Assembly (NCBI RefSeq): GCF_001647085.1 | Contig: NZ_CP015520.1 | Location: 1,322,219-1,386,218, forward strand | From: Thermococcus piezophilus | GTDB taxonomy: Archaea; Methanobacteriota_B; Thermococci; Thermococcales; Thermococcaceae | DNA length: 64,000 nt | Reading direction: 5' to 3' | Shown here: positions 1 to 64,000 of the stretch, piece after piece | Position numbering within the stretch: position 1 is the stretch's first letter | Layout: each line of letters opens with the position of its first letter | The notes under the pieces: generated by a model | Seen by the model: the letters and a program-made list of their open reading frames with translations, nothing else | Told to the model about the DNA's origin: nothing | Database searches by the model: none | Translations under genes and position numbers: made by a program

Positions 1-569
1 GCGATTATCTCCTCGGCAAGGGCCTGGGCGTAGCTGGTCTTGTTGCGGTAGCACTTGGCGCTCGCACCGAGGGCGATGTTCTTGAGGGCTATGTCGAGTC
101 TCCTGAGTGGTGAAACGTCAACGGCCATGTGGTAGCGGATTCCACCGAATGCAATGGTGGTCGTATCTTCCCTTGGGGCGGAGTTCTCGATAGCCCTTAT
201 GAGAACCTGAATTGGGTTCTGCTTTGTCCTCCTCTCGATGATCATGAAGGCCTCCTTGACAACCTCGTAGGCCTTCATTTTCTTGCTCATGAGGGAGCGG
301 TGCTCTCTCCTCATGAAATGGCCGCCGACCTTGTGGCTGCTGGCACCGCTGCGCATGACCTTGTTGATGAGCCTCTCGACGATGTGAACCTGGGCCTTGC
401 CGAAGGGCTTCTTGGCGTACCTTCCGTGGCTGTGCGGAAGAATCCTTGGCTCAAGGTTGATGTAGGGCCTGAGCGAGGGGTCGTTCACAACGACATCCTC
501 AACGCTCCACCTGCCCATGACCTTGAGCTCCTTAGGCTGATAGAACCTCCCGGTAAGCGGCTTGGCCAT
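1..569 (-). CDS. rps7: 30S ribosomal protein uS7 (partial)
   Basis: Small-subunit head protein that binds the 3' major domain of 16S rRNA. The minus-strand reading begins [16 protein letters not shown] at 569 and runs open to the window edge, giving 189 codons; archaeal S7 is usually about 215 residues, so roughly the last 25 are outside the window. Conserved S7 stretches are visible, such as [17 protein letters not shown] and [16 protein letters not shown]. It is the last gene seen in the rpoH-to-rps7 operon and lies 5 bases after rps12. A GGAGGTGAAGG ribosome binding site precedes the ATG. Confidence 0.95.
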
Positions 570-574
570 GTCCT

Positions 575-1018
575 TCACCTCCTTGGCTTCTCCTTCCTGC
601 CCTTGACGAGCTCCTTGAGGGAGACCCTGTTCACCTTGACGACCTTGTACCTGATTCCTGGGATGTCACCCATCGAACCACCCTTTGGACCGCCGATTCC
701 CTCGATGATAACCTCGTCGTGCTCGTCGATGTGGTTTATAGCGCCGTCACCAGGGGTGAAAGCGGTAACGACCTTACCGTTCTTGATGAGCTGAACCCTA
801 ACGGCCTTACGCATTCCAGAGTTGGGCTGCTTTGCCTCGACGGCTATCTTCTCAAGGACTATACCCTTGGCCTGCGGGGCTCCCTCAAGCGGGTCGCTCT
901 TCTCCTTGAGCCTGAGTACCCTTCTCTTGTACCTAATGTCGCTCCAGCGGAACTTCTTCCTCTTGAGCTTGAGCTTCCTACCGGCAAACTCTCCATACGG
1001 AGCCTTCTTTCCTGGCAT
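575..1018 (-). CDS. rps12: 30S ribosomal protein uS12
   Basis: Decoding-centre protein of the small subunit, 147 residues, the normal archaeal length. It starts [17 protein letters not shown] and carries the universal [15 protein letters not shown] and [14 protein letters not shown] segments that face the A site. I chose the ATG at 1018; a GTG at 1027 and an ATG at 1024 lie in frame but overlap the GAGGTGAT ribosome binding site. It sits between nusA and rps7 in the RNA polymerase operon. Confidence 0.96.
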
Positions 1019-1028
1019 GAGCATCACC

Positions 1029-1768
<740 letters not shown>

Positions 1769-1781
1769 CAATCACACCTCC

Positions 1782-2957
1782 CTACTCCCTTTTCGGTCTC
1801 AGGGGGAGATTCATTGCCAGCCTGACTATTCCCGTTCCGACTGGAACGGGCTGTCCGATGAGCACGTTCTCGACGACACCGTTGAGCGGGTCAACCTCGC
1901 CCCTCTCGGCCGCCTCGAAGAGGTGCTGAGTGGTTATCTCAAAGGCAGCCCTGGCCAGCACGCTGGCCTTCTCCCCGACTATACCGTGCCTGCCTATGGG
2001 CAGTATGACGCCGTCGAGCGTCATCATGTCGGCGACGAGCATGATGTGCCTGACGTCAACCTCAAGACCCTGATCACGCATCGTGTTCACGATTTCCTCA
2101 ATGATGGCGTTCCTAGCAGCCTCGATTCCGAGCACCTCGGCAATCTCGTGGATGTTGTTCGTTCTCGTCCTCGTCGGGTCAACACCCGGGACTTTGAGTA
2201 TTTGCTTGAAGTTGGAGCCCTCGGTGTAGATGACGTATTCGTTGCCTTCCTTCCTGATAATTGTCTTTCCGACGCCTGAGAGACCCTTCAAGCGATGCTT
2301 TTTAACCTTTTCGGAGAGCCTCCTCAGGTCTGAAAGCTTGGTTACCTTCTTGGGCCTCATTATGAGCGTGTAGCCGTCCACTTCGAATTCCGCGCTCTTG
2401 AAGGAGCTCTCCAGCTTCCTCTGAATCTTTTCCATGTCGAGGCCGCTCTTCTCAAGCCTCTCGGGGTCAATCTCGATGATGAACTCGAAGTTAAGGATAT
2501 CTATGCTCATCTCCCTCGCGAGGTTTTCTATGGTGGTTCCCTCAATGCGCCTCGCAACTTCCAGGGCCTTCTCCCTGTCGTATCTGTGCTTCTCGTTGAG
2601 GTAGACGGTCATGATTGGAGTGGACGGGTTCTTTCTGGCATCAACAATCTCGATGATTCTCGGCAGACCGAGGGTGACGTTAATCTCAGCGACACCCGCG
2701 TAGTGGAAGGTGTTGAGGGTCATCTGTGTGGAGGGCTCACCTATCGACTGGGCTGCGACCGTTCCTATGGCCTCGCCAGGCTCGATGAGCGCATTCTGGT
2801 ACTCCTTCACGGTCTCCTCGATTATGGCTTCGATCTCCGCCTTCTTGAGCTTGTACTTCTTGTTGTACTCGATGAGCTTGCTGTAGAGCTCCTCCTTAAG
2901 GTTATCTGGAAGCTCTGCCTTATCTACGAGGCTCTTAATGGTCTTTGGCGTCACCAT
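1782..2957 (-). CDS. rpoA2: DNA-directed RNA polymerase subunit A''
   Basis: C-terminal part of the split largest RNA polymerase subunit (bacterial beta-prime C-terminus), 391 residues. It contains the bridge-helix/trigger-loop region with IGEPSTQMTLNTFHYAG near residue 75 and the jaw and clamp segments LKVPGVDPTRTRTNN and VGEKASVLARAAFE. The start at 2957 (MVTPKT) has GGGGTGA 5 bases upstream; an in-frame GTG at 2966 would overlap the end of rpoA1 and is less likely. It is translationally close to rpoA1 and assembles with A', B, D, L and H in the core enzyme. Confidence 0.97.
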   Translation of the reverse strand: MVTPKTIKSLVDKAELPDNLKEELYSKLIEYNKKYKLKKAEIEAIIEETVKEYQNALIEPGEAIGTVAAQSIGEPSTQMTLNTFHYAGVAEINVTLGLPRIIEIVDARKNPSTPIMTVYLNEKHRYDREKALEVARRIEGTTIENLAREMSIDILNFEFIIEIDPERLEKSGLDMEKIQRKLESSFKSAEFEVDGYTLIMRPKKVTKLSDLRRLSEKVKKHRLKGLSGVGKTIIRKEGNEYVIYTEGSNFKQILKVPGVDPTRTRTNNIHEIAEVLGIEAARNAIIEEIVNTMRDQGLEVDVRHIMLVADMMTLDGVILPIGRHGIVGEKASVLARAAFEITTQHLFEAAERGEVDPLNGVVENVLIGQPVPVGTGIVRLAMNLPLRPKRE

Positions 2958-2962
2958 CTCTC

Positions 2963-5680
2963 TCACCCCTTACCCCTGACCTTGAGCAGGGTTCTCATTA
3001 TAACCCTATCTACCTCCACAGTCTTGCCCTGCCAGCTCCTCATCGGGTCAACGCCGTCCTCGCCGTACTTGAACTGGACGATGATTCCCGTTGGGTCTCT
3101 GACCGTTCCGTCGTAGTCAACCTTGAGGTCTTGAAGAGCGTTGATCAAACGGCGCTGCATGTAACCGCTCTGGGCAGTCCTGACTGCAGTATCGACGAGA
3201 CCTTCCCTACCACCCATTGCGTGGAAGAAGTACTCCTGCGGCGTTAGTCCGCTCTTGTAGGAGTTGACGACGAATCCCCTAGCCCTGGCTCCCAGGTCAC
3301 CCTGCCTGAAGTGAGTCAGAACCCTTCCGCGGTAGCCGCGGTAGAGACGCCTACCACGAATGGACTGCTGACCAAGCATTGCCGCCATCTGGGTAATGTT
3401 GAGCATCTTACCCCTCGCACCCGTCTTAGCCATGATGACCGCGTGGTTGGTCATACCGAGGTAATTCTCAGCGACTTTACCTGCGTTGTCACGCGCTTCA
3501 GCCAAAACCGCCATGATGTTGCTCTCGAGGGTCTCCTCAAGGGTCTTACCTGGGAGCGGTTCAAGCTCGCCGTTCTTGTATGCATCAATGAGCCCGTTAA
3601 CCCTCTCCTCCGCCTCGCGGATTATCTCCTTGATCCTGTCGAGGGCTTCGCTCGGGAGGTCTTCGTCGTCTATGGCAGTAGTGAAGCCCTTGTGGGTAAT
3701 GACCCATATGGCAAGCTTGGTAACCTGGTCGAGGAACTGCCTCGCTCTATCAACGCCGTACTCCCTCACGATGATGTCAAGTATCCTTCCATCTTCTCTA
3801 CCGTAGGCCTTCTTGTCTATTGCACCGCTTAGGAGCTTCCCATTGAGGATGTAGGTGAAGCCGTCGTAGGCAAGCTTTCTGACTTCCTCCTCATCTGGGA
3901 TGAGCTTCTCCTCGATGAGCTTTTCAAGAGCCTCACAGCGCTCGGGGTCGTCGCAGAGCTTGTTCCTGTACCAGATGGTCAAGTCTTCAGGCAGTATGAG
4001 CGAGAATATGGTCTTCCCACTCCAGAGCTCAACGCCGTTCTCAATCTTGTCTGGTTCTGGGAGCCTGTCTATGTCCACTCCTGCGAACATGAGCATCTGC
4101 TCAATCTCTGAGCGGGTGAAGTATGCCCCTTCGTACGTCAGTAGGTAACCGCCGGAGATGTGGTCCTGTATTCCAGCGATGAGCGGCCCACCGTACCTCG
4201 GCGAGATTATGTGGTTCTGGACCTCCATGAGTACCTTGGCTTCCGCTTGGGCCTCCTCGGTCTGCGGCACGTGGAGGTTCATCTCGTCACCGTCGAAGTC
4301 AGCGTTGTAGGGCGGACAGACGGCCAGGTTGAGCCTGAAGGTTCTGTAGGGCATCACCCTAACGCGGTGGGCCATAATGGACATCCTGTGAAGGGACGGT
4401 TGCCTGTTGAAGAGAACTATATCTCCATCGAGGAGGTGCCTCTCAACCGTCCAGCCTATGTCGAGTTTCTCAGCGATGAGCTCGAGGTTGTTCTCCATGA
4501 GCCTGATTCTTCTTCCCTCGGGGTCTATGACGTAGTTAGCTCCCGGATACTTCTCGGGCCCGTTGAGGACCATCTTCTTGAGCCCCTTGTAGTTGAACTC
4601 CGTAACTTTCTCAGGAACGGTGAGCTCCATGGCTATGGCTATTGGAACGCCGACCTCGTTGATGCTTATCATTGGGTCGGGACTGATGACCGTACGGGCT
4701 GAGAAGTTAACACGCTTACCGCTGAGGTTGCCCCTGAATCTTCCTTCCTTACCCTTCAAACGCTGGGCAAGGGTCTTGAGGGGCCTTCCGCTCTTATGCT
4801 TGGCCGGCGGAATTCCGGAGGTCTCGTTGTTGATGTAGGTCGTTACGTGGTACTGGAGGAGGTCCCAGAGGTCTTCGATGATGAGCTGCGGTGCACCAGC
4901 CTCGATGTTGCTCTTGAGCCTGTTGTTGATCCTGATGATGTCAACGAGCTTGTGGGTGAGGTCGTCCTCCGCCCTAATGCCGCTCTCGAGGGTGATGGAC
5001 GGTCTCATGGTGACCGGCGGAACCGGAAGGACTGTGAGGACCATCCACTCTGGTCTAGCCTTCTCGGGGTGGAGTCCAAGGAGCGGGAGGTCTTTGTCGG
5101 GTATCTTTTCAAGCCTGTCCCTGACTTCGCTCGGCATCATTCTGTGCCTGTACTCGTTGCCCTCCTCGTCCTTCCTGGACTCCCAGTAAATGGTTGGCCT
5201 CTCGAACTTGATCGGGAACTGCGGGGCACCACAGTGCGGGCAGACCATCCTTTCTTTGGCCTTCTTGTGTATCTCCTTGATGAGCCTGTCCTTGGCCTTC
5301 TTCCTGTCGTTCATGACCTCGAACTTTCTCAAGTACTCCTCTATTTCTTCGTCGGTGAGCTTTATCCTACCACACTCGCGGCAGGTACTTTCCAGCACGC
5401 GGTGGATGGTCTTAGCAAAGCCGACGTGGATTATCGGCCTGGCGAGCTCAACGTGGCCAAAGTGGCCCGGACAGTCTCCTGCCCTAGCTCCACAGGTCTC
5501 ACATCTCAGTCCCGGGTCAATGACACCAAGTCTTTTGTCCATTAGACCTCCTTCAATTGGATAACCGTCATCGTCGTAGGTGTCTGGGACGGTGATCTCG
5601 GCCGCACTCATCTTTCTGATTTCCTGTGGTGAGAGGATACCGAACTCGATACTTCCGATAACTTTCTTCATAGACTGCAT
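2963..5680 (-). CDS. rpoA1: DNA-directed RNA polymerase subunit A'
   Basis: N-terminal part of the split largest subunit, 905 residues. Visible features in order are the N-terminal zinc site CETCGARAGDCPGHFGH, a second cysteine cluster CPHCGAP, the RGNLSGKRVNFSARTVISPD segment near the DNA cleft, and the catalytic magnesium loop NADFDGDEMNLHVP. No intein interrupts it. The ATG at 5680 (MQSMKKVIG) is preceded by GGGTGTGAG; an in-frame GTG at 5689 overlaps the rpoB stop. The downstream partner A'' begins 5 bases after its stop. Confidence 0.97.
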   Translation of the reverse strand: MQSMKKVIGSIEFGILSPQEIRKMSAAEITVPDTYDDDGYPIEGGLMDKRLGVIDPGLRCETCGARAGDCPGHFGHVELARPIIHVGFAKTIHRVLESTCRECGRIKLTDEEIEEYLRKFEVMNDRKKAKDRLIKEIHKKAKERMVCPHCGAPQFPIKFERPTIYWESRKDEEGNEYRHRMMPSEVRDRLEKIPDKDLPLLGLHPEKARPEWMVLTVLPVPPVTMRPSITLESGIRAEDDLTHKLVDIIRINNRLKSNIEAGAPQLIIEDLWDLLQYHVTTYINNETSGIPPAKHKSGRPLKTLAQRLKGKEGRFRGNLSGKRVNFSARTVISPDPMISINEVGVPIAIAMELTVPEKVTEFNYKGLKKMVLNGPEKYPGANYVIDPEGRRIRLMENNLELIAEKLDIGWTVERHLLDGDIVLFNRQPSLHRMSIMAHRVRVMPYRTFRLNLAVCPPYNADFDGDEMNLHVPQTEEAQAEAKVLMEVQNHIISPRYGGPLIAGIQDHISGGYLLTYEGAYFTRSEIEQMLMFAGVDIDRLPEPDKIENGVELWSGKTIFSLILPEDLTIWYRNKLCDDPERCEALEKLIEEKLIPDEEEVRKLAYDGFTYILNGKLLSGAIDKKAYGREDGRILDIIVREYGVDRARQFLDQVTKLAIWVITHKGFTTAIDDEDLPSEALDRIKEIIREAEERVNGLIDAYKNGELEPLPGKTLEETLESNIMAVLAEARDNAGKVAENYLGMTNHAVIMAKTGARGKMLNITQMAAMLGQQSIRGRRLYRGYRGRVLTHFRQGDLGARARGFVVNSYKSGLTPQEYFFHAMGGREGLVDTAVRTAQSGYMQRRLINALQDLKVDYDGTVRDPTGIIVQFKYGEDGVDPMRSWQGKTVEVDRVIMRTLLKVRGKG

Positions 5681-5685
5681 GGTTC

Positions 5686-8600
5686 TCACACCCTGTCAAC
5701 GATATTGAGAGATGGCCTTATTCCCATCGCCTTCAGCTCGTCCAGCAGCAGCTTGAAGGCGTAGCTCATCTCCACCTTGCTTATTCTTTCCTCCTCTCCA
5801 CAGACCGGGCAGTAGACCTTACCGCGACGCTTGTCTTCCAGCGCTAAGTGACCACAGTTTTCACAGACCCATACCTCTGTCTTGTCGCTCTCCTCGAGGA
5901 GACGCTCTATGAGCAGCATTGCAGCGCCGTGACCGATGAGGACGTCACGCTCCATCTCACCGAACCTGAGACCACCTTCTCTGGCCCTACCCTCGGTCGG
6001 CTGTTTAGTGAGAACTTGCACTGGACCCCTGCTCCTCGCGTGCATCTTGTCAGCGACCATGTGGTGGAGCCTCTGGTAGTAGATGACACCGACGAATATG
6101 TCAGCTTCTAATCTTCTTCCAGTTATGCCGTCGTACATGACTTCTCTTCCGCTGTGCTTGAAGCCGAGCTCCTCCAGCTCCTTCCTGAGCTTCTCCTCCG
6201 GCTCACCAATGAAGGCTGTACCGTCAACACGCCTGCCCTTGAGTGAAGCCACCTTTCCGCCTATTGCTTCTATAAGCTGTCCAACGGTCATACGGCTCGG
6301 AATACCGTGCGGGTTGACGATTAAATCAGGAACGATTCCGCTCTCGGTCCAGGGCATGTCCTCCTGCGGGACGATGAGGCCGATAACACCCTTCTGACCG
6401 TGTCTTGATGCGAACTTATCTCCGAACTCAGGAATCCTAAGGTCCCTGACGGTAACCTTGACTAGCTTGGTTCCGTCGCCGGTCTCAGTGATTATGACTT
6501 TATCAACGATACCCTTCTCGCTCGGCCTCACGGCAACGCTGGTTTCCCTCCTCTCCTGGAGGATTATGCCACCAAGACCGCTCTGCTCCTCAAGGAACCT
6601 CGGCGGGGAAGTCCTTCCAACGAGAACGTCCTTACCTTCGACCTTTGACTCTGGGAAGATTATACCGTCCTCATCGAGGTGCCTGTAGTACTTCTCACCA
6701 AGATAGCCCTGTATGGTCGGATCCGGAACCTCGAAGCGATCGGTCTGACCACCGAGGTAGCGCTTCTCCTCAGCTTCGTAGGTTCTGAAGAAGGTACTCC
6801 TCGCGAGTCCCCTTTCAATGGAGGCCTTGTTCATTATGATTGCATCCTCCATGTTGTATCCCTGGTAGCTGAGCACAGCAACGACGAAGTTCTGACCTGC
6901 TGGCCTCTCCTCGAAACCGACGGCCTTCATTATCCTTGAGTTGACTAGCGGAACCTGTGGATAGTGCATGAAGTGACCGCGGGTGTCAACACGAATCCTG
7001 AAGTTGGCCCAGCCGAGACCGAGGCTCTGCTTGGCCATACCGGCACCATAGGTGTTACGCGGTGCGGCGTTGTGCTCAGGGTAAGGAACAAGCGACGCTG
7101 GGATACCGAGTATCGCTGCCGGCATCAGCTCGAGGTGGGTGTGCTCCTCGGTAACCTCCCACGGCCATGTTGCAACGTAGGCGTTCTCCTCTTCCTCGGC
7201 GTCGAGATACTCAATGACACCCATCTTGATGAGATCACTCCAGGTGAGCGTTCCGTTCTTTATGCCCTCCACATGCTCGCGGGTGAGCTTTGGCTGGCCG
7301 TTCTCGACTATGATGAGAGGTCTCCTAACCCTACCGTCGTCGCTGTTGACATAGATTTCCTTCACTTCTTCGTCCTGGTAGATAGCTACGTTGATGACGT
7401 CGCTTATCCTTCCGCTCCTTCTGTCTGCCCTTATCCTCTTGACAAGGCTCTCTCCATCTTCGGCAGTTCCGATGAGAACGCCGTTGAGGTATACACGCCA
7501 GAGCTCGGGACTTGGCCTCCTCTCCTCTATTGGAACAACTCCGAGTTTGCTCAGGTACTCCCTAACTTCCTCCTCAGAAATGCCGGTGGTTATCTGGGCC
7601 ATCAAAGCCAGGTTCTTGACGAGACCACAGTTCGGACCTTCTGGCGTTTCCGTCGGACAGATCCTGCCCCAGTGGGTTCCATGCAGATCGCGGGCCTCGA
7701 AGTGTGGCTGATCCCTGCTGAGCGGAGAAGTGACACGCCTGAGGTGAGAAAGGGTGGACATATAGTTGGTTCTATCGAGAAGCTGGCTCACACCGGTTCT
7801 TCCTCCCGGCCATGCACCGGTCGCGAGGGCATGCTCAATTCTCTCGCTGAGGACGTCGGGTCTTATCGAGTTTCTTACGAACCTCTGTATGTTCTCGAAG
7901 GTGTAGCGCTCGCCCTTCCTCTGGTAAGTCTTAGTCATCTGGTACTGCATGTCCTTGACGAGCTGGCCGAAGGCAACGCGGAACAGATCCTTAAGGAGGT
8001 CTCCAGCAAGCTTGAGCCTCTTGTTGGCGTAGTGGTCCTTGTCGTCCTCGCCACGGAGGCCGAGGGAAAGCTCGAGAACCTTGAGGGCCATCATGCCGAG
8101 GTAGTATGCTTTTGCTTTCCTGTCATTCTCCTCGACGCCCATGTGCGGCAGGAGGTTGTTGTCGATGATGTGCTCGGCCCTGCGGAGCCTGTACTCCTTG
8201 GGTTGGCCAGGCAGAGCGAGCTTACCGATGTAGTCGAGCGCTTCCTCCATTCTCTGGATGTCGCTCGCATCCTCAAGGTTGTCGAAGAGAACCTGCTGTA
8301 TCCTCGGGTCGTCGCTGACTGCTTCAACTATCTCCTTATCGCTCTCCAGACCGAGGGCGCGCATGACGTAGACGAACTTGACAGGCCTCGGAACGTTGGG
8401 AATGTTTACATAAAGAATACCATCCTTTCTTCTCTCAACGGTAATGAGCGCTCTATAACCGTGCCTGTAGGAGAAACACTTGGCAATAATCCTGTTCTGT
8501 CTTTCATCTTTCTCGACGAGTGTCTTGTTAGGTGCCAGATCCTCGATAGAAACGATAACCCTCTCGGATCCATTGATGATGAAGTATCCTCCGGGGTCTT

Positions 8601-9048
8601 TCGGGTCTTCGCCGAGCTTGATGAGCTCCTCGTCACTGAGGCCGTAGAGCCTGCAGGCCTTCGATTTAAGCATTATTGGGAGCTCTCCAATTCTGACCTC
8701 GACTGGCTCCTGCTCGATGCCGTTTATAACCGGAATGAGTTCAAGGTAGAGCGGTGCGGAGTACGTCAAGTTTCTAATCCTTGTGTCCATGGGGTAGAGG
8801 GGCTTCCTCTGTCCCTGGGCTTCTTGGAACTCGGGCTCACCGAGGCGGACCTTCCCAAACTTCACCTCAAAATCTGGTATGTCGGGTTTTATGCCGCCGA
8901 ACTCGTCGATGACCTTCTGCATTCCGTAGTCAATAAATGCATTGTAAGAGTCAAGGTGCTGTCTGACGAGCCCCTTCTCCTTCCAGTAAGCCTCCATAAC
9001 GAGCCAAAGATCGTCGGGAGTAACATCTACAACGGTTGGTCCTCTCAT
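5686..9048 (-). CDS. rpoB: DNA-directed RNA polymerase subunit B
   Basis: Second-largest RNA polymerase subunit, 1120 residues in one piece. Many euryarchaea split this gene into B'' and B'; Thermococcales do not, and this gene agrees. Motifs include the DFDG-partner region [15 protein letters not shown], the GRTSPPRF segment, and a C-terminal zinc ribbon [19 protein letters not shown] followed by PVC. The ATG at 9048 has GAGGTGAGAG upstream. It lies 16 bases after rpoH. A 720-codon opposite-strand reading over its N-terminal half is a compositional shadow. Confidence 0.97.
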
Positions 9049-9064
9049 GCTCTCACCTCAAGAA

Positions 9065-9313
9065 TCAGTCCTCCACCACAAGGCGGTAGTAGTAATAGTA
9101 GCCCGCCGTTGGACTCTTCCTTTTGATTTCAAGAACGTCTCCAGGCTTTGCGCCGAGCGCAACGACCACAGGGTCTGAAGCCTTGATCTGAGGAAGCTGT
9201 GAAAGTCTAATCCGGTATTTCTTGAGAAGCTCCTCTTTCTCTTCTTCGCTGAGGATTCTGTGCTCGGGAACCAGCTCATGAGCAAATATATCAAACTCTT
9301 TTTTCGCCGCCAC
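9065..9313 (-). CDS. rpoH: DNA-directed RNA polymerase subunit H
   Basis: Archaeal RPB5 C-terminal homologue, 82 residues, from a GTG start ([18 protein letters not shown]). The core assembly domain is recognisable: [20 protein letters not shown] and [14 protein letters not shown], ending [11 protein letters not shown]. RpoH sits at the downstream jaw of the enzyme. A GGGGG stretch about 10 bases upstream serves as the ribosome binding site. It is the promoter-proximal gene of the rpo operon, as usual. Confidence 0.95.
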
Positions 9314-9375
9314 CGAGAATTGCCCCCTTAACGTTTTTATAGAATGGTTACCACTACCTCCCCACTGTGGGTTTC

Positions 9376-9386
9376 GGTATATAAGC
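9376..9386 (-). promoter_or_regulatory. Probable TATA box of the rpo operon
   Basis: Minus-strand GCTTATATACC, about 65 bases upstream of the rpoH GTG. Transcription would start near 9355, leaving a short leader that contains the GGGGG ribosome binding site. A perfect small palindrome, CCCACTGTGGG at 9361-9371, lies between the TATA box and the expected start. A second TATA-like sequence, CTATAAAAAC at 9333-9342, would give an almost leaderless message and is the alternative. Confidence 0.45.
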
Positions 9387-9760
9387 TTTTCGAGTGATAA
9401 CTCGACCGTAGGGGTTTATATCGGTTACGAAAAGTTTAAGAACCGTTTTTCGCGCCGAAAAGCGGCTTTGGTGTACTAGTATGTTCACCGATACTGAGAA
9501 AAGCTTAAAAAGTCTCAGCGTAGGTTCGGGATTCAAACCTGGTAGAAAATCGGAAGTTCTCGCAAATTGGATGTAATTATAACCTATAAACTCCATACAT
9601 ATTGTCATAATGTCAGAACCGAACCGGAATGTTTGCAACATTTAACAGATATATGGGCCAAAAATCCGTCGGAATTCGGACAAAAAAGACGCCTGTATTG
9701 AACGTATATTCGGATGTTCGACGATTTTGAGGCTTTTTCCGCGGCAACCTTTGCTGTAAA
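9387..9760. other. Gene-free stretch upstream of the rpo operon
   Basis: No convincing reading frame. The stretch holds small inverted repeats, CGAGT-GATA-ACTCG near 9394-9407 and CTGAGA-13-TCTCAG near 9496-9520, and several TATA-like strings on both strands (GGTTTATATC, AGCTTAAAAAG). I see no C/D box pair and no tRNA. The last bases, GCAACCTTTGCTGTAAA, resemble the inner half of the hairpins that bound the neighbouring repeat element. Confidence 0.4.
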
Positions 9761-10027
9761 CAAACTTTGCGGGGCAAAGTTTGATCAGAGATTAACTTTC
9801 TTCAAAAAAGCCAGAATGAGTTTGTATGTCTTCGAGAGTTGGCTTGTTGGAGGTGGGTTTCATTATAGATTCAGCACTCTTGAAGAAGTTTCCTAATTTT
9901 TTGGTGCTCGAAGAGCGTCTGGGAAGTAAAACCTCATAACACTGAAGTTGACAATGAGAAACCCCAAAACAGCGAGTTTTAGAAGGGACATACGAACCTT
10001 GATCAAACTTCGCGAAGGCAAAGTTTG
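9761..10027. repeat. Hairpin-ended repeat element, copy A
   Basis: A 267-bp stretch bounded on each side by a hairpin of the same sequence. Left: CAAACTTTGC, 3-base loop, GCAAAGTTTG (perfect, 9761-9783). Right: CAAACTTCGC, 4-base loop, GCAAAGTTTG (10004-10027, one mismatch). Read from either end inwards, both hairpins are followed by ATCA, so the ends form terminal inverted repeats. The right end begins 6 bases after the CCA of the minus-strand CAU tRNA. Inside, on the minus strand, comes AAGGTTCGTATGTCCCTT, which recurs in copy B at 55409. There is no open reading frame of note. The layout resembles a miniature inverted-repeat element, but no transposase or target duplication is seen. Confidence 0.6.
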
Positions 10028-10033
10028 TAGAAC

Positions 10034-10111
10034 TGGTGGGCCCGGGGGGCTTTGAACCCCCGACCACGCGGTTATGAGCCGCGCGCTCTGACCAGGCTGA
10101 GCTACGGGCCC
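10034..10111 (-). tRNA. tRNA with CAU anticodon (Met elongator or Ile2)
   Basis: Full cloverleaf on the minus strand with encoded CCA. The acceptor pair is GGGCCCG/CGGGCCC, the anticodon loop CTCATAA gives CAU, and the T arm reads GGGGGTTCAAAGCCCCC. The discriminator is A. CAU can be elongator methionine or the modified isoleucine-2 tRNA; the G1-C72 acceptor and GGGCCC stem are compatible with the isoleucine type, but I cannot decide from sequence alone. It is not an initiator, which in archaea begins AGC. It is the second gene of a two-tRNA transcript, 5 bases after tRNA-Asn. Confidence 0.9.
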
Positions 10112-10116
10112 ATTGC

Positions 10117-10192
10117 TGGCGCCGCCGCCCGGATTCGAACCGGGGACCACTGGATTAACAGTCCAGCGCTCTACCGTCTAAGCTACGGCGGC
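10117..10192 (-). tRNA. tRNA-Asn (GUU)
   Basis: Minus-strand cloverleaf with acceptor GCCGCCG/CGGCGGC, discriminator G and encoded CCA. The anticodon loop CTGTTAA gives GUU, and the T arm is CCCCGGTTCGAATCCGGG. It is the promoter-proximal member of a pair with the CAU tRNA. Confidence 0.95.
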
Positions 10193-10221
10193 ACAACCCA
10201 ATGTAGGGAATACAGGGTGGA

Positions 10222-10229
10222 TTTATAAA
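10222..10229 (-). promoter_or_regulatory. TATA box of the tRNA-Asn/CAU transcript
   Basis: TTTATAAA on the minus strand, about 30 bases upstream of the tRNA-Asn 5' end, the expected archaeal spacing for initiation a few bases before the mature end. Confidence 0.75.
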
Positions 10230-10480
10230 GATTACGGTGGCCCTTCCATGCATGCTGGGGTAATACCCTCACAAGATTTCAGGGATTTCCACAGATTATT
10301 TTACCCATCTGGACAAAAGGAATCTAGAACGGGCAAAATATGGTATTTCTGCCTATTGTTAACTCAGACGAGCTCTTGCATCAGATATTGTATATTGGGG
10401 CGATTATCACTCGTGAATTCAACCGCCGATGGAATTTGTATAAAAGGTTCCAATACTCCCGTGAGATTCGATGTCGAAAA
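10230..10480. other. Gene-free stretch between divergent tRNA promoters
   Basis: No supported gene. Short open frames here lack ribosome binding sites and family resemblance. A TATA-like GTATAAAAGG at about 10438-10447 has no clear product. The stretch separates the minus-strand tRNA pair from tRNA-Thr on the plus strand. Confidence 0.4.
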
Positions 10481-10490
10481 CTTTATATTC
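10481..10490 (+). promoter_or_regulatory. TATA box of tRNA-Thr (UGU)
   Basis: CTTTATATTC about 28 bases upstream of the tRNA-Thr 5' end, with an A-rich stretch before it suited to TFB recognition. Confidence 0.65.
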
Positions 10491-10513
10491 CTATCTTACA
10501 GCCATTAAACCGT

Positions 10514-10590
10514 GCCCCGGTAGCCTAGCCTGGCGGGGCGGCGGACTTGTAATCCGCCGGTCGCGGGTTCAAATCCCGCCCGGGGCTCCA
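10514..10590 (+). tRNA. tRNA-Thr (UGU)
   Basis: Plus-strand cloverleaf with acceptor GCCCCGG/CCGGGGC, encoded CCA and T arm GCGGGTTCAAATCCCGC. The anticodon loop CTTGTAA gives UGU. Its acceptor and T arms nearly match the tRNA-Thr (GGU) at 55223, as expected for isoacceptors. It is convergent with the hypothetical gene that ends at 10597. Confidence 0.95.
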
Positions 10591-10596
10591 CAACTC

Positions 10597-10905
10597 TCAG
10601 CTTGGCTCTTCAAAATCCATCTCGTGAATCGGCCATACCCTGTAGCCGTCCTGGATGTAGACCTCAATTGTTCCTTTGCCTTTGTACCTGACGTCCCTTA
10701 TGAGGAGCTTTTTCTGTGTCTTTCCCCTTAATATAGCTTCGTTAATGTCCTTTGGCAGCTCTACCGTCACGGGAATTATGCCACCTTTGATATAGACGCC
10801 CTCAAGCTTTCCACCCTTGAAGAGGAACCCCCTGACAGGGACTTCAAACTCCTCAACAACCTCACCATAGTGGACGAGCCCAGACTTTTCTACAGCCTCC
10901 ACCAT
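10597..10905 (-). CDS. Conserved hypothetical protein
   Basis: Small basic-acidic protein of about 102 residues that I do not recognise. It is rich in beta-strand patterns (VPVRGFLFKGGKLEGVYIKG, PVTVELPKDI, KKLLIRDVRYKGKGTIEVYIQDG) with no membrane segment, signal peptide or cysteine motif. I chose the ATG at 10905 because GTGGGG lies 6 bases upstream; an ATG at 10911 and GTG at 10917 are alternatives. It stands alone between tRNA-Thr and the glycine dehydrogenase genes. Confidence 0.7.
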   Translation of the reverse strand: MVEAVEKSGLVHYGEVVEEFEVPVRGFLFKGGKLEGVYIKGGIIPVTVELPKDINEAILRGKTQKKLLIRDVRYKGKGTIEVYIQDGYRVWPIHEMDFEEPS

Positions 10906-11106
10906 CTTCATCCCCACGTGTAAGTTTTTTGTTACATATTTATTAGGACTCCCGTGGAACGAACGTTCCAGAGAAATCAGGGCTTACATAGAACTGTGCT
11001 AAGGATGAAAATCTCCAAGAACCTATAATCCAAACCTAAAAACGCATTGAACTGCCTAACAGAAAAACAGACAGATTTGAAGCTCGGAAAAGAGAGTAAA
11101 AAGAGT

Positions 11107-12612
11107 TCAAATATCGACCTCTCCCCTCTCCTTCAGCTCCTTGTACATGCGCCAGGTAATTATTGGTCTCTTCGCAGCGAGGACATCATCAACGCGCTTG
11201 ACTGCCGTATTGTGTGGTGCGCTCTTCACGAGTTCGGGGTTGTTGTATGCTTCCTCACCTATCCGCTTGAGCGCCTCAATGTAGGCGTCGAGCTCCTCCT
11301 TGCTGACGGTTTCCGTTGGCTCTATCATCAGGGCCTCATGGACAATCAGCGGGAAGTATATCGTCGGTGCATGCAGGCCGAAGTCGAGCAGGCGCTTGGC
11401 AATGTCGAGAGCCTTAACTCCCGTTTCCTTCTTCATCGGCTCGGCACTGAAGACGACCTCATGCTTCCTGAGCTCCTTGTGTGGTAATTCATAACCCCTT
11501 GTTCCCTTGAGCTTCTGTGTGAGGTAGTTGGCGTTGAGAACCGCTATTTCGCTGGCTTCCTTCAGCCCGTCCCTGCCCATTATCTTAAGGTATGTCAGCG
11601 CCCTGACGATGACCGCGAAATTGCCGTAGAGCTCCTTGACCTTGCCTATGCTCTTGGGCACGTCGTAGTCGAGGTAGTACCTTCCAGTCTTCTCGTCGTA
11701 GCCAACCAACGGAACGGGCAGGTAGTCCTTCAGGGAGTCCTTAACACCAACTGGGCCACTTCCGGGCCCGCCGCCGCCGTGTGGCGTCGAAAAGGTCTTG
11801 TGGAGGTTTAGGTGCACCACATCGAAGCCCATATCACCGGGTCTTATCTTTCCGAGGACCGCATTGAGATTGGCTCCATCGTAGTAGAGCAGGCCTCCGG
11901 CCTTGTGGACTATCTTCGCTATCTCACCAATCTCGTCTTCGAAGATTCCGAGGGTGTTGGGGTTGGTGAGCATTAATCCAGCTGTTTTCTCGCTCACGGC
12001 ATTTTCGAGGGCCTCCAAATCCACAGTTCCATTATCATTGGATGGAATCTCGATGACTTTGAAACCTGCCATGGCGGCTGAGGCAGGATTGGTTCCGTGA
12101 GCTGAGTCTGGAACGAGCATCTCCTTCCTCTGGGTCTCACCGCGGTCGAGGTGGTAGGCCCTGATGATCATGACTCCGGTAAACTCGCCGTTGGCTCCGG
12201 CGGCCGGCTGGAGGGTGAAGCGATCCATTCCAGTGATTTCCCTTAACCACTGCTCCAGCTCCCACATGATTTTTAGTGCTCCCTGCACAGTCCTTTCGTC
12301 CTGATATGGGTGAATGTAGGCGACTCCCGGATGTCCGGCAACTTCTTCATTTATCTTTGGATTATACTTCATCGTGCACGAGCCGAGAGGGTAGATACCG
12401 CTGTCAACGCCGTAATTCATCTCACTTAGTCTGGTGTAGTGCTTGACCACCTCGGGCTCGCTCAGCTCTGGAAGGTCAAGCCTTTTTCTCCTGAGCTTTT
12501 CAGGGATTTGAACTTCAATATCCTCTATCGGTTTTGGAAGCGTGTACCCAATCCTACCCGGACGGGAGAGCTCGAAGATGAGCGGTTCATCCCATTTAGC
12601 CTGCCTGAACAT
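11107..12612 (-). CDS. gcvPB: Glycine dehydrogenase (decarboxylating) subunit 2
   Basis: PLP-carrying subunit of the P-protein of the glycine cleavage system, 501 residues. The cofactor lysine is in [20 protein letters not shown] near residue 275, and the substrate-binding stretch [20 protein letters not shown] lies near residue 135. The P-protein decarboxylates glycine and loads the aminomethyl group onto H-protein lipoate. It directly follows gcvPA with no gap, so the two are cotranscribed. The H, T and L components are not in this window. Confidence 0.95.
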
Positions 12613-13953
12613 TCAGGCCACCTCCCTCAGGACCTCGATGAGGGCACCAACCCACTCCGTTCTCGTCGTCTCGGTTACCGCAAACAGCGCGCTCTCGCCG
12701 AGCTCCTGGAAGTGGGGCTTGAGATAATAGCCGCCGTGAATGTTCTTAGCGAGCAGGGCCTCGTGTATCTCCGGATAGGGTCTCTCAAAGCGAACGGGTA
12801 CGTCCTTGAAGTTTATTCCCTCGAAGACTACCTCGGCAACTTCGCCTATGCGCTTCTTGAAGTAGGCTGTGTTCCTGAGTATCGTTTCGCCGAGCTCCCT
12901 AAGGCCCTTCGGCCCCAGGGTTGCCAGGTGTATCGCGGCAGCAACGGCCACTAATGCCTCGTTTGAACAGATGTTGGAGGTTGCCTTTGCCCTTCTGATG
13001 TGCTGCTCCCTCGTCTGGAGAGTCATCACGAAGGCCCTCTTCCCGTCTGCATCCTTCGTCATTCCGATTATCCTTCCCGGCATCTGGCGGATGAGCTTTT
13101 TGTCATCTCTAATGGCGAATATACCTGCCCTCGGCCCGCCGAAGTTCATTGGGTTTCCGAAGTAAGCTGCCTCACCCACCACTATATCAGCCCCGAGCTC
13201 TCCGGGGGCCTCTACTATTCCGAGTATCGTTGGGTCAACGCCTACGACAAAGAGGGCCTTGGCATCGTGGGCTATCTCTCCCACCGCCTGGATTTCCTCT
13301 TCTATGAGTCCGAAGAAGTTGGGCATCTCGACGTAAACTCCGGCCGCCCCCTCGACCTTTTCTTTGAGCTTCTCAAGGTCGATCTGGCCGTTCTCGTTCC
13401 AATCGACGTACTCTATCTCTATGCCCGCACCGAATACGTATGTATGGAGAACCATCTTCTTCTCTGGGCTTATATTCCTCGGAACGACGAATTTGTTCCT
13501 CCTTGTAACCCTCGCACTCATTAGAGCCGCCTCTGCCATAGCCGTTCCCCAATCGTACATCGAGGAGTTAACTATCGGAAGGCCGACAAGTTCTCCGATA
13601 AGGCTCTGGTATTCGAAGAGCGCCTGGAGCATGCCCTGGCTTATCTCCGGCTGGTAGGGGGTGTAAGCTGTCAGAAACTCGCTCCTCTCGATGAGGTATT
13701 TTACGTGGGCCGGGATGTAGTGGAAATACGTTCCCGCTCCAAGAAAGCTTGGCATCTCAAGGACGGTCTTATTCTTTGAGAGAGCTTCATTCATCTCAAA
13801 GAAGACCTCGTACTCGCTCTTGCCTTCTGGAAGATTGAACTTCTTGACCATGCCCTTGGGAACATCCGAGAAGAGGTCTTCGATTGAGCTGAAGCCCATA
13901 TCCTTGAGCATTTCATTTCTGTGAGCAGAGTTCGGCAGGTAGTGCCTTCCCAT
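12613..13953 (-). CDS. gcvPA: Glycine dehydrogenase (decarboxylating) subunit 1
   Basis: Partner half of the split P-protein, 446 residues, starting [20 protein letters not shown]. The family segment [20 protein letters not shown] near residue 175 and the later [20 protein letters not shown] are present. Prokaryotes often split the 950-residue P-protein into this pair, which forms an alpha2beta2 enzyme. GAAGGTGG precedes the ATG at 13953; the GTG at 13962 lies inside that site. Confidence 0.94.
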
Positions 13954-14167
13954 GCCTACCACCTTCTGAGCTTTAAGACAGTTGTGGAAGATAGGTTCGG
14001 CGGATTATATGCTTTGTGTTTCAAACGGGAGGCAGAATAAAGAAATATCCACTGACCATCGGAGATTAAACCGAAAATTTTGAGGTTGCCCTTTGAATTT
14101 ATACTCTAAACCCCGGTTAATTAAGCATTCGAGTTGTAAAAACTGGGGGCTAAAAAAGACGTGAGCA

Positions 14168-14343
14168 TCACAAAAGACCAACATCCTCGAAGAACTTCTC
14201 CATGAGGCCTGCGACGAGCCTGATGGTGTACTGCATGCTCTCGTAGACGGCCCACTGGACGTTGCTGTAGGTTCTGTCGTCGAGGGTCTTGAAGCCGCTT
14301 GGGGCATTCACATCGAAGTCAGCGTGGAGTTCGATGAAGTACC
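14168..14343 (-). pseudogene. 5'-truncated gene fragment
   Basis: An open tail of 57 codons ends at a TGA at 14168 and reads naturally like coding sequence (YFIELHADFDVNAPSGFKTL, then QWAVYESMQYTIRLVAGLME, ending KFFEDVGLL). A TAG stop lies two codons upstream of the tyrosine (one TGG between), with no start codon or ribosome binding site, so the first part of the gene has been lost. I cannot name the family; the HADFD motif could be a metal-binding remnant, but that is a guess. The 214 bases between it and gcvPA hold nothing I recognise. Confidence 0.5.
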
Positions 14344-14395
14344 ACTATGAGAAAAAGCTTAAAGGCCGTGAGGCCTTCATTCTGGCGGGGGGAGA

Positions 14396-15079
14396 ATGGT
14401 GATAATTGCCTTTGATTTCGACGGAACGCTCGCGGATACTTACTCGTGCATTGAGGAGGCCTTTAAGCGTGCACTGGAGAAGCGCTACCGTTGGCTTCCA
14501 TTCAAAGGATTCTGGGCAAAGGTGCTCGCCAGAATCGAGATGTACTTTGAGAGACCCATCTTTGGGAGTCACAAAAAGAAATCAAAGCCTCCCTTCTTCC
14601 TTAGGACGAAGTTCATGGAGACGTGGTTTGAGGAGAGAGCTAAGCTTACTAGACCGCTGGATGACTCTCCCGAGCTACTTAGAAGGCTCAAGGAGGAGGG
14701 CCACATTGTAATCTCCTTCTCAGCGGAGGACTTCATAGACGGGATGAAGGTGAAAAGGCTAAAGACCCTCGGCATATACGACCTCTTTGACGATGTTATT
14801 GTATTTGGAAGGGATCTAACGATAGACGAGGCATTCAAACTGATTCGGAAAAAATATGGAGATGAAATTTTTATCTGGGTCGATGACAAGCCTTGGCGCT
14901 TCATTGGACACGGGGACACCAACACCGAATACGTATGGTACTACTTCCCACCCACGGCGAAGTTCGTGGAAAAAGATCGGGCGAAGCTCGTGCTGATCCA
15001 TCATCTCCACGTGATAAGGGATCTCTGGAGTCTGTTTGACGTGATAGAACGGGTAAAACAAGAACGCAGCCTGAAGTAG
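14396..15079 (+). CDS. HAD-superfamily hydrolase
   Basis: Predicted phosphatase of 227 residues. Motif I DFDGTLAD at residues 6-13 carries the nucleophile and acid-base aspartates, and a late acidic motif VDDKPWRF near residue 160 fits motif IV. The helical cap lies between residues 15 and 90 and is unusually basic (FGSHKKKSKPPFF). The TATA-like GCTTAAAGG upstream and GGGGAGA ribosome binding site support the ATG at 14396. Substrate unknown. Confidence 0.85.
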   Translation: MVIIAFDFDGTLADTYSCIEEAFKRALEKRYRWLPFKGFWAKVLARIEMYFERPIFGSHKKKSKPPFFLRTKFMETWFEERAKLTRPLDDSPELLRRLKEEGHIVISFSAEDFIDGMKVKRLKTLGIYDLFDDVIVFGRDLTIDEAFKLIRKKYGDEIFIWVDDKPWRFIGHGDTNTEYVWYYFPPTAKFVEKDRAKLVLIHHLHVIRDLWSLFDVIERVKQERSLK

Positions 15080-15080
15080 C

Positions 15081-15359
15081 TCAGTCGCCGCTGAGGTACT
15101 CCATGGTGTCTTCCACGAACTCGTCTACGTCCTCCTTCTCTACCTCTTCAAGCCTAAGCTCGAAGACCTTTCCGAGATTCCACCTGATGGCAACCTCTCC
15201 CCTGTTCGTCTCCGCGATGACGAGACCGAATGGCGCATCTCCCATCCAGTGGTGCTTGGAAAACCTCACCTCAAAGCCCCTCCTTTGCAGTTCATCTAGT
15301 ATCCTCTTATACGTCTCGGCCGGCCCGTAATTGCTCTTCACAAACCCAATGAACGGCAT
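15081..15359 (-). CDS. Conserved hypothetical protein
   Basis: A 92-residue soluble protein I do not recognise. It has an alpha/beta pattern (MPFIGFVKSNYGPAETYKRI, then FEVRFSKHHWMGDAPFGLVI) and an acidic tail with EKEDVDEFVEDTMEYLSGD. It is convergent with the HAD gene and divergent from the metallophosphoesterase. The ATG at 15359 follows GGTGAGAGC. Confidence 0.75.
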   Translation of the reverse strand: MPFIGFVKSNYGPAETYKRILDELQRRGFEVRFSKHHWMGDAPFGLVIAETNRGEVAIRWNLGKVFELRLEEVEKEDVDEFVEDTMEYLSGD

Positions 15360-15410
15360 GCTCTCACCAATATACGCTTCGGGTTGGAACTTAAAACTTT
15401 TTTGGTTCGT

Positions 15411-15427
15411 CTAACAATATTCGTTAG
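15411..15427. promoter_or_regulatory. Inverted repeat between divergent promoters
   Basis: CTAAC-7-GTTAG, 17 bases with two further internal matches, placed between TATA-like elements pointing both ways (GTTTTAAAAGC near 15425 for the plus-strand phosphoesterase, and TTTTAAGTTCC near 15389 for the minus-strand hypothetical). The position suits a regulator controlling both genes. Confidence 0.35.
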
Positions 15428-15459
15428 TTTTAAAAGCGTTGGCTTCATAATTTCCCACC

Positions 15460-16140
15460 ATGAGGCCAGAGCCCCTCCCGGACAAGGCGCTGAAGCTTGG
15501 GGATGCCGTCATAGTTGCCGACATACACCTCGGCTATGAGGTCAGCATGGCGAGGGAAGGATTTTACCTGCCGAGGATATTCCACGAAGTCGTGAGAAGG
15601 CTGAGATCCCTGCTTGAGAGGGAAAGACCAAAAAGGCTCATCATCAATGGGGATTTGAAGCACTCATTCATTCCAGAGTGGCGCGAACGTGAAGAGCTTG
15701 AGGCCTTCGTGGGGGAGGTAGCACCTCTCGTTGATGAGCTAATCCTAGTAAAGGGCAACCACGACGTAGGAACCCTATGGCTAAGGGAGCTGGGGGTTGA
15801 AATCCTCGATGAGCTTGAGCTCCACGGCTGGATGCTTGCTCACGGGCACAAACTCGTTGAAGGTGAGCGCTTCATAATCGGCCACGAGCACCCGTCGATA
15901 CGGCTCCGCGACGAAGTTGGGGCCATTGTTAAGGTTCCTGCCTTCCTTCTTGGCGAGGACTTGGTAGTTCTCCCGGCTTTCAGTCCCTGGGCCTATGGCA
16001 ACGACGTCCTGAGGGAGATACTCTCCCCATTCCTCAGGGCCCATGACGTGAGCACATTAAGGGTTCTCGTGCCCCTTGGGGATGAGTTCCTTGACTTCGG
16101 AACCCTGGGGAAATTGGTGGAAATTCTCGGGAGGATGTAG
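15460..16140 (+). CDS. Metallophosphoesterase
   Basis: Calcineurin-like phosphoesterase of 226 residues. All metal ligands are visible in order: ADIHLGYE (DxH), NGDLKH (GDxxx), KGNHDVG (GNHD), AHGHK and GHEHPS. This is the small archaeal/bacterial type related to PdeM, proteins often linked with DNA repair ligases, although no ligase gene is nearby. A TATA-like GTTTTAAAAG lies about 28 bases upstream of the ATG, so the message is nearly leaderless. Confidence 0.88.
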   Translation: MRPEPLPDKALKLGDAVIVADIHLGYEVSMAREGFYLPRIFHEVVRRLRSLLERERPKRLIINGDLKHSFIPEWREREELEAFVGEVAPLVDELILVKGNHDVGTLWLRELGVEILDELELHGWMLAHGHKLVEGERFIIGHEHPSIRLRDEVGAIVKVPAFLLGEDLVVLPAFSPWAYGNDVLREILSPFLRAHDVSTLRVLVPLGDEFLDFGTLGKLVEILGRM

Positions 16141-16189
16141 TGATACTAACCTTTTAATACTCAGAACGGAACCTACCCTAGGTGATGGA

Positions 16190-16960
16190 ATGAGGAAGTT
16201 CTACCTCGGAATCCTCCTTGCTCTAATGGTACTGAGTGCGGGGTGTATCTCCTCTGAAGGAACGAGCACAACTACTCCATCCACTACTACGGCACCCCCG
16301 AACCTCCCGTTCACCGCTCAGGACCTGGAGAACGCCGTGAAGAGTTTGAAAAGCTACGAATACACGATGACTGTTGACAGCTACAACGGCACTAAGCTGG
16401 CGTTTCAGCTTAAGACCACCGGGGCAATTGATTTTGAGAGGGGGATAAAATCAACGGTTACGGTATCTAACGGCACCCTGAAGGGGCCGGTTTACTACAA
16501 GACCTACTACTACACCACTGCCACTGGCTATGCAACCCTAACCGACAGGAACGGGACCGTTGTGTGGGAGGCAAGCTGCTATGGGCCGGGACAGGGGCCG
16601 AACCTTACCACCTCGATACTCGACAACGTCTGGAAAGTCCTGACCCTTCCGGGAGTGCAGGTGGAGAACGAAGGGGACTACTACATTATCAGCGCAAACT
16701 TAACTGGAGGAACCTTTGAGGTTGGCACCGAAAATATGGACGTTTACAGGGGTCAACTAGAGGTTAAAGTAACCAAGAAGCTCATACCCGTCGAGATCAA
16801 GCAGACTGCCTACTACACCAGAGGCAACGAGAAATGGGTCGATGTGATAACCATCGAGATTATGAACGTCAACAGCGCCAATGTGGAGCCCCCGGAGGGT
16901 CTCGTTCAGTATCTCAAAGAACAGGGAATAGACCTCGAAAAGCTTCTCGCTCAATGCTAA
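16190..16960 (+). CDS. Predicted lipoprotein, LolA-like fold possible
   Basis: Extracytoplasmic lipoprotein of 256 residues. The start MRKFYLGILLALMVLSAGC contains a hydrophobic signal and a lipobox ending at Cys19, followed by a Thr/Ser-rich linker (STTTPSTTTAPP) that suits O-glycosylation at the cell surface. The rest is a beta-rich domain with repeated threonine and tyrosine strands. GGTGATGGA precedes the ATG at 16190; an in-frame open stretch from 16076 reads through the end of the phosphoesterase and is not the start. CTTTTAATA at 16151 is a likely TATA box. Function unknown. Confidence 0.8.
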   Translation: MRKFYLGILLALMVLSAGCISSEGTSTTTPSTTTAPPNLPFTAQDLENAVKSLKSYEYTMTVDSYNGTKLAFQLKTTGAIDFERGIKSTVTVSNGTLKGPVYYKTYYYTTATGYATLTDRNGTVVWEASCYGPGQGPNLTTSILDNVWKVLTLPGVQVENEGDYYIISANLTGGTFEVGTENMDVYRGQLEVKVTKKLIPVEIKQTAYYTRGNEKWVDVITIEIMNVNSANVEPPEGLVQYLKEQGIDLEKLLAQC

Positions 16961-17005
16961 CCTTTAAATTTTCAAATTTCCCACTTCTTTCTGGTGAGCC
17001 CTGCT

Positions 17006-17713
17006 ATGGACGTGTTGAGTATACTCGTGTTCTTCGCATATGCCCCGGCCCTTGTGATGCTGTGGTACTTCTATCACGCGGACAAGTTTGAGCCAGAGCC
17101 TAAAAAATACGTTATAGGCACATTTATCCTTGGGGGAACCCTCTCCGTTGGAATAGCGTACATCCTGGAGATGTTTCTTACTATCGGCGGCAGAGTGGAG
17201 CCAATACTTCCAACGACTGCCTTCTATGTAGCCCTCGTCGCAGGCATCGTGGAAGAGCCGGCCAAAGCCCTGGCGATTAGGTGGCCATTCAAGGCCGGCC
17301 AGATGGACGGCATAATGGACGGGTTAGTTTATGGCGTCGCTGCAGGTTTAGGTTTTGCCGCCACTGAGAACTTCCTGTACGGGTTTGGATACGGTGTCGC
17401 GGTGACCATTACGAGGGCCTTTCTAACCCCAATCGCCCACGGGGCATGGAGCGCCATAATCGGCGTCGGCTACGGCATGAAAGCCGATGGCAGAACCTCT
17501 TCGGTGGCTCCATTCTTCCTCCTCGCTATCATCATGCACTTCATCTGGGATTATTACGCCTTCTTGAGCGCCTCGATCCCCCAGTACAACGTGATGCTGA
17601 TCCTCTTCATCCTTATAAACCTCGCAATACTGCGTTACTTCCTCATAGCGGGGCAAGCAGAGGACGCAAGCAGGAGATGGTATTACTGGTTCAGGAGGGA
17701 TAACTATGAGTAG
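17006..17713 (+). CDS. PrsW-family membrane protease
   Basis: Integral membrane protein of 235 residues with seven or eight predicted helices. The PrsW signature residues are present: EEPAK near residue 90, a glutamate-bearing helix AATENFLYGFGYG, and HGAWSAIIGVGYG and MHFIWDYYA later. PrsW-type proteins cut membrane-anchored substrates, such as anti-sigma factors in Bacillus; the archaeal substrate is unknown. I use the ATG at 17006, 8 bases after GGTGA; the upstream GTG overlaps that site. Its end overlaps the next small gene by 8 bases. Confidence 0.85.
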   Translation: MDVLSILVFFAYAPALVMLWYFYHADKFEPEPKKYVIGTFILGGTLSVGIAYILEMFLTIGGRVEPILPTTAFYVALVAGIVEEPAKALAIRWPFKAGQMDGIMDGLVYGVAAGLGFAATENFLYGFGYGVAVTITRAFLTPIAHGAWSAIIGVGYGMKADGRTSSVAPFFLLAIIMHFIWDYYAFLSASIPQYNVMLILFILINLAILRYFLIAGQAEDASRRWYYWFRRDNYE

Positions 17714-17912
17714 CAAACTTGAGGAGGTCCTCTTCGAGGTGAGACCTTACATTGAATACTACGACAGGCTCAAAGAACTCGTTGAAACGCTCTGGGAGGA
17801 GGCAACCACCGAGGAAAATTTCATTGAACTCTTGAACGCGGAGATAAACCGCGCTGAAGAACCCTTCAAGACCGACCTCAGGATATTCCTACAGAAGTTC
17901 GAGGTGCTTTGA
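17706..17912 (+). CDS. Small acidic hypothetical protein
   Basis: A 68-residue, charged, largely helical protein (LEEVLFEVRPYIEYYDRLKE, then LVETLWEEATTEENFIELLN). No motif is recognised. It overlaps the PrsW gene by 8 bases and so is probably translated from the same message, with a start embedded in GGAGGGATAACT. It could be a cytosolic partner of the protease, but that is inference from position only. Confidence 0.7.
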   Translation: MSSKLEEVLFEVRPYIEYYDRLKELVETLWEEATTEENFIELLNAEINRAEEPFKTDLRIFLQKFEVL

Positions 17913-17987
17913 TTTTTCTCTTCTCCATTTTAGAGCTGGGGCACCTAAAGCTTTGGCAAAGGGCAGATAAGCGAAAAGAGAAGGGAG

Positions 17988-18341
17988 TTAAGTTTCCCTC
18001 GTGGCCACTATTTTTATTCCTTCAAACTCCAATATAGTCTGTCCAACTCGAATCGGCCCCTCTACCTCGAGCTTTGCCAGAAACTTCATCAGCTCAGGTA
18101 TTTTGGCTTTTGGAACTGGCTCGGCGGTCTTAACGCTTACCGTTGGCAGTTTACCGTTCCTGACTTTGATAACGCTCATAACGACTCTCTTGGGGTTCAT
18201 AACTTCCTCAATGGCCCATTCTCTTCCCTTAGGACAGGTGTACCCTTTTACTTCTTTGATTTTGTCCCCGTCCATTTCGACCTCGAGGGTACATCCGAGG
18301 GGGCAGACAATGCACGTGAAGAGGTAGACCCTGCTCGTCAT
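17988..18341 (-). CDS. DUF1667 cysteine-rich redox protein
   Basis: A 117-residue protein with four cysteines in two pairs, CIVCPLGCTLEV and YTCPKGREW, arranged like an iron-sulphur binding N-terminus (CxxCxxxC...C). DUF1667 proteins accompany glycerol-3-phosphate dehydrogenases in anaerobes. It overlaps the end of the upstream oxidoreductase by 4 bases and closes a three-gene redox operon. I infer an electron-carrier or small-subunit role between the flavoprotein and its acceptor. Confidence 0.85.
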   Translation of the reverse strand: MTSRVYLFTCIVCPLGCTLEVEMDGDKIKEVKGYTCPKGREWAIEEVMNPKRVVMSVIKVRNGKLPTVSVKTAEPVPKAKIPELMKFLAKLEVEGPIRVGQTILEFEGIKIVATRET

Positions 18342-19594
18342 AGCGGCACCACCTCCATGGTGATCTCGTCCTTGGCTTTGGCGATATCTTCCTTCCTGAG
18401 CTTGAGCCTGAGCATCTCGGCGGGCTTAACAATCGGCAGCCTGAGCCTCTTGCCTATCTCCGGGAACCTGACCTCCACGTTTTCCATCGGCCGTTTAACG
18501 CGGGCGTAAATGAAAACGTCCCTCTCGCCACTGAGGTAGTGTGGGATGAGAAGCCTGACATTTTCACCCTTTCTCAGCTTGATCCAGTGCTTTGTGGGTA
18601 TCCCGCCGTTCTCTATGAAGAGCTTTGCACCATAGGCTGCCAGTTCTCCCTGCTCTGCGACATAGTCGACGAGATCGTTGATGAGAACCGTGTTGCCTGC
18701 GGCAAATATTCCCGGGATGGTAGTCTCAAAGAGGTCGTTGACGATAGGTCCACCCGTTGCTGGGTCGATTTCGGCCCCGATGTTCGTGAGGAGTTTTACG
18801 CTCGGGATCAGGCCGGCTGAGATCACCACCGTGTCGCATTCGATCCAGAACTCCGTCCCGGGTATCTCATTCAGGTTCTCATCGACTTTGATGACCTTGA
18901 CGCGCTCCACCCTGTTCTTCCCCTTAACCTCAACGACTTTGTGGCTCAGGTATAGGGGTATATCGAAGTCCTTGAGTATCATGATGTTCCTGGCGAGTCC
19001 ACCCGGGTAGGGCATCAGCTCAATGACGGCCTTTACATTGGCCCCCTCAAGGGCGAAGCGGCGCGCCATTATCAGGCCAACGTCGCCTGAACCGACTATA
19101 ACAATCTCCCTACCGGGCATGATGCCGTAGATGTCCATTAGAGTTTGAGCCTCTCCCGCGGTGTAGATTCCTGCGCCCCTATCTCCCACAATCCCAATTT
19201 CAAAAGCATGCCTCTCCCTCGCTCCGGCGGCGTAGATTATCGTTTTTGTCCAGACCTCAAAGGCCCCTTTGGGTGAGCTGAATATAACGACCTTCTCAAT
19301 GTCGGAGTAGTTTTTGATCTCCAGAACTCTGGCGGCGGTGTAATAGTCCACGCCGAGCTCAAGGGCTCTCTTGGTGAGGCGGTATGCAAACTCGGGTCCG
19401 GTCAGCTCTTCCTTGAAGTAGTGGATCCCAAAGCCTGGATGGATGCACTGGGGGAGTATCCCGCCGAGGTACTCATTGTCGTCGAGGAGGAGAACATTTA
19501 ACCCAAGTTCTTTGGCCTTAACGGCTGCGGCCATGCCCGCCGGCCCACCGCCAATAACCACAACGTCGTACTGGATTATGTGAAGTCCTGACAT
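18338..19594 (-). CDS. FAD/NAD(P)-dependent oxidoreductase of the glycerol operon
   Basis: Pyridine nucleotide-disulfide reductase family protein, 418 residues. The FAD-binding Rossmann motif VVIGGGPAGMAAAVKAKELG is at the N-terminus and a second dinucleotide motif IVGSGDVGLIMARRFALEG lies near residue 170. ATG 19594 overlaps the glycerol-3-phosphate dehydrogenase stop (TGATG), so the two are translationally coupled. In Thermococcales and Clostridia, equivalent genes sit beside GlpA-like dehydrogenases and are thought to pass electrons from glycerol-3-phosphate to NAD(P) or another acceptor. CxxC redox cysteines are not evident. Confidence 0.88.
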   Translation of the reverse strand: MSGLHIIQYDVVVIGGGPAGMAAAVKAKELGLNVLLLDDNEYLGGILPQCIHPGFGIHYFKEELTGPEFAYRLTKRALELGVDYYTAARVLEIKNYSDIEKVVIFSSPKGAFEVWTKTIIYAAGARERHAFEIGIVGDRGAGIYTAGEAQTLMDIYGIMPGREIVIVGSGDVGLIMARRFALEGANVKAVIELMPYPGGLARNIMILKDFDIPLYLSHKVVEVKGKNRVERVKVIKVDENLNEIPGTEFWIECDTVVISAGLIPSVKLLTNIGAEIDPATGGPIVNDLFETTIPGIFAAGNTVLINDLVDYVAEQGELAAYGAKLFIENGGIPTKHWIKLRKGENVRLLIPHYLSGERDVFIYARVKRPMENVEVRFPEIGKRLRLPIVKPAEMLRLKLRKEDIAKAKDEITMEVVPL

Positions 19595-21087
19595 CACGCC
19601 TCATCCCCCCTCACGAGGACCTTGACGTCTCCTATTCCAATTTCGCTGCCGCTTCCTTTCAGTGTAACCTTCCACGGCGGGATGTTGTACTCCTTTGCGA
19701 GGAGCTGGATTATCCTGGGTCTGCAGAAGCTTCCCTGACAGGTTCCGGTTGTGGCCTTCGTGCGGAACTTGACGGAATCGACGCTCGGCATCTTCACGCC
19801 TATGAACTTCATCCTTTCTATGGCCTCGAGGACGTCACCTTCGCTCACATGGTTGCATCTGCAGATCACCTTTCCGTAGGCGGGGTTCTTCTTGACGAGC
19901 TCGTTTATTTGAGCCGGCGAGAGCATGAAGAAGTGGGTGATTTCCTTCCTGTAGGGATTCCACTTGGTCTTTTCAACCAAGCCTACTCCGAGGTCGCATT
20001 GAATTATCTCAGCCACCTCGTAGGCGATGGCTGGGGCGCTGGTTAATCCCGGAGAGCGTATTCCGGCCACGTTGATGAAGCCCCAGACCTCCTCTTCGGC
20101 CTTTATTATGAAGTCCCCACCCGTTGGTTCTGGTCTGAGGCCGGCGAACGTTCTGATGACCTTCCACTTCGGCGGAAGGTTGGGCCAGAGCTTTTTAGCT
20201 CCTTCCCAGACCTGCTCAAGACCCCCCCTCGTCGTTGCGAGGTCCTCTTTTTCCTCAGGTGGCAGGTCTTGGGCGTTAGGCCCTATCATCAGATGACCGC
20301 TTATCTCGGTTGTGACCACTATCCCCTTGCTTATCGGTGTTGGAGTTGGGAAGAGAACGCGCTTTGGCCCGGGTATGGCATCATCAAAGAGGAAGTATTC
20401 GCCCTTCCTTGGATGTATCTCAAAGTAATCTATCCCTGCCATGCGCGCTACTTCATCGGCATAAAGTCCAGCGGCGTTGATGACTATATCCGCCTCGATG
20501 AACCCGTTATTGGTTTCGACACCCTTAACTTCCCCATTCTCGACTTTTATTCCTCTCACTTCAGTCTCAAGGTGTGTTTTAACCCCGTTGGCAACGGCGT
20601 TCTCCACAATGGCTATGACCGCTGGAATAGGGCCTATCTGTCCGACTATCGGCACCCAGAGGGCTCCAATTGCTTCTTTCGTCAGGCCGGGTTCAAGGTG
20701 GAACAGCTCATCTCTATCAACTATCCTCATCTCTGGAATGCCGTTCTCCCTTCCACGCTCGATGAGCCTCTCGAGCTCGTCAAAATCTTCCTCTTTGGTG
20801 GCGACTATCAAAGCTCCGTTCCAGATGTGAGGTATCTGGAGCTCCTTAACCCACTCGTGCCACAAGCGGTTGCCTTTGATGCACAGCTTGGCTCTCATGG
20901 GATATTTCTTTGGGTCATCGTCGTAGCCCCCGTGTATCAGAGCGGTGTTGGCTTTACTGACCCCCCAACCCACATCGGGGGCTTTTTCGATCAGATGCAC
21001 TTCGAGGTTCTCGTATCTGCTGAGAACGCGCGCTATACTTGCTCCGCTTATACCGGCGCCGATAATGGCGACCTTCGTTTTCATCAT
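19594..21087 (-). CDS. glpA: Glycerol-3-phosphate dehydrogenase (GlpA-like)
   Basis: FAD-dependent enzyme of 497 residues, converting glycerol-3-phosphate to dihydroxyacetone phosphate. The N-terminal DAO fold shows VAIIGAGISGASIARVLSRY. The C-terminal BFD-like domain has VICRCNHVSEGDVLEAI and TGTCQGSFCRPRI, four cysteines for a [2Fe-2S] cluster. Glycerol kinase upstream supplies the substrate and the two downstream redox genes take the electrons. A strong GGAGGAGG site precedes two adjacent ATGs (21087 and 21084); the second has better spacing. Confidence 0.93.
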   Translation of the reverse strand: MMKTKVAIIGAGISGASIARVLSRYENLEVHLIEKAPDVGWGVSKANTALIHGGYDDDPKKYPMRAKLCIKGNRLWHEWVKELQIPHIWNGALIVATKEEDFDELERLIERGRENGIPEMRIVDRDELFHLEPGLTKEAIGALWVPIVGQIGPIPAVIAIVENAVANGVKTHLETEVRGIKVENGEVKGVETNNGFIEADIVINAAGLYADEVARMAGIDYFEIHPRKGEYFLFDDAIPGPKRVLFPTPTPISKGIVVTTEISGHLMIGPNAQDLPPEEKEDLATTRGGLEQVWEGAKKLWPNLPPKWKVIRTFAGLRPEPTGGDFIIKAEEEVWGFINVAGIRSPGLTSAPAIAYEVAEIIQCDLGVGLVEKTKWNPYRKEITHFFMLSPAQINELVKKNPAYGKVICRCNHVSEGDVLEAIERMKFIGVKMPSVDSVKFRTKATTGTCQGSFCRPRIIQLLAKEYNIPPWKVTLKGSGSEIGIGDVKVLVRGDEA

Positions 21088-21149
21088 GATTCCTCCTCCC
21101 AGTATATTCTGAATGGAAGAAAATTCAAAGATTTAAGGTTTTCCCAAAC

Positions 21150-22631
21150 CTAAAGTTGGACAACCTTTGCCCACCCTATCGAACGTCTGACGGCCTCTTT
21201 CCACCCAGCGTATAGCCTTTTTCTCGTTTCTTCGTCCATATTCGGTTCAAAAATCCTCTCGGTCTTCCAGAGCTCCTTTATCTCCTTTAGCCCTCCCCAG
21301 TAGTCCACGGCAAGACCGGCCAAATATGCCGCACCTAGGGCCGTTGTTTCTTGTACAACGGGTCTAATGACACGCTTGTTGAGGATGTCAGCCTGGAACC
21401 TCATGAGAAAGTTGTTCCTCGTGGCTCCTCCGTCAACGCGAAGCTCTTTAATCTGCACCAGCTTTTCCATTTCATCAACGACATCGCGCGTGAGATAGGC
21501 TATCGCCTCGAGCGTGGCCCTCGCGAGGTGCTCCCTTCCTGTTCCCCGCGTTATTCCGATTATCAGTCCCCTCGCGAACTGATCCCAGTACGGTGCCCCA
21601 AGACCCACAAAAGCGGGGACAAAGTAGACTCCCTCGTTCGAGGCCAGCTTTTCGGCCATCTCCTCTGTCTCGGCGGCATCTTTGATGATTCTAATCCCGT
21701 CACGGAGCCATTGAACTGCTGCCCCAGTTATGAACACGCTTCCTTCGAGGGCGTAGGTGACCCTTCCATCAAGCCCCCAGGCTATTGTCGTCAGAAGGTT
21801 GTCTGAGTAGAGGAGCATCCTTCCAGTGTTGGCCAGGATGAAGTTGCCTGTCCCGTAGGTGGCTTTAACCATGCCCTCCTCAAAGCATGCCTGACCAAAT
21901 AAAGCAGCCTGCTGGTCTCCAGCGTCTCCACTTACTGGAACCTCCGCGCCTAAGAGTTCTCTCTTTGTGTAGCCATAAATCTCACTCGATTCTTTAACCT
22001 CCGGGAGGATGGCCTCGGGAATATCGAAGATTTCGAGGAGCTCGTCATCCCATTCGAGCCTCTTGATGTTGAAGAGCATCGTCCTTGAGGCGTTGGAGTA
22101 ATCGGTAACGTGCTCGCCTGTGAGTTTGTAGATGAGAAAAGTATCGACTGTTCCGAAGAGAACCTCCCCTTTCTCGGCCTTTCCCCTTAGCCCGGGAACG
22201 TTGTCGAGGAGCCACTTGAGCTTTGAGGCGGAGAAGTAGGCATCCGGGACGAGGCCGGTCTTCTCCTTGATTACATCTCCGTGTTCCCTCTTTATCTCCT
22301 CAACCATCTCTGCCGTTCTTCTGCACTGCCACACTATGGCGTTGTAGATGGGCTTTCCGCTCTTGTCCCACACGATCGTAGTTTCGCGCTGGTTGGTTAT
22401 GCCTATTGCAGCTATCTGCTCTGGGGTAATTTTGGCGTTCCTAAGAGCGGTTTTTATCGCCTTAAGCTGGGCTTCCCATATCTCCTCGGGGTTGTGCTCC
22501 ACCCAGCCGGGCTTTGGGTAGTGCTGGGGGAACTCGTACTGGCCAACGCCGAGGACGTTGCTTTCCTTATCAAAGACTATCGCCCTTGAGGAGGTAGTTC
22601 CCTCATCGAGTGAGAGAATGAACCTGTCCAT
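21150..22631 (-). CDS. glpK: Glycerol kinase
   Basis: FGGY-family kinase of 493 residues making sn-glycerol-3-phosphate from glycerol and ATP. It begins [20 protein letters not shown] with the phosphate-binding loop, and carries [19 protein letters not shown] near residue 240 and the adenosine motif [18 protein letters not shown] near residue 395. It is followed 62 bases later by the dehydrogenase on the same strand. Glycerol released from glycerophosphodiesters by the two upstream phosphodiesterases could feed this route. Confidence 0.96.
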
Positions 22632-22690
22632 CCTTGTTCCCCAGTAATGAGAAAAGTAAAAGATGGTATATTAGGGCTTCGGTCGTTACC

Positions 22691-23440
22691 TTACCTGAGT
22701 CCCAATCTCCTTAAGTATTCAATCATTCTCTCGACGTCGTTCGCTATGATGACCTCAAAGAGACCTTTTAGCTTCGCTAAGTTATCATTGAGGTAGAACA
22801 GCTCGTCGTTCTCCGTCCAGAGGGCAACCCTGAGGCCGAGCGAGCGGGCCCAGCCGAGCGCTTGTAGGGTCTTCTCAAGGCCGATTATTGGGATGGCCTC
22901 CATCGGGACGTTTATCGACCAGAGGTTGAGTTCCTCCTTGAGCTTTAGTATGAGCGGCACAACTTCCTCCCTGTCTATGAGGAGTCCCATGGTGGTCTCT
23001 CTGTCGTATTTGCGGTACTCCCTCAGGGCGTCGATTTCGAAGGAGGAAACCATGACTCTCTCGGGGTTGTTCTCCAGGACTATGCAGGCTGTTTCTTTGG
23101 CGGCATCAACGTCTTTGAGCTCGACGTTTATCAGGGTATCTTTCGGAAGGACCTCAAAAACCTCTTCCAGCGTGGGTATCTTCTCTCCCATACCTATGTC
23201 GGCCCTTTTTAGCTCTTCCAGCGTCATCCCCTTCTGCTTCCCGCTTAAGTTGCTCGTCCTGTCTATGCTCTCATCATGCATGACTATGACTTTTCCGTCC
23301 CGGGTGAGCCAGACATCGAGTTCGATTCCATCGGCCCCTGCCTCGATTGCCTCCTTGAAGGCCAGGAGGCTGTTTTCTGGGTACTTACTCATATATCCCC
23401 TGTGTCCGAGGACTATTACTCCTTTCCGTTCCCATGGCAT
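22691..23440 (-). CDS. Glycerophosphodiester phosphodiesterase 1
   Basis: GDPD-family TIM-barrel hydrolase of 249 residues, releasing sn-glycerol-3-phosphate or glycerol-1-phosphate and an alcohol. Key elements are [37 protein letters not shown] (catalytic Glu, Asp and His) and NVELKD. It has no signal peptide, so it is cytoplasmic. The start is either ATG 23446 or ATG 23440; the second has better spacing from GGGG. It lies 25 bases after a second GDPD gene on the same strand. Confidence 0.9.
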
Positions 23441-23471
23441 GAACATCGCCCCAAACTGATAAGCCCAGTCA

Positions 23472-24158
23472 CTAAAAAACTTTCCTCAGCTTTGCCGGAT
23501 CGTCAGAGATGATAACGTCTACGAGGCTCTTTAGCCTCGGAACCCAGAGAAGCTCGTCCATTTGGTAGTTCCAGAGGTAAACCCGCAGTCTCCTCTTCCG
23601 AAGTGTCATGAGTAGGGTAATGAGATTTCTGTATCCAATATATCCCACTGCATCTATCGGCACGTGGATAGAATAAAGGCCTTTCAACCTTGCGAGATGG
23701 CTGATAGAGGAATAGCCGACTATTGAAAAGCCAACTCTGCAGAATGGGCATTCCTTCATGAGACGTTTCGCGATTTCTCTGCTCTCGGTTGAAAAGACAG
23801 TGTTTTCAAGGACTCCAAACCTCTCGGCTAGGGTTACAACATCCTCTACGGCTTCTATCTCCTTCATGTCGGCGTTGAGAGGAACGTCCCTGGATTTCTT
23901 GAAAACGCTTCCGACTGTTGGAATGAGCTTTCCATTGGGGTGGAGCCTTCTCAGCTCCCTAAGGCTCAGCTCCCGCAGATAGTGATAGGAACCATCAGCT
24001 TGGAAGCCCCTGTCGTGGTGGGTCACGAGCTTTCCATCGCCTGTGACCCTCACGTCGAACTCTATACCGTCGGCGTATCGGAGTACCCGCCTAAAGGCAG
24101 GAATGGTGTTCTCGAGCCTCCCTCTGAAGCCTCTGTGGCCGAGGATTACGATCCTCAT
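23472..24158 (-). CDS. Glycerophosphodiester phosphodiesterase 2
   Basis: A second, more divergent GDPD protein of 228 residues ([20 protein letters not shown]). The catalytic pattern [23 protein letters not shown] and NADMKEIE is kept, although the second element is shorter than in its neighbour. The two tandem copies share little beyond motifs, so they are old paralogues with probably different substrates. It is cotranscribed with GDPD1 and upstream of glpK. Confidence 0.88.
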
Positions 24159-24245
24159 CCTTACTACCACTCTTTATGGACATTAAAAATCCTTAAAAAC
24201 CCATCGTTTTAATTCATTGAGGACTAAAATAGTCTGGTGATGAAC

Positions 24246-25574
24246 ATGAAGGACTTCAAGTACAGCAGGATATTCATCCTTGGTTTTGGCTTCTTTGGGA
24301 TAAGTATAATATGGGCGCTCTACAACGCTTATGTGCCTATTTTCCTGCAGGACACGTTTAACCTCAGCAAGACTGTCACCGGCTTTATCATGACGATAGA
24401 CAACCTCTTCGCAGTCATCCTCCTTCCATTCCTCGGGGCTCTGAGCGATATGACCCGAACGCGCCTTGGGAGGAGGAAGCCATACATACTCTTGGGTGCT
24501 CCTTTGGCGGCTCTTATGTTTGCACTTATACCCGTGGCCAGGGAGTACGAAAACTTGGCTCTCTTCATGGGGACCATTATCCTGATGAACTTCTTCATGG
24601 CTCTCTTCCGCTCGCCGGTCATAGCCTTCATGCCAGACATAACGCCGAGTGAGAAGAGGAGCCAGGCCAATGGGATAATCAACTTTATGGGTGGTCTTGG
24701 AGCGCTCTTTGCCTACTTTGGAGGCAAAATGCTCTACGACATCAATTATGTGCTTCCTTTCTACGTTGGCGCCGCGATAATGCTTCTCGCTAACCTCTTC
24801 GTGGTGCTTTTCGTGCCTGAGCCTGGGAGGTACAGGAAAGCGGGCGAGGTCAGGGTCAAACTGAGTCAACTCCTCAAGGAAACCAGCCGGAAGAGCTCCG
24901 GTGAGCTGAAGGAAAATCTTAAGGATGTCTTTGCTAGCAGGGAAAAGAGTCTGCTTGCGATACTGCTGGCAATATTCTTCTGGTTCATAGCATTCAACTC
25001 GCTAGAGACATTCTTTACGAGCTACGCAAAATACCATCTCGGAATTGAGGAGAGCACCGGTGCCTTTATGCTGGGCGTGTTCTCGCTTAGCTTTATGATA
25101 TTCGCTATTCCAGCGGGCTTTCTCGGTGGCAGGGTTGGAAGAAAGAGAACCATAACCATTGGCCTGCTCGTGGTTGTGGCAATAATGCTCGCGGCCTACC
25201 AGGTCGGTGAAACCTCAAAACCCGCGAGCAGTTCCCTCGGAGACCCCGTTGTGATGACCTTTATGGGACTCTTCTTCGTGGGTGGCATAGGCTGGGCGAT
25301 GGTGAACGTTAACTCCCTGCCAATGGTTGTGGACATGACCACCGAAGAAAAGCTCGGCGGCTACACTGGCCTCTACTACTTCTTCAGCCAGGCGGCAAAC
25401 CTCGTTGCACCTCCTCTCTCTGGAGCCTTCATAGACGTTGCGGGCTACAAGACGCTGCTGCTATTTGCGACGGTCTTTTTCGTGCTGGCCCTCGTAACGA
25501 TGCAGTTCGTCAGGAGAGGCGACATCGTAAAGAGCAAGGGGGATGTGTACGACTACGTGCCCGAGATGGACTGA
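24246..25574 (+). CDS. MFS transporter 1
   Basis: Twelve-helix carrier of about 442 residues. The MFS loop signature is GALSDMTRTRLGRRKPYILLG between helices 2 and 3 (residues 70-90) and the mirror GGRVGRKRTITIG in the second half. The GRRKPYILLG form is typical of the SLC45/GPH-like sugar carriers rather than drug pumps. A central basic loop (KETSRKSSGELKENLKD) links the halves. ATG 24246 follows GGTGAT; an ATG two codons earlier is possible. Substrate unknown, a sugar by family resemblance. Confidence 0.87.
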   Translation: MKDFKYSRIFILGFGFFGISIIWALYNAYVPIFLQDTFNLSKTVTGFIMTIDNLFAVILLPFLGALSDMTRTRLGRRKPYILLGAPLAALMFALIPVAREYENLALFMGTIILMNFFMALFRSPVIAFMPDITPSEKRSQANGIINFMGGLGALFAYFGGKMLYDINYVLPFYVGAAIMLLANLFVVLFVPEPGRYRKAGEVRVKLSQLLKETSRKSSGELKENLKDVFASREKSLLAILLAIFFWFIAFNSLETFFTSYAKYHLGIEESTGAFMLGVFSLSFMIFAIPAGFLGGRVGRKRTITIGLLVVVAIMLAAYQVGETSKPASSSLGDPVVMTFMGLFFVGGIGWAMVNVNSLPMVVDMTTEEKLGGYTGLYYFFSQAANLVAPPLSGAFIDVAGYKTLLLFATVFFVLALVTMQFVRRGDIVKSKGDVYDYVPEMD

Positions 25575-25703
25575 TCCTTTTCTCTTTATAATCTTAAAAG
25601 TCCTGCCTTCCGGAATATAGGAAATTTCATTCTTCAAACCAAAAACATAAAAACAGATTTTTCCAGAAACTTGTCTCAGCAACTGACTATGGGGGGTAAA
25701 ACC

Positions 25704-27014
25704 ATGAACGAGAAAAAGTTCAGCTGGAGTGTTGTTCTGGGCCTGGCGTTGCTCGGATTCAGCAGGAGCGTCGGCTGGGCACTGAACAAGGGGCTTTCAT
25801 TCCCGCTGCTCTCGAGCTACACCAACTCGGCATTTGTGAAAGGAACCATACTGGCTGTTGAGGGTTTTATCGGCCTGTTCATTCCAGTTCTTCTTGGATA
25901 TTACAGCGATACACTCAAATCAAAGCACGGAAGGAGAAGGCCTTTCATCATGATAGGCGGCATTCTCGCTGGAATCGCAGCGATGATGATGTACACGGGC
26001 TACGCTATGGGAGTTCCGCTCTGGGGCTTCGCCCTAACGTTAGCGTTCTTCTACCTGTCAATGCACATCTATACTGCCCAGTTTAGAGCTCTGATGCCCG
26101 ACACAATAGAGAGCGGCCAGAGAGGGAAGGCCAGTGGGGTCATCACACTTCTCGAGTGGGCTGGAAACCTCTTCCTCTTCGGCTTGGCTGGTTACCTGAT
26201 AGCCAAAGCAGTGGCAGAGACCGGCGAGAGCGAGGGAATCAAGGCACTCGCCCAGACCCCCTATCTCAAGATACCGTACATCATCACAGCTGCATTCCTC
26301 ATTGGAGCGGCGCTCTTCGTTTACTTCATTGTAAGAGAGCCAGAGGCACCAGAGATAGAGGAGAATGAGAGCCTTACCGCATACCTGAAGAGCATCGTCA
26401 AGAACAGAGACTTCCTCAAGTTCTACGCGGCTCAAACACTCTGGTGGATGAGCTTCGAGTTCATAGCGATATTCCTTTACGGCATACTGGCTTACGTCCT
26501 TCACGGATCAGCGAGCGAGGAGAACGTCAAGGCAGTGACTTCTCTCGGACTTTACCTTATGGCACTCTTCAACATTACTGTTCTCCTCGGTGCCCTTCCT
26601 GGTGGCCTCATCTATGACAAGCTCGGCAGAAGGCTTAGCATAATCCTCGGCGGTCTCATATTTGCCCTCCCGCAGCTTTGGGGGGGGTTTATCAACACCC
26701 AGACCGAAATAGTGATTGCCCTTGGAATAGCGGGAATCGGCTGGGGAATCCTCATGGCGGCTTCTTATCCTGTCATCGGCGACTTGTTGACTCGCTATGA
26801 GAAGGAAGCCTTCACGGGCCGTTATTATGGCTTCTTTGAGGCCACCCGCTCCCTTCCAGTGCTCTTGGCGGGAATAGTCGGCGGTGCAATAGTTGACCTG
26901 GCAGGGGAGAACTACCGCGTCCTGTTCCCCATCGGGGCGATACTGGTTCTCCTGGCGATGCCGATGATATGGCACATGAAGAACCTTGAGGTCCATACGG
27001 CGGAGTTGGAGTGA
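25704..27014 (+). CDS. MFS transporter 2
   Basis: Second twelve-helix carrier, 436 residues, of the same broad group as its neighbour. The helix 2-3 loop reads YYSDTLKSKHGRRRPFIMIG and the second half has GLIYDKLGRRLSIILGG. It begins MNEKKFSWSVVLGLALLGFS after a GGGGGGT ribosome binding site; the longer open frame from 25671 has no such site. It is followed 9 bases later by an alpha/beta hydrolase, so uptake and hydrolysis of an ester may be linked. Confidence 0.88.
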   Translation: MNEKKFSWSVVLGLALLGFSRSVGWALNKGLSFPLLSSYTNSAFVKGTILAVEGFIGLFIPVLLGYYSDTLKSKHGRRRPFIMIGGILAGIAAMMMYTGYAMGVPLWGFALTLAFFYLSMHIYTAQFRALMPDTIESGQRGKASGVITLLEWAGNLFLFGLAGYLIAKAVAETGESEGIKALAQTPYLKIPYIITAAFLIGAALFVYFIVREPEAPEIEENESLTAYLKSIVKNRDFLKFYAAQTLWWMSFEFIAIFLYGILAYVLHGSASEENVKAVTSLGLYLMALFNITVLLGALPGGLIYDKLGRRLSIILGGLIFALPQLWGGFINTQTEIVIALGIAGIGWGILMAASYPVIGDLLTRYEKEAFTGRYYGFFEATRSLPVLLAGIVGGAIVDLAGENYRVLFPIGAILVLLAMPMIWHMKNLEVHTAELE

Positions 27015-27023
27015 GGTGATAAA

Positions 27024-27893
27024 ATGGGATGGCTTACAGTTATTGCCCTTCTCGCCTTTCTGTTTTTGGCTTTTGTCGCTTTCGTGAGCTACAAGATGGT
27101 GAAGCCACCAAGGCTCATCGAGGACTGGACGCCTAAGGAGTTTGGCCACGACTATGAGGATGTCACGATAGAAACGCGCGATGGGCTCAAGCTGAGCGGC
27201 TGGTGGATTGACAACGGGAGCGATAAGACAGTGATACCGCTCCACGGCTACACTTCCAGCAGGTGGTATTCCCTCTACATGAAGCCCACAGTCGAGTTTC
27301 TGCTCAAGGAGGGCTACAACGTGCTTGTCTTCGACTTCCGCGCCCACGGGAGGAGCGGGGGTAAATACACAACGGTGAGCGATAAGGAGTTAACCGACGT
27401 CTTATCTGCCATCGACTGGCTGAAGAAGGAGCACCCAGACAAGGCGGAGAAGATAGGCCTAATCGGCTTCTCGATGGGCGCAATGGTGACCATAAGGGCC
27501 CTTGCAGAGGATGAAAGGACCTGCTGTGGTGTGGCAGATTCGCCGCCGATGGATCTCGACAAAACTGGAGCTAGGGGGCTCAGGTACTTTGCCAACCTGC
27601 CGGAGTGGCTCTACACCTTTGTCAAGCCATTCACCAAGCTCTTCAGTGGCGGAAGGGAAATCCACCCGATAGAGTACGCCGACAGAGTCAGAAAGCCCCT
27701 CCTCATCATAGCCGGTGAAAAGGACCCGCTCGTCAAGGTCGAGGAAGTCAGAGCTTTCTACGAGCGGAACAAGAGAATCAATCCGAACGTCGAGCTGTGG
27801 GTTACCGATGCCACCCATGTCAGGACGCTCAAGTTCCATCCCGAGGAGTGGAAAGCGAAGGTCGGGGAGTTTCTGAGGAAGTGGATGGCTTGA
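27024..27893 (+). CDS. Membrane-anchored alpha/beta hydrolase
   Basis: Serine hydrolase of 289 residues with an N-terminal transmembrane anchor (MGWLTVIALLAFLFLAFVAF). The nucleophile elbow is GFSMGA near residue 150, the oxyanion loop is PLHGYTSS, the acid is in AGEKDPLVK and the histidine in DATHVRT. It belongs to the BAAT/acyl-CoA thioester hydrolase-like or DLH-like group. Cotranscribed with MFS transporter 2. The substrate is unknown. Confidence 0.87.
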   Translation: MGWLTVIALLAFLFLAFVAFVSYKMVKPPRLIEDWTPKEFGHDYEDVTIETRDGLKLSGWWIDNGSDKTVIPLHGYTSSRWYSLYMKPTVEFLLKEGYNVLVFDFRAHGRSGGKYTTVSDKELTDVLSAIDWLKKEHPDKAEKIGLIGFSMGAMVTIRALAEDERTCCGVADSPPMDLDKTGARGLRYFANLPEWLYTFVKPFTKLFSGGREIHPIEYADRVRKPLLIIAGEKDPLVKVEEVRAFYERNKRINPNVELWVTDATHVRTLKFHPEEWKAKVGEFLRKWMA

Positions 27894-27931
27894 GAAGCTT
27901 TTGATTCCCTTACCCGTTTTCTCTGTGAAAA

Positions 27932-27993
27932 GCGGCCTCGGCTAACCCTCTTTTCCTCACCGCTCAGTGTGGCTAACGCTCGTCATCGGCCAA
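27932..27993 (-). ncRNA. Candidate C/D box sRNA (minus strand)
   Basis: On the minus strand a GGCC clamp is followed by a C-like box GATGA, 15 bases, D' box CTGA, 3 bases, C'-like box GTGAGGA, 13 bases and an imperfect D box (CCGA) closed by GGCC. The box order and 12-15 base guide lengths fit archaeal 2'-O-methylation guide RNAs, although C' and D each have one mismatch. Both guide regions contain GTTAGC. A TATA element at 28011-28020 lies about 22 bases upstream of its first base. Targets not determined. Confidence 0.45.
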
Positions 27994-28010
27994 AAGAACT
28001 TCTCCCCAAC

Positions 28011-28020
28011 CTTTAAAAAG
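28011..28020. promoter_or_regulatory. Shared, nearly symmetric TATA element
   Basis: CTTTAAAAAG on the plus strand reads CTTTTTAAAG on the minus strand. Its centre is about 24 bases before the plus-strand sRNA and about 22 bases before the minus-strand sRNA, so one TBP site could serve both directions. Confidence 0.5.
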
Positions 28021-28039
28021 AATCCGCCGAAGAAAAGCA

Positions 28040-28113
28040 GGGGATGAGGAGCGTTTACCGGTCTGAACCCGCGCTCCGTGCGGCACGTGATGACATCGGC
28101 ACTGGCTGACCCC
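28040..28113 (+). ncRNA. C/D box sRNA
   Basis: Plus strand: a GGGG clamp runs into a C box (GGATGAGG), then a guide ending TTTACCGG, D' box TCTGA, a 20-base middle, a perfect C' box GTGATGA at 28087, a 12-base guide CATCGGCACTGG and D box CTGA closed by CCCC. The terminal GGGG/CCCC stem and the perfect C' and D boxes make this a strong candidate for a 2'-O-methylation guide bound by L7Ae, Nop5 and fibrillarin. It ends 2 bases before the convergent thymidylate kinase stop. Confidence 0.7.
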
Positions 28114-28114
28114 A

Positions 28115-28732
28115 TCACTTCTTGAGGAGTTCGTGCTCAACCAGGGCGACGATGTCGTTGTGTATGTCCTTGACGCTGGCGAGGGCGTTCACTATCTTCA
28201 TCTCCGGAAACCTCTCTGCGAGCTTGAGGTAGTTCTCCCTGACCTTCTTCTGGAGCTCCACTATCTTGTCGAACTCTGTCTTTATGCTTCGTCCGTTTAT
28301 GCGCTTCATGCTTTCCTTGACGGGCAAATCGAGGAGGATTACGAGATCCGGCCTAATGGCGAAGCGGTTCAGGTCAATGAGCCAATCCAAATCGAGACCC
28401 CTCGCCCATTGATATGCCAGGGACGAGTAGAAGTAGCGGTCGGAGATGACGATCTTTCCAGCCCCTATAGATGGTTTTATCAGCTTGTGGACGTGCTCCG
28501 CTCTATCTGCTGCGAAGAGAAGCGCCTCAGCCTCGTGGCTTATTCGAGCTCCGTCTATTATGCCCTCCCTGCCGCCGGTGAGGACGAGCCTTCTGATGAG
28601 CTTTCCGAAGGCTGTATCTGTTGGCTCTTTAGTTAGAACCACGTCGTAGCCTTTTTCCTCGAACCACTTCGCTAGAAGCTTTGCTTGAGTTGATTTACCA
28701 GCACCATCTATGCCCTCGATAACAATGAACAT
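28115..28732 (-). CDS. tmk: Thymidylate kinase
   Basis: dTMP kinase of 205 residues, phosphorylating dTMP with ATP. It starts [20 protein letters not shown] with the P loop, followed by the dTMP site motif [15 protein letters not shown] (DRY form) and a lid with [10 protein letters not shown]. The ATG at 28732 gives the usual family N-terminus; the open frame extends to a TTG at 28753, and a GTG at 28738 is better spaced from GGGGGTGA. Confidence 0.95.
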
Positions 28733-28839
28733 TCCCACAGATGTCACCCCCAAAATGAACAGAGGGGGTTATTAAGGGCTCCCCTTTTAACGCTTTTCTT
28801 TCAGGATTTTGAGCCGATTTAAAAAGAAAGTAAAAAATC

Positions 28840-29556
28840 TTAGAGGTTCTTCTTCATGTGGTCGAAGAGCTTCCATATGCTTCCAAACTCGAGTTCTTCC
28901 CCGTCTTTGTAGAACTCCACCACGCCTTCTGGCCTGAAGCGAAGACCGAAGTCGTAGTCACCCTTGCTCAGCTTGTGGAGGAAGACCTCCTTTGGTTTTG
29001 GTGGCAGGTAACTCGTCATCATGTCGTTTATAAGCTCGGCCTCAAAGCCGAAGTGCTCGCTCATCCTCGGGAAGAAGAGAACTGCTGGAGTGTTCATGGC
29101 ATCCACAAGGGCCTTACCCTTGATACGGAAGTTGTAGTGCTTGAAGATCTCATGCAGAAAGTCGTCGAGCGCGTTCGGGTAGTAGACCGTTGCACCTATA
29201 TCGTTGGGCTGGGCCTCGATGAAGCTCTTGCTCTCCAGGATGGCCTTTATCTCCTCGCTGTCTATTCCGCTGACGTAGACACGAATGCCGCCGTAGTAGT
29301 AGACGTAGGCCAAAGGAAGGCCCTTCCTGTAGGCGAAGTCCTTGAGGGCTATGAGGGGTATCAGCCTGACGTCCATTATCGTCGAGCCCGTACTGACTAT
29401 GCCGACCACCATTGCCCTTTTCCCGTAGCGCGAGATGGCTCTGCCGTCCCTTCCGACTATTATCGTGCCGTGGGATATCGTTCCTATTGCCCTTCCAAGC
29501 AGGGCGAGTTCCTCTGGATTGAATCTCTGGGAGTAATACACCTCCACCTTCACCAC
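28840..29556 (-). CDS. Phosphohexomutase-like protein without catalytic serine loop
   Basis: A 238-residue relative of the alpha-D-phosphohexomutases, about half the normal 450. The domain I start IIVGRDGRAISRYGKRAMVV and domain II DNA-like folds can be traced, but the TASHNP active-site loop is replaced by YVYYYGGIRVYVSG and the metal loop DGDxDR is absent. It resembles the non-catalytic mutase modules fused to mannose-1-phosphate guanylyltransferases in some organisms. The gene starts with a run of GTG codons 2 bases after the end of a broken nucleotidyltransferase gene, so the pair probably once formed one operon. Confidence 0.7.
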   Translation of the reverse strand: MVKVEVYYSQRFNPEELALLGRAIGTISHGTIIVGRDGRAISRYGKRAMVVGIVSTGSTIMDVRLIPLIALKDFAYRKGLPLAYVYYYGGIRVYVSGIDSEEIKAILESKSFIEAQPNDIGATVYYPNALDDFLHEIFKHYNFRIKGKALVDAMNTPAVLFFPRMSEHFGFEAELINDMMTSYLPPKPKEVFLHKLSKGDYDFGLRFRPEGVVEFYKDGEELEFGSIWKLFDHMKKNL

Positions 29557-29557
29557 C

Positions 29558-30640
29558 TCAATCTGGCACTATTATACTCTCCTTATCAATCCTCGACTCC
29601 ACCCAAATCTTGACGTTGGAGCCGATCTTGCTGAAGTCCTCGATGACCGTACTGTCGCCTATGACGCTCTCGGGCTGGATAATGACCCCCTTCCAATGTA
29701 GACGTTCTCGCCGATTATCGCTTCCCTAATCTCAGCCCCTTCCTCGATGGTAACATTTGAGAATATCACGGAACGCTCTATTTTAACGTTTCTGTCTATC
29801 TCCACATCGTCGCCGAGAACAGCGAAGCCCTGTAGTTCTGGCTTTCTGAGCCTGCATCGTTGCCCTGTAATCAAACTGCCCCCGTGTTCGAGGTTTCCCT
29901 TCAGGCTCTCTGCCCTGAGCTGTGGGAGTATCAGCCTGCCGTGAAAGATGTCCTATGTAGCCTGCAGATAGTTGGACGGCCTGCCAACGTCGTTCCAGTA
30001 CCCCTGAAGGGGAAGCCGTAGGAGGGCAAGCCATTCTCGAGCATCCTCGGGAACAGGTCCTTGGAGAAGTCAAAGTTCTTACTCTTGGGAACGAGATCAA
30101 AGGCCTCCGGCTCGAAGACGTAGATGCCTGCATTGACCAAATCGCTGAAGGCTTCTTTCTGCTTGGGCTTTTCCTTGAAGCGGAGAATCCTTCCATCGTT
30201 GTTTATTAGGACTATACCATACTGCGTGGGGTCTTAGACCCTCGAGAGCGCTATCGTTGCCGGCGCCTTTTTCCTCAGGTGGTATTCGTAGAGCGCCCTG
30301 AGGTCGAGGTTTGTTAGCACGTTGCTCGAGACGACAAAGAATGCCTCGCCCATGTTCTTGACGAGCTTTCTCGTGGCCCCACTTGTTCCTAACTTAGCGT
30401 TCTCGCTGTTGGAGTAGTGTATCTCTATTCCATAGTCGCTTCCCTCGCCAAGGTACTCCATAATGCGCTCTTTGAGGTAGCCAACCAAGACGTACACTTC
30501 CTCAACCCCGGCCCTCAGGAGGTTTTGGAGGGCGTACTCCATGAGGGGCCTGTTGAGGAAGGGTATCATCGGCTTGGGTCTGTAGACTGTGAGTGGTAGC
30601 AGCCGCGTCCCCTACCCCCTGCCAAAATCACCGCCTTCAT
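29558..30640 (-). pseudogene. Broken sugar-phosphate nucleotidyltransferase
   Basis: Remains of a 360-residue NDP-sugar pyrophosphorylase with a left-handed beta-helix tail. Reading from ATG 30640: MKAVILAGGRG, then a frame change (near 30613) into TRLLPLTVYRPKPMIPFLNR, a nonsense TAA at 30234-30236 (VxDPTQYG), a frame change near PFRG (about 29995), a TAG in QATxDIF (about 29952), and a frame change near 29688 before VIIQPESVIGDSTVIE and the natural end IIVPD. The hexapeptide repeats (VEIDRNVKIERSVIFSNVTI) are intact. Two stops and at least three frameshifts mean no functional protein is made. It precedes the mutase-like gene. Confidence 0.85.
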
Positions 30641-30732
30641 TCCACGCACCGCTATGTTGTTCTACTAAGAGTTAATATGTTTTGCGCATGGCTGAACTTA
30701 TAAGTCCACCGGGGCACTTAAATTTCCGACAA

Positions 30733-30742
30733 ACTATTTTAA
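30733..30742 (+). promoter_or_regulatory. Probable TATA box of pckG
   Basis: ACTATTTTAAGG region about 35 bases upstream of the pckG ATG, followed by GGAGGCGGT as ribosome binding site. No TATCAC-type glycolytic motif is seen upstream of it. Confidence 0.5.
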
Positions 30743-30774
30743 GGTATTACTCTACTATTCTTGGAGGCGGTAGT

Positions 30775-32649
30775 ATGAATGCTCTCGAAAGGCTTGAGAA
30801 ACTCCTTGATAAGGAGCAGTTTGAGAAAATTAAGGCAATAGACAACCCAGAACTACACGAGTTTTTGGCCGAGTGGATTGAGTGGCTCGAACCGAGCAAA
30901 GTTTTCGTCTGCACCGATAGCGAAGAGGATGAATGGTATGTCCGCTGGAAAGCTCTCTATTATGGCGAAGAGAAGATGCTCGAAACTCCCAATCATACGG
31001 TTCATTACGACAACTACTATGACCAGGCCCGCGACAAGGCCAACACGAAACTTCTCGTTTCCGGCGGGAAGAGCTTACCGTTTCTCAACACCATTGACCG
31101 TGAGGAGGGCCTTAAGGAGATACGCGAGCTGATGAAGGGAGTAATGCGCGGTAAGGAGCTCTTCGTGTGCTTTTTCGTCCTCGGGCCGAAGAACTCGGTC
31201 TTCACGATTCCTGCTGTTCAGCTCACGGATTCTGCTTATGTAGCCCATTCCGAGTTCATCCTTTACAGGAAGGGCTACGAAGAGTTTAAACGCCTCGGAA
31301 GAAGCGCGCGCTTCTTCAGGTTCGTTCACAGCGCTGGAGAGCTCGACGAGAGGAAGACCAGCAAGAACCTCGGTAAGAGGAGGATATACATAGACCTTGA
31401 GGGCGAGACGGTCTACTCCGTCAACACCCAGTATGGCGGCAACACGATAGGCCTCAAGAAGCTCGCCTTCAGGCTCACCATCCAGCGCGCCGTTAGAGAG
31501 GGCTGGCTCAGCGAGCACATGTTCCTGATGAGGGTAAACGGCCCCAACGGCAGGAAGACCTACTTCACCGGCGCCTATCCGAGCATGTGCGGCAAAACCT
31601 CCACAGCTATGATTCCGTGGGAGAACATCGTCGGCGACGATTTGGCGTTCATCGTGCCCATGAACGGAATAGCACGCGGAGCGAACGTCGAGAAAGGCGT
31701 TTTCGGCATAATTCAGGGCGTAAATCCAGAGGACGACCCGATAATATGGCAGGTTCTCCACTCGCCCGTCGAGATAATCTTCTCCAACGTGCTCGTCAAG
31801 GACGGAAAGCCCTACTGGAACGATATGGGGACAGAGATTCCTGACGATGGGGAAAACCACAGCGGTCAGTGGTGGCGCGGAAAGAAGGATGAAGAGAGCA
31901 ACGAGATACCGCCGAGCCATAAGAACGCGCGCTTCACGGTTTCACTCGAACACTTCCCGAACGTTGACATGGACGCCCTGGAAGCTCCTTGCGGCGTTGA
32001 AGTTGGCGGTATGATATTCGGCGGCAGGGACAAGGACACATGGCCTCCAGTTCGCGAGGCCTTCGACTGGAAGCACGGCATCGTAACTATGGGAGCGGCT
32101 CTTGAGAGCGAGACTACCGCCGCTACCCTCGGTAAGGAAGGGGTCAGGGCCTTCAATCCAATGGCCATACTGGACTTTATGAGCGTCCACATAGGGGACT
32201 ACCTGAGGAACTACCTGGAGTTCGAGGGGAAGCTCAGGAAGGCTCCCAAGATATTCGCGGTTAACTACTTCCTCAGGAACAAGGAGGGTAACTGGCTCAA
32301 CCACAAGATCGACAAAGCTGTGTGGCTCAAGTGGATGGAGCTCCGCGTTCACGGCGACGTCGATGCCATAGAAACACCGATAGGATACATACCCAAGTAC
32401 GAGGACCTGGCGAGGCTCTCCCGTGAGGTTCTCAACAAGGACTACACTAGGGATGACTACGAAAAACAGTTCACAATAAGGGTTCCAGAGCTGTTGGCCA
32501 AGATAGAGCGCATCGAAAAAATCTACCGCGAGATTGGAAACATTCCGGAGGAGCTCTTTGAAGTTCTTGCTCAGGAGCGCGAGAGGCTGCTGAAGGCGAG
32601 AGAGAAGTACGGCGACTACATCAGCCCCTTCCAGCTGGAGAAGGTCTGA
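30775..32649 (+). CDS. pckG: Phosphoenolpyruvate carboxykinase (GTP)
   Basis: GTP-dependent PEP carboxykinase of 624 residues, interconverting oxaloacetate and phosphoenolpyruvate. The kinase P loop is GAYPSMCGKTSTAMIPWEN near residue 265, with the following GDDLAFI metal site and RGANVEKGVFGI guanine-binding region. The start MNALERLEKLLDKEQFEKIK at 30775 has a strong GGAGGCGG site; the open frame extends 31 codons upstream without one. It joins the Embden-Meyerhof/gluconeogenic branch in these archaea and lies beside the alpha-glucan phosphorylase gene. Confidence 0.95.
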   Translation: MNALERLEKLLDKEQFEKIKAIDNPELHEFLAEWIEWLEPSKVFVCTDSEEDEWYVRWKALYYGEEKMLETPNHTVHYDNYYDQARDKANTKLLVSGGKSLPFLNTIDREEGLKEIRELMKGVMRGKELFVCFFVLGPKNSVFTIPAVQLTDSAYVAHSEFILYRKGYEEFKRLGRSARFFRFVHSAGELDERKTSKNLGKRRIYIDLEGETVYSVNTQYGGNTIGLKKLAFRLTIQRAVREGWLSEHMFLMRVNGPNGRKTYFTGAYPSMCGKTSTAMIPWENIVGDDLAFIVPMNGIARGANVEKGVFGIIQGVNPEDDPIIWQVLHSPVEIIFSNVLVKDGKPYWNDMGTEIPDDGENHSGQWWRGKKDEESNEIPPSHKNARFTVSLEHFPNVDMDALEAPCGVEVGGMIFGGRDKDTWPPVREAFDWKHGIVTMGAALESETTAATLGKEGVRAFNPMAILDFMSVHIGDYLRNYLEFEGKLRKAPKIFAVNYFLRNKEGNWLNHKIDKAVWLKWMELRVHGDVDAIETPIGYIPKYEDLARLSREVLNKDYTRDDYEKQFTIRVPELLAKIERIEKIYREIGNIPEELFEVLAQERERLLKAREKYGDYISPFQLEKV

Positions 32650-32680
32650 GCCCTTCTTTTCTTTTCCCTTCTCTGAGTGC
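32650..32680 (+). terminator. Pyrimidine-rich terminator after pckG
   Basis: CCCTTCTTTTCTTTTCCCTTCTCT directly after the pckG stop (32650 onward). Runs of T without a hairpin are the usual archaeal intrinsic terminator. Confidence 0.45.
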
Positions 32681-32728
32681 ACTTTTCTATGCACTCCCAA
32701 AACCCTTTTTAACTTTCTTTCTACATAG

Positions 32729-32745
32729 TATCACTGAAAATGATA
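32729..32745 (+). promoter_or_regulatory. Thermococcales glycolytic motif (variant)
   Basis: TATCAC-TGAAA-ATGATA, one base away from the consensus TATCAC-N5-GTGATA bound by the sugar-responsive regulator Tgr/TrmBL1. It lies downstream of a TATA-like CTTTTTAACTTT (32704-32715), the arrangement used for repression of glycolytic genes when sugar is absent, and just before the GTG start of the phosphorylase gene. Confidence 0.6.
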
Positions 32746-32750
32746 CATAA

Positions 32751-35261
32751 GTGGTTGCCAGGACTGACGTTGAAACTCCCATCCACGATTTAATCAGGGA
32801 GAAGCTTCCCAATCCCATAAAGGATTTAGCTGATCTGGCCTACAACTACTGGTGGAGCTGGAACAGGAGGGCAACGAGGCTCTGGGAGTATATTGATCCG
32901 GAACACTGGAAGGAACACAATAATCCGGTTAAGCTTCTTCTCGATGTTTCTGAGGAGCGCCTGGAGGAACTTCTGAAGGACGACGACTTCATAAACCTCT
33001 ACGAGCTCGTTATGGAACAGTTCAGTGATTATGTGGATCCAAATTCGTTCTGGTTCTTAACCAACTATCCCAAGTGGGACAAGCCCATAGTGTATCTCTG
33101 CATGGAGTACGGCATAAGCAGGACTCTGCTCATATACTCCGGCGGCCTGGGAATACTCGCTGGTGACCACGTGAAGACCGCCAGTGACCTTGGTCTGCCT
33201 TTCATAGCAATAGGTCTGCTCTATAAGCACGGCTACTTCAAACAGGAGATAGACAGGGACGGAAGATAGATTGAGATTTTCCCAGAGTACAGGCCAGAGG
33301 AGATGCCGATAAAACCGGTTCTCGGAAGGGATGGAAAGCCACTCCTTATAGAGGTCCCCATAGAGGACAGAATCATTTACGCAAGGGCCTCCGAGGTTGA
33401 GGTTGGAAGGGTGAAGATATATCTCCTAGACACCGACGTTCCCGAGAATAGCGCGGACGACAGAACCATATGCGACTACATCTACAACGCCGAGATAGAC
33501 AAGCGCATAAAGCAGGAGATACCCCTGGGAATCGGTGGAATGTGCCTTTTGGAAGCTCTTGGTATAGAGCCGAGTGTTGTTCATCTCAACGAGGGGCATC
33601 CAGCCTTTGCCAACCTCCAGAGGATAGCCTGGTACATGGATGAAGGGTTGACCTTTACCGAGGCGTTGAGTATTGTTAGGGAGACTACGGTTTTCACCAC
33701 GCACACTCCAGTTCCAGCGGGCCACGACCGCTTCCCAATTGAGGAAGTCAGGAAGAGGCTCGCCAAGTTCCTTGAGGGTAAGGACGAGAGGCTCCTGGAG
33801 CTCGGCCGCGAGTGGAATGAAATCAACATGACCCTACTGGCCATAAGAACTTCCAGCTATGTCAACGGCGTTAGCAAGCTCCATGCCGAGGTAAGCAAGC
33901 GCATGTGGCAGAATCTTTGGCCCGGAGTTCCGCTGGATGAGATACCTGTCGACGGTATCACCAACGGCGTGCACACCATGACCTAGGTTCACAGCGAGAT
34001 GAGAAAGCTCTTCGACCGCTATATCGGAAAGGCATGGCGCGAGCACACGAACATCGAGGGTCTGTGGTATGCCATCGAGAGAATTCCCGATGAAGAGCTC
34101 TGGGAGGTCCACCTTAAGGCCAAGAGGGAGTTCATAGAGCTACTGAAGAGGAAGATTAAAGCTAGGAACGAGAGGCTTGGAATAGATGAGCCCCTGCCTG
34201 AGATCGACGAAAACGCGCTCATCATATACTTCGCCAGGCGCTTTGTGACCTACAAGCGCGCCACCCTACTCTTCACGGACATCGAGCGACTCAAGAGGAT
34301 CCTGAACGACCCGGAGAGGCCAGTCTACATAGTCTTTGGTGGAAAGGCTCATTCAATGGACGAGGCCGGCAAGGAGTTCCTAAAGAAGGTCTACGAGGTT
34401 TCCTCGATGCCCGAGTTCAAGGGCAAGATATTCGTCCTTGAGAACTACGACATGCGCAGTGCAAGGCTCATGGTGGCTGGAGTTGACCTCTGGCTCAACA
34501 CCCCGCGCAGGCCGATGGAAGCGAGCGGAACGAGTGGAATGAAGGCTGGGCTGAACGGAGTGCTCAACGCGAGCATCTACGAGGGTTGGTGGGTGGAAGG
34601 CTACAACGGCAGGAACGGGTGGATTATTGGAGAGGAGAGCACGAAGCCCGAAACCGAGGCCGACGACATAAAGGACGCAGAGAGCCTCTACAACCTGCTG
34701 GAGAGGGAGATAATTCCGACCTACTACGGCAACCGCAAGAGATGGATTTACATGATGAAGGAGAGCATCAAGAGCATAGCCCCGCGCTTCAGCACCCACA
34801 GGATGGTCAAGGAGTACATGAACCTCTTCTATTCCAAGGCTATGAGCAACTACATCTGGCTCACGAGGGACAACTACGTCGGTGCCAAAGAGATAGCCAC
34901 ATGGAAAGACCGCGTTATCGGTACATGGAACAACGTGAGCATCAAAAACGTAGTCATCACAGACGGAAGCAGACTTCAGGTCATCGTCCACCTCGACGGA
35001 CTTAAGCCCGAAGACGTTTGCCTCGAGCTCTACTTCGGCGTCCATGCCGAGGAGCATCACATAGAGAAACCGCATATCTTTGAGCTGAGGCATCCAAAGG
35101 AGCTCGGGGATGGAAGGTGGCTCTACACCTATGAGGGAAGCGCTCTGAGGCACCTCAGTGACCCCTACTGGCACTATGTGATAAGGATCTACCCCCACCA
35201 CGAAAAGCTGTTTCACCGATTCCTGCTTGGATTGGTGAAGTGGAGAGGTCCCTTCGAGTGA
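32751..35261 (+). pseudogene. glgP: Alpha-glucan (maltodextrin) phosphorylase with two in-frame amber stops
   Basis: A single 837-codon frame encodes an archaeal-type glycogen/maltodextrin phosphorylase, broken only by TAG at 33267-33269 (after EIDRDGR) and TAG at 33984-33986 (after GVHTMT). The second replaces the tryptophan of the conserved HTxTWVHSEM context (TGG to TAG); the first is at a probable Gln or Trp. No frameshift is present. Catalytic regions are intact, including STKP-type PLP-pocket sequences EASGTSGMKAGLNGVLNAS and the phosphate loop. The glycolytic motif promoter is retained. Recent inactivation is the simplest view; sequence error at two sites is possible. Confidence 0.85.
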
Positions 35262-35401
35262 TTTTTTATTCCCTTTGTTTCATTTCCAACAAAATTCAAC
35301 TCACAAAATTTTGTATAAGAACTTTCCAACATTCTTTGTGTGGAGGCATATTTTTAACTATCAATGTCGCCTTTTTGATTAGAATTCCCGGAGGTGGAAT
35401 C

Positions 35402-36694
35402 ATGGACGAAGTCAAAAAATGGACGATATATCTGATATTCCTCGTTGCTGGATTTGCCACGGGAATCGGAAGCATAGGTCTCTTCCCGCAGTTTTGGCTC
35501 CAGTACGGGATTACGGGAATCATAGTGCACGTAGTATTCCTGACCATGCTGACCTATGTGGCAATCCTAGAGGCGGAGACCGTCATGAAGTCCGGCTACT
35601 ACTTCGTGGAGCTGTACCAGAAGGTTGCCAAAAGGCCCTCAATGATTATGGCAATATTTGCGGCTATAGTGATGTTTCTCTCATACTATGCAGCCAACGT
35701 GATGCTGACTCTGGTCTCACCGCTGCTCGGTACTGGAGCCGTTGCGAGGTTAATAGCAAAGGTACTGATGTTCGTGATAGTCTTCGTGATCCTTACCAGG
35801 GCCAAGGAGAATACCTTCGCCATAATGGCCATTGGTTCGGTTATCTTCGTCATTGCGGTGGCCATAACGGCGGTTGCCTTCAAGCTCCAGATACCGGAGA
35901 ATGCCACGTTCCTTGGAATGGCCAAGCACATGCTTATTGCTAGGCACGCCATCACTCTTGACCTCATTAAAGACGCCGCACTTAGAGCAATCTATGGTGT
36001 TGGACTTGGATTCGCGTTCTACCTGATGCTCGGGAGCTTCATCAACGAGCGCTTTAACGCTAAGCTCATTATAGGAACTGGAATCTTCATTCAGCTCCTT
36101 GTTGGAGTGCTCTCCACGATAATCGTTGTCTACGGCCTTGGTCCAACCACCCCGGAGAGGCTCCTTCAGTACGTCTATGGCGGCGATGAAGGGGCGATCC
36201 AGCTCATGAGTGAGCTACCGGACATACTCTCAGGCTATCCTGCACTTATAGCACTCATCGGAATCTCAGTGTTCTTTGCTGGGGTCACGAGCCTGTTGCC
36301 TACCGCTGAGGTAGGCCTCCAGATAGTAGAATCGACACTGAGAGTGGGCAGAAACAGGGCTGCCATGTATCTTATTGGCGCGGCCCTCGTCATAGGGCTG
36401 ATGGATTCTCCCCCGTCAATAGCGGATATGGCTCTCAAGGCAGTGATCATAATAACTTTCTTCATGGCCATATTTGAGCTGTATCCAGTGATAACATCCA
36501 AGGAGAAGCTCTCAACTCTCGGGCTCGTGGTGGCAGGAACAGCCGCACTGCTCTTCCTTGTGGGAGGTCTTTATGCCCTCGCCACCGTGTTCAGAGCAGG
36601 AGGCGTCTACGTAGCCTCGGGAATCCTCGCCGTGGTAGTTATTGCCTTCGGGCTCTTTGGCGACAAGCTTGTGCCCTGGACGCCCTCAGAGTGA
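35402..36694 (+). CDS. NSS-family sodium-dependent transporter
   Basis: Membrane protein of 430 residues with 11-12 predicted helices. Helix 1, IFLVAGFATGIGSIGLFPQF, is the NSS signature (unwound G-x-G-S region followed by FP) that binds sodium and substrate. The family carries amino acids or amines; the substrate here is not predictable. The ATG at 35402 follows GGAGGTGG by 6 bases; the longer open frame from 35240 runs through the phosphorylase end and is not real. The intergenic space upstream holds a GGCATATTTTTAAC promoter-like stretch. Confidence 0.85.
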   Translation: MDEVKKWTIYLIFLVAGFATGIGSIGLFPQFWLQYGITGIIVHVVFLTMLTYVAILEAETVMKSGYYFVELYQKVAKRPSMIMAIFAAIVMFLSYYAANVMLTLVSPLLGTGAVARLIAKVLMFVIVFVILTRAKENTFAIMAIGSVIFVIAVAITAVAFKLQIPENATFLGMAKHMLIARHAITLDLIKDAALRAIYGVGLGFAFYLMLGSFINERFNAKLIIGTGIFIQLLVGVLSTIIVVYGLGPTTPERLLQYVYGGDEGAIQLMSELPDILSGYPALIALIGISVFFAGVTSLLPTAEVGLQIVESTLRVGRNRAAMYLIGAALVIGLMDSPPSIADMALKAVIIITFFMAIFELYPVITSKEKLSTLGLVVAGTAALLFLVGGLYALATVFRAGGVYVASGILAVVVIAFGLFGDKLVPWTPSE

Positions 36695-36745
36695 GGGCTT
36701 TTTCATTTTTTGTTTGTGATGCAATAAGCAAAAAAGAAGAAGGGC

Positions 36746-38467
36746 TCACTTGTGAGCAAATATTGCGACGACCTTTTCTGGAGTCACTTCGTCTATCCTC
36801 ACAAAGCCAAAGCGCTCGAACTGGACGATGTCATCGACCTTAACGTCAGCATCGGCTTCGAGCAGACCTTTCCTGGTGATGAGTTCGTCTCCCTGTGGAA
36901 CGAGAACCTCACAGGGCTTGCCCTCGGTTACCCAGTGTATCATCCTCCAGCGGTTTTCCCTCGCTACCTCGTAGTCGATGCTGTGGAACCTGGCCTTAAT
37001 TCCCTCCTCGCTCACCTCGACTATCTCCACGTTGAAGAGATCCTTCAGGCGGATAAAGTTGCCGGGCTTGAGCAGGTTCATGTCGTCCTTTGATACATAA
37101 ACCGGCTTTTTGGGCTTGAACTTGAGCCTTCTAACGCCCCTCTCCGGGTGGTCCGGATGTAGAGGAATCTCTGCCACGAATTCCTCCCCGTAACCTTCAA
37201 TGTACATCGGTATCGGGTCAGCAACGAAGAAGTGGCGGTTGGCTATGGGCTCTATGATTCTGCGGTTTATAGCTGCCAAGTTGTTCCAGCTGACGGTAGT
37301 GTCGCTTCTCTTTAGGCCGACCTCGATGATAAGCTCCCTTATGGCCTCCGGTCTTATGCCGCGCCTCTTCAGGGCCCTTATGGTTCCTAACCTCGGGTCG
37401 TCCCAGCCGAGGTATTTTCCATCCTCGATGCCCTTTCTCGTCTTGGACTTGCTAAGAATTACTCCCTCTATGCTGAGCCTTCCGTGGTGGACGGTAACTG
37501 GGTATTCCCAGCCAAAGTAGTCGTAGACGTAGCGCTGCCTCGTCTCGTTTTCTGCGTGCTCTTGACCGCGGAAGATGTGGGTAACACCGAGCTCGTGGTC
37601 GTCTATAGCGGAGGCGAAGTTGTAGAGCGGCCAGACACGGTATTTGTTGCCCGTCCTCGGGTGGTTTGGATTGTCGATTATTCTCAAGGCTGGCCAGTCC
37701 CTAACCGCTGGGTTCGGATGGCTGAGGTCGGTCTTGATTCTAACGACGGCTTCTCCCTCTTTATACTCTCCGTTGAGCATTTTCCTCCAGCGTTCGAGCT
37801 GAACCTCTACCGGCTCTTCCCTGTGTGGACAGGCCTTTCCTTCATCGCGGAGCTTTCTGAACTCCTCTGGCCTGCAGGTACAGACATAGGCCTTACCCAT
37901 TCTGATGAGCTCCTCCGCGTAATTGTAATAAATCTCAATTCTGTCGCTGGCAATGTGGATTTCGTCGATCTGGAAGCCGAGCCACTTTAGGTCTTCGATA
38001 ATCCAGTCGTAGAACTTAGGTTCGGGTCTCTTGACCTTCGGGTCTGTGTCATCAAAGCGGAGGATAAACTTTCCACCGTATATGCGAGCGTACTCGTGGC
38101 TGAGTATCGCCGCCCTGGCGTTGCCGAGGTGGAGTGCTCCGTCGGGGTTTGGAGCGAAGCGGGCAACCACTTTGCCTTTCTCGGCATTGGGGAGTGGAGG
38201 GAGGCCCGTCTTTTCCTCTTTCTTTTCCTTCTTTGTCTCAAAGAACTCGGGATAAATCTCCTTCAGCTTTGCTTCCTGTTCTTCGATGCCCATTCCATTG
38301 ACCTGCTCCACTATCTGATTGACGAGTGGGATTATCTCCTTTGCTTTGGGCCTAAGTTCCGGGTTCTCGCCGAGAACCTTCCCTATCACAGCCTTTGGGT
38401 TGGCCTTGCCCTTGTGGCTGATCGCATTGATGAGCGCGTACTTCATAATCAGCTCTTTCACGTTCAT
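36746..38467 (-). CDS. gltX: Glutamyl-tRNA synthetase
   Basis: Archaeal/eukaryotic-type GluRS of 573 residues. A helical N-terminal extension of about 95 residues precedes the class I core: ARFAPNPDGALHLGNARAAI with the HIGH-like HLGN, the FRGQEHAENETRQ region and VILSKSKTRKGI (KMSKS-like). The C-terminal half is the beta-barrel anticodon domain typical of archaeal GlxRS. GluRS also charges tRNA-Gln for later amidation in archaea. ATG 38467 follows GGTGAGG. Confidence 0.96.
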   Translation of the reverse strand: MNVKELIMKYALINAISHKGKANPKAVIGKVLGENPELRPKAKEIIPLVNQIVEQVNGMGIEEQEAKLKEIYPEFFETKKEKKEEKTGLPPLPNAEKGKVVARFAPNPDGALHLGNARAAILSHEYARIYGGKFILRFDDTDPKVKRPEPKFYDWIIEDLKWLGFQIDEIHIASDRIEIYYNYAEELIRMGKAYVCTCRPEEFRKLRDEGKACPHREEPVEVQLERWRKMLNGEYKEGEAVVRIKTDLSHPNPAVRDWPALRIIDNPNHPRTGNKYRVWPLYNFASAIDDHELGVTHIFRGQEHAENETRQRYVYDYFGWEYPVTVHHGRLSIEGVILSKSKTRKGIEDGKYLGWDDPRLGTIRALKRRGIRPEAIRELIIEVGLKRSDTTVSWNNLAAINRRIIEPIANRHFFVADPIPMYIEGYGEEFVAEIPLHPDHPERGVRRLKFKPKKPVYVSKDDMNLLKPGNFIRLKDLFNVEIVEVSEEGIKARFHSIDYEVARENRWRMIHWVTEGKPCEVLVPQGDELITRKGLLEADADVKVDDIVQFERFGFVRIDEVTPEKVVAIFAHK

Positions 38468-38507
38468 TTTCCTCACCTGGGGAAGAAGGGAGGGAGGAGT
38501 TATAAAG

Positions 38508-38682
38508 TTACTCCCCTTCGCAATGTGGTTCTTCCTTCCGTTTCTTCTGCGGTAGGAGTATCTCCAGGAACACCAGGGCTAAAACCGAGGATTCCGAAGA
38601 ACATGCCCCCGTTATTGCCCATCAGTATCCCAAAGAGAATGAACGAAATTCCCAAGAGCATCAGCTCAAGACCCTCATCCAT
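38508..38682 (-). CDS. Small membrane protein, probably frameshifted
   Basis: A 60-codon frame starts MDEGLELMLLGISFILFGIL with one transmembrane helix and a glycine stretch, then runs into an unusual tail (SPGVPGDTPTAEETEG). In the +1 frame from the same place the translation continues LVFLEILLPQKKRKEEPHCE and stops at 38508, which looks like a second membrane segment and a charged tail. A one-base indel near 38580 would join the two. A GATGGTT site precedes the ATG at 38682. The uninterrupted 60-residue version (ending 38500) is the alternative. Confidence 0.45.
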
Positions 38683-38750
38683 GGAACCATCAGAATATTC
38701 TACTCAAAGAAGTTGGAAGTTTTGTGGCAGAAAATAAGAAGGTGCGGAGC

Positions 38751-40118
38751 TCACTCCGCAAAGGTCACTATCTTGAGATTGACCGGCCTTCTGACGACGT
38801 TGTACTTCCTCGCTCCGACGAGGTACTTTACCCCGCTTTCACTGACGGTGTCGATGAGCCTCTGAGTTATGACGCCGTTGAAGACGACCGCGTAAACGTC
38901 CTTACGCTCCTTAAGCTGGTTGGTGAGCTCTCTGACGGGTATCTCAGCGATGACGTTTTTGTCCTTATCTAGGAGGAGCGCCACCGAGTCCTTGGAGCTC
39001 CTGACCTTCTCGATGAACTCACCGAACTCGTCGAGCTCACTCGGTCTGGGTTGCTGGATTGGCTTGACTATCTTCTCCCCCCTCTCCTTGGGTTCGGGCC
39101 TTTCTGGGGGCTTTGGTACTGGGGGTTTGACTTCCCTGTGCTTTTCCTCCTTGGCTTTGGCCTTTTCTTTCTCTTTTATAACATCGTAGAAGTTCCTGCC
39201 CTTATAGAATATCTCGGTTATGACCTGCTCCGCTGGGACCTTGCTCCTCAGGGCTTTGACTATCTCTTTCTTTGTGAGCTCTTCAACTTCTTTGCCCTCG
39301 GGTGCCCTGGCGACGTAGTCAATATCTGCAACCTGAAGGAGCTCCTTGAGGATGAGCTCTCCACCGCGGTCGCCGTCGGTAAAGGCGGTAACGATGCGCT
39401 CCTTGCTGAGCTTTATGATGGTCTCTGGGACGGAGGTTCCCTCGACGGCTATGGCGTTCTTTATGCCGTGCTTGAGCAAGTTGAGCACATCTGCCCTTCC
39501 TTCAACAACAATGATTGAGTCAGAGAACGGCACATGCGGTCCGGCAGGAAGCTTCTCCGGGCCGTACTCTATGAGCTCCTTGGCACGGACGGCTTTCTTG
39601 ACCTCCTCGGTGAGCTCCTGGGTCTCCGGGATCTCCTGCTCCATCATGGTCCCGAGGATCTCCTTGGCCCTCTCGATAATGTACTTCCTCTTGGTGGCGC
39701 GAACGTCCTCTATGCGGAGAACCTTTATTTTGGCCTCGGCCGGGCCAACCCTGTCGATGGTCTCAAGGGCAGCTGCCAGAATGGCTGTCTCAACCCTGTC
39801 GAGGCTCGATGGGACGGTTATCGTTCCGTAGGTCTTTCCTGCCTTCGTGTGAACTTCAACCCTTATCCTTCCAATCCTGCCGGTCTTCTGGAGTTCCCTT
39901 AAGTCCAAGTCATCACCGAGAAGGCCCTCAGTTTGACCAAAAATAGCACCAACAACGTCAGGCCTTTCGACGATTCCGTTTGCTTCGAACTCAGCGTAGA
40001 TTACGTATTTAGTCGTTCCGAATTCATCTTTGGCTGACATACCATCACCCTCTTTTCTTTTTTCAAACTTCTGTTTTTCAGCTAAAATGTGGTGAAGCAC
40101 TGTCTTTTTCCTTTTCAT
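38751..40118 (-). CDS. dnaG: DnaG-like primase
   Basis: Archaeal DnaG homologue, 455 residues from ATG 40118, or 429 from the ATG at 40040, which has a strong GAGGGTGATG site. The Toprim catalytic motifs IVVEGRADVLNLLKHG and TAFTDGDRGGELIL lie near residues 205 and 255. A proline/lysine-rich linker (PPVPKPPERPEPKERG) follows, then a C-terminal domain. Archaeal DnaG copurifies with the exosome and may also prime DNA. The first 26 residues are basic and look conserved, so I keep the long form. Start overlaps the stop of the upstream Toprim gene (TAATG). Confidence 0.93.
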   Translation of the reverse strand: MKRKKTVLHHILAEKQKFEKRKEGDGMSAKDEFGTTKYVIYAEFEANGIVERPDVVGAIFGQTEGLLGDDLDLRELQKTGRIGRIRVEVHTKAGKTYGTITVPSSLDRVETAILAAALETIDRVGPAEAKIKVLRIEDVRATKRKYIIERAKEILGTMMEQEIPETQELTEEVKKAVRAKELIEYGPEKLPAGPHVPFSDSIIVVEGRADVLNLLKHGIKNAIAVEGTSVPETIIKLSKERIVTAFTDGDRGGELILKELLQVADIDYVARAPEGKEVEELTKKEIVKALRSKVPAEQVITEIFYKGRNFYDVIKEKEKAKAKEEKHREVKPPVPKPPERPEPKERGEKIVKPIQQPRPSELDEFGEFIEKVRSSKDSVALLLDKDKNVIAEIPVRELTNQLKERKDVYAVVFNGVITQRLIDTVSESGVKYLVGARKYNVVRRPVNLKIVTFAE

Positions 40119-40516
40119 TAAATCCCCTCCATTCGGGGGTCAGAAACGGAGACGACTTTAAGGTAAAGGCCGTAAAGGTCCTCGATACCCTTTATGTCCT
40201 TCTTTGCTATCCTCTTGAGCTCTTTTCTCGTCTCTGAGTCCACCCTGCAGGAATACCCCTCCAAATACTGGAGGAGCTTCCTTGCGAGTTCTTCGCCCTT
40301 TCTGTCAAAGTCCGTAAGTATCATGACCTCATCATACGATGATGCGATGAACGCAATTTCTGACAGTGGAAGGCGGGAGAGTCTTATTATCTCCGCCCTG
40401 ACCCCCAAATTTCTCAAAGCCACCTCGTCTCGCGGGCCCTCAACTATGATGGCCCCCTCAAACTCTCGCAGTTTGTTTATAAGCTCCTCGAATCTTTTAT
40501 AGTTTTCGGCGTACAT
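40118..40516 (-). CDS. Small Toprim-domain protein
   Basis: A 132-residue protein made almost entirely of a Toprim fold, with AIIVEGPRDEVALRNLGVRA (catalytic Glu) and VMILTDFDRKGEELARKLL (DxD). It resembles RNase M5 and the archaeal UPF0292 group. It may bind or cut nucleic acid, but no activity is assigned. It overlaps dnaG by one base, so two Toprim proteins are made from the same message. Confidence 0.85.
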   Translation of the reverse strand: MYAENYKRFEELINKLREFEGAIIVEGPRDEVALRNLGVRAEIIRLSRLPLSEIAFIASSYDEVMILTDFDRKGEELARKLLQYLEGYSCRVDSETRKELKRIAKKDIKGIEDLYGLYLKVVSVSDPRMEGI

Positions 40517-40556
40517 ATTGCCGTCGTACTGGTAACGAAAGAATGGGGTTATAAGC

Positions 40557-40915
40557 TTATTGGCGCAGGTTTAGAGCCGGTACCTGAAGCCGAAAAAGGG
40601 GCCACCAGGTATAGTCGCTTTTCTTGCCGTAGTAAAGCGCCAGGATCAATCCAGTGAGCGGCAAAGCCGCATCATGATGTCCCTGACCATTTCTGGAAGG
40701 GGAAGGTCATCCCAAGGATTAGGGTGAGTGCGAATCCCCCGAGAAACCCCAAGAGAGCATAGAGGATAGCCCCACCAACCCTTGGTTTAACCGCGGTAAG
40801 GTAAACTATCCTGAGGACAAAGGCCTACGAGAGCGTCCATTCTACGTCCCCTCTGAGCAGATAAAACACCACCAAAAAAGCCGAGTATGAAGCTCAGCAG
40901 GTCTATGCGCTTCAT
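40557..40915 (-). pseudogene. Frameshifted membrane protein gene
   Basis: From ATG 40915 the minus strand reads MKRIDLLSFILGFFGGVLSA. After about 35 codons the frame changes to VLRIVYLTAVKPRVGGAILY, with LLGFLGGFALTLILGM, and later changes again to PLTGLILALYYGKKSDYTWW before stopping at 40557. The pieces read in order like a three- or four-helix membrane protein of about 115 residues. At least two indels are needed. No function can be assigned. It lies between the radical SAM gene and the Toprim gene on the same strand. Confidence 0.65.
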
Positions 40916-40960
40916 GCTATCCACCGGCATAACTTTTCAAGAGAGTCCATAAAAGCATTG

Positions 40961-42235
40961 CTAACACACGTTTCTAACCGGCACCGTGTGGCTCATGGGT
41001 TCCTCGTAAAACTCCTCTATAAGCCTCTGGAGCTTTCTTGAAAGCTCAACCTGCTTGCCCCAGGAACCCTCTATCTTGCCCTTTGATGCCATCCTACCCA
41101 GAAACTTCTTCATCTCATCGTCCAGAGGTGAAGGCTTACACCTTGCATAGGGCGTCCCCGGTAAAGGCATGAAATAATGGGCGCGAACCTTTCCTCCCTT
41201 TTTCATAACCCACTCCATCAGCTCGATGCTCTTCCTCTGGCTCTCTTCGCTCTCGTTCGGAAGACCAACTATGAAATCTACCACCGGCTCAAAGCCGTAC
41301 TCGAGCATATACTCCACCGCTCGCTTGACATGTTCGACCTTATGAATCCTGTGCATCGCTTTGAGCATCGCATCATCGCCGCTCTGGGCGCCTATGGCCA
41401 AGCGCCTGTTGTCGGCGTAGTCTGTGAGGAGCTCAAGGGTCTCCGGCAGGACGAACTCTGGCCTAACTTCGCTCGGAAACGTTCCGTAGAAGAGCCGCCG
41501 TCCCTCTTTTCTGAGAGGTTGAAGGGCCTTCAGTAAAGCCTCAAGCTTGTTCAACTTAAGTATCGCCCCAGGCGAGCCGTAGGCAAAAGCGTTGGGAGTT
41601 ATGTAGCGTATGTCCTTCATTCTTCTTGAATATCTCACTATCTGATCTATGGGCCTATGCCTCATGCGGAGCCCCTTGATGTAGGGTGTTTGGCAATAGT
41701 AGCAGCTGAAGGGGCAGCCTCTGCTTATCTCGATGGGAGAGATTAGTCTTAGCGACTCGGGATAGGGCGGAAAACGCCAGAAGTTCTCCACTTTAGCGAA
41801 GCCCGTGAAGGTTAACTCGCCGTCCAGGTAAAAGGAGAGCCCCATGATGTTGAGAAGCTCCTTTGTGATTTTATAGCCCGTCTTTTTGAGGGTCGTTAAA
41901 AGCTGATAGAGAACCTCCTCTCCCTCGCCTATGACAGCTATGTCAAAACCGAGCTGGTTTAGGGTGTGTTTGGGCATGGCTATCGCGTGATAGCCGCCGG
42001 CTATCAGCAAAGCTCCCCTCTCCTTGAGGCGCTTGACCTCGTGGGGAAGGTCTCCCCATATCTCCTCCGTGAAGAAGGAGTAGAGAACGACCTTCGGCCG
42101 AGCTTTTAGAATCTCATTGAAGTCTTTGGTTACCAACAGCTCTCCGAGATCAAATCCCTGACTCTCCAGGGCGCCGAGAAGATGAACAAAGGCATTATGG
42201 TTGCGTTTTGTCATTCTGACCGCTATCTCTGGCAT
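40961..42235 (-). CDS. B12-binding-domain radical SAM protein
   Basis: A 424-residue enzyme with an N-terminal cobalamin-binding-like Rossmann domain (ALLIAGGYHAIAMPKHTLNQ, then DIAVIGEGEE) and a radical SAM barrel with the cluster motif RGCPFSCYYCQTPY (CxxxCxxC) near residue 180. The family is close to the MJ1487-type B12/SAM proteins of archaea. The DxHxxG cobalamin signature is not obvious, so cobalamin may not bind covalently through His. Substrate unknown; methylation or radical rearrangement of a lipid, tRNA or peptide are possibilities. Confidence 0.88.
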   Translation of the reverse strand: MPEIAVRMTKRNHNAFVHLLGALESQGFDLGELLVTKDFNEILKARPKVVLYSFFTEEIWGDLPHEVKRLKERGALLIAGGYHAIAMPKHTLNQLGFDIAVIGEGEEVLYQLLTTLKKTGYKITKELLNIMGLSFYLDGELTFTGFAKVENFWRFPPYPESLRLISPIEISRGCPFSCYYCQTPYIKGLRMRHRPIDQIVRYSRRMKDIRYITPNAFAYGSPGAILKLNKLEALLKALQPLRKEGRRLFYGTFPSEVRPEFVLPETLELLTDYADNRRLAIGAQSGDDAMLKAMHRIHKVEHVKRAVEYMLEYGFEPVVDFIVGLPNESEESQRKSIELMEWVMKKGGKVRAHYFMPLPGTPYARCKPSPLDDEMKKFLGRMASKGKIEGSWGKQVELSRKLQRLIEEFYEEPMSHTVPVRNVC

Positions 42236-42312
42236 GGGGAAACCTCCAAAAGAGCGGTTTAAAAAGTTGACTTTCAGGGGGTGACAAAAGCAAGGAAGAG
42301 AAAGAAAGGCCT

Positions 42313-42516
42313 TCAGGCCTTGATAGCGAGCTTGATGTCCTCGGCCTTGACGGTCTTTCTGCCAGCGTGCCTGGCGTACTCGACGGCCTTCTTGGCAAGC
42401 TCGATGGCGTACTCCTCGAGGTACTCAGCGAGAACCTTAGCGGCCTCTTCGCTAACCCTCTCGGCACCGGCCTTCCTAATCAACCTGTCAATTGGGGCAA
42501 TTGGCAACTCAGCCAT
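42313..42516 (-). CDS. Archaeal histone
   Basis: A 67-residue minimal histone fold ([20 protein letters not shown]), near-identical to Thermococcales HpkA/HpyA proteins. Three helices are followed by [16 protein letters not shown]. It wraps DNA as dimers that stack into longer arrays. A GGAGGTGTTG site precedes the ATG. A second paralogue is usual in the genus but is not in this window. Confidence 0.97.
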
Positions 42517-42559
42517 TCACAACACCTCCAGAAGGATTTTTCACTAGTTTTTAGGCGAT

Positions 42560-42575
42560 TGGAGATATATAAACC
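42560..42575 (-). promoter_or_regulatory. Histone promoter
   Basis: Minus-strand AGGTTTATATATCTCC gives a strong TATA box about 55 bases upstream of the histone ATG, with a purine-rich BRE-like lead. Confidence 0.6.
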
Positions 42576-42865
42576 TTTCGGTAAACGGAGCCAGCTACGT
42601 CGATTAGATGGCCACTACGCCCTTGGATACAACCAACTTAGCGAGACGGATTTTCTCGTGAACCTTGAGGGAAATAGATAACCGGTCGAGAGCACAGTGC
42701 CCAATAGAAGGCATTACCCAGATGGTGCCTTTGGGGAGCGATAGTTTACCAGTACACCTTTTAATTAAGTCTTATGTTCTCGGGAAGAATTCATTTGTTC
42801 ACTACTCGTACTTGGATGGCCTAAGAAATAGAATGGAGTTGGGTATCGAGGCAAATTTCGTAGTC
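42576..42865. other. Stretch without a supported gene
   Basis: Between the histone promoter and dcd lies a region with coding-like patches on the plus strand (HYALGYNQLSETDFLVNLEG, then PVHLLIKSYVLGKNSFVHYS) in different frames, without a start or ribosome binding site. They may be a decayed gene, but I cannot name it. AT-rich TTTTAATTAAG near 42760 could be a promoter remnant. Confidence 0.3.
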
Positions 42866-43335
42866 TTATTTCTTTCTCCTCTTTGATAGCGTAAGGTGCT
42901 GGCTCCCCTGATAACTGCCCCGGTAGGGATTCTTTGCCGGGCCTTCAAGCCTGATGAATGCTATCTGAACGAACCTCTCTCCGTAGGCAAGCTCGATAGG
43001 TTCATCTGAGGCGTTGAATATTCCAAGGGTGAGGTTGCCGTCCCATCCCGGGTCGACCCAGGCGAAGGAACCCATCAGTCCCTCTCTTGCTAGGCTGCTC
43101 CTCAGCTTCATATCCCCCATAACGTCGTCAGGTAGTTTAATGCGTTCGAGGGTGAGAATCAGGGCGTAACCCTTTGCGGGGATTACAACCTTCCATTCCT
43201 TCCCAACGTCTATGAACTCTCCGTTAACCATTGCCTCCTTTCCAACCTTCAAGTCGTAGCCGGCCGCTGAAGGGATTTCTCGTTGAAGGGCTCGATTAGA
43301 ATTTCCTTCCGGATTTTCCAGTCTGGGAGCATCAT
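42866..43335 (-). pseudogene. dcd: dCTP deaminase with one frameshift
   Basis: Trimeric dCTP deaminase/dUTPase family gene of 156 codons. The first frame gives MMLPDWKIRKEILIEPFNEK then SLQ; the rest, GYDLKVGKEAMVNGEFIDVG onward, is one base out of frame. A missing C in CAG-CGGCCGGCTAC (about 43265) would restore SLQPAGYDLK exactly. The catalytic and binding segments MKLRSSLAREGLMGSFAWVD and PGWDGNLTLGIFN are intact. The enzyme makes dUMP for thymidylate synthesis, so loss is surprising; this is the frameshift most likely to be a sequence error. It lies 21 bases after tRNA-Arg on the same strand. Confidence 0.8.
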
Positions 43336-43356
43336 GTTGGCCACCACAGTTTTGGC

Positions 43357-43432
<76 letters not shown>

Positions 43433-43576
43433 TCAGGATAAGTCATGGGGAGCAAAAATAAAGCTTGCGGTGGCAGGTGCAGTTTGGGGATGAAAAAATC
43501 TCATCGTTGGGTGGATTTGTTTTCCCAAAAGTACGTGTTGTGGAGATGGAATCCAAAAACTGACAGCAGGACTTTT

Positions 43577-43600
43577 GATCAACTTGGAAAGAAAAGTTTG
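43577..43600. repeat. Possible degenerate copy of the hairpin repeat
   Basis: On the minus strand CAAACTTTTC, a short loop and then GTTGATCAAAAGT resemble the hairpin-plus-GATCA end of the elements at 9761 and 55409, with one arm eroded. It lies just after the rpl12 stop. Weak on its own. Confidence 0.25.
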
Positions 43601-43613
43601 AAGGGAGAGGAGT

Positions 43614-43931
43614 TCAGCCGAAGAGGGCACCGAGTCCAGCGAGGGCCTCCTCCTCGCTGGCCTCCTCCTCTTCCTCCTCCTCTTCCTCCTCAGCCGGAGC
43701 GGCCTCGGCGCCAGCGGCCGGAGCGGCGGCAACGGCGACCGGGGCAGCAACCGGCATGGCGGCCTTCTCGATGACCTCGTCGATGTTGACGCCCTCAAGG
43801 GCGGCAACGAGAGCCTTTATCCTGGCCTCGTCCGGGCTAACTCCGGCAGCCTCAAGGACGGCCTTGAGGTTCTCCTCGGTTATCTCCTTACCAGCGGCGT
43901 GGAGCAGCAGAGCGGCATACACGTACTCCAT
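43614..43931 (-). CDS. rpl12: 50S ribosomal protein P1 (archaeal L12)
   Basis: Acidic stalk protein of 105 residues. An N-terminal dimerisation domain ([20 protein letters not shown]) is followed by an Ala-rich hinge, a long Glu run and the factor-binding tail [12 protein letters not shown]. The same tail ends P0, as expected since both contact elongation factors. It is the last gene of the secE-to-rpl12 operon. Confidence 0.96.
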
Positions 43932-44000
43932 TCTTTACACCTCCAATCATCTTCATTTTTTCACACGGTTTTATTCAGGGATACGAGGGAAATGGAAAGT

Positions 44001-45020
44001 TCAGCCGAAGAGCGCGCCCAGTCCAGCGAGCGCGTCCTCCTCGGAGGCTTCCTCTTCTTCCTCCTCTTCCTCAGCCTCCTCGACCTTCTCCTCCTGCTGA
44101 GGCTGAGCGGCAACGGCTATTTGTGCCTGTTGGTTTAAAAGCTCTTTGGTCTTCTCGTCGAGCAGTTCCTCAGGCAGGTTCTGGGCTATGAGCAGGACGG
44201 CACGCAGAGCCCTGCCAAAGATGTCCTCGACGGTATCCTTGGTGATGTAGCCAGCCTCGACCGCAACATTCTTGGCTCCAAGGTAGGCCTTCTGGATGAT
44301 GGCCTCGATGGTCTGGCTGGTTGGATAGGCAGTGTTGACGGACAGGTTGAACGCGTGCATGTAGGCCTGCTGGAGCAGGTTGATGTACTCCTCCTCGTCG
44401 ATGGCGAGAACCTCTGGGGTGTAGACGATTCCGTCCTCGTAGGCCGCGAGGAGGTTGAGACCTACCTCAAGCGGCTCGATACCGAGGGCATTGAGGATCC
44501 TAGCGAACTGCTCGGTTATGACCTCACCGGCCTTGAGCACGGTATAGTCCTTCTGGATGCTGACCTTACCCTTCTCGATTCTCGCAGGTATGCCAAGAGC
44601 CTGCATCTCACCGACGAGCGGACCCGGTGAGATTGAAGTCGGACCGGCTGGTATGACGACGTCCTTGGGAACCGGCACGCCTGGCTTGGCCGGAGCAGGA
44701 GTCTTGCTCTCCTCAAGGAGCTTGTAGAGCTTGAATGGGTTCATCTCGGTAGCGAGGATTCCGGCTCCACCCTGTATGTGGTCGATGAGCTTCTCGAGCT
44801 CTGGCTTTCCAAGCTCCTGAGCGGCCCTCTTTATGGCGAGCTCAATGAGGGTGTTCCTCGAGACCCTGAGGAGTGCCTTGCCCCTGAGCTTCTCACGCAT
44901 CTTTGAGAGCGGGTAAGCCGGGACATTGGCAACGTCAACGAGTGCTATCACTGGGTAGCTCTTGATGATGTTGGTGAGCTCTTCAACTTCCTTCTTCTTC
45001 CACTCAGCAACGTGGGCCAT
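44001..45020 (-). CDS. rpl10: 50S ribosomal protein P0 (archaeal L10)
   Basis: Base of the ribosomal stalk, 339 residues. The N-terminal rRNA-binding domain begins [20 protein letters not shown], the archaeal insertion with [13 protein letters not shown] is present, and the C-terminal spine binds P1 dimers before an acidic tail [23 protein letters not shown] precedes ATG 45020. Its start lies 5 bases after the rpl1 stop. Confidence 0.96.
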
Positions 45021-45025
45021 CTCCC

Positions 45026-45676
45026 TCACCTCTCCACCTTAACGGCCGGTCCCATGGTGGTCTTGACGTACACTGACTTCACTTGGTTCTCGCCCCTCTC
45101 AAGCTTGTTGATGATGGCGTTGAGCACTGCTTCAGCGTTCTCGGCGAGCTTCTCGTCGTCCATGTCCTCGGTTCCAATGGGGGCATGCACAACCGGGTTG
45201 TTCTTAAGCTGTATCCTGACTGTCTTCTTGAGCCTTGCAATTATTGGCTCTAGGTTGGTCATGGTCGGTGGAACGACCTGCGGCATCTTGTTCCTTGGAC
45301 CAAGGTACCTACCGAGGTACCTACCGATCTTCGGCATCAGCGGAGCCGCCGCAATGAAGAAGTCGTAGCTCTTCGCCAGCTTCCTTGCCTGCCTTGGGCT
45401 CTTGGCGAGTTCCTCAAGCTGCTCTCCACTAATCACATCCAGCCCGAGCTTTTTAGCCGCCTCGGCAACGGCACCATCAGCGATGACCGCGATCTTTGGC
45501 TCCTTCCCACGACCGTGGGGCAGCACAACCTCAAGCTTAAACCTGTTCTCCGGCTTGCGGAGGTCTATATCCTTGAGGTTGACTGCCACTTCGACGGTCT
45601 GTGTGAAGTTGCGCGGCTTAGCCCGGGCCTTCGCCTCCTTCACCGCTTCCACGATTTTCTGCCTGTCAAAGGCCAT
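45026..45676 (-). CDS. rpl1: 50S ribosomal protein uL1
   Basis: Mobile L1-stalk protein of 216 residues, beginning [20 protein letters not shown]. The rRNA-binding stretch [19 protein letters not shown] and the later TMGPAVKVE end are conserved. In other archaea and bacteria L1 represses its own operon by binding mRNA; I see no clear mimic of its rRNA site in the 79-base gap upstream. Confidence 0.96.
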
Positions 45677-45755
45677 CTACAGCCCTCCCTTCATTTTTGA
45701 TTTAAGCACCGAAAAGTCAAAAATGCGTAAAAAGAGGGATTTTTAAACTTTTCCC

Positions 45756-46247
45756 TCACTCCTCGGCGTTTGCAAAAATCTCGTCGTAAATGCCTTCGTC
45801 AATCTCCTTCTGGACTTCCCTCGGGTCCTTGCCCTCGACGGTAACGCCCATGCTGAGCGCTGTACCGATGACCTCCTTGGCTGCAGCCTTGAGGTCAGCG
45901 GCAAGCATCTGGTCCACCTTGGCCTTGGCTACCCTGATGACCTGCTCCATGGTTAGGTTTCCGACCGGGCTGTGGCCAGCCTCGCTGGAGCCCTTTGGTA
46001 TACCAAGCTCCTTCTTTATGAGCTGGCTGACCGGAGGAACACCAACCTCAATGCGGAAGGTCTTCTTCTTGGGGTCCTCCACGATGATCTTGACTGGAAC
46101 TTGCATTCCCTCGAAGTCCTTGGTAGCCTTGTTTATCTCGTCAACGACCTGCTTAACGTTAAGTCCGAGCGGACCGATAGCGGGACCGAGTGGTGGACCT
46201 GGTGAAGCCTTTCCTCCCTCAACGAGCACCTCAACAACCTGCGGCAT
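45756..46247 (-). CDS. rpl11: 50S ribosomal protein uL11
   Basis: GTPase-centre protein of 163 residues from ATG 46247 ([20 protein letters not shown]). The proline-rich [15 protein letters not shown] loop and the C-terminal rRNA-binding helix are present. AGAGGTGAG lies upstream; the longer frame starting at 46280 overlaps spt5 and includes non-family residues. Confidence 0.96.
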
Positions 46248-46276
46248 CTTTCTCACCTCTAGTTTTCTGAGTCCGT

Positions 46277-46735
46277 TCACTCCTTCTGGCGTTTGCTTAT
46301 AAGTCTAACGTATTCGCCCCTCACCGTAACCGGAATCGGGACGATTGAACCGATGAGCTCGACAACTATTTCATCCTTGGCTTCGTCAACCCTAACGACC
46401 TTTGCTTTCTCGCCCTTGAACGGGCCGGCGATGAGCTCAACTATGTCACCAGGCTCGAAGCCGCTCACGGCTGGTTTTTCCTCGAGGAAGTGTTCAATCT
46501 CTTCAAACCTAATCTCACCGGGAAGAGTTCCCTTGGCGTGTCTTATGCCCTTAATTGCTTCATCCACGGCGCTCTTGCTTGGGGCCTCGACGAATATGTA
46601 GCCCTTGACTTTCGATGGTGTCAGTATGGCGTAGACTGGGAGTTTGTAAGTCTTAATTTTGCTGTATATCAGCTTTGCCGTGGTCTCTTCCTGACCAACG
46701 GTGACGCGCACTGTGAATATCCTGCCATTGCTCAT
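46277..46735 (-). CDS. spt5: Transcription elongation factor Spt5
   Basis: Archaeal Spt5/NusG, 152 residues: an N-terminal NGN domain ([20 protein letters not shown]) that binds the polymerase clamp together with Spt4, and a single KOW domain ([20 protein letters not shown]). It increases processivity and couples transcription to translation. ATG 46735 follows GGGTGAT. Gene order secE-spt5-rpl11 is conserved with bacterial secE-nusG-rplK. Confidence 0.95.
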
Positions 46736-46755
46736 GCTTATCACCCGCTACTAAC

Positions 46756-46941
46756 TCAAGCGCCAGTGATTATGTATCCAATCATGCGGATTATGAGGCC
46801 TATAAGGCCAATTAAAGTCATTCCAATGCCGGTAATCTTAGCAGCCATCTTAAACTCTTTCCAGCCCGGCTTTTTTGTTACTAGCAAAACCCTCCGCGAC
46901 TCCGCAAAGAAGTTTTTAAGCTTTTCCGTGGTTGTTGCCAC
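46756..46941 (-). CDS. secE: Preprotein translocase subunit SecE/Sec61-gamma
   Basis: Single-span SecE of 61 residues. A cytoplasmic amphipathic helix (KLKNFFAESRRVLLVTKKPG) leads to a C-terminal membrane helix (ITGIGMTLIGLIGLIIRMIG). The second GTG (46941) has GGGGTGA at proper distance; the GTG at 46950 is the alternative and gives 64 residues. Confidence 0.92.
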   Translation of the reverse strand: MATTTEKLKNFFAESRRVLLVTKKPGWKEFKMAAKITGIGMTLIGLIGLIIRMIGYIITGA

Positions 46942-46980
46942 CCTCGTCACCCCTCTAAATTTTGGAAAATGAACGGGTTA

Positions 46981-48102
46981 TCAAAGCTCCTCAAGGTCGA
47001 GTTTAATAACTTTTCTCTCGGGTTCTTCACCGTAGTAAGTGGGCTCTTCCTCGGCGACAGCGTATGGGGAGCTGACTCCAGTAACCACGATGAGGATCCT
47101 TATCATCTTTCCGAGCTCTTCGTCAAGCTGTATTCCCCAGATGACCTGTGCCTCAGGGTCGAGCTTGCTCGTGACGAGCTCTATTATTTGCTGAGCCTCC
47201 TCGAGCTTGACGTCGCTTCCGCTTATGCTTATGAGCGCTCCCTTGGCACCGCTTATGTCAACGTCGAGGAGCGGGCTGTTCAAAGCCTGCTGGGCAGCTT
47301 CGAGGGCCCTCTTCTCGCTGTCGCTCTCGCCGATACCTATCATCGCAACGCCGCCATCCTTCATGACTGCCCTTACGTCGTTGAAGTCGAGGTTAACGAG
47401 TCCCGGCTTGGTGATGAGCTCAGTGATGCCCTTGACGGCCTGGACGAGTATCTCGTCAGCGACCTTGAAGGCCATGTGTATGGGCAGGTTGGGAGCGACC
47501 TCCATGAGCTTGTCGTTCGGTATAACGATAACCGTGTCGCTGTTCTTCCTGAGCCTCTCGAGACCATATTCAGCGTTCTTTATCCTCCTGATGCCCTCAA
47601 CGGTGAACGGGAGGGTGACGACGGAAACGGTGAGGGCACCCATCTTCTTTGCTATCTCGGCAACGACGGGGGCGGCACCGGTGCCGGTTCCACCACCGAG
47701 ACCGCATGTTATAAAGACCATGTCAGCACCTTCGAGAGCATCGCGGATTTCCCTCTCGCTCTCCTTAGCAGCCTCCTCTCCCATCTTGGGGTTGTTTCCT
47801 GCGCCGAGACCACGGGTAAGTTCCTTACCGATGAGTATCTTTTTGTGAGCTCTAACCTTGAGGAGATCCTGAGCATCAGTGTTGATGGCAATAACCTTCG
47901 CACCCTGGATACCGACCTGCATCATCCTGTTTATAGTGTTGCAGCCGGCACCACCGACACCAACGACATAAATCTTGGCCTGTATCTGCTCTAGAATCCT
48001 CCTAAGTTCCTCATCTATGTCAGTCTGCGGAGCCTGGGCCTCCGGAACCTTGTTAAGGTCGGAGGAGGTTCTTTCGATAGCGTCTTCAATCAGCTTCAGC
48101 AT
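46981..48102 (-). CDS. ftsZ: Cell division protein FtsZ
   Basis: Tubulin-like GTPase of 373 residues forming the division ring. GTP-binding elements [13 protein letters not shown], the tubulin signature [16 protein letters not shown] and the T7 catalytic loop [11 protein letters not shown] are intact. A 40-residue N-terminal extension (from [20 protein letters not shown]) and a short acidic tail are typical of archaeal FtsZ1. GGAGGGT precedes the ATG at 48102. It heads the secE-spt5-ribosomal operon. Confidence 0.96.
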
Positions 48103-48221
48103 CTTTTTACCCTCCGGGCAATTTAACATCTGTTTCACTTTGTAGGCAGGTAGTATATAAATTTAGCTAAGGCCGGTGCTGATTTTAAAATCCCGCTTAA
48201 CATCTTTAAAGATTTCGATTA

Positions 48222-49040
48222 TCAGTCCCGTATGAACTCCAAGCCGAGCTCCTCAGCTAGAGTTTTCGCCGTCTGTCTTGTCTCACCCTTACTGCCCTTC
48301 CAATCGACGTATATGGCGTCCACCCCACAGTCCGTTCTCTCAATGGCCTTGAGGAGGAGTTCCTTCTTGAGAGGGTGGGTGTACTTCGGGGCTATGTGAC
48401 CGAAAGCCAGGTCCGTTTCGAGTGCTCTCTTCGTCTGCTTCGGCGCGTAGTGGCCTCCTCCGATTCCAATGGCAACTGGGAATTTTGAGTTCTCGTAGTT
48501 CTCCAGCACGGATATTATTGTCTCCGCCGATATCTCCCCCGCCCTGTCGTTCACCCACTCCTCCTCGCTCGAGCCTATTTCGATGAACAGACTCGGGACG
48601 TTCAGCTCGCTCGGGCCGTGGTGGGTCGCCTCGTAGCAGACGGTCCAGTCTAAATCGTTGAGTTCGTTCATCGTGAGGAGTGCAAGCTTCATTGCGTTCG
48701 GCTGTGCTATAGCTAGGCTCTCGTCCTTTCCGCCGTACATTGCGTTGCCCCAGTTACCGGTCACGTGAGTGGTGAGTGCAGGTAGCTTCTGCTTGCTGGC
48801 GTGTCTCGAGGCAAAGACGATTATCTCGGGCGTGGAGCCTAGTTGCTCCTCTATTGTTCCATCAAGGTTGTCGTAGTAGATCATCTCGTTGTTGGTCGTC
48901 AGGATTAGTATATCGCCCTTTGAGTAGACTGGATTTCCGTCGAAGCTTTTCTCCGTTTCTTTGAAGCCGAAGTTCTCCACCAGTTTTTCCATTATATTCA
49001 TGGAAGCTAGGTCTATCTTCGTCGTCATTATGACCTTCAT
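48222..49040 (-). CDS. dtdA: D-aminoacyl-tRNA deacylase (archaeal/plant GEK1 type)
   Basis: A 272-residue proofreading enzyme that frees tRNAs from D-amino acids, the type shared by archaea and plants. Motifs include [20 protein letters not shown] and [20 protein letters not shown], then [18 protein letters not shown]. It stands alone between ftsZ and the TRAP transporter promoter. Zinc-dependent activity is established for the family. Confidence 0.94.
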
Positions 49041-49180
49041 TTTTCAACCCCCTTGATGCTTGGCTTTGGAATTAAAAGGTTTTGTCCAGGTTTGAACTTC
49101 TACTTTTGTCCACTAGATTTCGATGGTGCTGTGTTCTATTCTCCAATCTCACATAAAGATTTACGAAAAAGTAACACAAA

Positions 49181-49190
49181 CTATATAACC
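49181..49190 (+). promoter_or_regulatory. TATA box of the TAXI-TRAP operon
   Basis: CTATATAACC, about 28 bases before the expected transcription start near 49210, preceded by an A-rich BRE-like stretch (GTAACACAAA). Confidence 0.6.
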
Positions 49191-49212
49191 GCAAATGTAC
49201 TTCAATATCCTA

Positions 49213-49233
49213 ATATGGTCGTTCAGACCATAT
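49213..49233. promoter_or_regulatory. Palindromic operator candidate
   Basis: ATATGGTC, 5-base spacer GTTCA, GACCATAT: a perfect 8-bp inverted repeat over the expected transcription start of the TAXI-TRAP operon. A dimeric repressor bound here would block the polymerase. Confidence 0.6.
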
Positions 49234-49264
49234 ACTCACAATTAGGTTTGGAGGCGTGAAAGGC

Positions 49265-50272
49265 ATGAAAAGGTTTATATCGATTGGCCTTGTGGTCGTT
49301 TTGCTTTTTGCAGTGGTTATGGCGGGCTGTATCAGCAGCACTGAAACCGGAACATACTCCATAACTATATACACTGGTTCAACCTCCGGTGTTTACTATC
49401 CGCTCGGCTCAACCTACGCCAATATCCTCCAGAAGTATGGCAAGGATGAAACTGGAATCAAAATTGACGCGAAGGCCGTTACCAGCGGTGCGAGTGTCTC
49501 CAACGCCCAGGCCATCGGTGACGGAAGGGCTCAGGCTGCCATCATGCAGAACGATGTCGCTTACTATGCCTACAATGGAGTTATACTCGACGCGTTCAAG
49601 GACAACGCCGTTAAGAATCTTCGTGGAATAGCCGCCCTCTATCCCGAAACCATCCAGTTCGTCGTTAAAGCCGACAGTGACATAAAGACCCTCCAGGATC
49701 TCACCGGTAAGAAGGTCGCGGTCGGTGCCGCCGGAAGCGGAACGGCCGTTGCCGCCCAGCAGATACTCGAAGCTGCTGGAGTTTGGGACCAGGTGGATAA
49801 GGTCTACCTCTCTTTCACCGAAGCAACCCAGCAGCTCAAGCTCGGCCAGATAGATGCTGCAGTCATAGTTTCAGGTGCTCCGACTCCTGCCGTTGACCAG
49901 ATAGCCGTCCAGACTCCAGTAAGGATTCTCCCGATTGGAGAGGACATCCTCCAGAAGCTCCATGACAAGGGCTACATATTCTACGTCAGCCAGACCCTCC
50001 CGAAGGACACATACAACGGAATGACCCAAGACACCCCGACCCTTGCCGTTAAGGCCATCCTAGTCGTCAGCGCCGACGTTCCTGACGAAGTCGTCTACGC
50101 CATGACCAAGCTCCTCTTCCTGCACGTTGACGAGCTCAGGCAGGTTCACGCCAAGGCCCATTACATAAGCCTTGACACCGCCCTCGACGGTATGAGCATC
50201 CCGCTCCACCCAGGGGCCATCAAGTACTACGAGGAGCAGGGCAAGACCATCCCCGACAACCTGAAACCATGA
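49265..50272 (+). CDS. TAXI-family TRAP transporter solute-binding lipoprotein
   Basis: Extracytoplasmic receptor of 335 residues. The signal MKRFISIGLVVVLLFAVVMA ends in a lipobox with the acceptor cysteine in AGCISS, so it is lipid-anchored on the outer face. The TAXI fold starts TIYTGSTSGVYYPLGSTYAN and includes VSNAQAIGDGRAQAAIMQND. It captures a solute, often glutamate or another organic acid in this family, for the fused permease two genes downstream. A start at GTG 49256 is less likely than ATG 49265. Confidence 0.92.
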   Translation: MKRFISIGLVVVLLFAVVMAGCISSTETGTYSITIYTGSTSGVYYPLGSTYANILQKYGKDETGIKIDAKAVTSGASVSNAQAIGDGRAQAAIMQNDVAYYAYNGVILDAFKDNAVKNLRGIAALYPETIQFVVKADSDIKTLQDLTGKKVAVGAAGSGTAVAAQQILEAAGVWDQVDKVYLSFTEATQQLKLGQIDAAVIVSGAPTPAVDQIAVQTPVRILPIGEDILQKLHDKGYIFYVSQTLPKDTYNGMTQDTPTLAVKAILVVSADVPDEVVYAMTKLLFLHVDELRQVHAKAHYISLDTALDGMSIPLHPGAIKYYEEQGKTIPDNLKP

Positions 50273-50282
50273 GGGGGTATCT

Positions 50283-50732
50283 TTGAGCCGCAGAACCCTT
50301 TCCTTTTTTGTTATCGCTATGTTCATCATTCTGTTCCTTCCGGTAAAGGCCGTTGAGATAAGTTTTGATGGTGGTGTCCACTTTTATCCCCCCGGTTCAA
50401 CGATTGAGATAACCTACATTCACAGCGTTGAACGTAGCACTGTTGTGGAGGTGCTCGTGGCAAACACGAGCGGGTTTTACGCCGTCGAAATGAAGTGGAA
50501 AGACTTCGGAGCAGGTCTCCCCGAGGACATTCAAGGAACTGTGGGGGACTATTACGTTAAGCACGTCAGCGATTACCTAGGAGAGGACTTCAGCTACTGG
50601 TTCATCCCGCTGAACCATGTGAACATAACCGTAAACGGGTCCCCCGTTCTCAACAGCCCTGAAAAGGCACTGTTGGTTAATTTTAGGATTAAGCGAGTTC
50701 CCCTGATTCTGACTCTAATAGGGAGGTGGTGA
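50283..50732 (+). CDS. DUF1850 TRAP-associated protein
   Basis: A 149-residue secreted or anchored protein with an N-terminal hydrophobic segment (LSFFVIAMFIILFLPVKAVE) and the DUF1850 motif FYPPGSTIEITYIHSVERST. Proteins of this family are encoded between TAXI receptors and fused TRAP permeases and are thought to be an accessory subunit. The start is TTG 50283, 4 bases after GAGGGGGT; no ATG lies closer than residue 13. Confidence 0.82.
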   Translation: MSRRTLSFFVIAMFIILFLPVKAVEISFDGGVHFYPPGSTIEITYIHSVERSTVVEVLVANTSGFYAVEMKWKDFGAGLPEDIQGTVGDYYVKHVSDYLGEDFSYWFIPLNHVNITVNGSPVLNSPEKALLVNFRIKRVPLILTLIGRW

Positions 50733-50734
50733 AG

Positions 50735-53059
50735 ATGGGAGAAGGTCTTCAAGGAATGGACAGGATGGAGTATGAGGAGGTAGTTATAGAACGGACGAGA
50801 ACCCTTCCGCCCAGGCTGGAGCTGGTCGTTAAGATTGCTGCGATACTTATAGGCCTTTACGAAATCCTGTTCATATTCAACTTCAACTACACACTCTACG
50901 ATCTCTTCTCCAGACTGGGCCTTAAGTTAGAATTCCTCAGGATTACCTTCCAGCCGAAGCAAGGGGAAGCATTTGTTCTGGCCATGCTCATGGCTATAAC
51001 CTTCTTGCTCTACCCGATTCGGAAGAAGGAGAAGTATTTCAAGAAGGTTTTTGCCTACGACTATGTCATGGGTACCGTTGGAGTAATCTCGATGATATAC
51101 CTGTTCGCGGTCTACCAGCGTTACATACTGATGTCGACCCTTAACGACACTGATGTCATCTTTGGACTCCTGGCCATAATAATGGTTATTGAGGCAACGA
51201 GACGCGTTCTCGGCTGGGTTCTGCCCCTGATAGTAACTCTTTTCCTCGTCTACGGGATCTACGCAATAAACTTCGACTGGGTGCGCTTTGTCCAGCAGCT
51301 TTACTTCGACGAGGGAATCTTCGGAATTCCGTTCTTCGTTATGACCATCTACGTCTTTGCCTTCATATTCTTTGGTGCGTTCCTGCTGAGGATAGGCGTC
51401 AGCGACTACATAACCGAGTTCATGATAAGCCTCTTCGGAAAGAGGCCAGGTGGTCCAGCCAAATCCGCAGTCATCTCAAGCGCCCTCATGGGAACTGTCA
51501 GCGGTTCTAGCGTCGCAAACGTCCTGACGACAGGAACGTTCACCATTCCGCTGATGAAGAAGGCGGGCTATCCACCTGAGATAGCTGGTGCCGTGGAGCC
51601 AGTGGCATCAACGGGCGGTCAGCTCATGCCTCCAATCATGGGAGCGGCGGCCTTCATCATGGCGGAGTTCCTCAACCTACCGTATAACAAGATCATCATA
51701 GCTGCCGTTTTGCCTGCCCTCGTTTACTACGGCGGTGTCTACCTCTTCATTGACCTTGAGACCAAGAGGCTTGGCCTTAAGGGCATGGCGACTAACCACT
51801 TCAAGACGATGACTTACTTCCTCAGGAAGCTCTACATTCTTCTGCCAATAATCGTCATCACGGTGGCACTTGTCTGGGGAATAGCGCCTCAAATAGCAGC
51901 TATATCATCCCTCGGCGTAGCTATATGGGTCGCGTGGATTTCGAGGGATGAGATTTACGGAAACGAGAAGCTCTACGTTGCCGTAGCCATCATTGCCACC
52001 CTGCTAATGTTCCTCGGCAAAGACATCGGTACACAGACCGCGATGATGCTATTGGCGATGTTCATTGTTCTCGTGGTTCTCGGCGTGATGAAGAAGGGCG
52101 TTGCCTTCAACGAGAAGTTTTACATAACCGCGATGTTCCTGCTTTTCATAGCCCTCGCCAAGTACCTTGGCATGACCAAAGAGCAGATAGTCCTCATGAC
52201 GGGCGTCTTCGGAATAGTCTTCTCAATCCTTGTCGGCTACCGCTCATCCCACGACAGTGGCAGGATGATGTACCGCGCCACTTACGAGGCCATGATAGAC
52301 GCAGGAAAAACTAGCGTCAGCGTTATGCTAGCCGCCGCCAGCGCTGGCCTCATCCAGGGCGTTCTTACCATGACCGGCGAGCTCACCAACATAGGCTACC
52401 GCCTCATATCCCTCACGGGAGGACACCTCTGGCTGCTCCTCATGTTGACCATGGTGTTCAGCCTCATCCTCGGTATGGGCGTCCCGACGACGGCAAACTA
52501 TATCATAACCTCTCTCGTTGCTGCACCTGCAATATACATGCTCGTCAGGAGCATAGAGCCCTACAACCAGCCGGTTCCAGGCTACACAGTGCTCATAGCA
52601 ATGCTCTCGGCCCACTTCTTCGTGTTCTATTTCGGAATCTTGGCGGACGTTACCCCACCAGTGGCGCTTGCGAGCTACGCTGGTTCTGCAATAGCTGGCG
52701 GGGACTTTTGGAAGACGGCGATGAACGCGGTGAAGTACGCTTTGGCGGGTTACATAGGGCCGTACATATACTTCACTCACCCAGAGATGTTTCTCATAAC
52801 CGTGGCCGAGTGGAATCTCATGATGGTGCTCAGAGTAGCATATTATCTGGCGGCGACCCTGTTCGTGATGTACCTGCTGGCGATAGCCTTAACGGGGTTC
52901 TACAGCACCAACCTGAAGAAGTGGATCAGGGCTGTCTTTGGGGTCATTGGGCTGGCGGGAGTAACGCTAAACCCCATAGTCATCGGGGCCGGTGTGGTGG
53001 CTTGGCTCGGCCTGAAGCTTTATGGAAAAAAGCACTGTCCGGGGCCTGAGCCCCTTTAG
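50735..53059 (+). CDS. Fused TRAP transporter permease (DctQM type)
   Basis: Large membrane protein of 774 residues joining the small four-helix Q part and the twelve-helix M part, the usual partner of TAXI receptors. The transport core shows GTVSGSSVANVLTTGTFTIP near residue 255 and the pseudo-repeat GMGVPTTANYIITSLVAAPA near residue 580. Transport is sodium-driven, not ATP-driven. GGGAGGTGGT precedes ATG 50735, which is 2 bases after the DUF1850 stop. Confidence 0.93.
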   Translation: MGEGLQGMDRMEYEEVVIERTRTLPPRLELVVKIAAILIGLYEILFIFNFNYTLYDLFSRLGLKLEFLRITFQPKQGEAFVLAMLMAITFLLYPIRKKEKYFKKVFAYDYVMGTVGVISMIYLFAVYQRYILMSTLNDTDVIFGLLAIIMVIEATRRVLGWVLPLIVTLFLVYGIYAINFDWVRFVQQLYFDEGIFGIPFFVMTIYVFAFIFFGAFLLRIGVSDYITEFMISLFGKRPGGPAKSAVISSALMGTVSGSSVANVLTTGTFTIPLMKKAGYPPEIAGAVEPVASTGGQLMPPIMGAAAFIMAEFLNLPYNKIIIAAVLPALVYYGGVYLFIDLETKRLGLKGMATNHFKTMTYFLRKLYILLPIIVITVALVWGIAPQIAAISSLGVAIWVAWISRDEIYGNEKLYVAVAIIATLLMFLGKDIGTQTAMMLLAMFIVLVVLGVMKKGVAFNEKFYITAMFLLFIALAKYLGMTKEQIVLMTGVFGIVFSILVGYRSSHDSGRMMYRATYEAMIDAGKTSVSVMLAAASAGLIQGVLTMTGELTNIGYRLISLTGGHLWLLLMLTMVFSLILGMGVPTTANYIITSLVAAPAIYMLVRSIEPYNQPVPGYTVLIAMLSAHFFVFYFGILADVTPPVALASYAGSAIAGGDFWKTAMNAVKYALAGYIGPYIYFTHPEMFLITVAEWNLMMVLRVAYYLAATLFVMYLLAIALTGFYSTNLKKWIRAVFGVIGLAGVTLNPIVIGAGVVAWLGLKLYGKKHCPGPEPL

Positions 53060-53226
53060 TTGTCTATCCTTTCGCTCATAGTTTTTATTATTTCTTCCGA
53101 AGTTCTTGTAACTTGGTTGCTGGCGTTACTGGCAGTTCTCTGGAGCGTTCTGATGGTAAATAAGACTACAGCCAAGGCCATTGCCATCATCATTAGGTAT
53201 TCTATTGCGGCCTGGGCTCGCCTCAT
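53056..53226 (-). CDS. Type IV pilin-like protein (class III signal peptide)
   Basis: A 56-residue protein starting MRRAQAAIEYLMMMAMALAV. The basic pair followed by A-Q-A-A-I-E-Y is the archaeal prepilin signature cut by EppA/PibD-type peptidases just before the Gln. The hydrophobic helix is followed by a short polar tail (TASNASNQVTRTSEEIIKTM), too small for a major pilin domain, so it may be a minor pilin or a stalk component. AGGAGGT precedes ATG 53226. It overlaps the end of the TRAP permease by 4 bases, convergently. Confidence 0.82.
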   Translation of the reverse strand: MRRAQAAIEYLMMMAMALAVVLFTIRTLQRTASNASNQVTRTSEEIIKTMSERIDN

Positions 53227-53334
53227 ACGACTTACCTCCTGCCACTTCCAATACATATTAAGTAACTTAAGGTTAATAAATTTTTGACCAAGATCATTTA
53301 GATGATAGAGAAGTTAAAGACAAATGTGTGGACG

Positions 53335-54543
53335 TTAATACAGCATGACCTCGAAGCCAAGTTCGCTGAGCAGATCTGCCAGCTCCTCACTGTCCACGTA
53401 AACGAGGAGATGGTGGTTTCCGAGTGTGCCGTCTATGAAGTCCCTTGCCTCTTCGATGCGGAGCTTCATCTGGGTCCGGCAGCGATGCTCGCTGCGCTCC
53501 CTACCAATGACTTCGACACTGGCCACTACCGCTTTTCTGCCCCTTATCTTGATGAGTGAAGCCTTCCCCTTGGGGAGTTCGACCTCAACGCCAACTCCCA
53601 GTCCACTCTCGAAGTGCGACCTTATGATGTATCCTCCTATGAGCGGGGCGGTACAGTGGGCAAGGATGATGTAATCGTCGCCGTAATCTGCTATGTTGCC
53701 CATGAAGGCTGGCTTGTTGAAGAAGCGCCTCACTATTGCCATTCCGAGGAGCGCGTTCAGCTCTCCCTCGCATGCAGCAGGGATTCCCTCGGCATTGAAC
53801 ATCGCAAGGGCAAGGCAGGGTGTGGCCTTTATCTTCATTATGATGTCGAAGCAGCCTATTGTGAAACCGTCCAAGTGATAGTCCTCGAGGATGCGCTTGA
53901 TGGCGATGTAAATCCTTCCAGCCTTGACGAGGTCCTCTCTCTGGGGCTCTTTTATTTCCCTCGCCTTAGCGACTATTTCCTCGACGGCCTTCCAGCCCTC
54001 GGCGTCGGTTGTTGCTTCGTAGTATTCGTAGAACTTCTTGAGGCTTATGCTCATGTAGGGAAGCTCGAACTTCTCGTTTATGAGCCACGGTGAGATCCTA
54101 CCAATGATGCCGAGACGCATCTTGAGGAACTTGTCCAGGGTCTCGCCCATGTCCTCGTAGCCGAGGAGGGTCGCTTTGAGTTCGTTGAAGTCTTTAACCA
54201 GGGTCGAGGGAACGAGCCTGTTCCTGAAGTACTCTCTTAGCTCTATTCCTGCCGCTATTGAGTTGTTAAAAGTATCGCCGTAGATGATTGTCGGCCTTCT
54301 ATATACCTCGAACTCCTTCAGGGCGTTTTCTGTTCCACCGGTGAGCGGGTAGAGGACGATGGCATCAACCTCGTTGAAGTCTACTTCCCCCTTGGCTTCC
54401 CTGAACTCCCTCCTGCTCGAAACGAAGAAACCCCCAACGACGTCGAACTCCTTTGCTAGCTTGGTTATGAACTTCGATGCCTTTTTCTCAAAATTCCTTG
54501 GATTGGCCAGCTCGCTGATCCCAAAAACAACCCCGACCTTCAT
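53335..54543 (-). CDS. L-fucose/L-arabinose isomerase-like protein
   Basis: Protein of 402 residues related to the sugar isomerase fold, with an N-terminal alpha/beta domain (VDAIVLYPLTGGTENALKEF) and a C-terminal stretch where the family's metal ligands lie (AACEGELNALLGMAIVRRFF, then HFESGLGVGVEVELP). Similar genes in Thermococcales are uncharacterised, and true fucose metabolism is not obvious nearby. The ATG at 54543 is supported by a TTAGGTGAAAGC site. Confidence 0.8.
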   Translation of the reverse strand: MKVGVVFGISELANPRNFEKKASKFITKLAKEFDVVGGFFVSSRREFREAKGEVDFNEVDAIVLYPLTGGTENALKEFEVYRRPTIIYGDTFNNSIAAGIELREYFRNRLVPSTLVKDFNELKATLLGYEDMGETLDKFLKMRLGIIGRISPWLINEKFELPYMSISLKKFYEYYEATTDAEGWKAVEEIVAKAREIKEPQREDLVKAGRIYIAIKRILEDYHLDGFTIGCFDIIMKIKATPCLALAMFNAEGIPAACEGELNALLGMAIVRRFFNKPAFMGNIADYGDDYIILAHCTAPLIGGYIIRSHFESGLGVGVEVELPKGKASLIKIRGRKAVVASVEVIGRERSEHRCRTQMKLRIEEARDFIDGTLGNHHLLVYVDSEELADLLSELGFEVMLY

Positions 54544-54596
54544 GCTTTCACCTAAGGTGTTTTAAACCTCGGTGATTAAATAAGCTTGTGGTCGCG

Positions 54597-55196
54597 ATGA
54601 GATTCGTGCTCGATACGAGCATCTTCGTCAATCCTGAGATAAGGCGCAAGTTCGGGGACAACCCAACCGAGGCTATGAGGACTTTCCTTGACTATGCCGA
54701 GAGGCTCTTCGGCAGGGTGGAGTTCTACATGCCCCCTGGAATCTACCGCGAGGTTATGCACTTTGTTGATGAGGAAGAGCTTTTGCCTGAAATTGAGCTT
54801 TACATCATAAAGAAGCCGCCCAACGTGCACGACATCAAAATCCCCGCCTTCGTCGTTTACGAGCTGATTGATGATATAAGGAGAAGAATAGACAAAGGCC
54901 TCCGCGTTGCGGAGAAGGCCGTCCGCGAGAGCGTCATAGAGACCGATAACGTGGACAGAATAATCCAGAAGCTGAGGCGGAACTACCGCAAAGCTCTTCG
55001 TGAGGGCATAGTGGACAGTAAGGAGGACTTTGAGCTGATTCTCCTTGCAAAAGAGCTCGATGCAACGATAGTATCAGCCGACGTTGGAATATTAACGTGG
55101 GCCCAGAAGATGGGCATAAAGTGGATAGATGCTGCTAACTTCAGGGAGGTCCTGGAAGGCCTCGTGGCGAAGCTGGGTGAAGAGAAAAATTTATAA
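54597..55196 (+). CDS. HARP-type protein-only RNase P (RNA ligase partner family)
   Basis: PIN-domain metallonuclease of 199 residues (MRFVLDTSIFVNPEIRRKFG). Acidic residues of the PIN site occur in VLDTSIF, KEDFELI and SADVGILTWAQKMG. The middle helical spike (KAVRESVIETDNVDRIIQKL) is typical of homologues of Aquifex Aq_880, which were shown to process tRNA 5' ends without RNA. Earlier databases call this family RNA ligase partner protein (UPF0278). It lies 26 bases upstream of tRNA-Thr and tRNA-Pro. Archaea also carry the RNA-based RNase P, so its role here may be secondary. Confidence 0.85.
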   Translation: MRFVLDTSIFVNPEIRRKFGDNPTEAMRTFLDYAERLFGRVEFYMPPGIYREVMHFVDEEELLPEIELYIIKKPPNVHDIKIPAFVVYELIDDIRRRIDKGLRVAEKAVRESVIETDNVDRIIQKLRRNYRKALREGIVDSKEDFELILLAKELDATIVSADVGILTWAQKMGIKWIDAANFREVLEGLVAKLGEEKNL

Positions 55197-55199
55197 AGG
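55190..55199 (+). promoter_or_regulatory. TATA box of the tRNA-Thr/Pro transcript
   Basis: TTTATAAAGG overlaps the last codons of the HARP gene and lies about 28 bases before the mature tRNA-Thr 5' end. Confidence 0.7.
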
Positions 55200-55222
55200 C
55201 TCCCTTGCATCGTATCATCGGT

Positions 55223-55299
55223 GCCCCGGTGGCTCAGCCTGGTGGAGCGGCCGCTTGGTAAGCGGCAGGTCGCGGGTTCAAACCCCGCCCGGGGCTCCA
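55223..55299 (+). tRNA. tRNA-Thr (GGU)
   Basis: Cloverleaf with acceptor GCCCCGG/CCGGGGC, encoded CCA and T arm GCGGGTTCAAACCCCGC. The anticodon loop TTGGTAA gives GGU. It lies 26 bases before tRNA-Pro and probably shares its transcript. Confidence 0.95.
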
Positions 55300-55325
55300 A
55301 ACTTCTTGGAACCTATTCTGGGCAG

Positions 55326-55403
55326 GGGGCCGTGGGGTAGCTTGGTCTATCCTGCGGGCTTTGGGAGCCCGTGACCCGGGTTCAAATCCCGGCGGCCCCA
55401 CCA
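55326..55403 (+). tRNA. tRNA-Pro (UGG)
   Basis: Cloverleaf with acceptor GGGGCCG/CGGCCCC, discriminator A, encoded CCA and T arm CCCGGGTTCAAATCCCGG. The anticodon loop TTTGGGA gives UGG. A hairpin-ended repeat element begins 5 bases after its CCA. Confidence 0.95.
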
Positions 55404-55408
55404 GAAAA

Positions 55409-55683
55409 CAAACTTTTGTCAAGCAAAAGTTTGATCAAAGTTCGTATGCCCTTTTGAACTTCCAGTTCTTTAAGTGGTTTCTACGAGTAAAAGACTATTT
55501 TATAGTGTTTCACTTCAACACGACTCCCTTTGGGCGTTAAAAGGAAAAAAATTGAACTCAAATTGTGGTGCTAAGTTCGGGGCGAATTCCTAACTAAGAA
55601 AGCACCTTCATGAGGAATGCACTCCAAAACTGGCCATTTTCACGGTATCTTACTTTGGTCAAGCTTTGCACTAGCAAAGGTTG
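55409..55683. repeat. Hairpin-ended repeat element, copy B
   Basis: A 275-bp stretch like copy A at 9761. The tRNA-side hairpin is CAAACTTTTG, 5-base loop, CAAAAGTTTG (perfect, 55409-55433), then ATCAAAGTTCGTATGCCCTT, which matches the same position in copy A. The far hairpin is CAAGCTTTGC, ACTA, GCAAAGGTTG (55660-55683, one mismatch), again followed inward by a GACCA/GATCA-like sequence. The interior has no open frame and, beyond the first 25 bases, little resemblance to copy A. Length, ends and position after a tRNA are shared. Confidence 0.6.
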
Positions 55684-55732
55684 CTATGTAATGTTTTTAT
55701 ACTGCTCCTGCCTAGGCCTTTAAGGTGTCGCC

Positions 55733-57892
55733 ATGGTCACGCTCATTATCGCCGAGAAGCCAAACGTCGCCAGGAAGATCGCCTACGCTTTGGCAGAGGG
55801 TAAACCGATCCGGAAGATTATAGGGAAGGTGGCCTACTACGAGTTCACCCGGGATGGGAAGAAAGTAATCGTCGCTCCGGCAGTCGGCCACCTCTTCTCC
55901 CTCGCCCCAAAGCAGAAGACCTACGGCTATCCGGTCTTTGACATAGAGTGGGTGCCTGTTTACGTGGCCGAGAAGGGGAAGAGCTACGCGAAAGACTACA
56001 TAAAGGCCCTGGCGAAGCTCGCCAAGCAGGCGGACGAGTTTATTGTAGCTTGCGACTACGACACCGAGGGAGAGGTTATAGGCTATACTGCCCTCAAGTA
56101 CGCCTGCGGTGTTGATCCCTCAAAGGCCAAGCGCATGAAGTTCTCGGCGTTGACGAAGAAAGACCTCCTCAAGGCCTGGTACAACCTCGAGCCGACGATA
56201 AACTTCGGCATGGCCGATGCTGGAATAGCGAGGCATGTTTTAGATTGGTACTGGGGCGTGAACCTATCGCGTGCCTTAACTTCGGCCATAAAACGCGCGA
56301 GCGGCAAGTGGATGGTTCTTTCGACGGGCCGCGTTCAGGGCCCTACGCTCAAGTTCCTCGTCGATAGGGAGAAGGAAATCCAGAACTTCAAGCCCACTCC
56401 GTACTGGGTCATAAAAATGCTCCTCGAGAAGAACGGGGAGAAATACACTGCAACATACGAAAAGGAGCGCATCCTCGACGAAGATGAGGCGAAGCGCATA
56501 GTTGAGGAGGCCAAAAGGGGGCCTGCCTTCGTGGAAAAGGTAGCGGTGAGACAGCAGAGGAGACACCCGCCAGTTCCCTTTGACCTCGGAACTCTCCAGA
56601 GGGAGGCCTATTCTGTCTTCGGCTACTCTCCCAAGAAAACTTTAGAGATCGCGCAGAAGCTTTATGAGAAAGGTTTACAATCGTATCCCCGTACCTCCTC
56701 ACAAAAGCTCCCCAAGAACCTTAACTTCCGCTCGATTATCCAGAACATAGCCAAGCTCCCGGAGTACAAACCCTTCGCCCACGAGCTCCTCGGGAAGGAG
56801 AACTTCAAGCCTGTCGAAGGAAAAAAGGATGACCCGGCTCACCCAGCCATCTATCCGACGGGCGAACTTCCAAAGCCTGGCGAGCTGATGAAGGACGAGC
56901 AGAACATCTATGACCTGGTAGTCAGGCGTTTTCTGGCCCTCTTTATGGAACCGGCCGTAAGGGAGACGATGAATGTCATCATCACCTCCAACAACCACCG
57001 CTTCATCCTGGGCGGTGCGAGGACCGTAAAGGAGGGCTGGCTCAAGGTTTACGGGAAGTATGTCAAGTTCGACGAAGTTATCCTGCCCTCCTTTAAGGAG
57101 GGCGAGCCTGTTAAAGTCATCCAGATAAAGCGCGAGAAGAAGAAAACGAAGCCTCCGGCGAGATATTCTCCCGCAGCCGTGATCAAGAGGATGGAGGACC
57201 TGGGCATAGGAACGAAAGCCACGCGCGCCCAGATACTCGAAACGCTCTACGCGAGGGGCTACATTGAGGGTAAGAAGAAGATAAAGGTCACCCCTCTCGG
57301 CATGCGCGTTGTCGAGGCCTTGGAGCGGAACGTTCCTGACATAGTCAGCGTCGAGCTGACGAGGGCCTTTGAGGAGAAGATGGAGGAGATAATGGCCGGC
57401 AAGGCCAGAAAGGATGAGGTCATTGAGGAGAGCAAGGAGCAGCTCGTCAAAATCCTCCAGGAGTTCAGGGAGAAGGAGATGGACATAGGGAAGGCCCTGC
57501 TTGAGACCACTGGAACGGGAGTGACCACAGGCAAAGAAAGCACCAAGCGCTCTGGGGCCGTGAAGGAGCTTAGTGAGGCCGAGGAGAGGGAAGCCAAGAA
57601 GGCAGTGGAAAAAGAAGAGAAAAAGCCCCTTGTAGTCGGCAAGTGCCCCAAGTGCGGCGGCGATCTGGTCGTCAGGTACAACAGAAAGACTGGAAAGCGC
57701 TTCGTTGGCTGCTCCAACTGGCCGAAGTGCAACGTTACCTACCCCCTCCTTCAGCGCGGCGAGATAATACCCACGAACAAGACCTGCTGCAACGGTGCTC
57801 CAGTGGTCAAAATCCGAGAGAAGGGAAGGGAATACGAAATCTGCCTTGACATGAACTGCAAGGATTGGAGATATAAGAAGGAAAAGAAGTGA
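55733..57892 (+). CDS. topA: DNA topoisomerase I (type IA)
   Basis: A 719-residue type IA topoisomerase relaxing negative supercoils. The Toprim start [20 protein letters not shown], acidic triad [13 protein letters not shown], and active-site region [16 protein letters not shown] with the tyrosine are present. A C-terminal linker leads to a zinc ribbon [20 protein letters not shown] with a following GCSNWPKC, and a last cysteine group CCNGAPV. Its stop abuts the convergent geranylgeranyl reductase stop with no spacer. Confidence 0.95.
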
Positions 57893-59083
57893 TCAGAGAA
57901 GCTCCTTCAGGAGGCTCAGCCTCCTCTTGCTCATAAGCACCTTGGGGTGCTTGAGGAGGGCCTTGATGATCTCGACGTAGTCTCCGCCCGCTATCTTTTC
58001 GGCATCCGCGCCACTGAGCAGCTGGATGAAGAGGTCGAGATCCTCATCGGTGAGTTTCTCAGTAACGCGCCTGACCTTCAGAACCCTCTCAAGCCTCTTT
58101 CCGTCGGTCTCCCACCACTCAGTTGTGTAGTTCTTGAGCAGCTCCAGGTTTTCTTCCTCGAGTGCCTTCACTACCCACTTTGCTGCTATCGTGCCAGCTT
58201 CCATGGCCTCCGCCATTCCGCCACCGTGCATCGGGTTGACCTGCCTGGCGGCATCACCCACAACGACGACGTTGTCCTTGGCCAGCTCCTTCACGAAGCC
58301 GCCAACCGGAACGACGCCGACGTTTACCTCCAGGAGCTTTTTGGCGGGGATATTGTTCTCCTTCAGCCACTTGTTGAGATAGTACTTGGCAGTCTGGGGA
58401 TTGTCGGAGTTTATACCTATTCCGACGTTAGCCCTGTCCTCATCCTTGGGGAAGACCCAGACGTAACCACGGGGAGCTATCTCGTTGCCGAACCAGAGGT
58501 GGATTATGTCGGGGTCAAAGCCTTCGATGAGCATCTCGTACTCATAGCTTGAGTCGAACTCGTGTGGTGGGGTGTAGGTGTTTATGCCTGCCCACCTGGC
58601 GACCATGCTCTCAACGCCGTCGGCCGCAACGATTATATCGGCGTAAATCTCAACGGGCTCGTCCTCGTGCTTGGCCTTTATTCCCTCTATCTTTCCGTCC
58701 TTCCTTATGACGTCCATTGCCTCGGTTCTGGCCAGAACGTCGGCCCCAGCTTTGGCGGCGTAATAAGCAAGCATTTTGTCAAAGACCTTCCTCTCGAGGA
58801 TTACACCACTGACTTCCTTGTATCTGAGCTCGAGCTCATAGCCGCTTGGGGAGTAGAGTTTAGCACCGTAAATTTCGCGGTTGATGAAGCGTCTGTCGTA
58901 GGGTATGTCGTATTTCTCAAAGACCGTCTTGCTTATTCCTTCGGCGCACTGCTTTGGAGTGCCTATCGCGGACTTCTTATCGATGAGCAGAACGGAAAAG
59001 CCGGCTTTAGCAACGTTTCTCGCGACGATTGGGCCGGCGATTCCTGCGCCGACAACTACTACATCGTACTTCATCTCGGTCAT
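57893..59083 (-). CDS. Digeranylgeranylglycerophospholipid reductase
   Basis: FAD-dependent geranylgeranyl reductase of 396 residues that saturates the isoprenoid chains of archaeal membrane lipids. The N-terminal FAD motif is [20 protein letters not shown] and the second is [20 protein letters not shown]. The ATG at 59083 overlaps the ferredoxin stop (ATGA) and follows GGGGGTG, so translation is coupled. The adjacent ferredoxin is the probable electron donor. Confidence 0.92.
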
Positions 59084-59283
59084 TCGGACACCCCCAAGGG
59101 TTTAGCGGTTAAGGCTCCAACGGGACAGGCGTTGATGCATATGCGGCAGGATATGCACTTCTCCTGGAAGAACTCCCACTTCGTTGAACTGACCTTTATG
59201 GCCAGTGCCGGACAAACGCCAGCACATCCGCCACAGAGGTAGCACCTGTCTTCGTTCACAACGATTTTAATCTTCTCCGGCAT
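59080..59283 (-). CDS. Two-cluster 4Fe-4S ferredoxin
   Basis: A 67-residue ferredoxin with two cluster motifs, [12 protein letters not shown] and [12 protein letters not shown], each CxxCxxCxxxCP. Its place between surR and the lipid reductase, with 17-base and 4-base overlaps, suggests that it serves the reductase. The ATG at 59283 follows GGTGGAG; a GTG at 59292 is in frame but lies in that site. Confidence 0.9.
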
Positions 59284-59978
59284 CTTCTCCACCGCCGAGC
59301 TTTTGTTTCAGCTTTTCTTCATCGAGTTTGATGACCCCGTCTTTTATCCTTAATGGTATGAATCTGTCAAGTTCTTGGGCCTTTACGAGGACTTCCCTCT
59401 CCTTGAGGTTCAACCTGTCGCTCAGCTCCTCAATGGTCGCTTCATCGTTAAGGAGCAGGTAGTGCAGAATAGCGAGCTGGGTCATGTCGCCTATCTCTTT
59501 GAGATAGCGCTCCTTTATCCCCTTCATCAGTTTGTCCCTTCCGCTCTCAATCGCCTGGAGGGCTTTAAGAACCTTTTCAAGCTCTTTCCTGAGCTCGAGG
59601 AACGAATCAACCATGCCTGGGAGACTCTCGTGCTCGGGGGGTATACAGGTGAGGTCTATCTCCACCTTATCGATGGAAGGTGTTCCGAGATCGAGCCCTT
59701 TGTACCAGAATAGGTTGGGGGTTACAGTGGTAACGTAAGTTCTGGAGATGGCTATGTCGTAGTACTTTCTAGCGGGACCAATGAACGGCCCTTCCCTTTC
59801 ATAAGACTTGAGAATGCCTTCGCGTTCCATTATTTTAAGGTGTTTGGCAACAGCCGTCGAAGAGACGCTGACTTTACTGCTGAGAAAGCTAAAGTAACAT
59901 TCGGTACAGGTGAGGTGACTGAGCAGATCGCGCCTCACCTTGTTCCCCAATATGTAAAAGATATCTGGTTCAGTCATG
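59267..59978 (-). CDS. surR: Sulfur-response redox regulator SurR
   Basis: ArsR-fold transcription factor of 236 residues. The N-terminal winged helix MTEPDIFYILGNKVRRDLLS contains the redox switch CTEC (CxxC, residues about 23-26) in the recognition region; in Pyrococcus, sulfur oxidises it and DNA is released. The C-terminal half is a second helical domain (RYLKEIGDMTQLAILHYLLL) used for dimerisation. The divergent neighbour is pdo, a known SurR target. A strong start is ATG 59978; the longer frame to 60061 crosses its own promoter. Confidence 0.93.
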
Positions 59979-60006
59979 ACCCACACCACCCAAATCTGTG
60001 ACGCAA

Positions 60007-60017
60007 AGCTTATATAG
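60007..60017 (-). promoter_or_regulatory. surR TATA box
   Basis: Minus-strand CTATATAAGC about 30 bases before the surR ATG, on the opposite side of the SurR site from the pdo promoter. Confidence 0.55.
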
Positions 60018-60034
60018 TGAACATTCAACCTTAG

Positions 60035-60043
60035 GTTGCAAAC
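60035..60043. promoter_or_regulatory. SurR binding site GTT-N3-AAC
   Basis: GTTGCAAAC matches the SurR consensus exactly and lies between the divergent surR and pdo promoters. It overlaps a near-palindrome CAACCTTAGGTTG at 60027-60039. Confidence 0.7.
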
Positions 60044-60079
60044 CTGGAGATTAAGCTCCATCAGGTATTGTGCTCAAAG

Positions 60080-60090
60080 CGTTATAAACC
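60080..60090 (+). promoter_or_regulatory. pdo TATA box
   Basis: CGTTATAAACC about 25 bases before the expected start of the pdo message; GGAGGTG at 60100 is the ribosome binding site. Confidence 0.6.
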
Positions 60091-60112
60091 TTTAGCCATG
60101 GAGGTGTTGAGA

Positions 60113-60793
60113 ATGGGATTGATTAGCGATGGAGATAAGAAGGTCATCAGGGAGGAGTTCTTCTCCAAGATGACGAACCCAGTCAAGATTATCGGATTCA
60201 TCGGCAAGGATCACTGCCAGTACTGTGACCAGCTGAAGCAGCTCGTCCAGGAACTCTCGGAGCTCAGCGACAAGCTCAGCTACGAGTTCTACGACTTCGA
60301 CAGCGAGGAGGGCAGGAAGCTCGCCGAGCAGTACAGCATCGACCGCGCCCCGGCTATTACCATAACCCAGGACGGCAAGGACATGGGCGTCAGGTTCTTT
60401 GGCCTTCCAGCCGGCCACGAGTTCGGTGCCTTCCTTGAGGACATCGTCGATGTCAGCAACGCCCAGACCGACCTCATGCCAGATACGAAGGAGGAGCTTG
60501 CCAAGGTCGACAGGAACGTCAGGATACTCGTCTTCGTCACCCCAACCTGCCCGTACTGCCCGCTCGCGGTCAGGATGGCCCACAAGTTCGCCATCGAGAA
60601 CACCAACGCCGGCAAGGACAAGATAAGGGGCGACATGGTTGAGGCCATCGAGTATCCGGAGTGGGCTGACCAGTACAGCGTCATGGCCGTCCCGAAGATC
60701 GTCATCCAGGTGGACGGCGAGGACAAGGTTCAGTTCGAGGGAGCTTACCCGGAGAAGATGTTCATGGAGAAGCTTTTGGCTGCCCTCGATTGA
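60113..60793 (+). CDS. pdo: Protein disulfide oxidoreductase
   Basis: Two-thioredoxin-fold glutaredoxin-like protein of 226 residues. Active sites are CQYC (residues about 35-38, KDHCQYCDQ) and CPYC (about 146-149, PTCPYCPL), each followed by a cis-proline region (RAPAITI and AVPKIVI). It forms and reshuffles disulfides in the cytoplasm of hyperthermophiles and takes electrons from a thioredoxin reductase. ATG 60113 follows GGAGGTG. The longer open frame from 60068 starts upstream of the promoter. Confidence 0.95.
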   Translation: MGLISDGDKKVIREEFFSKMTNPVKIIGFIGKDHCQYCDQLKQLVQELSELSDKLSYEFYDFDSEEGRKLAEQYSIDRAPAITITQDGKDMGVRFFGLPAGHEFGAFLEDIVDVSNAQTDLMPDTKEELAKVDRNVRILVFVTPTCPYCPLAVRMAHKFAIENTNAGKDKIRGDMVEAIEYPEWADQYSVMAVPKIVIQVDGEDKVQFEGAYPEKMFMEKLLAALD

Positions 60794-60835
60794 GGGCGAT
60801 TTTGTTCCTTTTCTGTTTCTTTGGGTTTCATAGTG
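60794..60835 (+). terminator. T-rich terminator after pdo
   Basis: GATTTTGTTCCTTTTCTGTTTCTTTGGGTTT directly after the pdo stop, a typical oligo-T archaeal terminator. Confidence 0.4.
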
Positions 60836-60944
60836 CCTTCCACTTAACGCTAATTTGCTGCGATTTCCCTCCAGACCTATCTTTGCACAATTAGATTATT
60901 GGTTTATTGTAGAATTATGTAATTAATTTCTTTCCAGAAGAACT

Positions 60945-62475
60945 TCTAGAATTCTCCTAGAGTCTTATTGCAACCTTCCTCAACCGCCGAATCTTCTTCT
61001 CAAGCCTCTCAAGTTTCAATTCTCCTAGAGTCTTATTGCAATGGACGAGTTTGCGCTTAATAAGTCGAAATTCATTAATGTTTCAATTCTCCTAGAGTCT
61101 TATTGCAACTTAAGCCAGAGGGTTTTCCGGTTAAGCGGTTCGTCTTTGTTTCAATTCTCCTAGAGTCTTATTGCAACCAGGGGTAACTATTCATGACGTA
61201 GAGACCGCTGTGAATTGGACGGTTTCAATTCTCCTAGATTCTTATTGCAACTTGGTATTGGCGGGCTCATTGGGAGCTCCCATCACCAAGTTTCAATTCT
61301 CCTAGAGTCTTATTGCAACTACGCTTTATATATTTGCTCATAACTTCGACTTCGATGTTTCAATTCTCCTAGAGTCTTATTGCAACATTGTAAGTTTCGC
61401 AACAGGAGTGGGTATTGCACTCTGTTTCAATTCTCCTAGAGTCTTATTGCAACCGGTTTTCCTTTTCATTGATGAGGTCCAGAACCTTTGTTTCAATTAT
61501 CCTAGAGTCTTATTGCAACCTTAGATTGTTGAACCTTCCCAAGAACCCGAAAGATTAAGTTTCAATTCTCCTAGAGTCTTATTGCAACTATAAGAGCGTT
61601 CATGTGCAACCTTAGATTGTTGAACCTTCCCAAGAGCCCGAAAGATTAAGTTTCAATTCTCCTAGAGTCTTATTGCAACACACCGGAGGTCCAGACGTCC
61701 TTACGTACAAAGTCTAGTTTCAATTCTCCTAGAGTCTTATTGCAACCTCCTACAGTATTTTGTTAGGGACATTCGAACGGCGGAGTTTCAATTCTCCTAG
61801 AGTCTTATTGCAACGTCGACCACGCAATATAAGGCGCTGTAAAAGAATGTTCAATTCTCCTAGAGTCTTATTGCAACGATACAAACCCGAGCGCGACTTA
61901 TATTAGTATAGGTTTCAATTCTCCTAGAGTCTTATTGCAACACTGGCAGTCTCGACGCGAGCTATCTCACAAGCAGACTGTTTCAATTCTCCTAGAGTCT
62001 TATTGCAACCATTCGTCGTTGTTATTGTATAGTTACTAATGTCGATGTTTCAATTCTCCTAGAGTCTTATTGCAACTGCTGTTGTACTATGCAGCAGAAA
62101 ACAGCGTAACAATGTTTCAATTCTCCTAGAGTCTTATTGCAACCTAATGTGTCGATTATCTGGTTTGCGATTTTGTCATGTTTCAATTCTCCTAGAGTCT
62201 TATTGCAACACGGCAACGCGGTTTTGACTTTTTCGATGATTTTGAGTTTCAATTCTCCTAGAGTCTTATTGCAACCCGTCAAAGTTCGGCGACCTCATCT
62301 ACTACAAGGTCAGTTTCAATTCTCCTAGAGTCTTATTGCAACCCAGTTCCAAAGCCTAGCCAGAAGCCATCCTTACATGTTTCAATTCTCCTAGAGTCTT
62401 ATTGCAACGCCATGAATCCCATTGCTCCCATAAAGCTCGCAACTGGTTTCAATTCTCCTAGAGTCTTATTGCAAC
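60945..62475 (-). CRISPR. CRISPR array, 23 repeats of 30 nt and 22 spacers
   Basis: Plus-strand repeats start GTTTCAATTCTCCTAGAGTC and end TTATTGCAAC. The likely transcript is the minus strand, because the 8-base end ATTGAAAC matches the 5' handle of Thermococcales crRNAs and because the degenerate terminal repeat (60945-60974, first six bases lost) lies at the low-coordinate end. Most spacers are 34-39 nt; two are 44 (61178-61221) and 61 nt (61589-61649). Variants: the repeat at 61013 ends in T, 61222 has G to T, 61490 has C to A, and 61849 is 29 nt. The spacer at 61520-61558 is repeated at 61611-61649 with one change. Confidence 0.97.
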
Positions 62476-62560
62476 AGGGCGGCTTTTTCCTTTTTCTGCC
62501 TAACAAAAGATTATGAGAACTTAGTTTTTATAAGCCTTTCTCCGGAGGTCTGCTAATGTG
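62476..62560 (-). promoter_or_regulatory. CRISPR leader with TATA box
   Basis: The stretch next to the intact end of the array is purine-rich on the transcribed strand (GGCAGAAAAAGGAAAAAGCC) and holds the TATA element CTTATAAAAA at 62525-62534 (minus strand), about 50 bases before the first repeat. Confidence 0.6.
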
Positions 62561-62995
62561 TATCTATGTGGCCTTGGAAATCTCCGGATTAAAATGATCA
62601 CTTGGGGAATAGAAAGCTCCAAGACGTCTTTCTGGTGTTGTGTGTGGTAATCCTTGCAAGTTCCGGAGGATAGAGATCGCTGTGATTGACTTAACGAGCA
62701 ATTGGACCCTTTGGGTTATAAAAACGCCGAGTTTAAACAGGTTGCTAACTTTTTGGAGGCCCATGAAGTTTCATCTTAACTTTCAGAAAAAATTTCGTTA
62801 CATCAAATATCTTTGATGCAACATTAAGTTTGATAATTACTTTATGTTACTAAAGACTTCCCATTTGACGACAGTGCCATGTTTTTCCTTTTAACTCCTC
62901 AGAGTACGCCAGTTCCAAAATGTGCCCCTCCAAACTTGATACTGCCTTCCAAAATCCCTAAAAGACCTTATTCAGTATTTCTTTTAGGTGAGCTC
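62561..62995. other. Gene-free stretch between CRISPR leader and cas2
   Basis: No supported gene. It contains three copies of TCCGGA (near 62539, 62581 and 62662), a minus-strand TATA-like GTTTTTATAACC at about 62715, and the inverted repeat listed at 62797. A short open frame at 62564-62764 lacks a ribosome binding site and any family resemblance. Confidence 0.4.
62797..62822. promoter_or_regulatory. Inverted repeat upstream of cas2
   Basis: GTTACATCAAA, TATC, TTTGATGCAAC: 11-bp arms with a single mismatch. It lies about 175 bases before cas2 and 320 bases from the array, and could bind a regulator of the CRISPR locus. Confidence 0.4.
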
Positions 62996-63253
62996 ATGTA
63001 CGTGGTCATCGTCTACGATGTGGCCGTTGAACGGGTGAACAAAGTCAAGAAGTTCCTACGTCGGCATCTCCACTGGGTTCAGAACAGTGTCTTCGAGGGT
63101 GAGGTAACCCTAGCCGAGTTCGAGCGCATAAAAGCCGGTCTGCTCGATCTGATTGATGAAGACGAAGACTCTGTGGTCATTTACAAGCTCCGTTCGATGC
63201 CAAAAAGGGAAGTGCTGGGAATGGAAAAGAACCCTCTGGAGGACATCATTTAG
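62996..63253 (+). CDS. cas2: CRISPR-associated endonuclease Cas2
   Basis: An 85-residue ferredoxin-fold protein (MYVVIVYDVAVERVNKVKKF) with the family's N-terminal beta strand and conserved Asp8. LRRHLHWVQNSVFEGEVTLA matches the FLRxxGxxVQxSVFEG pattern. With Cas1 it inserts new spacers. ATG 62996 follows AGGTGAGCTC; the open frame from 62879 lacks a start signal. It points towards cas4 and cas1, which is unusual because the three are often on one strand. Confidence 0.95.
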   Translation: MYVVIVYDVAVERVNKVKKFLRRHLHWVQNSVFEGEVTLAEFERIKAGLLDLIDEDEDSVVIYKLRSMPKREVLGMEKNPLEDII

Positions 63254-63263
63254 ACTCAACGGC

Positions 63264-63913
<650 letters not shown>

Positions 63914-63923
63914 TTCATCCACC

Positions 63924-64000
63924 TCAGAACCACGCTACCAGTGGCTCATACTCTTGGCTTCCAACGAGATGTCTTATCAGCTTGTACGCCTCGAGCCTGA
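63924..64000 (-). CDS. cas1: Cas1 C-terminus (partial)
   Basis: The minus strand reads LEAYKLIRHLVGSQEYEPLV then AWF and stops at 63924. This matches the end of archaeal Cas1 (EAYKLxKHL...W). Only about 25 codons are inside the window. Its stop is 11 bases before the cas4 ATG, whose GAGGTGG site overlaps the cas1 end. Confidence 0.7.
   Translation of the reverse strand, partial: RLEAYKLIRHLVGSQEYEPLVAWF

Follow-up and report, generated by a model that had tools for sequence, protein, structure and literature searches.

Two divergent C/D box sRNAs in the hydrolase-tmk gap

In the window, a 64,000-nucleotide stretch of Thermococcus piezophilus DNA, an alpha/beta hydrolase gene (27024-27893, plus strand) and the thymidylate kinase gene tmk (28115-28753, minus strand), both assigned with Pfam, are separated by an inter-ORF gap of 221 bases (27894-28114), rather than the 217 bases counted in an earlier sequence-only reading. 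There are two RNA genes in this gap. In the cmscan search, the minus-strand RNA matches the Rfam family sR34 (RF01273) at 27936-27990 (72.7 bits, E 3e-13, gathering cut-off 40), and the plus-strand RNA matches sR12 (RF01147) at 28042-28110 (39.8 bits, gathering cut-off 38). The sR12 score is marginal because of a loop insertion; its orthology is backed by the position and the guide shared across 82 genomes. Both RNAs are already known Thermococcales C/D box sRNAs and, as the sequence-only reading had proposed, boxes C, D', C' and D follow one another in order on both strands.

The sR34 RNA is closed by an outer GGCC/GGCC stem, which in the fold extends it to about 27933-27991. Read along the minus strand and aligned to RF01273, it comprises box C (AUGACGA, 27980-27986), the D' guide GCGUUAGCCACA (27968-27979), box D' (CUGA, 27964-27967), a degenerate box C' (GUGAGGA, 27954-27960), the D guide (27942-27953), of which AAGAGGGUUA pairs with 23S rRNA, and box D (27938-27941), which is CCGA in place of CUGA. 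The deviations in C' and D had been recognised from the letters alone and are genuine, and both are shared beyond the window: the CCGA box D recurs in most same-genus genomes, and the C' deviation is also conserved across the genus. The weakness formerly ascribed to the minus-strand RNA is not borne out, as it is the stronger family match of the two, and its 72.7-bit score rules out the view that it is a doubtful RNA.

The sR12 RNA, with an outer GGGG/CCCC stem, spans 28040-28113 on the plus strand and comprises box C (AUGAGGA, 28044-28050), the D' guide GCGUUUACCGGU (28051-28062), box D' (CUGA, 28063-28066), the D'-C' loop (28067-28086), box C' (GUGAUGA, 28087-28093), the D guide CAUCGGCACUGG (28094-28105), and box D (CUGA, 28106-28109). 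The D'-C' loop is unusually long, with 20 nt and a hairpin at 28069-28083 (CCGCGC-UCC-GUGCGG), whereas that of the RF01147 model has about 3 nt. Apart from the window genome, only G026, G038 and G040 have a 20-nt loop able to form a GC-rich six-pair hairpin.

Between the C-D' half of sR34 (27964-27987) and that of sR12 (28043-28066) there is an inverted repeat of 24 bases with 75% complementarity, centred on the TATA box that lies between the two genes. The repeat could have arisen by inverted duplication or by convergent use of GAGCGUU beside box C.

Conservation of the sR34/sR12 pair

Covariance-model searches detect sR34 in 92 of 94 family genomes, including all 74 of the high-quality ones, and sR12 lies head to head beside it at 82 of the 92 sR34 loci inspected. 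The ten loci lacking sR12 belong to g2 (three), g6 (one) and a sub-group of g4 (six), and in these six g4 genomes a search for the D' guide with its D' box, allowing up to two mismatches, found no convincing copy of sR12 elsewhere. Differences in loop length and in the D guide leave the generic sR12 model with weak matches to many of these copies, and the reliable marker across genomes is the D' guide CGTTTACCGG. In the same-genus alignment, conservation reaches 97% in sR34, 90% in sR12 and 83% in the TATA block, compared with 59 and 66% in the spacer on either side.

The pair and its spacer stay together while the neighbouring genes vary among genomes. On the right, the family has tmk, a gene ending ELKEKGEVDY, or others, and on the left it has several different genes. 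In a snoPyro_CD search of the 1.93-Mb, single-contig genome, no other two credible matches are adjacent. The sR34 model has a second, weaker match in the window's own genome at G000:C1:298782-298835 (34 bits), and second matches occur in about 25 relatives, with up to 48 bits in g4; these probably represent either a paralogue of sR34 or a different C/D sRNA.

Position of the TATA box relative to both sRNAs

A palindromic TATA box, CTTTAAAAAG (28011-28020, core TTTAAA at 28012-28017), is situated between the two sRNAs. Its centre, at 28014.5, is 28.5 bases from the A of the box C ATGA of one RNA and 29.5 bases from that of the other. With the mapped T. kodakarensis starts as a guide, the likely start sites in the window are predicted at G27991 (minus) and A28039 (plus), about 48 bp apart. 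The TATA centre is 23.5 bases from the first and 24.5 from the second, close to the distances of about 22 and 24 bases first proposed.

Among the 60 same-genus genomes that have the pair, the window included, every one has a single TATA positioned 26.5-31.5 bases from both C boxes (exact TTTAAA in 53, all 60 when one mismatch is allowed). When the window spacer is shuffled, one TATA at this distance from both RNAs arises in 0.035% of cases for the exact motif and in 1.1% with one mismatch. The flanking BREs are less regular. Specifically, matches to RRAAA in same-genus genomes amount to 0-3 of five positions on the minus side, mostly one, and to as many as four of five on the plus side, while the window has two of five on both sides. 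Such poor BREs may make the window promoter weak or skewed.

Transcription starts mapped in T. kodakarensis

In G024, which we take to be T. kodakarensis KOD1, the sR34 match lies at 1226844-1226898 on the minus strand, with sR12 next on the plus strand, and these coordinates agree with those published for sR41 and sR42 of that species. Tko-sR41 has a circle junction at 1226838-1226899 and a start at 1226903, and Tko-sR42 has a circle junction at 1226948-1227017 and a start at 1226948 (PMC9014305, Table 1; starts from Jaeger 2014). Both RNAs are expressed and are circularised by the ATP-dependent RNA ligase (PMC9014305). The G024 TTTAAA, at 1226922-1226927, is 21.5 and 23.5 bases from the sR41 and sR42 starts, respectively. 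These distances fall 3-5 bases short of the 26.5 usually seen between a start and the TTTAAA centre. At the orthologous locus, then, a minus-strand transcript exists and both starts fall within the 20-30 bases of the TATA that the sequence-only reading had named.

The two loci thus have orthologous RNAs in divergent order with one TTTAAA between them, and the T. kodakarensis starts are 45 bp apart. They differ in sR12, as Tko-sR42 has a shorter loop and the D guide AGACUGGCACUGG where the window has ACAUCGGCACUGG. In the T. kodakarensis literature that we found, there is no comment on the pairing of sR41 and sR42 or on their common TATA.

These data also bear on whether the C/D-like boxes could be chance motifs in an intergenic gap, with no RNA genes present. 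The motifs are short, and folding of both sRNAs is no better than that of shuffled sequences (z-scores), an uninformative outcome that is expected for C/D RNAs. Covariance matches above the curated cut-offs, near-total conservation in the family and the published expression of the orthologues refute this explanation, to which we give practically no credence.

A TATA box probably used in both directions

Symmetric archaeal promoters are reportedly the subject of a 2021 study by Warman. In P. furiosus, dRNA-seq and in vitro transcription showed that symmetric BRE-TATA-BRE promoters give rise to RNAs in both directions, with starts 49-50 bp apart (PMC6640164, Gruenberger 2019). Direction is set by TFB on the BRE and not by the TATA itself. 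The window shares with these promoters a palindromic TATA midway between divergent starts about 50 bp apart. It differs in its products, both of which are conserved guide RNAs, whereas the P. furiosus promoters usually yield one antisense RNA that appears to have no function, and the minus-side BRE of the sR34/sR12 locus is poor by comparison.

If the BRE sets the direction, plus-strand transcription (up to four of five BRE matches) should outdo minus-strand transcription (mostly one of five) in many species. The small-RNA reads of T. kodakarensis favour the plus direction as this rule predicts (12,085 for sR42 versus 1,967 for sR41), but the total-RNA reads disagree (226 and 359), so that the read counts give only a hint.

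The proposal of one symmetric TATA for both RNAs is upheld by its conservation, by its geometry in relatives with differing spacers and by the start sites known for sR41 and sR42, and a single TATA common to both RNAs is strongly supported. We therefore read the locus as the conserved head-to-head sR34/sR12 pair of the Thermococcaceae, with one palindromic TATA between the genes that is used both ways, and put the probability of this reading at roughly 0.87. By analogy, two-way transcription in this species would proceed through the orientation of TFB. TBP would bind the one palindromic TATA, and TFB would orient the initiation complex either way, so that the same box could start both sR34 (minus strand, near G27991) and sR12 (plus strand, near A28039), some 48 bp apart. 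Each transcript would begin at its own C box or a few bases before it and then fold its outer stem, and each RNA would be expected to bind L7Ae, Nop5 and fibrillarin and to be trimmed and partly circularised.

The principle of the bidirectional promoter is already published, and the locus is a tidy, conserved example of it. Our literature search, which is known to miss key papers and thus does not establish an absence from the literature, returned none that joins bidirectional promoters with archaeal C/D sRNAs; the novelty of a conserved pairing under one TATA, with a changeover in other genera to two TATAs, is uncertain.

Promoter arrangements in relatives

In g4, g5 and one Pyrococcus genome (G009, of g3), two crossed TATAs lie between the genes at a distance of 15 bp from each other, and the spacer measures 41-43 bases compared with 56-59. 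Each crossed TATA is placed 26.5-31.5 bases from its own RNA, compared with just 11-15 bases for the opposite RNA. This arrangement favours an explanation in which the window, too, has two independent overlapping promoters, each with its own BRE and TATA, and the TATAs coincide only because the spacer is short. In the same genus, however, all 60 genomes have only one TATA in range for both RNAs and no second TATA is conserved; moreover, their spacer is 15 bp longer, exactly as a fusion of two TATA functions requires. We consider two independent promoters very improbable. The difference in spacer length equals the distance between the two crossed TATAs, and we infer that a single change in spacer length, if accompanied by degeneration of the second box, would interconvert the two-TATA and one-TATA forms.

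A different possibility is that the promoter serves sR12 only and that sR34 arises by cleavage of the 3' UTR in read-through transcripts of tmk. Most archaeal C/D sRNAs have no promoter of their own and derive from adjacent transcripts by processing (Breuer 2021, PMC7994747), and the weak minus-side BRE is in keeping with such an origin, as are three Pyrococcus genomes of g3: G004, which we take to be P. abyssi, G006, presumably P. horikoshii, and G008. In these three, there is no TATA between sR34 and sR12, only 8 bases separate the two ATGA motifs and 2 bases the family matches, and on either side the neighbouring ORF runs up to the outer edge of the sRNA. Against read-through stands the start of Tko-sR41, mapped 21.5 bases from the TATA. 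Furthermore, the sR34-side TATA is kept where sR12 is missing: the six g4 genomes without sR12 retain sR34 and both TATA boxes, with a TATA 29.5 bases from sR34, and G002 and G003 (g2), with sR34 alone, carry TTTAAA 28.5-29.5 bases from its C box. A read-through origin of sR34 thus appears very improbable, and a TATA used both ways is the reading that we retain for the window.

In Pyrococcus of the G004 type, sR12 may come from a transcript that runs antisense through sR34. A TATA-like stretch, GGGAATTTTTAAAATA, is found at the left ORF end in these loci (L003 1470-1620 in G004, and also L002 and L004).

Predicted rRNA targets of the guides

The guides were scanned against the rRNA of the same genome, with the N+5 pair included and 200 shuffles per guide. 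Specifically, the sR12 D' guide pairs over 11 bp with 23S rRNA, predicting Gm2002 (E. coli G1897), the sR12 D guide pairs with a score of 10.5, predicting Um1961 (E. coli U1841), and the sR34 D guide pairs over 10 bp, predicting Cm2025 (E. coli C1920). Each of these scores is equalled by only 2-4 of the 200 shuffled guides. The three predicted sites fall within 65 nt. Aligned to E. coli 23S rRNA, they lie in helix 69 of domain IV or beside it, where a hotspot of archaeal methylation has been described (PMC4644070). The sR12 D guide occurs in two forms, AUCGGCACUGG and GACUGGCACUGG, in the window genome and G024, with the same target site.

Convincing complements were found for these three guides and not for the sR34 D' guide. 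This last guide pairs over 7 bp with 23S rRNA at G2299 (about E. coli 2201), a weak match that 171 of 200 shuffles equal; at the same site in P. abyssi, the pairing is 9 bp (GUGGCUAAC), and it was only through this longer match that the site came to light. Because of the P. abyssi match, G2299 is probably the target, and the window species has probably lost pairs. Among 30 of 44 tRNA loci, no tRNA target beyond 7 bp was found for this guide, and its exact genomic complement, GTGGCTAACG, occurs only in sR34 itself.

By these pairings, the RNAs would guide 2'-O-methylation of 23S rRNA at C2025 (sR34 D), G2002 (sR12 D'), U1961 (sR12 D) and, probably, G2299 (sR34 D').

Possible joint control of the two guide RNAs

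Coordination of the two guide RNAs by their common TATA is plausible, since the sites predicted for three of the four guides cluster in one part of 23S rRNA. Sharing of the TATA is not obligatory: g4, g5 and one Pyrococcus use two TATAs, and three Pyrococcus have none between the genes. The case for joint control is weakened because these relatives manage without a common box. A more far-reaching proposal, which we regard as tentative and rather unlikely, is that the pair forms a module under selected joint control, in which one reversible TATA would serve one patch of the 23S subunit interface. In this proposal, the 15-bp spacer change would switch between two crossed boxes and one shared box, and the P. 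abyssi group would have lost the inner promoter, each RNA then coming from a transcript antisense through the other.

The locus is a clean example of a two-way archaeal promoter with two conserved, functional RNA products, and the relatives supply natural variants for the same two genes, with one TATA, two crossed TATAs or none between them. These variants therefore make a good test bed for whether bidirectional use of a TATA balances two products or is a mere by-product of TATA symmetry, and the locus also suits the study of how guide-RNA promoters change during evolution.

Elsewhere in the window, a CRISPR array of the CRISPR-DR6 family, with 18 listed repeats, lies at 61080-62475 on the minus strand.

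Follow-up and report, generated by a model that had tools for sequence, protein, structure and literature searches.

Hairpin-ended elements 3' of tRNA genes in Thermococcus piezophilus: a large Thermococcaceae repeat family and candidate non-autonomous mobile DNA

The region downstream of the tRNA-Pro gene of Thermococcus piezophilus raises the question of what a hairpin-ended, non-coding sequence that begins five bases past a tRNA might be, and why a related sequence should lie in the same way behind tRNA-Met. Both belong to the window, that is, the whole 64,000-nucleotide stretch that was analysed (G000:C1:1322219-1386218, where G000 is the genome, a single 1.93-Mb contig), and an earlier note on this DNA had described them as two copies of one design, here copy B and copy A, respectively. 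Their parts are listed below, R1 being a model of the tRNA-side end.

55326..55403, + strand: tRNA-Pro (TGG), the gene upstream of copy B (ARAGORN and Rfam)
55409..55683, + strand: copy B, the entire hairpin-ended element (sequence; R1 matches at both ends, G000:1377627-1377698 on the + strand and G000:1377834-1377901 on the - strand)
55409..55433, + strand: left (tRNA-side) hairpin of copy B, a perfect 10-bp stem with a 5-nt loop (sequence; DNA fold)
55434..55454, + strand: conserved left arm of copy B, ATCAAAGTTCGTATGCCCTTT (pattern search)
55522..55538, + strand: central G+C-rich hairpin of copy B, imperfect (sequence; kept as helix 7 of alignment A2)
55660..55683, + strand: right hairpin of copy B, imperfect (sequence; DNA fold)
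9761..10027, - strand: copy A, the entire element, 6 bases 3' of tRNA-Met (sequence; R1 matches G000:1332175-1332245 on the - strand and G000:1331979-1332045 on the + strand)
10004..10027, - strand: left (tRNA-side) hairpin of copy A (sequence)
9761..9783, - strand: right hairpin of copy A (sequence; inverted repeat)
10034..10111, - strand: tRNA-Met, the gene upstream of copy A (ARAGORN and Rfam)

Copy B was found to be as described, with its perfect tRNA-side stem, no long open reading frame and the spacer GAAAA between the end of tRNA-Pro (55403) and the hairpin; the far-end hairpin that had been reported is also present, in an imperfect form. The arm that follows the left hairpin is indeed common to both copies: its counterpart in copy A is ATCAAGGTTCGTATGTCCCTT (9983-10003, - strand), and the pattern that unites the two arms has these two matches alone in the window when as many as 3 mismatches are allowed (0.02 expected). 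Chance similarity of the copies is ruled out by this arm statistic together with the size of the family and the tRNA-side placement detailed below. The interior letters of the copies differ and the architecture is common to both. The RNA fold of each copy is better than that of shuffled sequences (z -3.7 for copy B and -6.4 for copy A), and the DNA folds of the two strands of copy B reach z -3.3 and -2.6, levels attained by 1 and by none of 200 shuffles, respectively. The outer arm of copy B, GTATGCC, has an exact partner of just 3 nt near the right end; copy B is a worn copy whose outer pairing has been lost. The claim that both of the two tRNA flanks with room carry the element needs correction, as two of the six tRNA genes of the window directly abut another tRNA and four remain: tRNA-Met and tRNA-Pro with an element, tRNA-Thr (10514) and tRNA-Arg (43357) without, the latter two as had been stated. 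Elsewhere in the window, Rfam marks a CRISPR array with CRISPR-DR6 repeats (61080-62475, - strand) and two adjoining C/D box RNAs, sR34 (27936-27990, - strand) and sR12 (28042-28110, + strand).

Further copies were found by pattern searches in the same genome and in the genus. A blastn search with copy B reached only four places in its own genome, which led to the use of a covariance model. This model, R1, covers 71 positions of the tRNA-side end and was made from 29 of 35 left ends, where L013 duplicates L014 and L011, L034, L036, L040 and L042 were omitted because their hairpins or alignment were odd; two chance matches without a hairpin, L023 and L033, had been dropped earlier. Three of its sources (L046, L057 and L064) came from tRNA flanks and the others from pattern or similarity matches. 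At E<=0.01, R1 matches 58 of 61 genus genomes, with 0-46 matches per genome (26 in G000) and 1439 in total, some genomes carrying 0-3. At E<=0.001, it matches 76 of 115 genomes of the class, all of them Thermococcaceae (58 in genus g1, 3 in g11, 7 in g13, 7 in g14 and 1 in g15; 0 of 9 in g12), and 39 genomes are without a match, 19 of which are absent from the genome table; both searches used stricter filters and match lists of limited length, and per-genome counts were read from the genome tables. An exact end pattern, compared with 84,980 species genomes from which the near relatives of the window were perhaps excluded, found 5 stretches, all in Thermococcus or Thermococcaceae. Copies A and B are therefore members of a large Thermococcaceae family. 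Full-length alignment divides the copies into two subfamilies: in the first, the left arm resembles GCATGTC and the slices measure about 280 nt, while in the second the arm is GTAGCTC and the slices measure about 310-325 nt. A second end type, a hairpin with GCGCTGGCGGAAA behind it, is found within arrays and at further tRNAs. Rfam 15 gives no match to the element at gathering score in the window and 16 loci, and a relaxed search of 55200-55760 returned tRNAs and weak chance matches only; no known structured RNA family was identified in these searches. The family is apparently undescribed so far, since no description was recognised in a full-text search of the open-access literature, although other papers may describe it.

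The position of the copies is strongly tied to RNA genes. In three complete genomes, R1 gives 115 matches at E<=0.01 (26 in G000, 46 in G011 and 43 in G034) beside 44, 43 and 44 tRNA genes, respectively. As many as 27 of the 115 (9, 10 and 8) start within 30 nt 3' of a tRNA end on the same strand, while a simple estimate gives about 0.04 in total (0.009, 0.014 and 0.013), and 88 (19, 37 and 32) lie within 1.5 kb of a tRNA, a zone that makes up about 5% of the genome (5.1%, 4.4% and 4.6%). The ten adjacent starts in G011 all fall at a distance of 6-7 nt from the tRNA end given by Rfam, which places them 2-3 bases past CCA; overall, the gap from CCA to the left hairpin varies from about 2 to 15 nt. 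Copies also gather in arrays of two to five R1 matches each. Among the 27 matches more than 1.5 kb from a tRNA, 11 come from five loci in which a tRNA 3' fragment adjoins the element (L077, L120, L121, L125 and L129, read by eye), two adjoin the Pab160 H/ACA RNA, the first starting 4 nt past the RNA match, and 14 have no recognised RNA gene or fragment. By eye, 17 of the 44 tRNA 3' flanks of G000 open with an element end of any type and 27 do not; six further tRNAs, outside the 17, directly abut the next tRNA. The preference for RNA genes is not absolute: in L190 and L200, from two genera, the element starts right behind the stop codon of a protein gene, the same one in both, which ends MPRDWYPK(M/L)W. 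A scan for end hairpins scored 88 of 147 flanks and 112 of 1000 random positions, a comparison that is biased by loci mostly picked for holding elements and is therefore given no weight here. One array (L177, G011:259400-260700) is found downstream of the SRP RNA, with an R1 match at 259754, 81 nt past the SRP match, and another end hairpin between the two. The expectation that other Thermococcus genomes would carry the repeated element at tRNA 3' flanks is thus strongly supported by pattern searches, R1 and the position counts.

The interior of the element is also conserved, as structure. The two halves pair around the central G+C-rich hairpin, and in alignment A2 (11 of the 21 elements in A1) 91.0% of cells are paired as compared with 86.7% in shuffles, with changes on both sides in 27 of 67 pairs against 11.4 in shuffles, a value that 0 of 500 shuffles reach. 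Slid-structure controls show at most 13 such pairs, although the A2 structure was predicted from the same alignment and is favoured over them. In the second subfamily (A3, 8 of the 21), both-side changes are seen in 9 of 52 pairs and the covariation term is slightly unfavourable. Independently of any predicted fold, the longest exact match of a left arm averages 6.57 nt to the element's own right end and 4.72 nt to that of another element, and the maximum of 200 shuffles is 5.05, in a set of 149 reads that holds some spurious reads and some elements read from both ends; the partners include TAGCTC/GAGCTA, TATGTC/GACATA, CATGTC/GACATG, GTGATTC/GAATCAC, GTGGTTC/GAACCAC and GAATGTC/GACATTC. Template switching within quasi-palindromes could yield covariation without selection. 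The earlier note placed selection or exchange mainly at the tRNA-side end, a suggestion that finds no support in view of this paired interior and of a right end that is kept through compensatory changes; exchange as such is real, as follows from the comparison of related genomes.

A case of presence and absence is offered by the SRP RNA, which was detected in 60 of 61 genomes and examined at 30 loci. An element end lies 5 nt 3' of the SRP RNA in two of the 30, complete in L216 and with the left end alone clear in L231. In L216 (genome G086), an element of about 239 bp separates the SRP RNA from the next gene, by our reading pyrD; in G085, of the same genus, and in G116, the same two genes flank the site and the element is absent. 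The sequence past the right hairpin in G086 aligns with the empty sites of its relatives, and about 27 T-rich bases of the G116 empty site are not recognisable in G086, which points to insertion with loss, or to insertion and divergence. No target duplication was seen by eye at this copy, at copy B or at a copy 3' of tRNA-Cys in G068. The last genome is the nearest relative met, with 97% identity to G000 over 700 bp of topA. There, 30 of 37 R1 matches are represented as loci, and 27 of 30 overlapping loci match a compared G000 stretch, some in the flank alone, while three do not. Most G068 loci thus have a G000 counterpart, so that recent movement was not caught. Differences between the two genomes are found nonetheless: the tRNA-Cys flank is occupied by an entire element in G068 and by different DNA with another type of end in G000, the tRNA-Arg element of G000 is missing a part, and one hairpin in G000 contains a 40-nt palindromic module that G068 is without. 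Small palindromic modules (GGGACGATAGTCCC-like and others) were observed inside the end hairpins of several copies (L070 as compared with L148; L094, L122 and L177; the tRNA-Ser flank at G000:1808990), one being missing from its G068 counterpart. In addition, the topA locus of G067 carries a different element subtype 3' of tRNA-Pro, and two element-locus stretches of G011 reach 92% identity over 351 bp. The tRNA-Pro gene is reversed relative to topA, as compared with the window, in 8 of 30 loci (L094-L097, L107 and L116-L118), which suggests inversions at element-rich tRNA loci; in the two of these loci that were read, L094 and L095, the element has kept its place 3' of the reversed tRNA.

Conserved pairing at a fixed, close distance from RNA genes, with the end hairpin facing the tRNA, could also be the mark of a function in RNA. 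According to this explanation, the element is co-transcribed with the upstream RNA gene, and the long hairpin ends transcription, protects or processes the 3' end, or yields a stable small RNA. Some runs of T are consistent with such a role: TTTT is found within 47 nt past the left hairpin in 22 of 29 R1 sequences, shuffles giving 14.4 (sd 2.4); a T4 run lies within 120 nt in 14 of 17 flanks with an element and in 11 of 21 others; and the element at the SRP RNA occupies the T-rich stretch of the empty site. T5 runs within 60 nt past CCA, however, are equally rare with (2/17) and without (2/21) the element, so that the T-run counts are mixed as to whether the hairpin might end tRNA transcription. 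A fold that serves as RNA should show mismatches that are mostly G-U on the transcribed strand. Of 158 distinct flanks next to tRNAs, which are not fully independent and come from loci mostly selected for elements, 93 have a recognised end (71 of type I and 22 of type II); with pairs set by strand-neutral alignment, these 93 contain 180 G-U and 192 A-C mismatches (124 and 156 in type I, 56 and 36 in type II), and the 24 best-paired flanks give 61 and 87. The SRP RNA, treated in the same way as a control (9 distinct of 30 loci), shows 26 G-U and 8 A-C, which differs from the element flanks with a Fisher p of 0.002. The 65 flanks without a recognised end give 67 G-U and 86 A-C, and an earlier count over 109 reads, not oriented by the tRNA, gave 477 and 371. 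As no preference for G-U is present on the tRNA strand, unlike in the SRP RNA, a structure that is kept, or repeatedly copied, as DNA is favoured, and the counts suggest that the element is maintained at the DNA level. The tRNAs of G000 that do without an element, the genomes with 0-3 matches and the failure to match an Rfam family likewise speak against a function as RNA, as does the lack of any mention of the element in the parts available of two Thermococcus transcriptome papers (PMC4247193 and PMC5316973). The repetitive ncRNA loci sRkB and sRkC of Pyrococcus abyssi, which are reported to be specific to that species, related to OrfB elements and furnished with K-turns, resemble the family as repeated structured intergenic loci in Thermococcales; they differ in that the available text of PMC3124441 describes no tRNA link, and they are set apart by description rather than by sequence. 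All in all, we consider an RNA-level role, the main alternative, rather unlikely, albeit worth keeping in view, and the element may well be transcribed in any case.

We favour, with somewhat better than even confidence, the explanation that the copies are a non-autonomous structured (foldback) mobile DNA element that inserts, or is kept, just 3' of structured-RNA genes and forms arrays. The unit would be a non-coding element of about 240-320 bp with a hairpin at each end and halves paired around the central hairpin, and insertion or retention would take place a few bases beyond genes for structured RNAs, chiefly tRNAs, on their 3' side, further copies settling beside existing end hairpins to build arrays. 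An enzyme acting in trans would move the element, presumably by recognising its hairpins in single-stranded or cruciform DNA, and pairing would be kept at the DNA level. This reading is the most likely because it accounts for discrete hairpin-ended units in many copies, presence and absence at the SRP site, exchange, arrays, uneven numbers among genomes and a fixed distance from RNA genes. Counted against it are that no mobilising gene was found and no target duplication seen, that the gap from CCA to the hairpin is variable, that recent movement was not caught, and that two copies follow a stop codon and 14 of 115 matches have no RNA gene; so are the lost outer pairing of copy B, the terminator-like T runs 3' of the left hairpin and template switching as a source of covariation. 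No coding parent element was seen among the loci read.

Known mobile and repetitive DNA offers partial parallels. MITEs and foldback elements, for which the archaeal SM elements provide a comparison, are similarly short, non-coding and multi-copy, with inverted ends and no gene of their own, and the present family shares with them hairpin ends with paired halves, the lack of a long open reading frame and a size of a few hundred base pairs; it departs from MITEs, which are moved by the transposase of a related autonomous element, in that neither a target duplication (by eye, in three copies) nor a parent element (in the loci read) was seen, in its placement 3' of RNA genes and in compensatory changes that keep the internal structure. 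Casposons that insert at tRNA 3' ends leave a duplication of about 14 bp of the tRNA 3' end at the far side, and visual inspection of the sequence past the right ends of copy B and of the tRNA-Cys copy in G068 showed none.

The REP/BIME sequences of bacteria are extragenic hairpins with a conserved foot that occur as inverted pairs and arrays, and the family resembles them in all of these features and in its many copies, so that movement by a Y1 (RAYT-type) transposase could be envisaged. However, the unit is larger (240-320 bp), with a paired interior and a tRNA-side position, and PF01797 (Y1_Tnp) has no match in G000 and in 46 of 61 genus genomes, being present in 15. The number of R1 matches per genome is the same with or without it (mean 24.3 vs 23.3, p 0.89), and 27 genomes without PF01797 have at least 20 R1 matches. 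Mobilisation by RAYT/Y1 thus finds no support and is highly improbable.

Equally improbable is the explanation that the copies are remnants or passengers of plasmids and viruses with tRNA genes as their integration sites. In the five loci with a tRNA 3' fragment the element lies beside a fragment of integration type, and PMC8371274, in the parts consulted, reports Thermococcales elements whose att sites reach 243 bp. The element, however, is on the chromosome side of the fragment and therefore probably predates the integration, and copies also occur 3' of SRP and H/ACA RNAs. Carriage was rejected, with no matches for copy B in plasmids, for copy A in phages or for the exact end pattern in viral contigs. 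The pT26-2 and pTN3 families of Thermococcales, in the portions available of PMC6972569 and PMC8371274, also use tRNA 3' ends, by means of a tyrosine integrase that recombines inside the tRNA gene, and carry genes, whereas the hairpin elements lie outside the tRNA gene and carry none. Near 314.6 kb in G000 (L007 and L077), a tRNA-Gly 3' fragment stands beside an element and a possible integrase gene, a probable integrated-element scar.

A further-reaching form of the mobile-element reading can be put forward tentatively: the family may represent archaeal mobile DNA of a new class, one that homes to tRNA, SRP and H/ACA RNA genes at their 3' ends via single-stranded or cruciform hairpins, without target duplication, that builds arrays beside its own hairpins and that relies on a non-Y1 enzyme. 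If so, the 3' ends of RNA genes would be tied to a new insertion preference, which would bear on why rearrangements and integrations concentrate at tRNA loci and would be relevant to the annotation of the regions downstream of tRNAs. If our reading is right, the elements would rank as a major family of repeats in an archaeal genus that serves as a model, with up to 46 R1 matches per 2-Mb genome.
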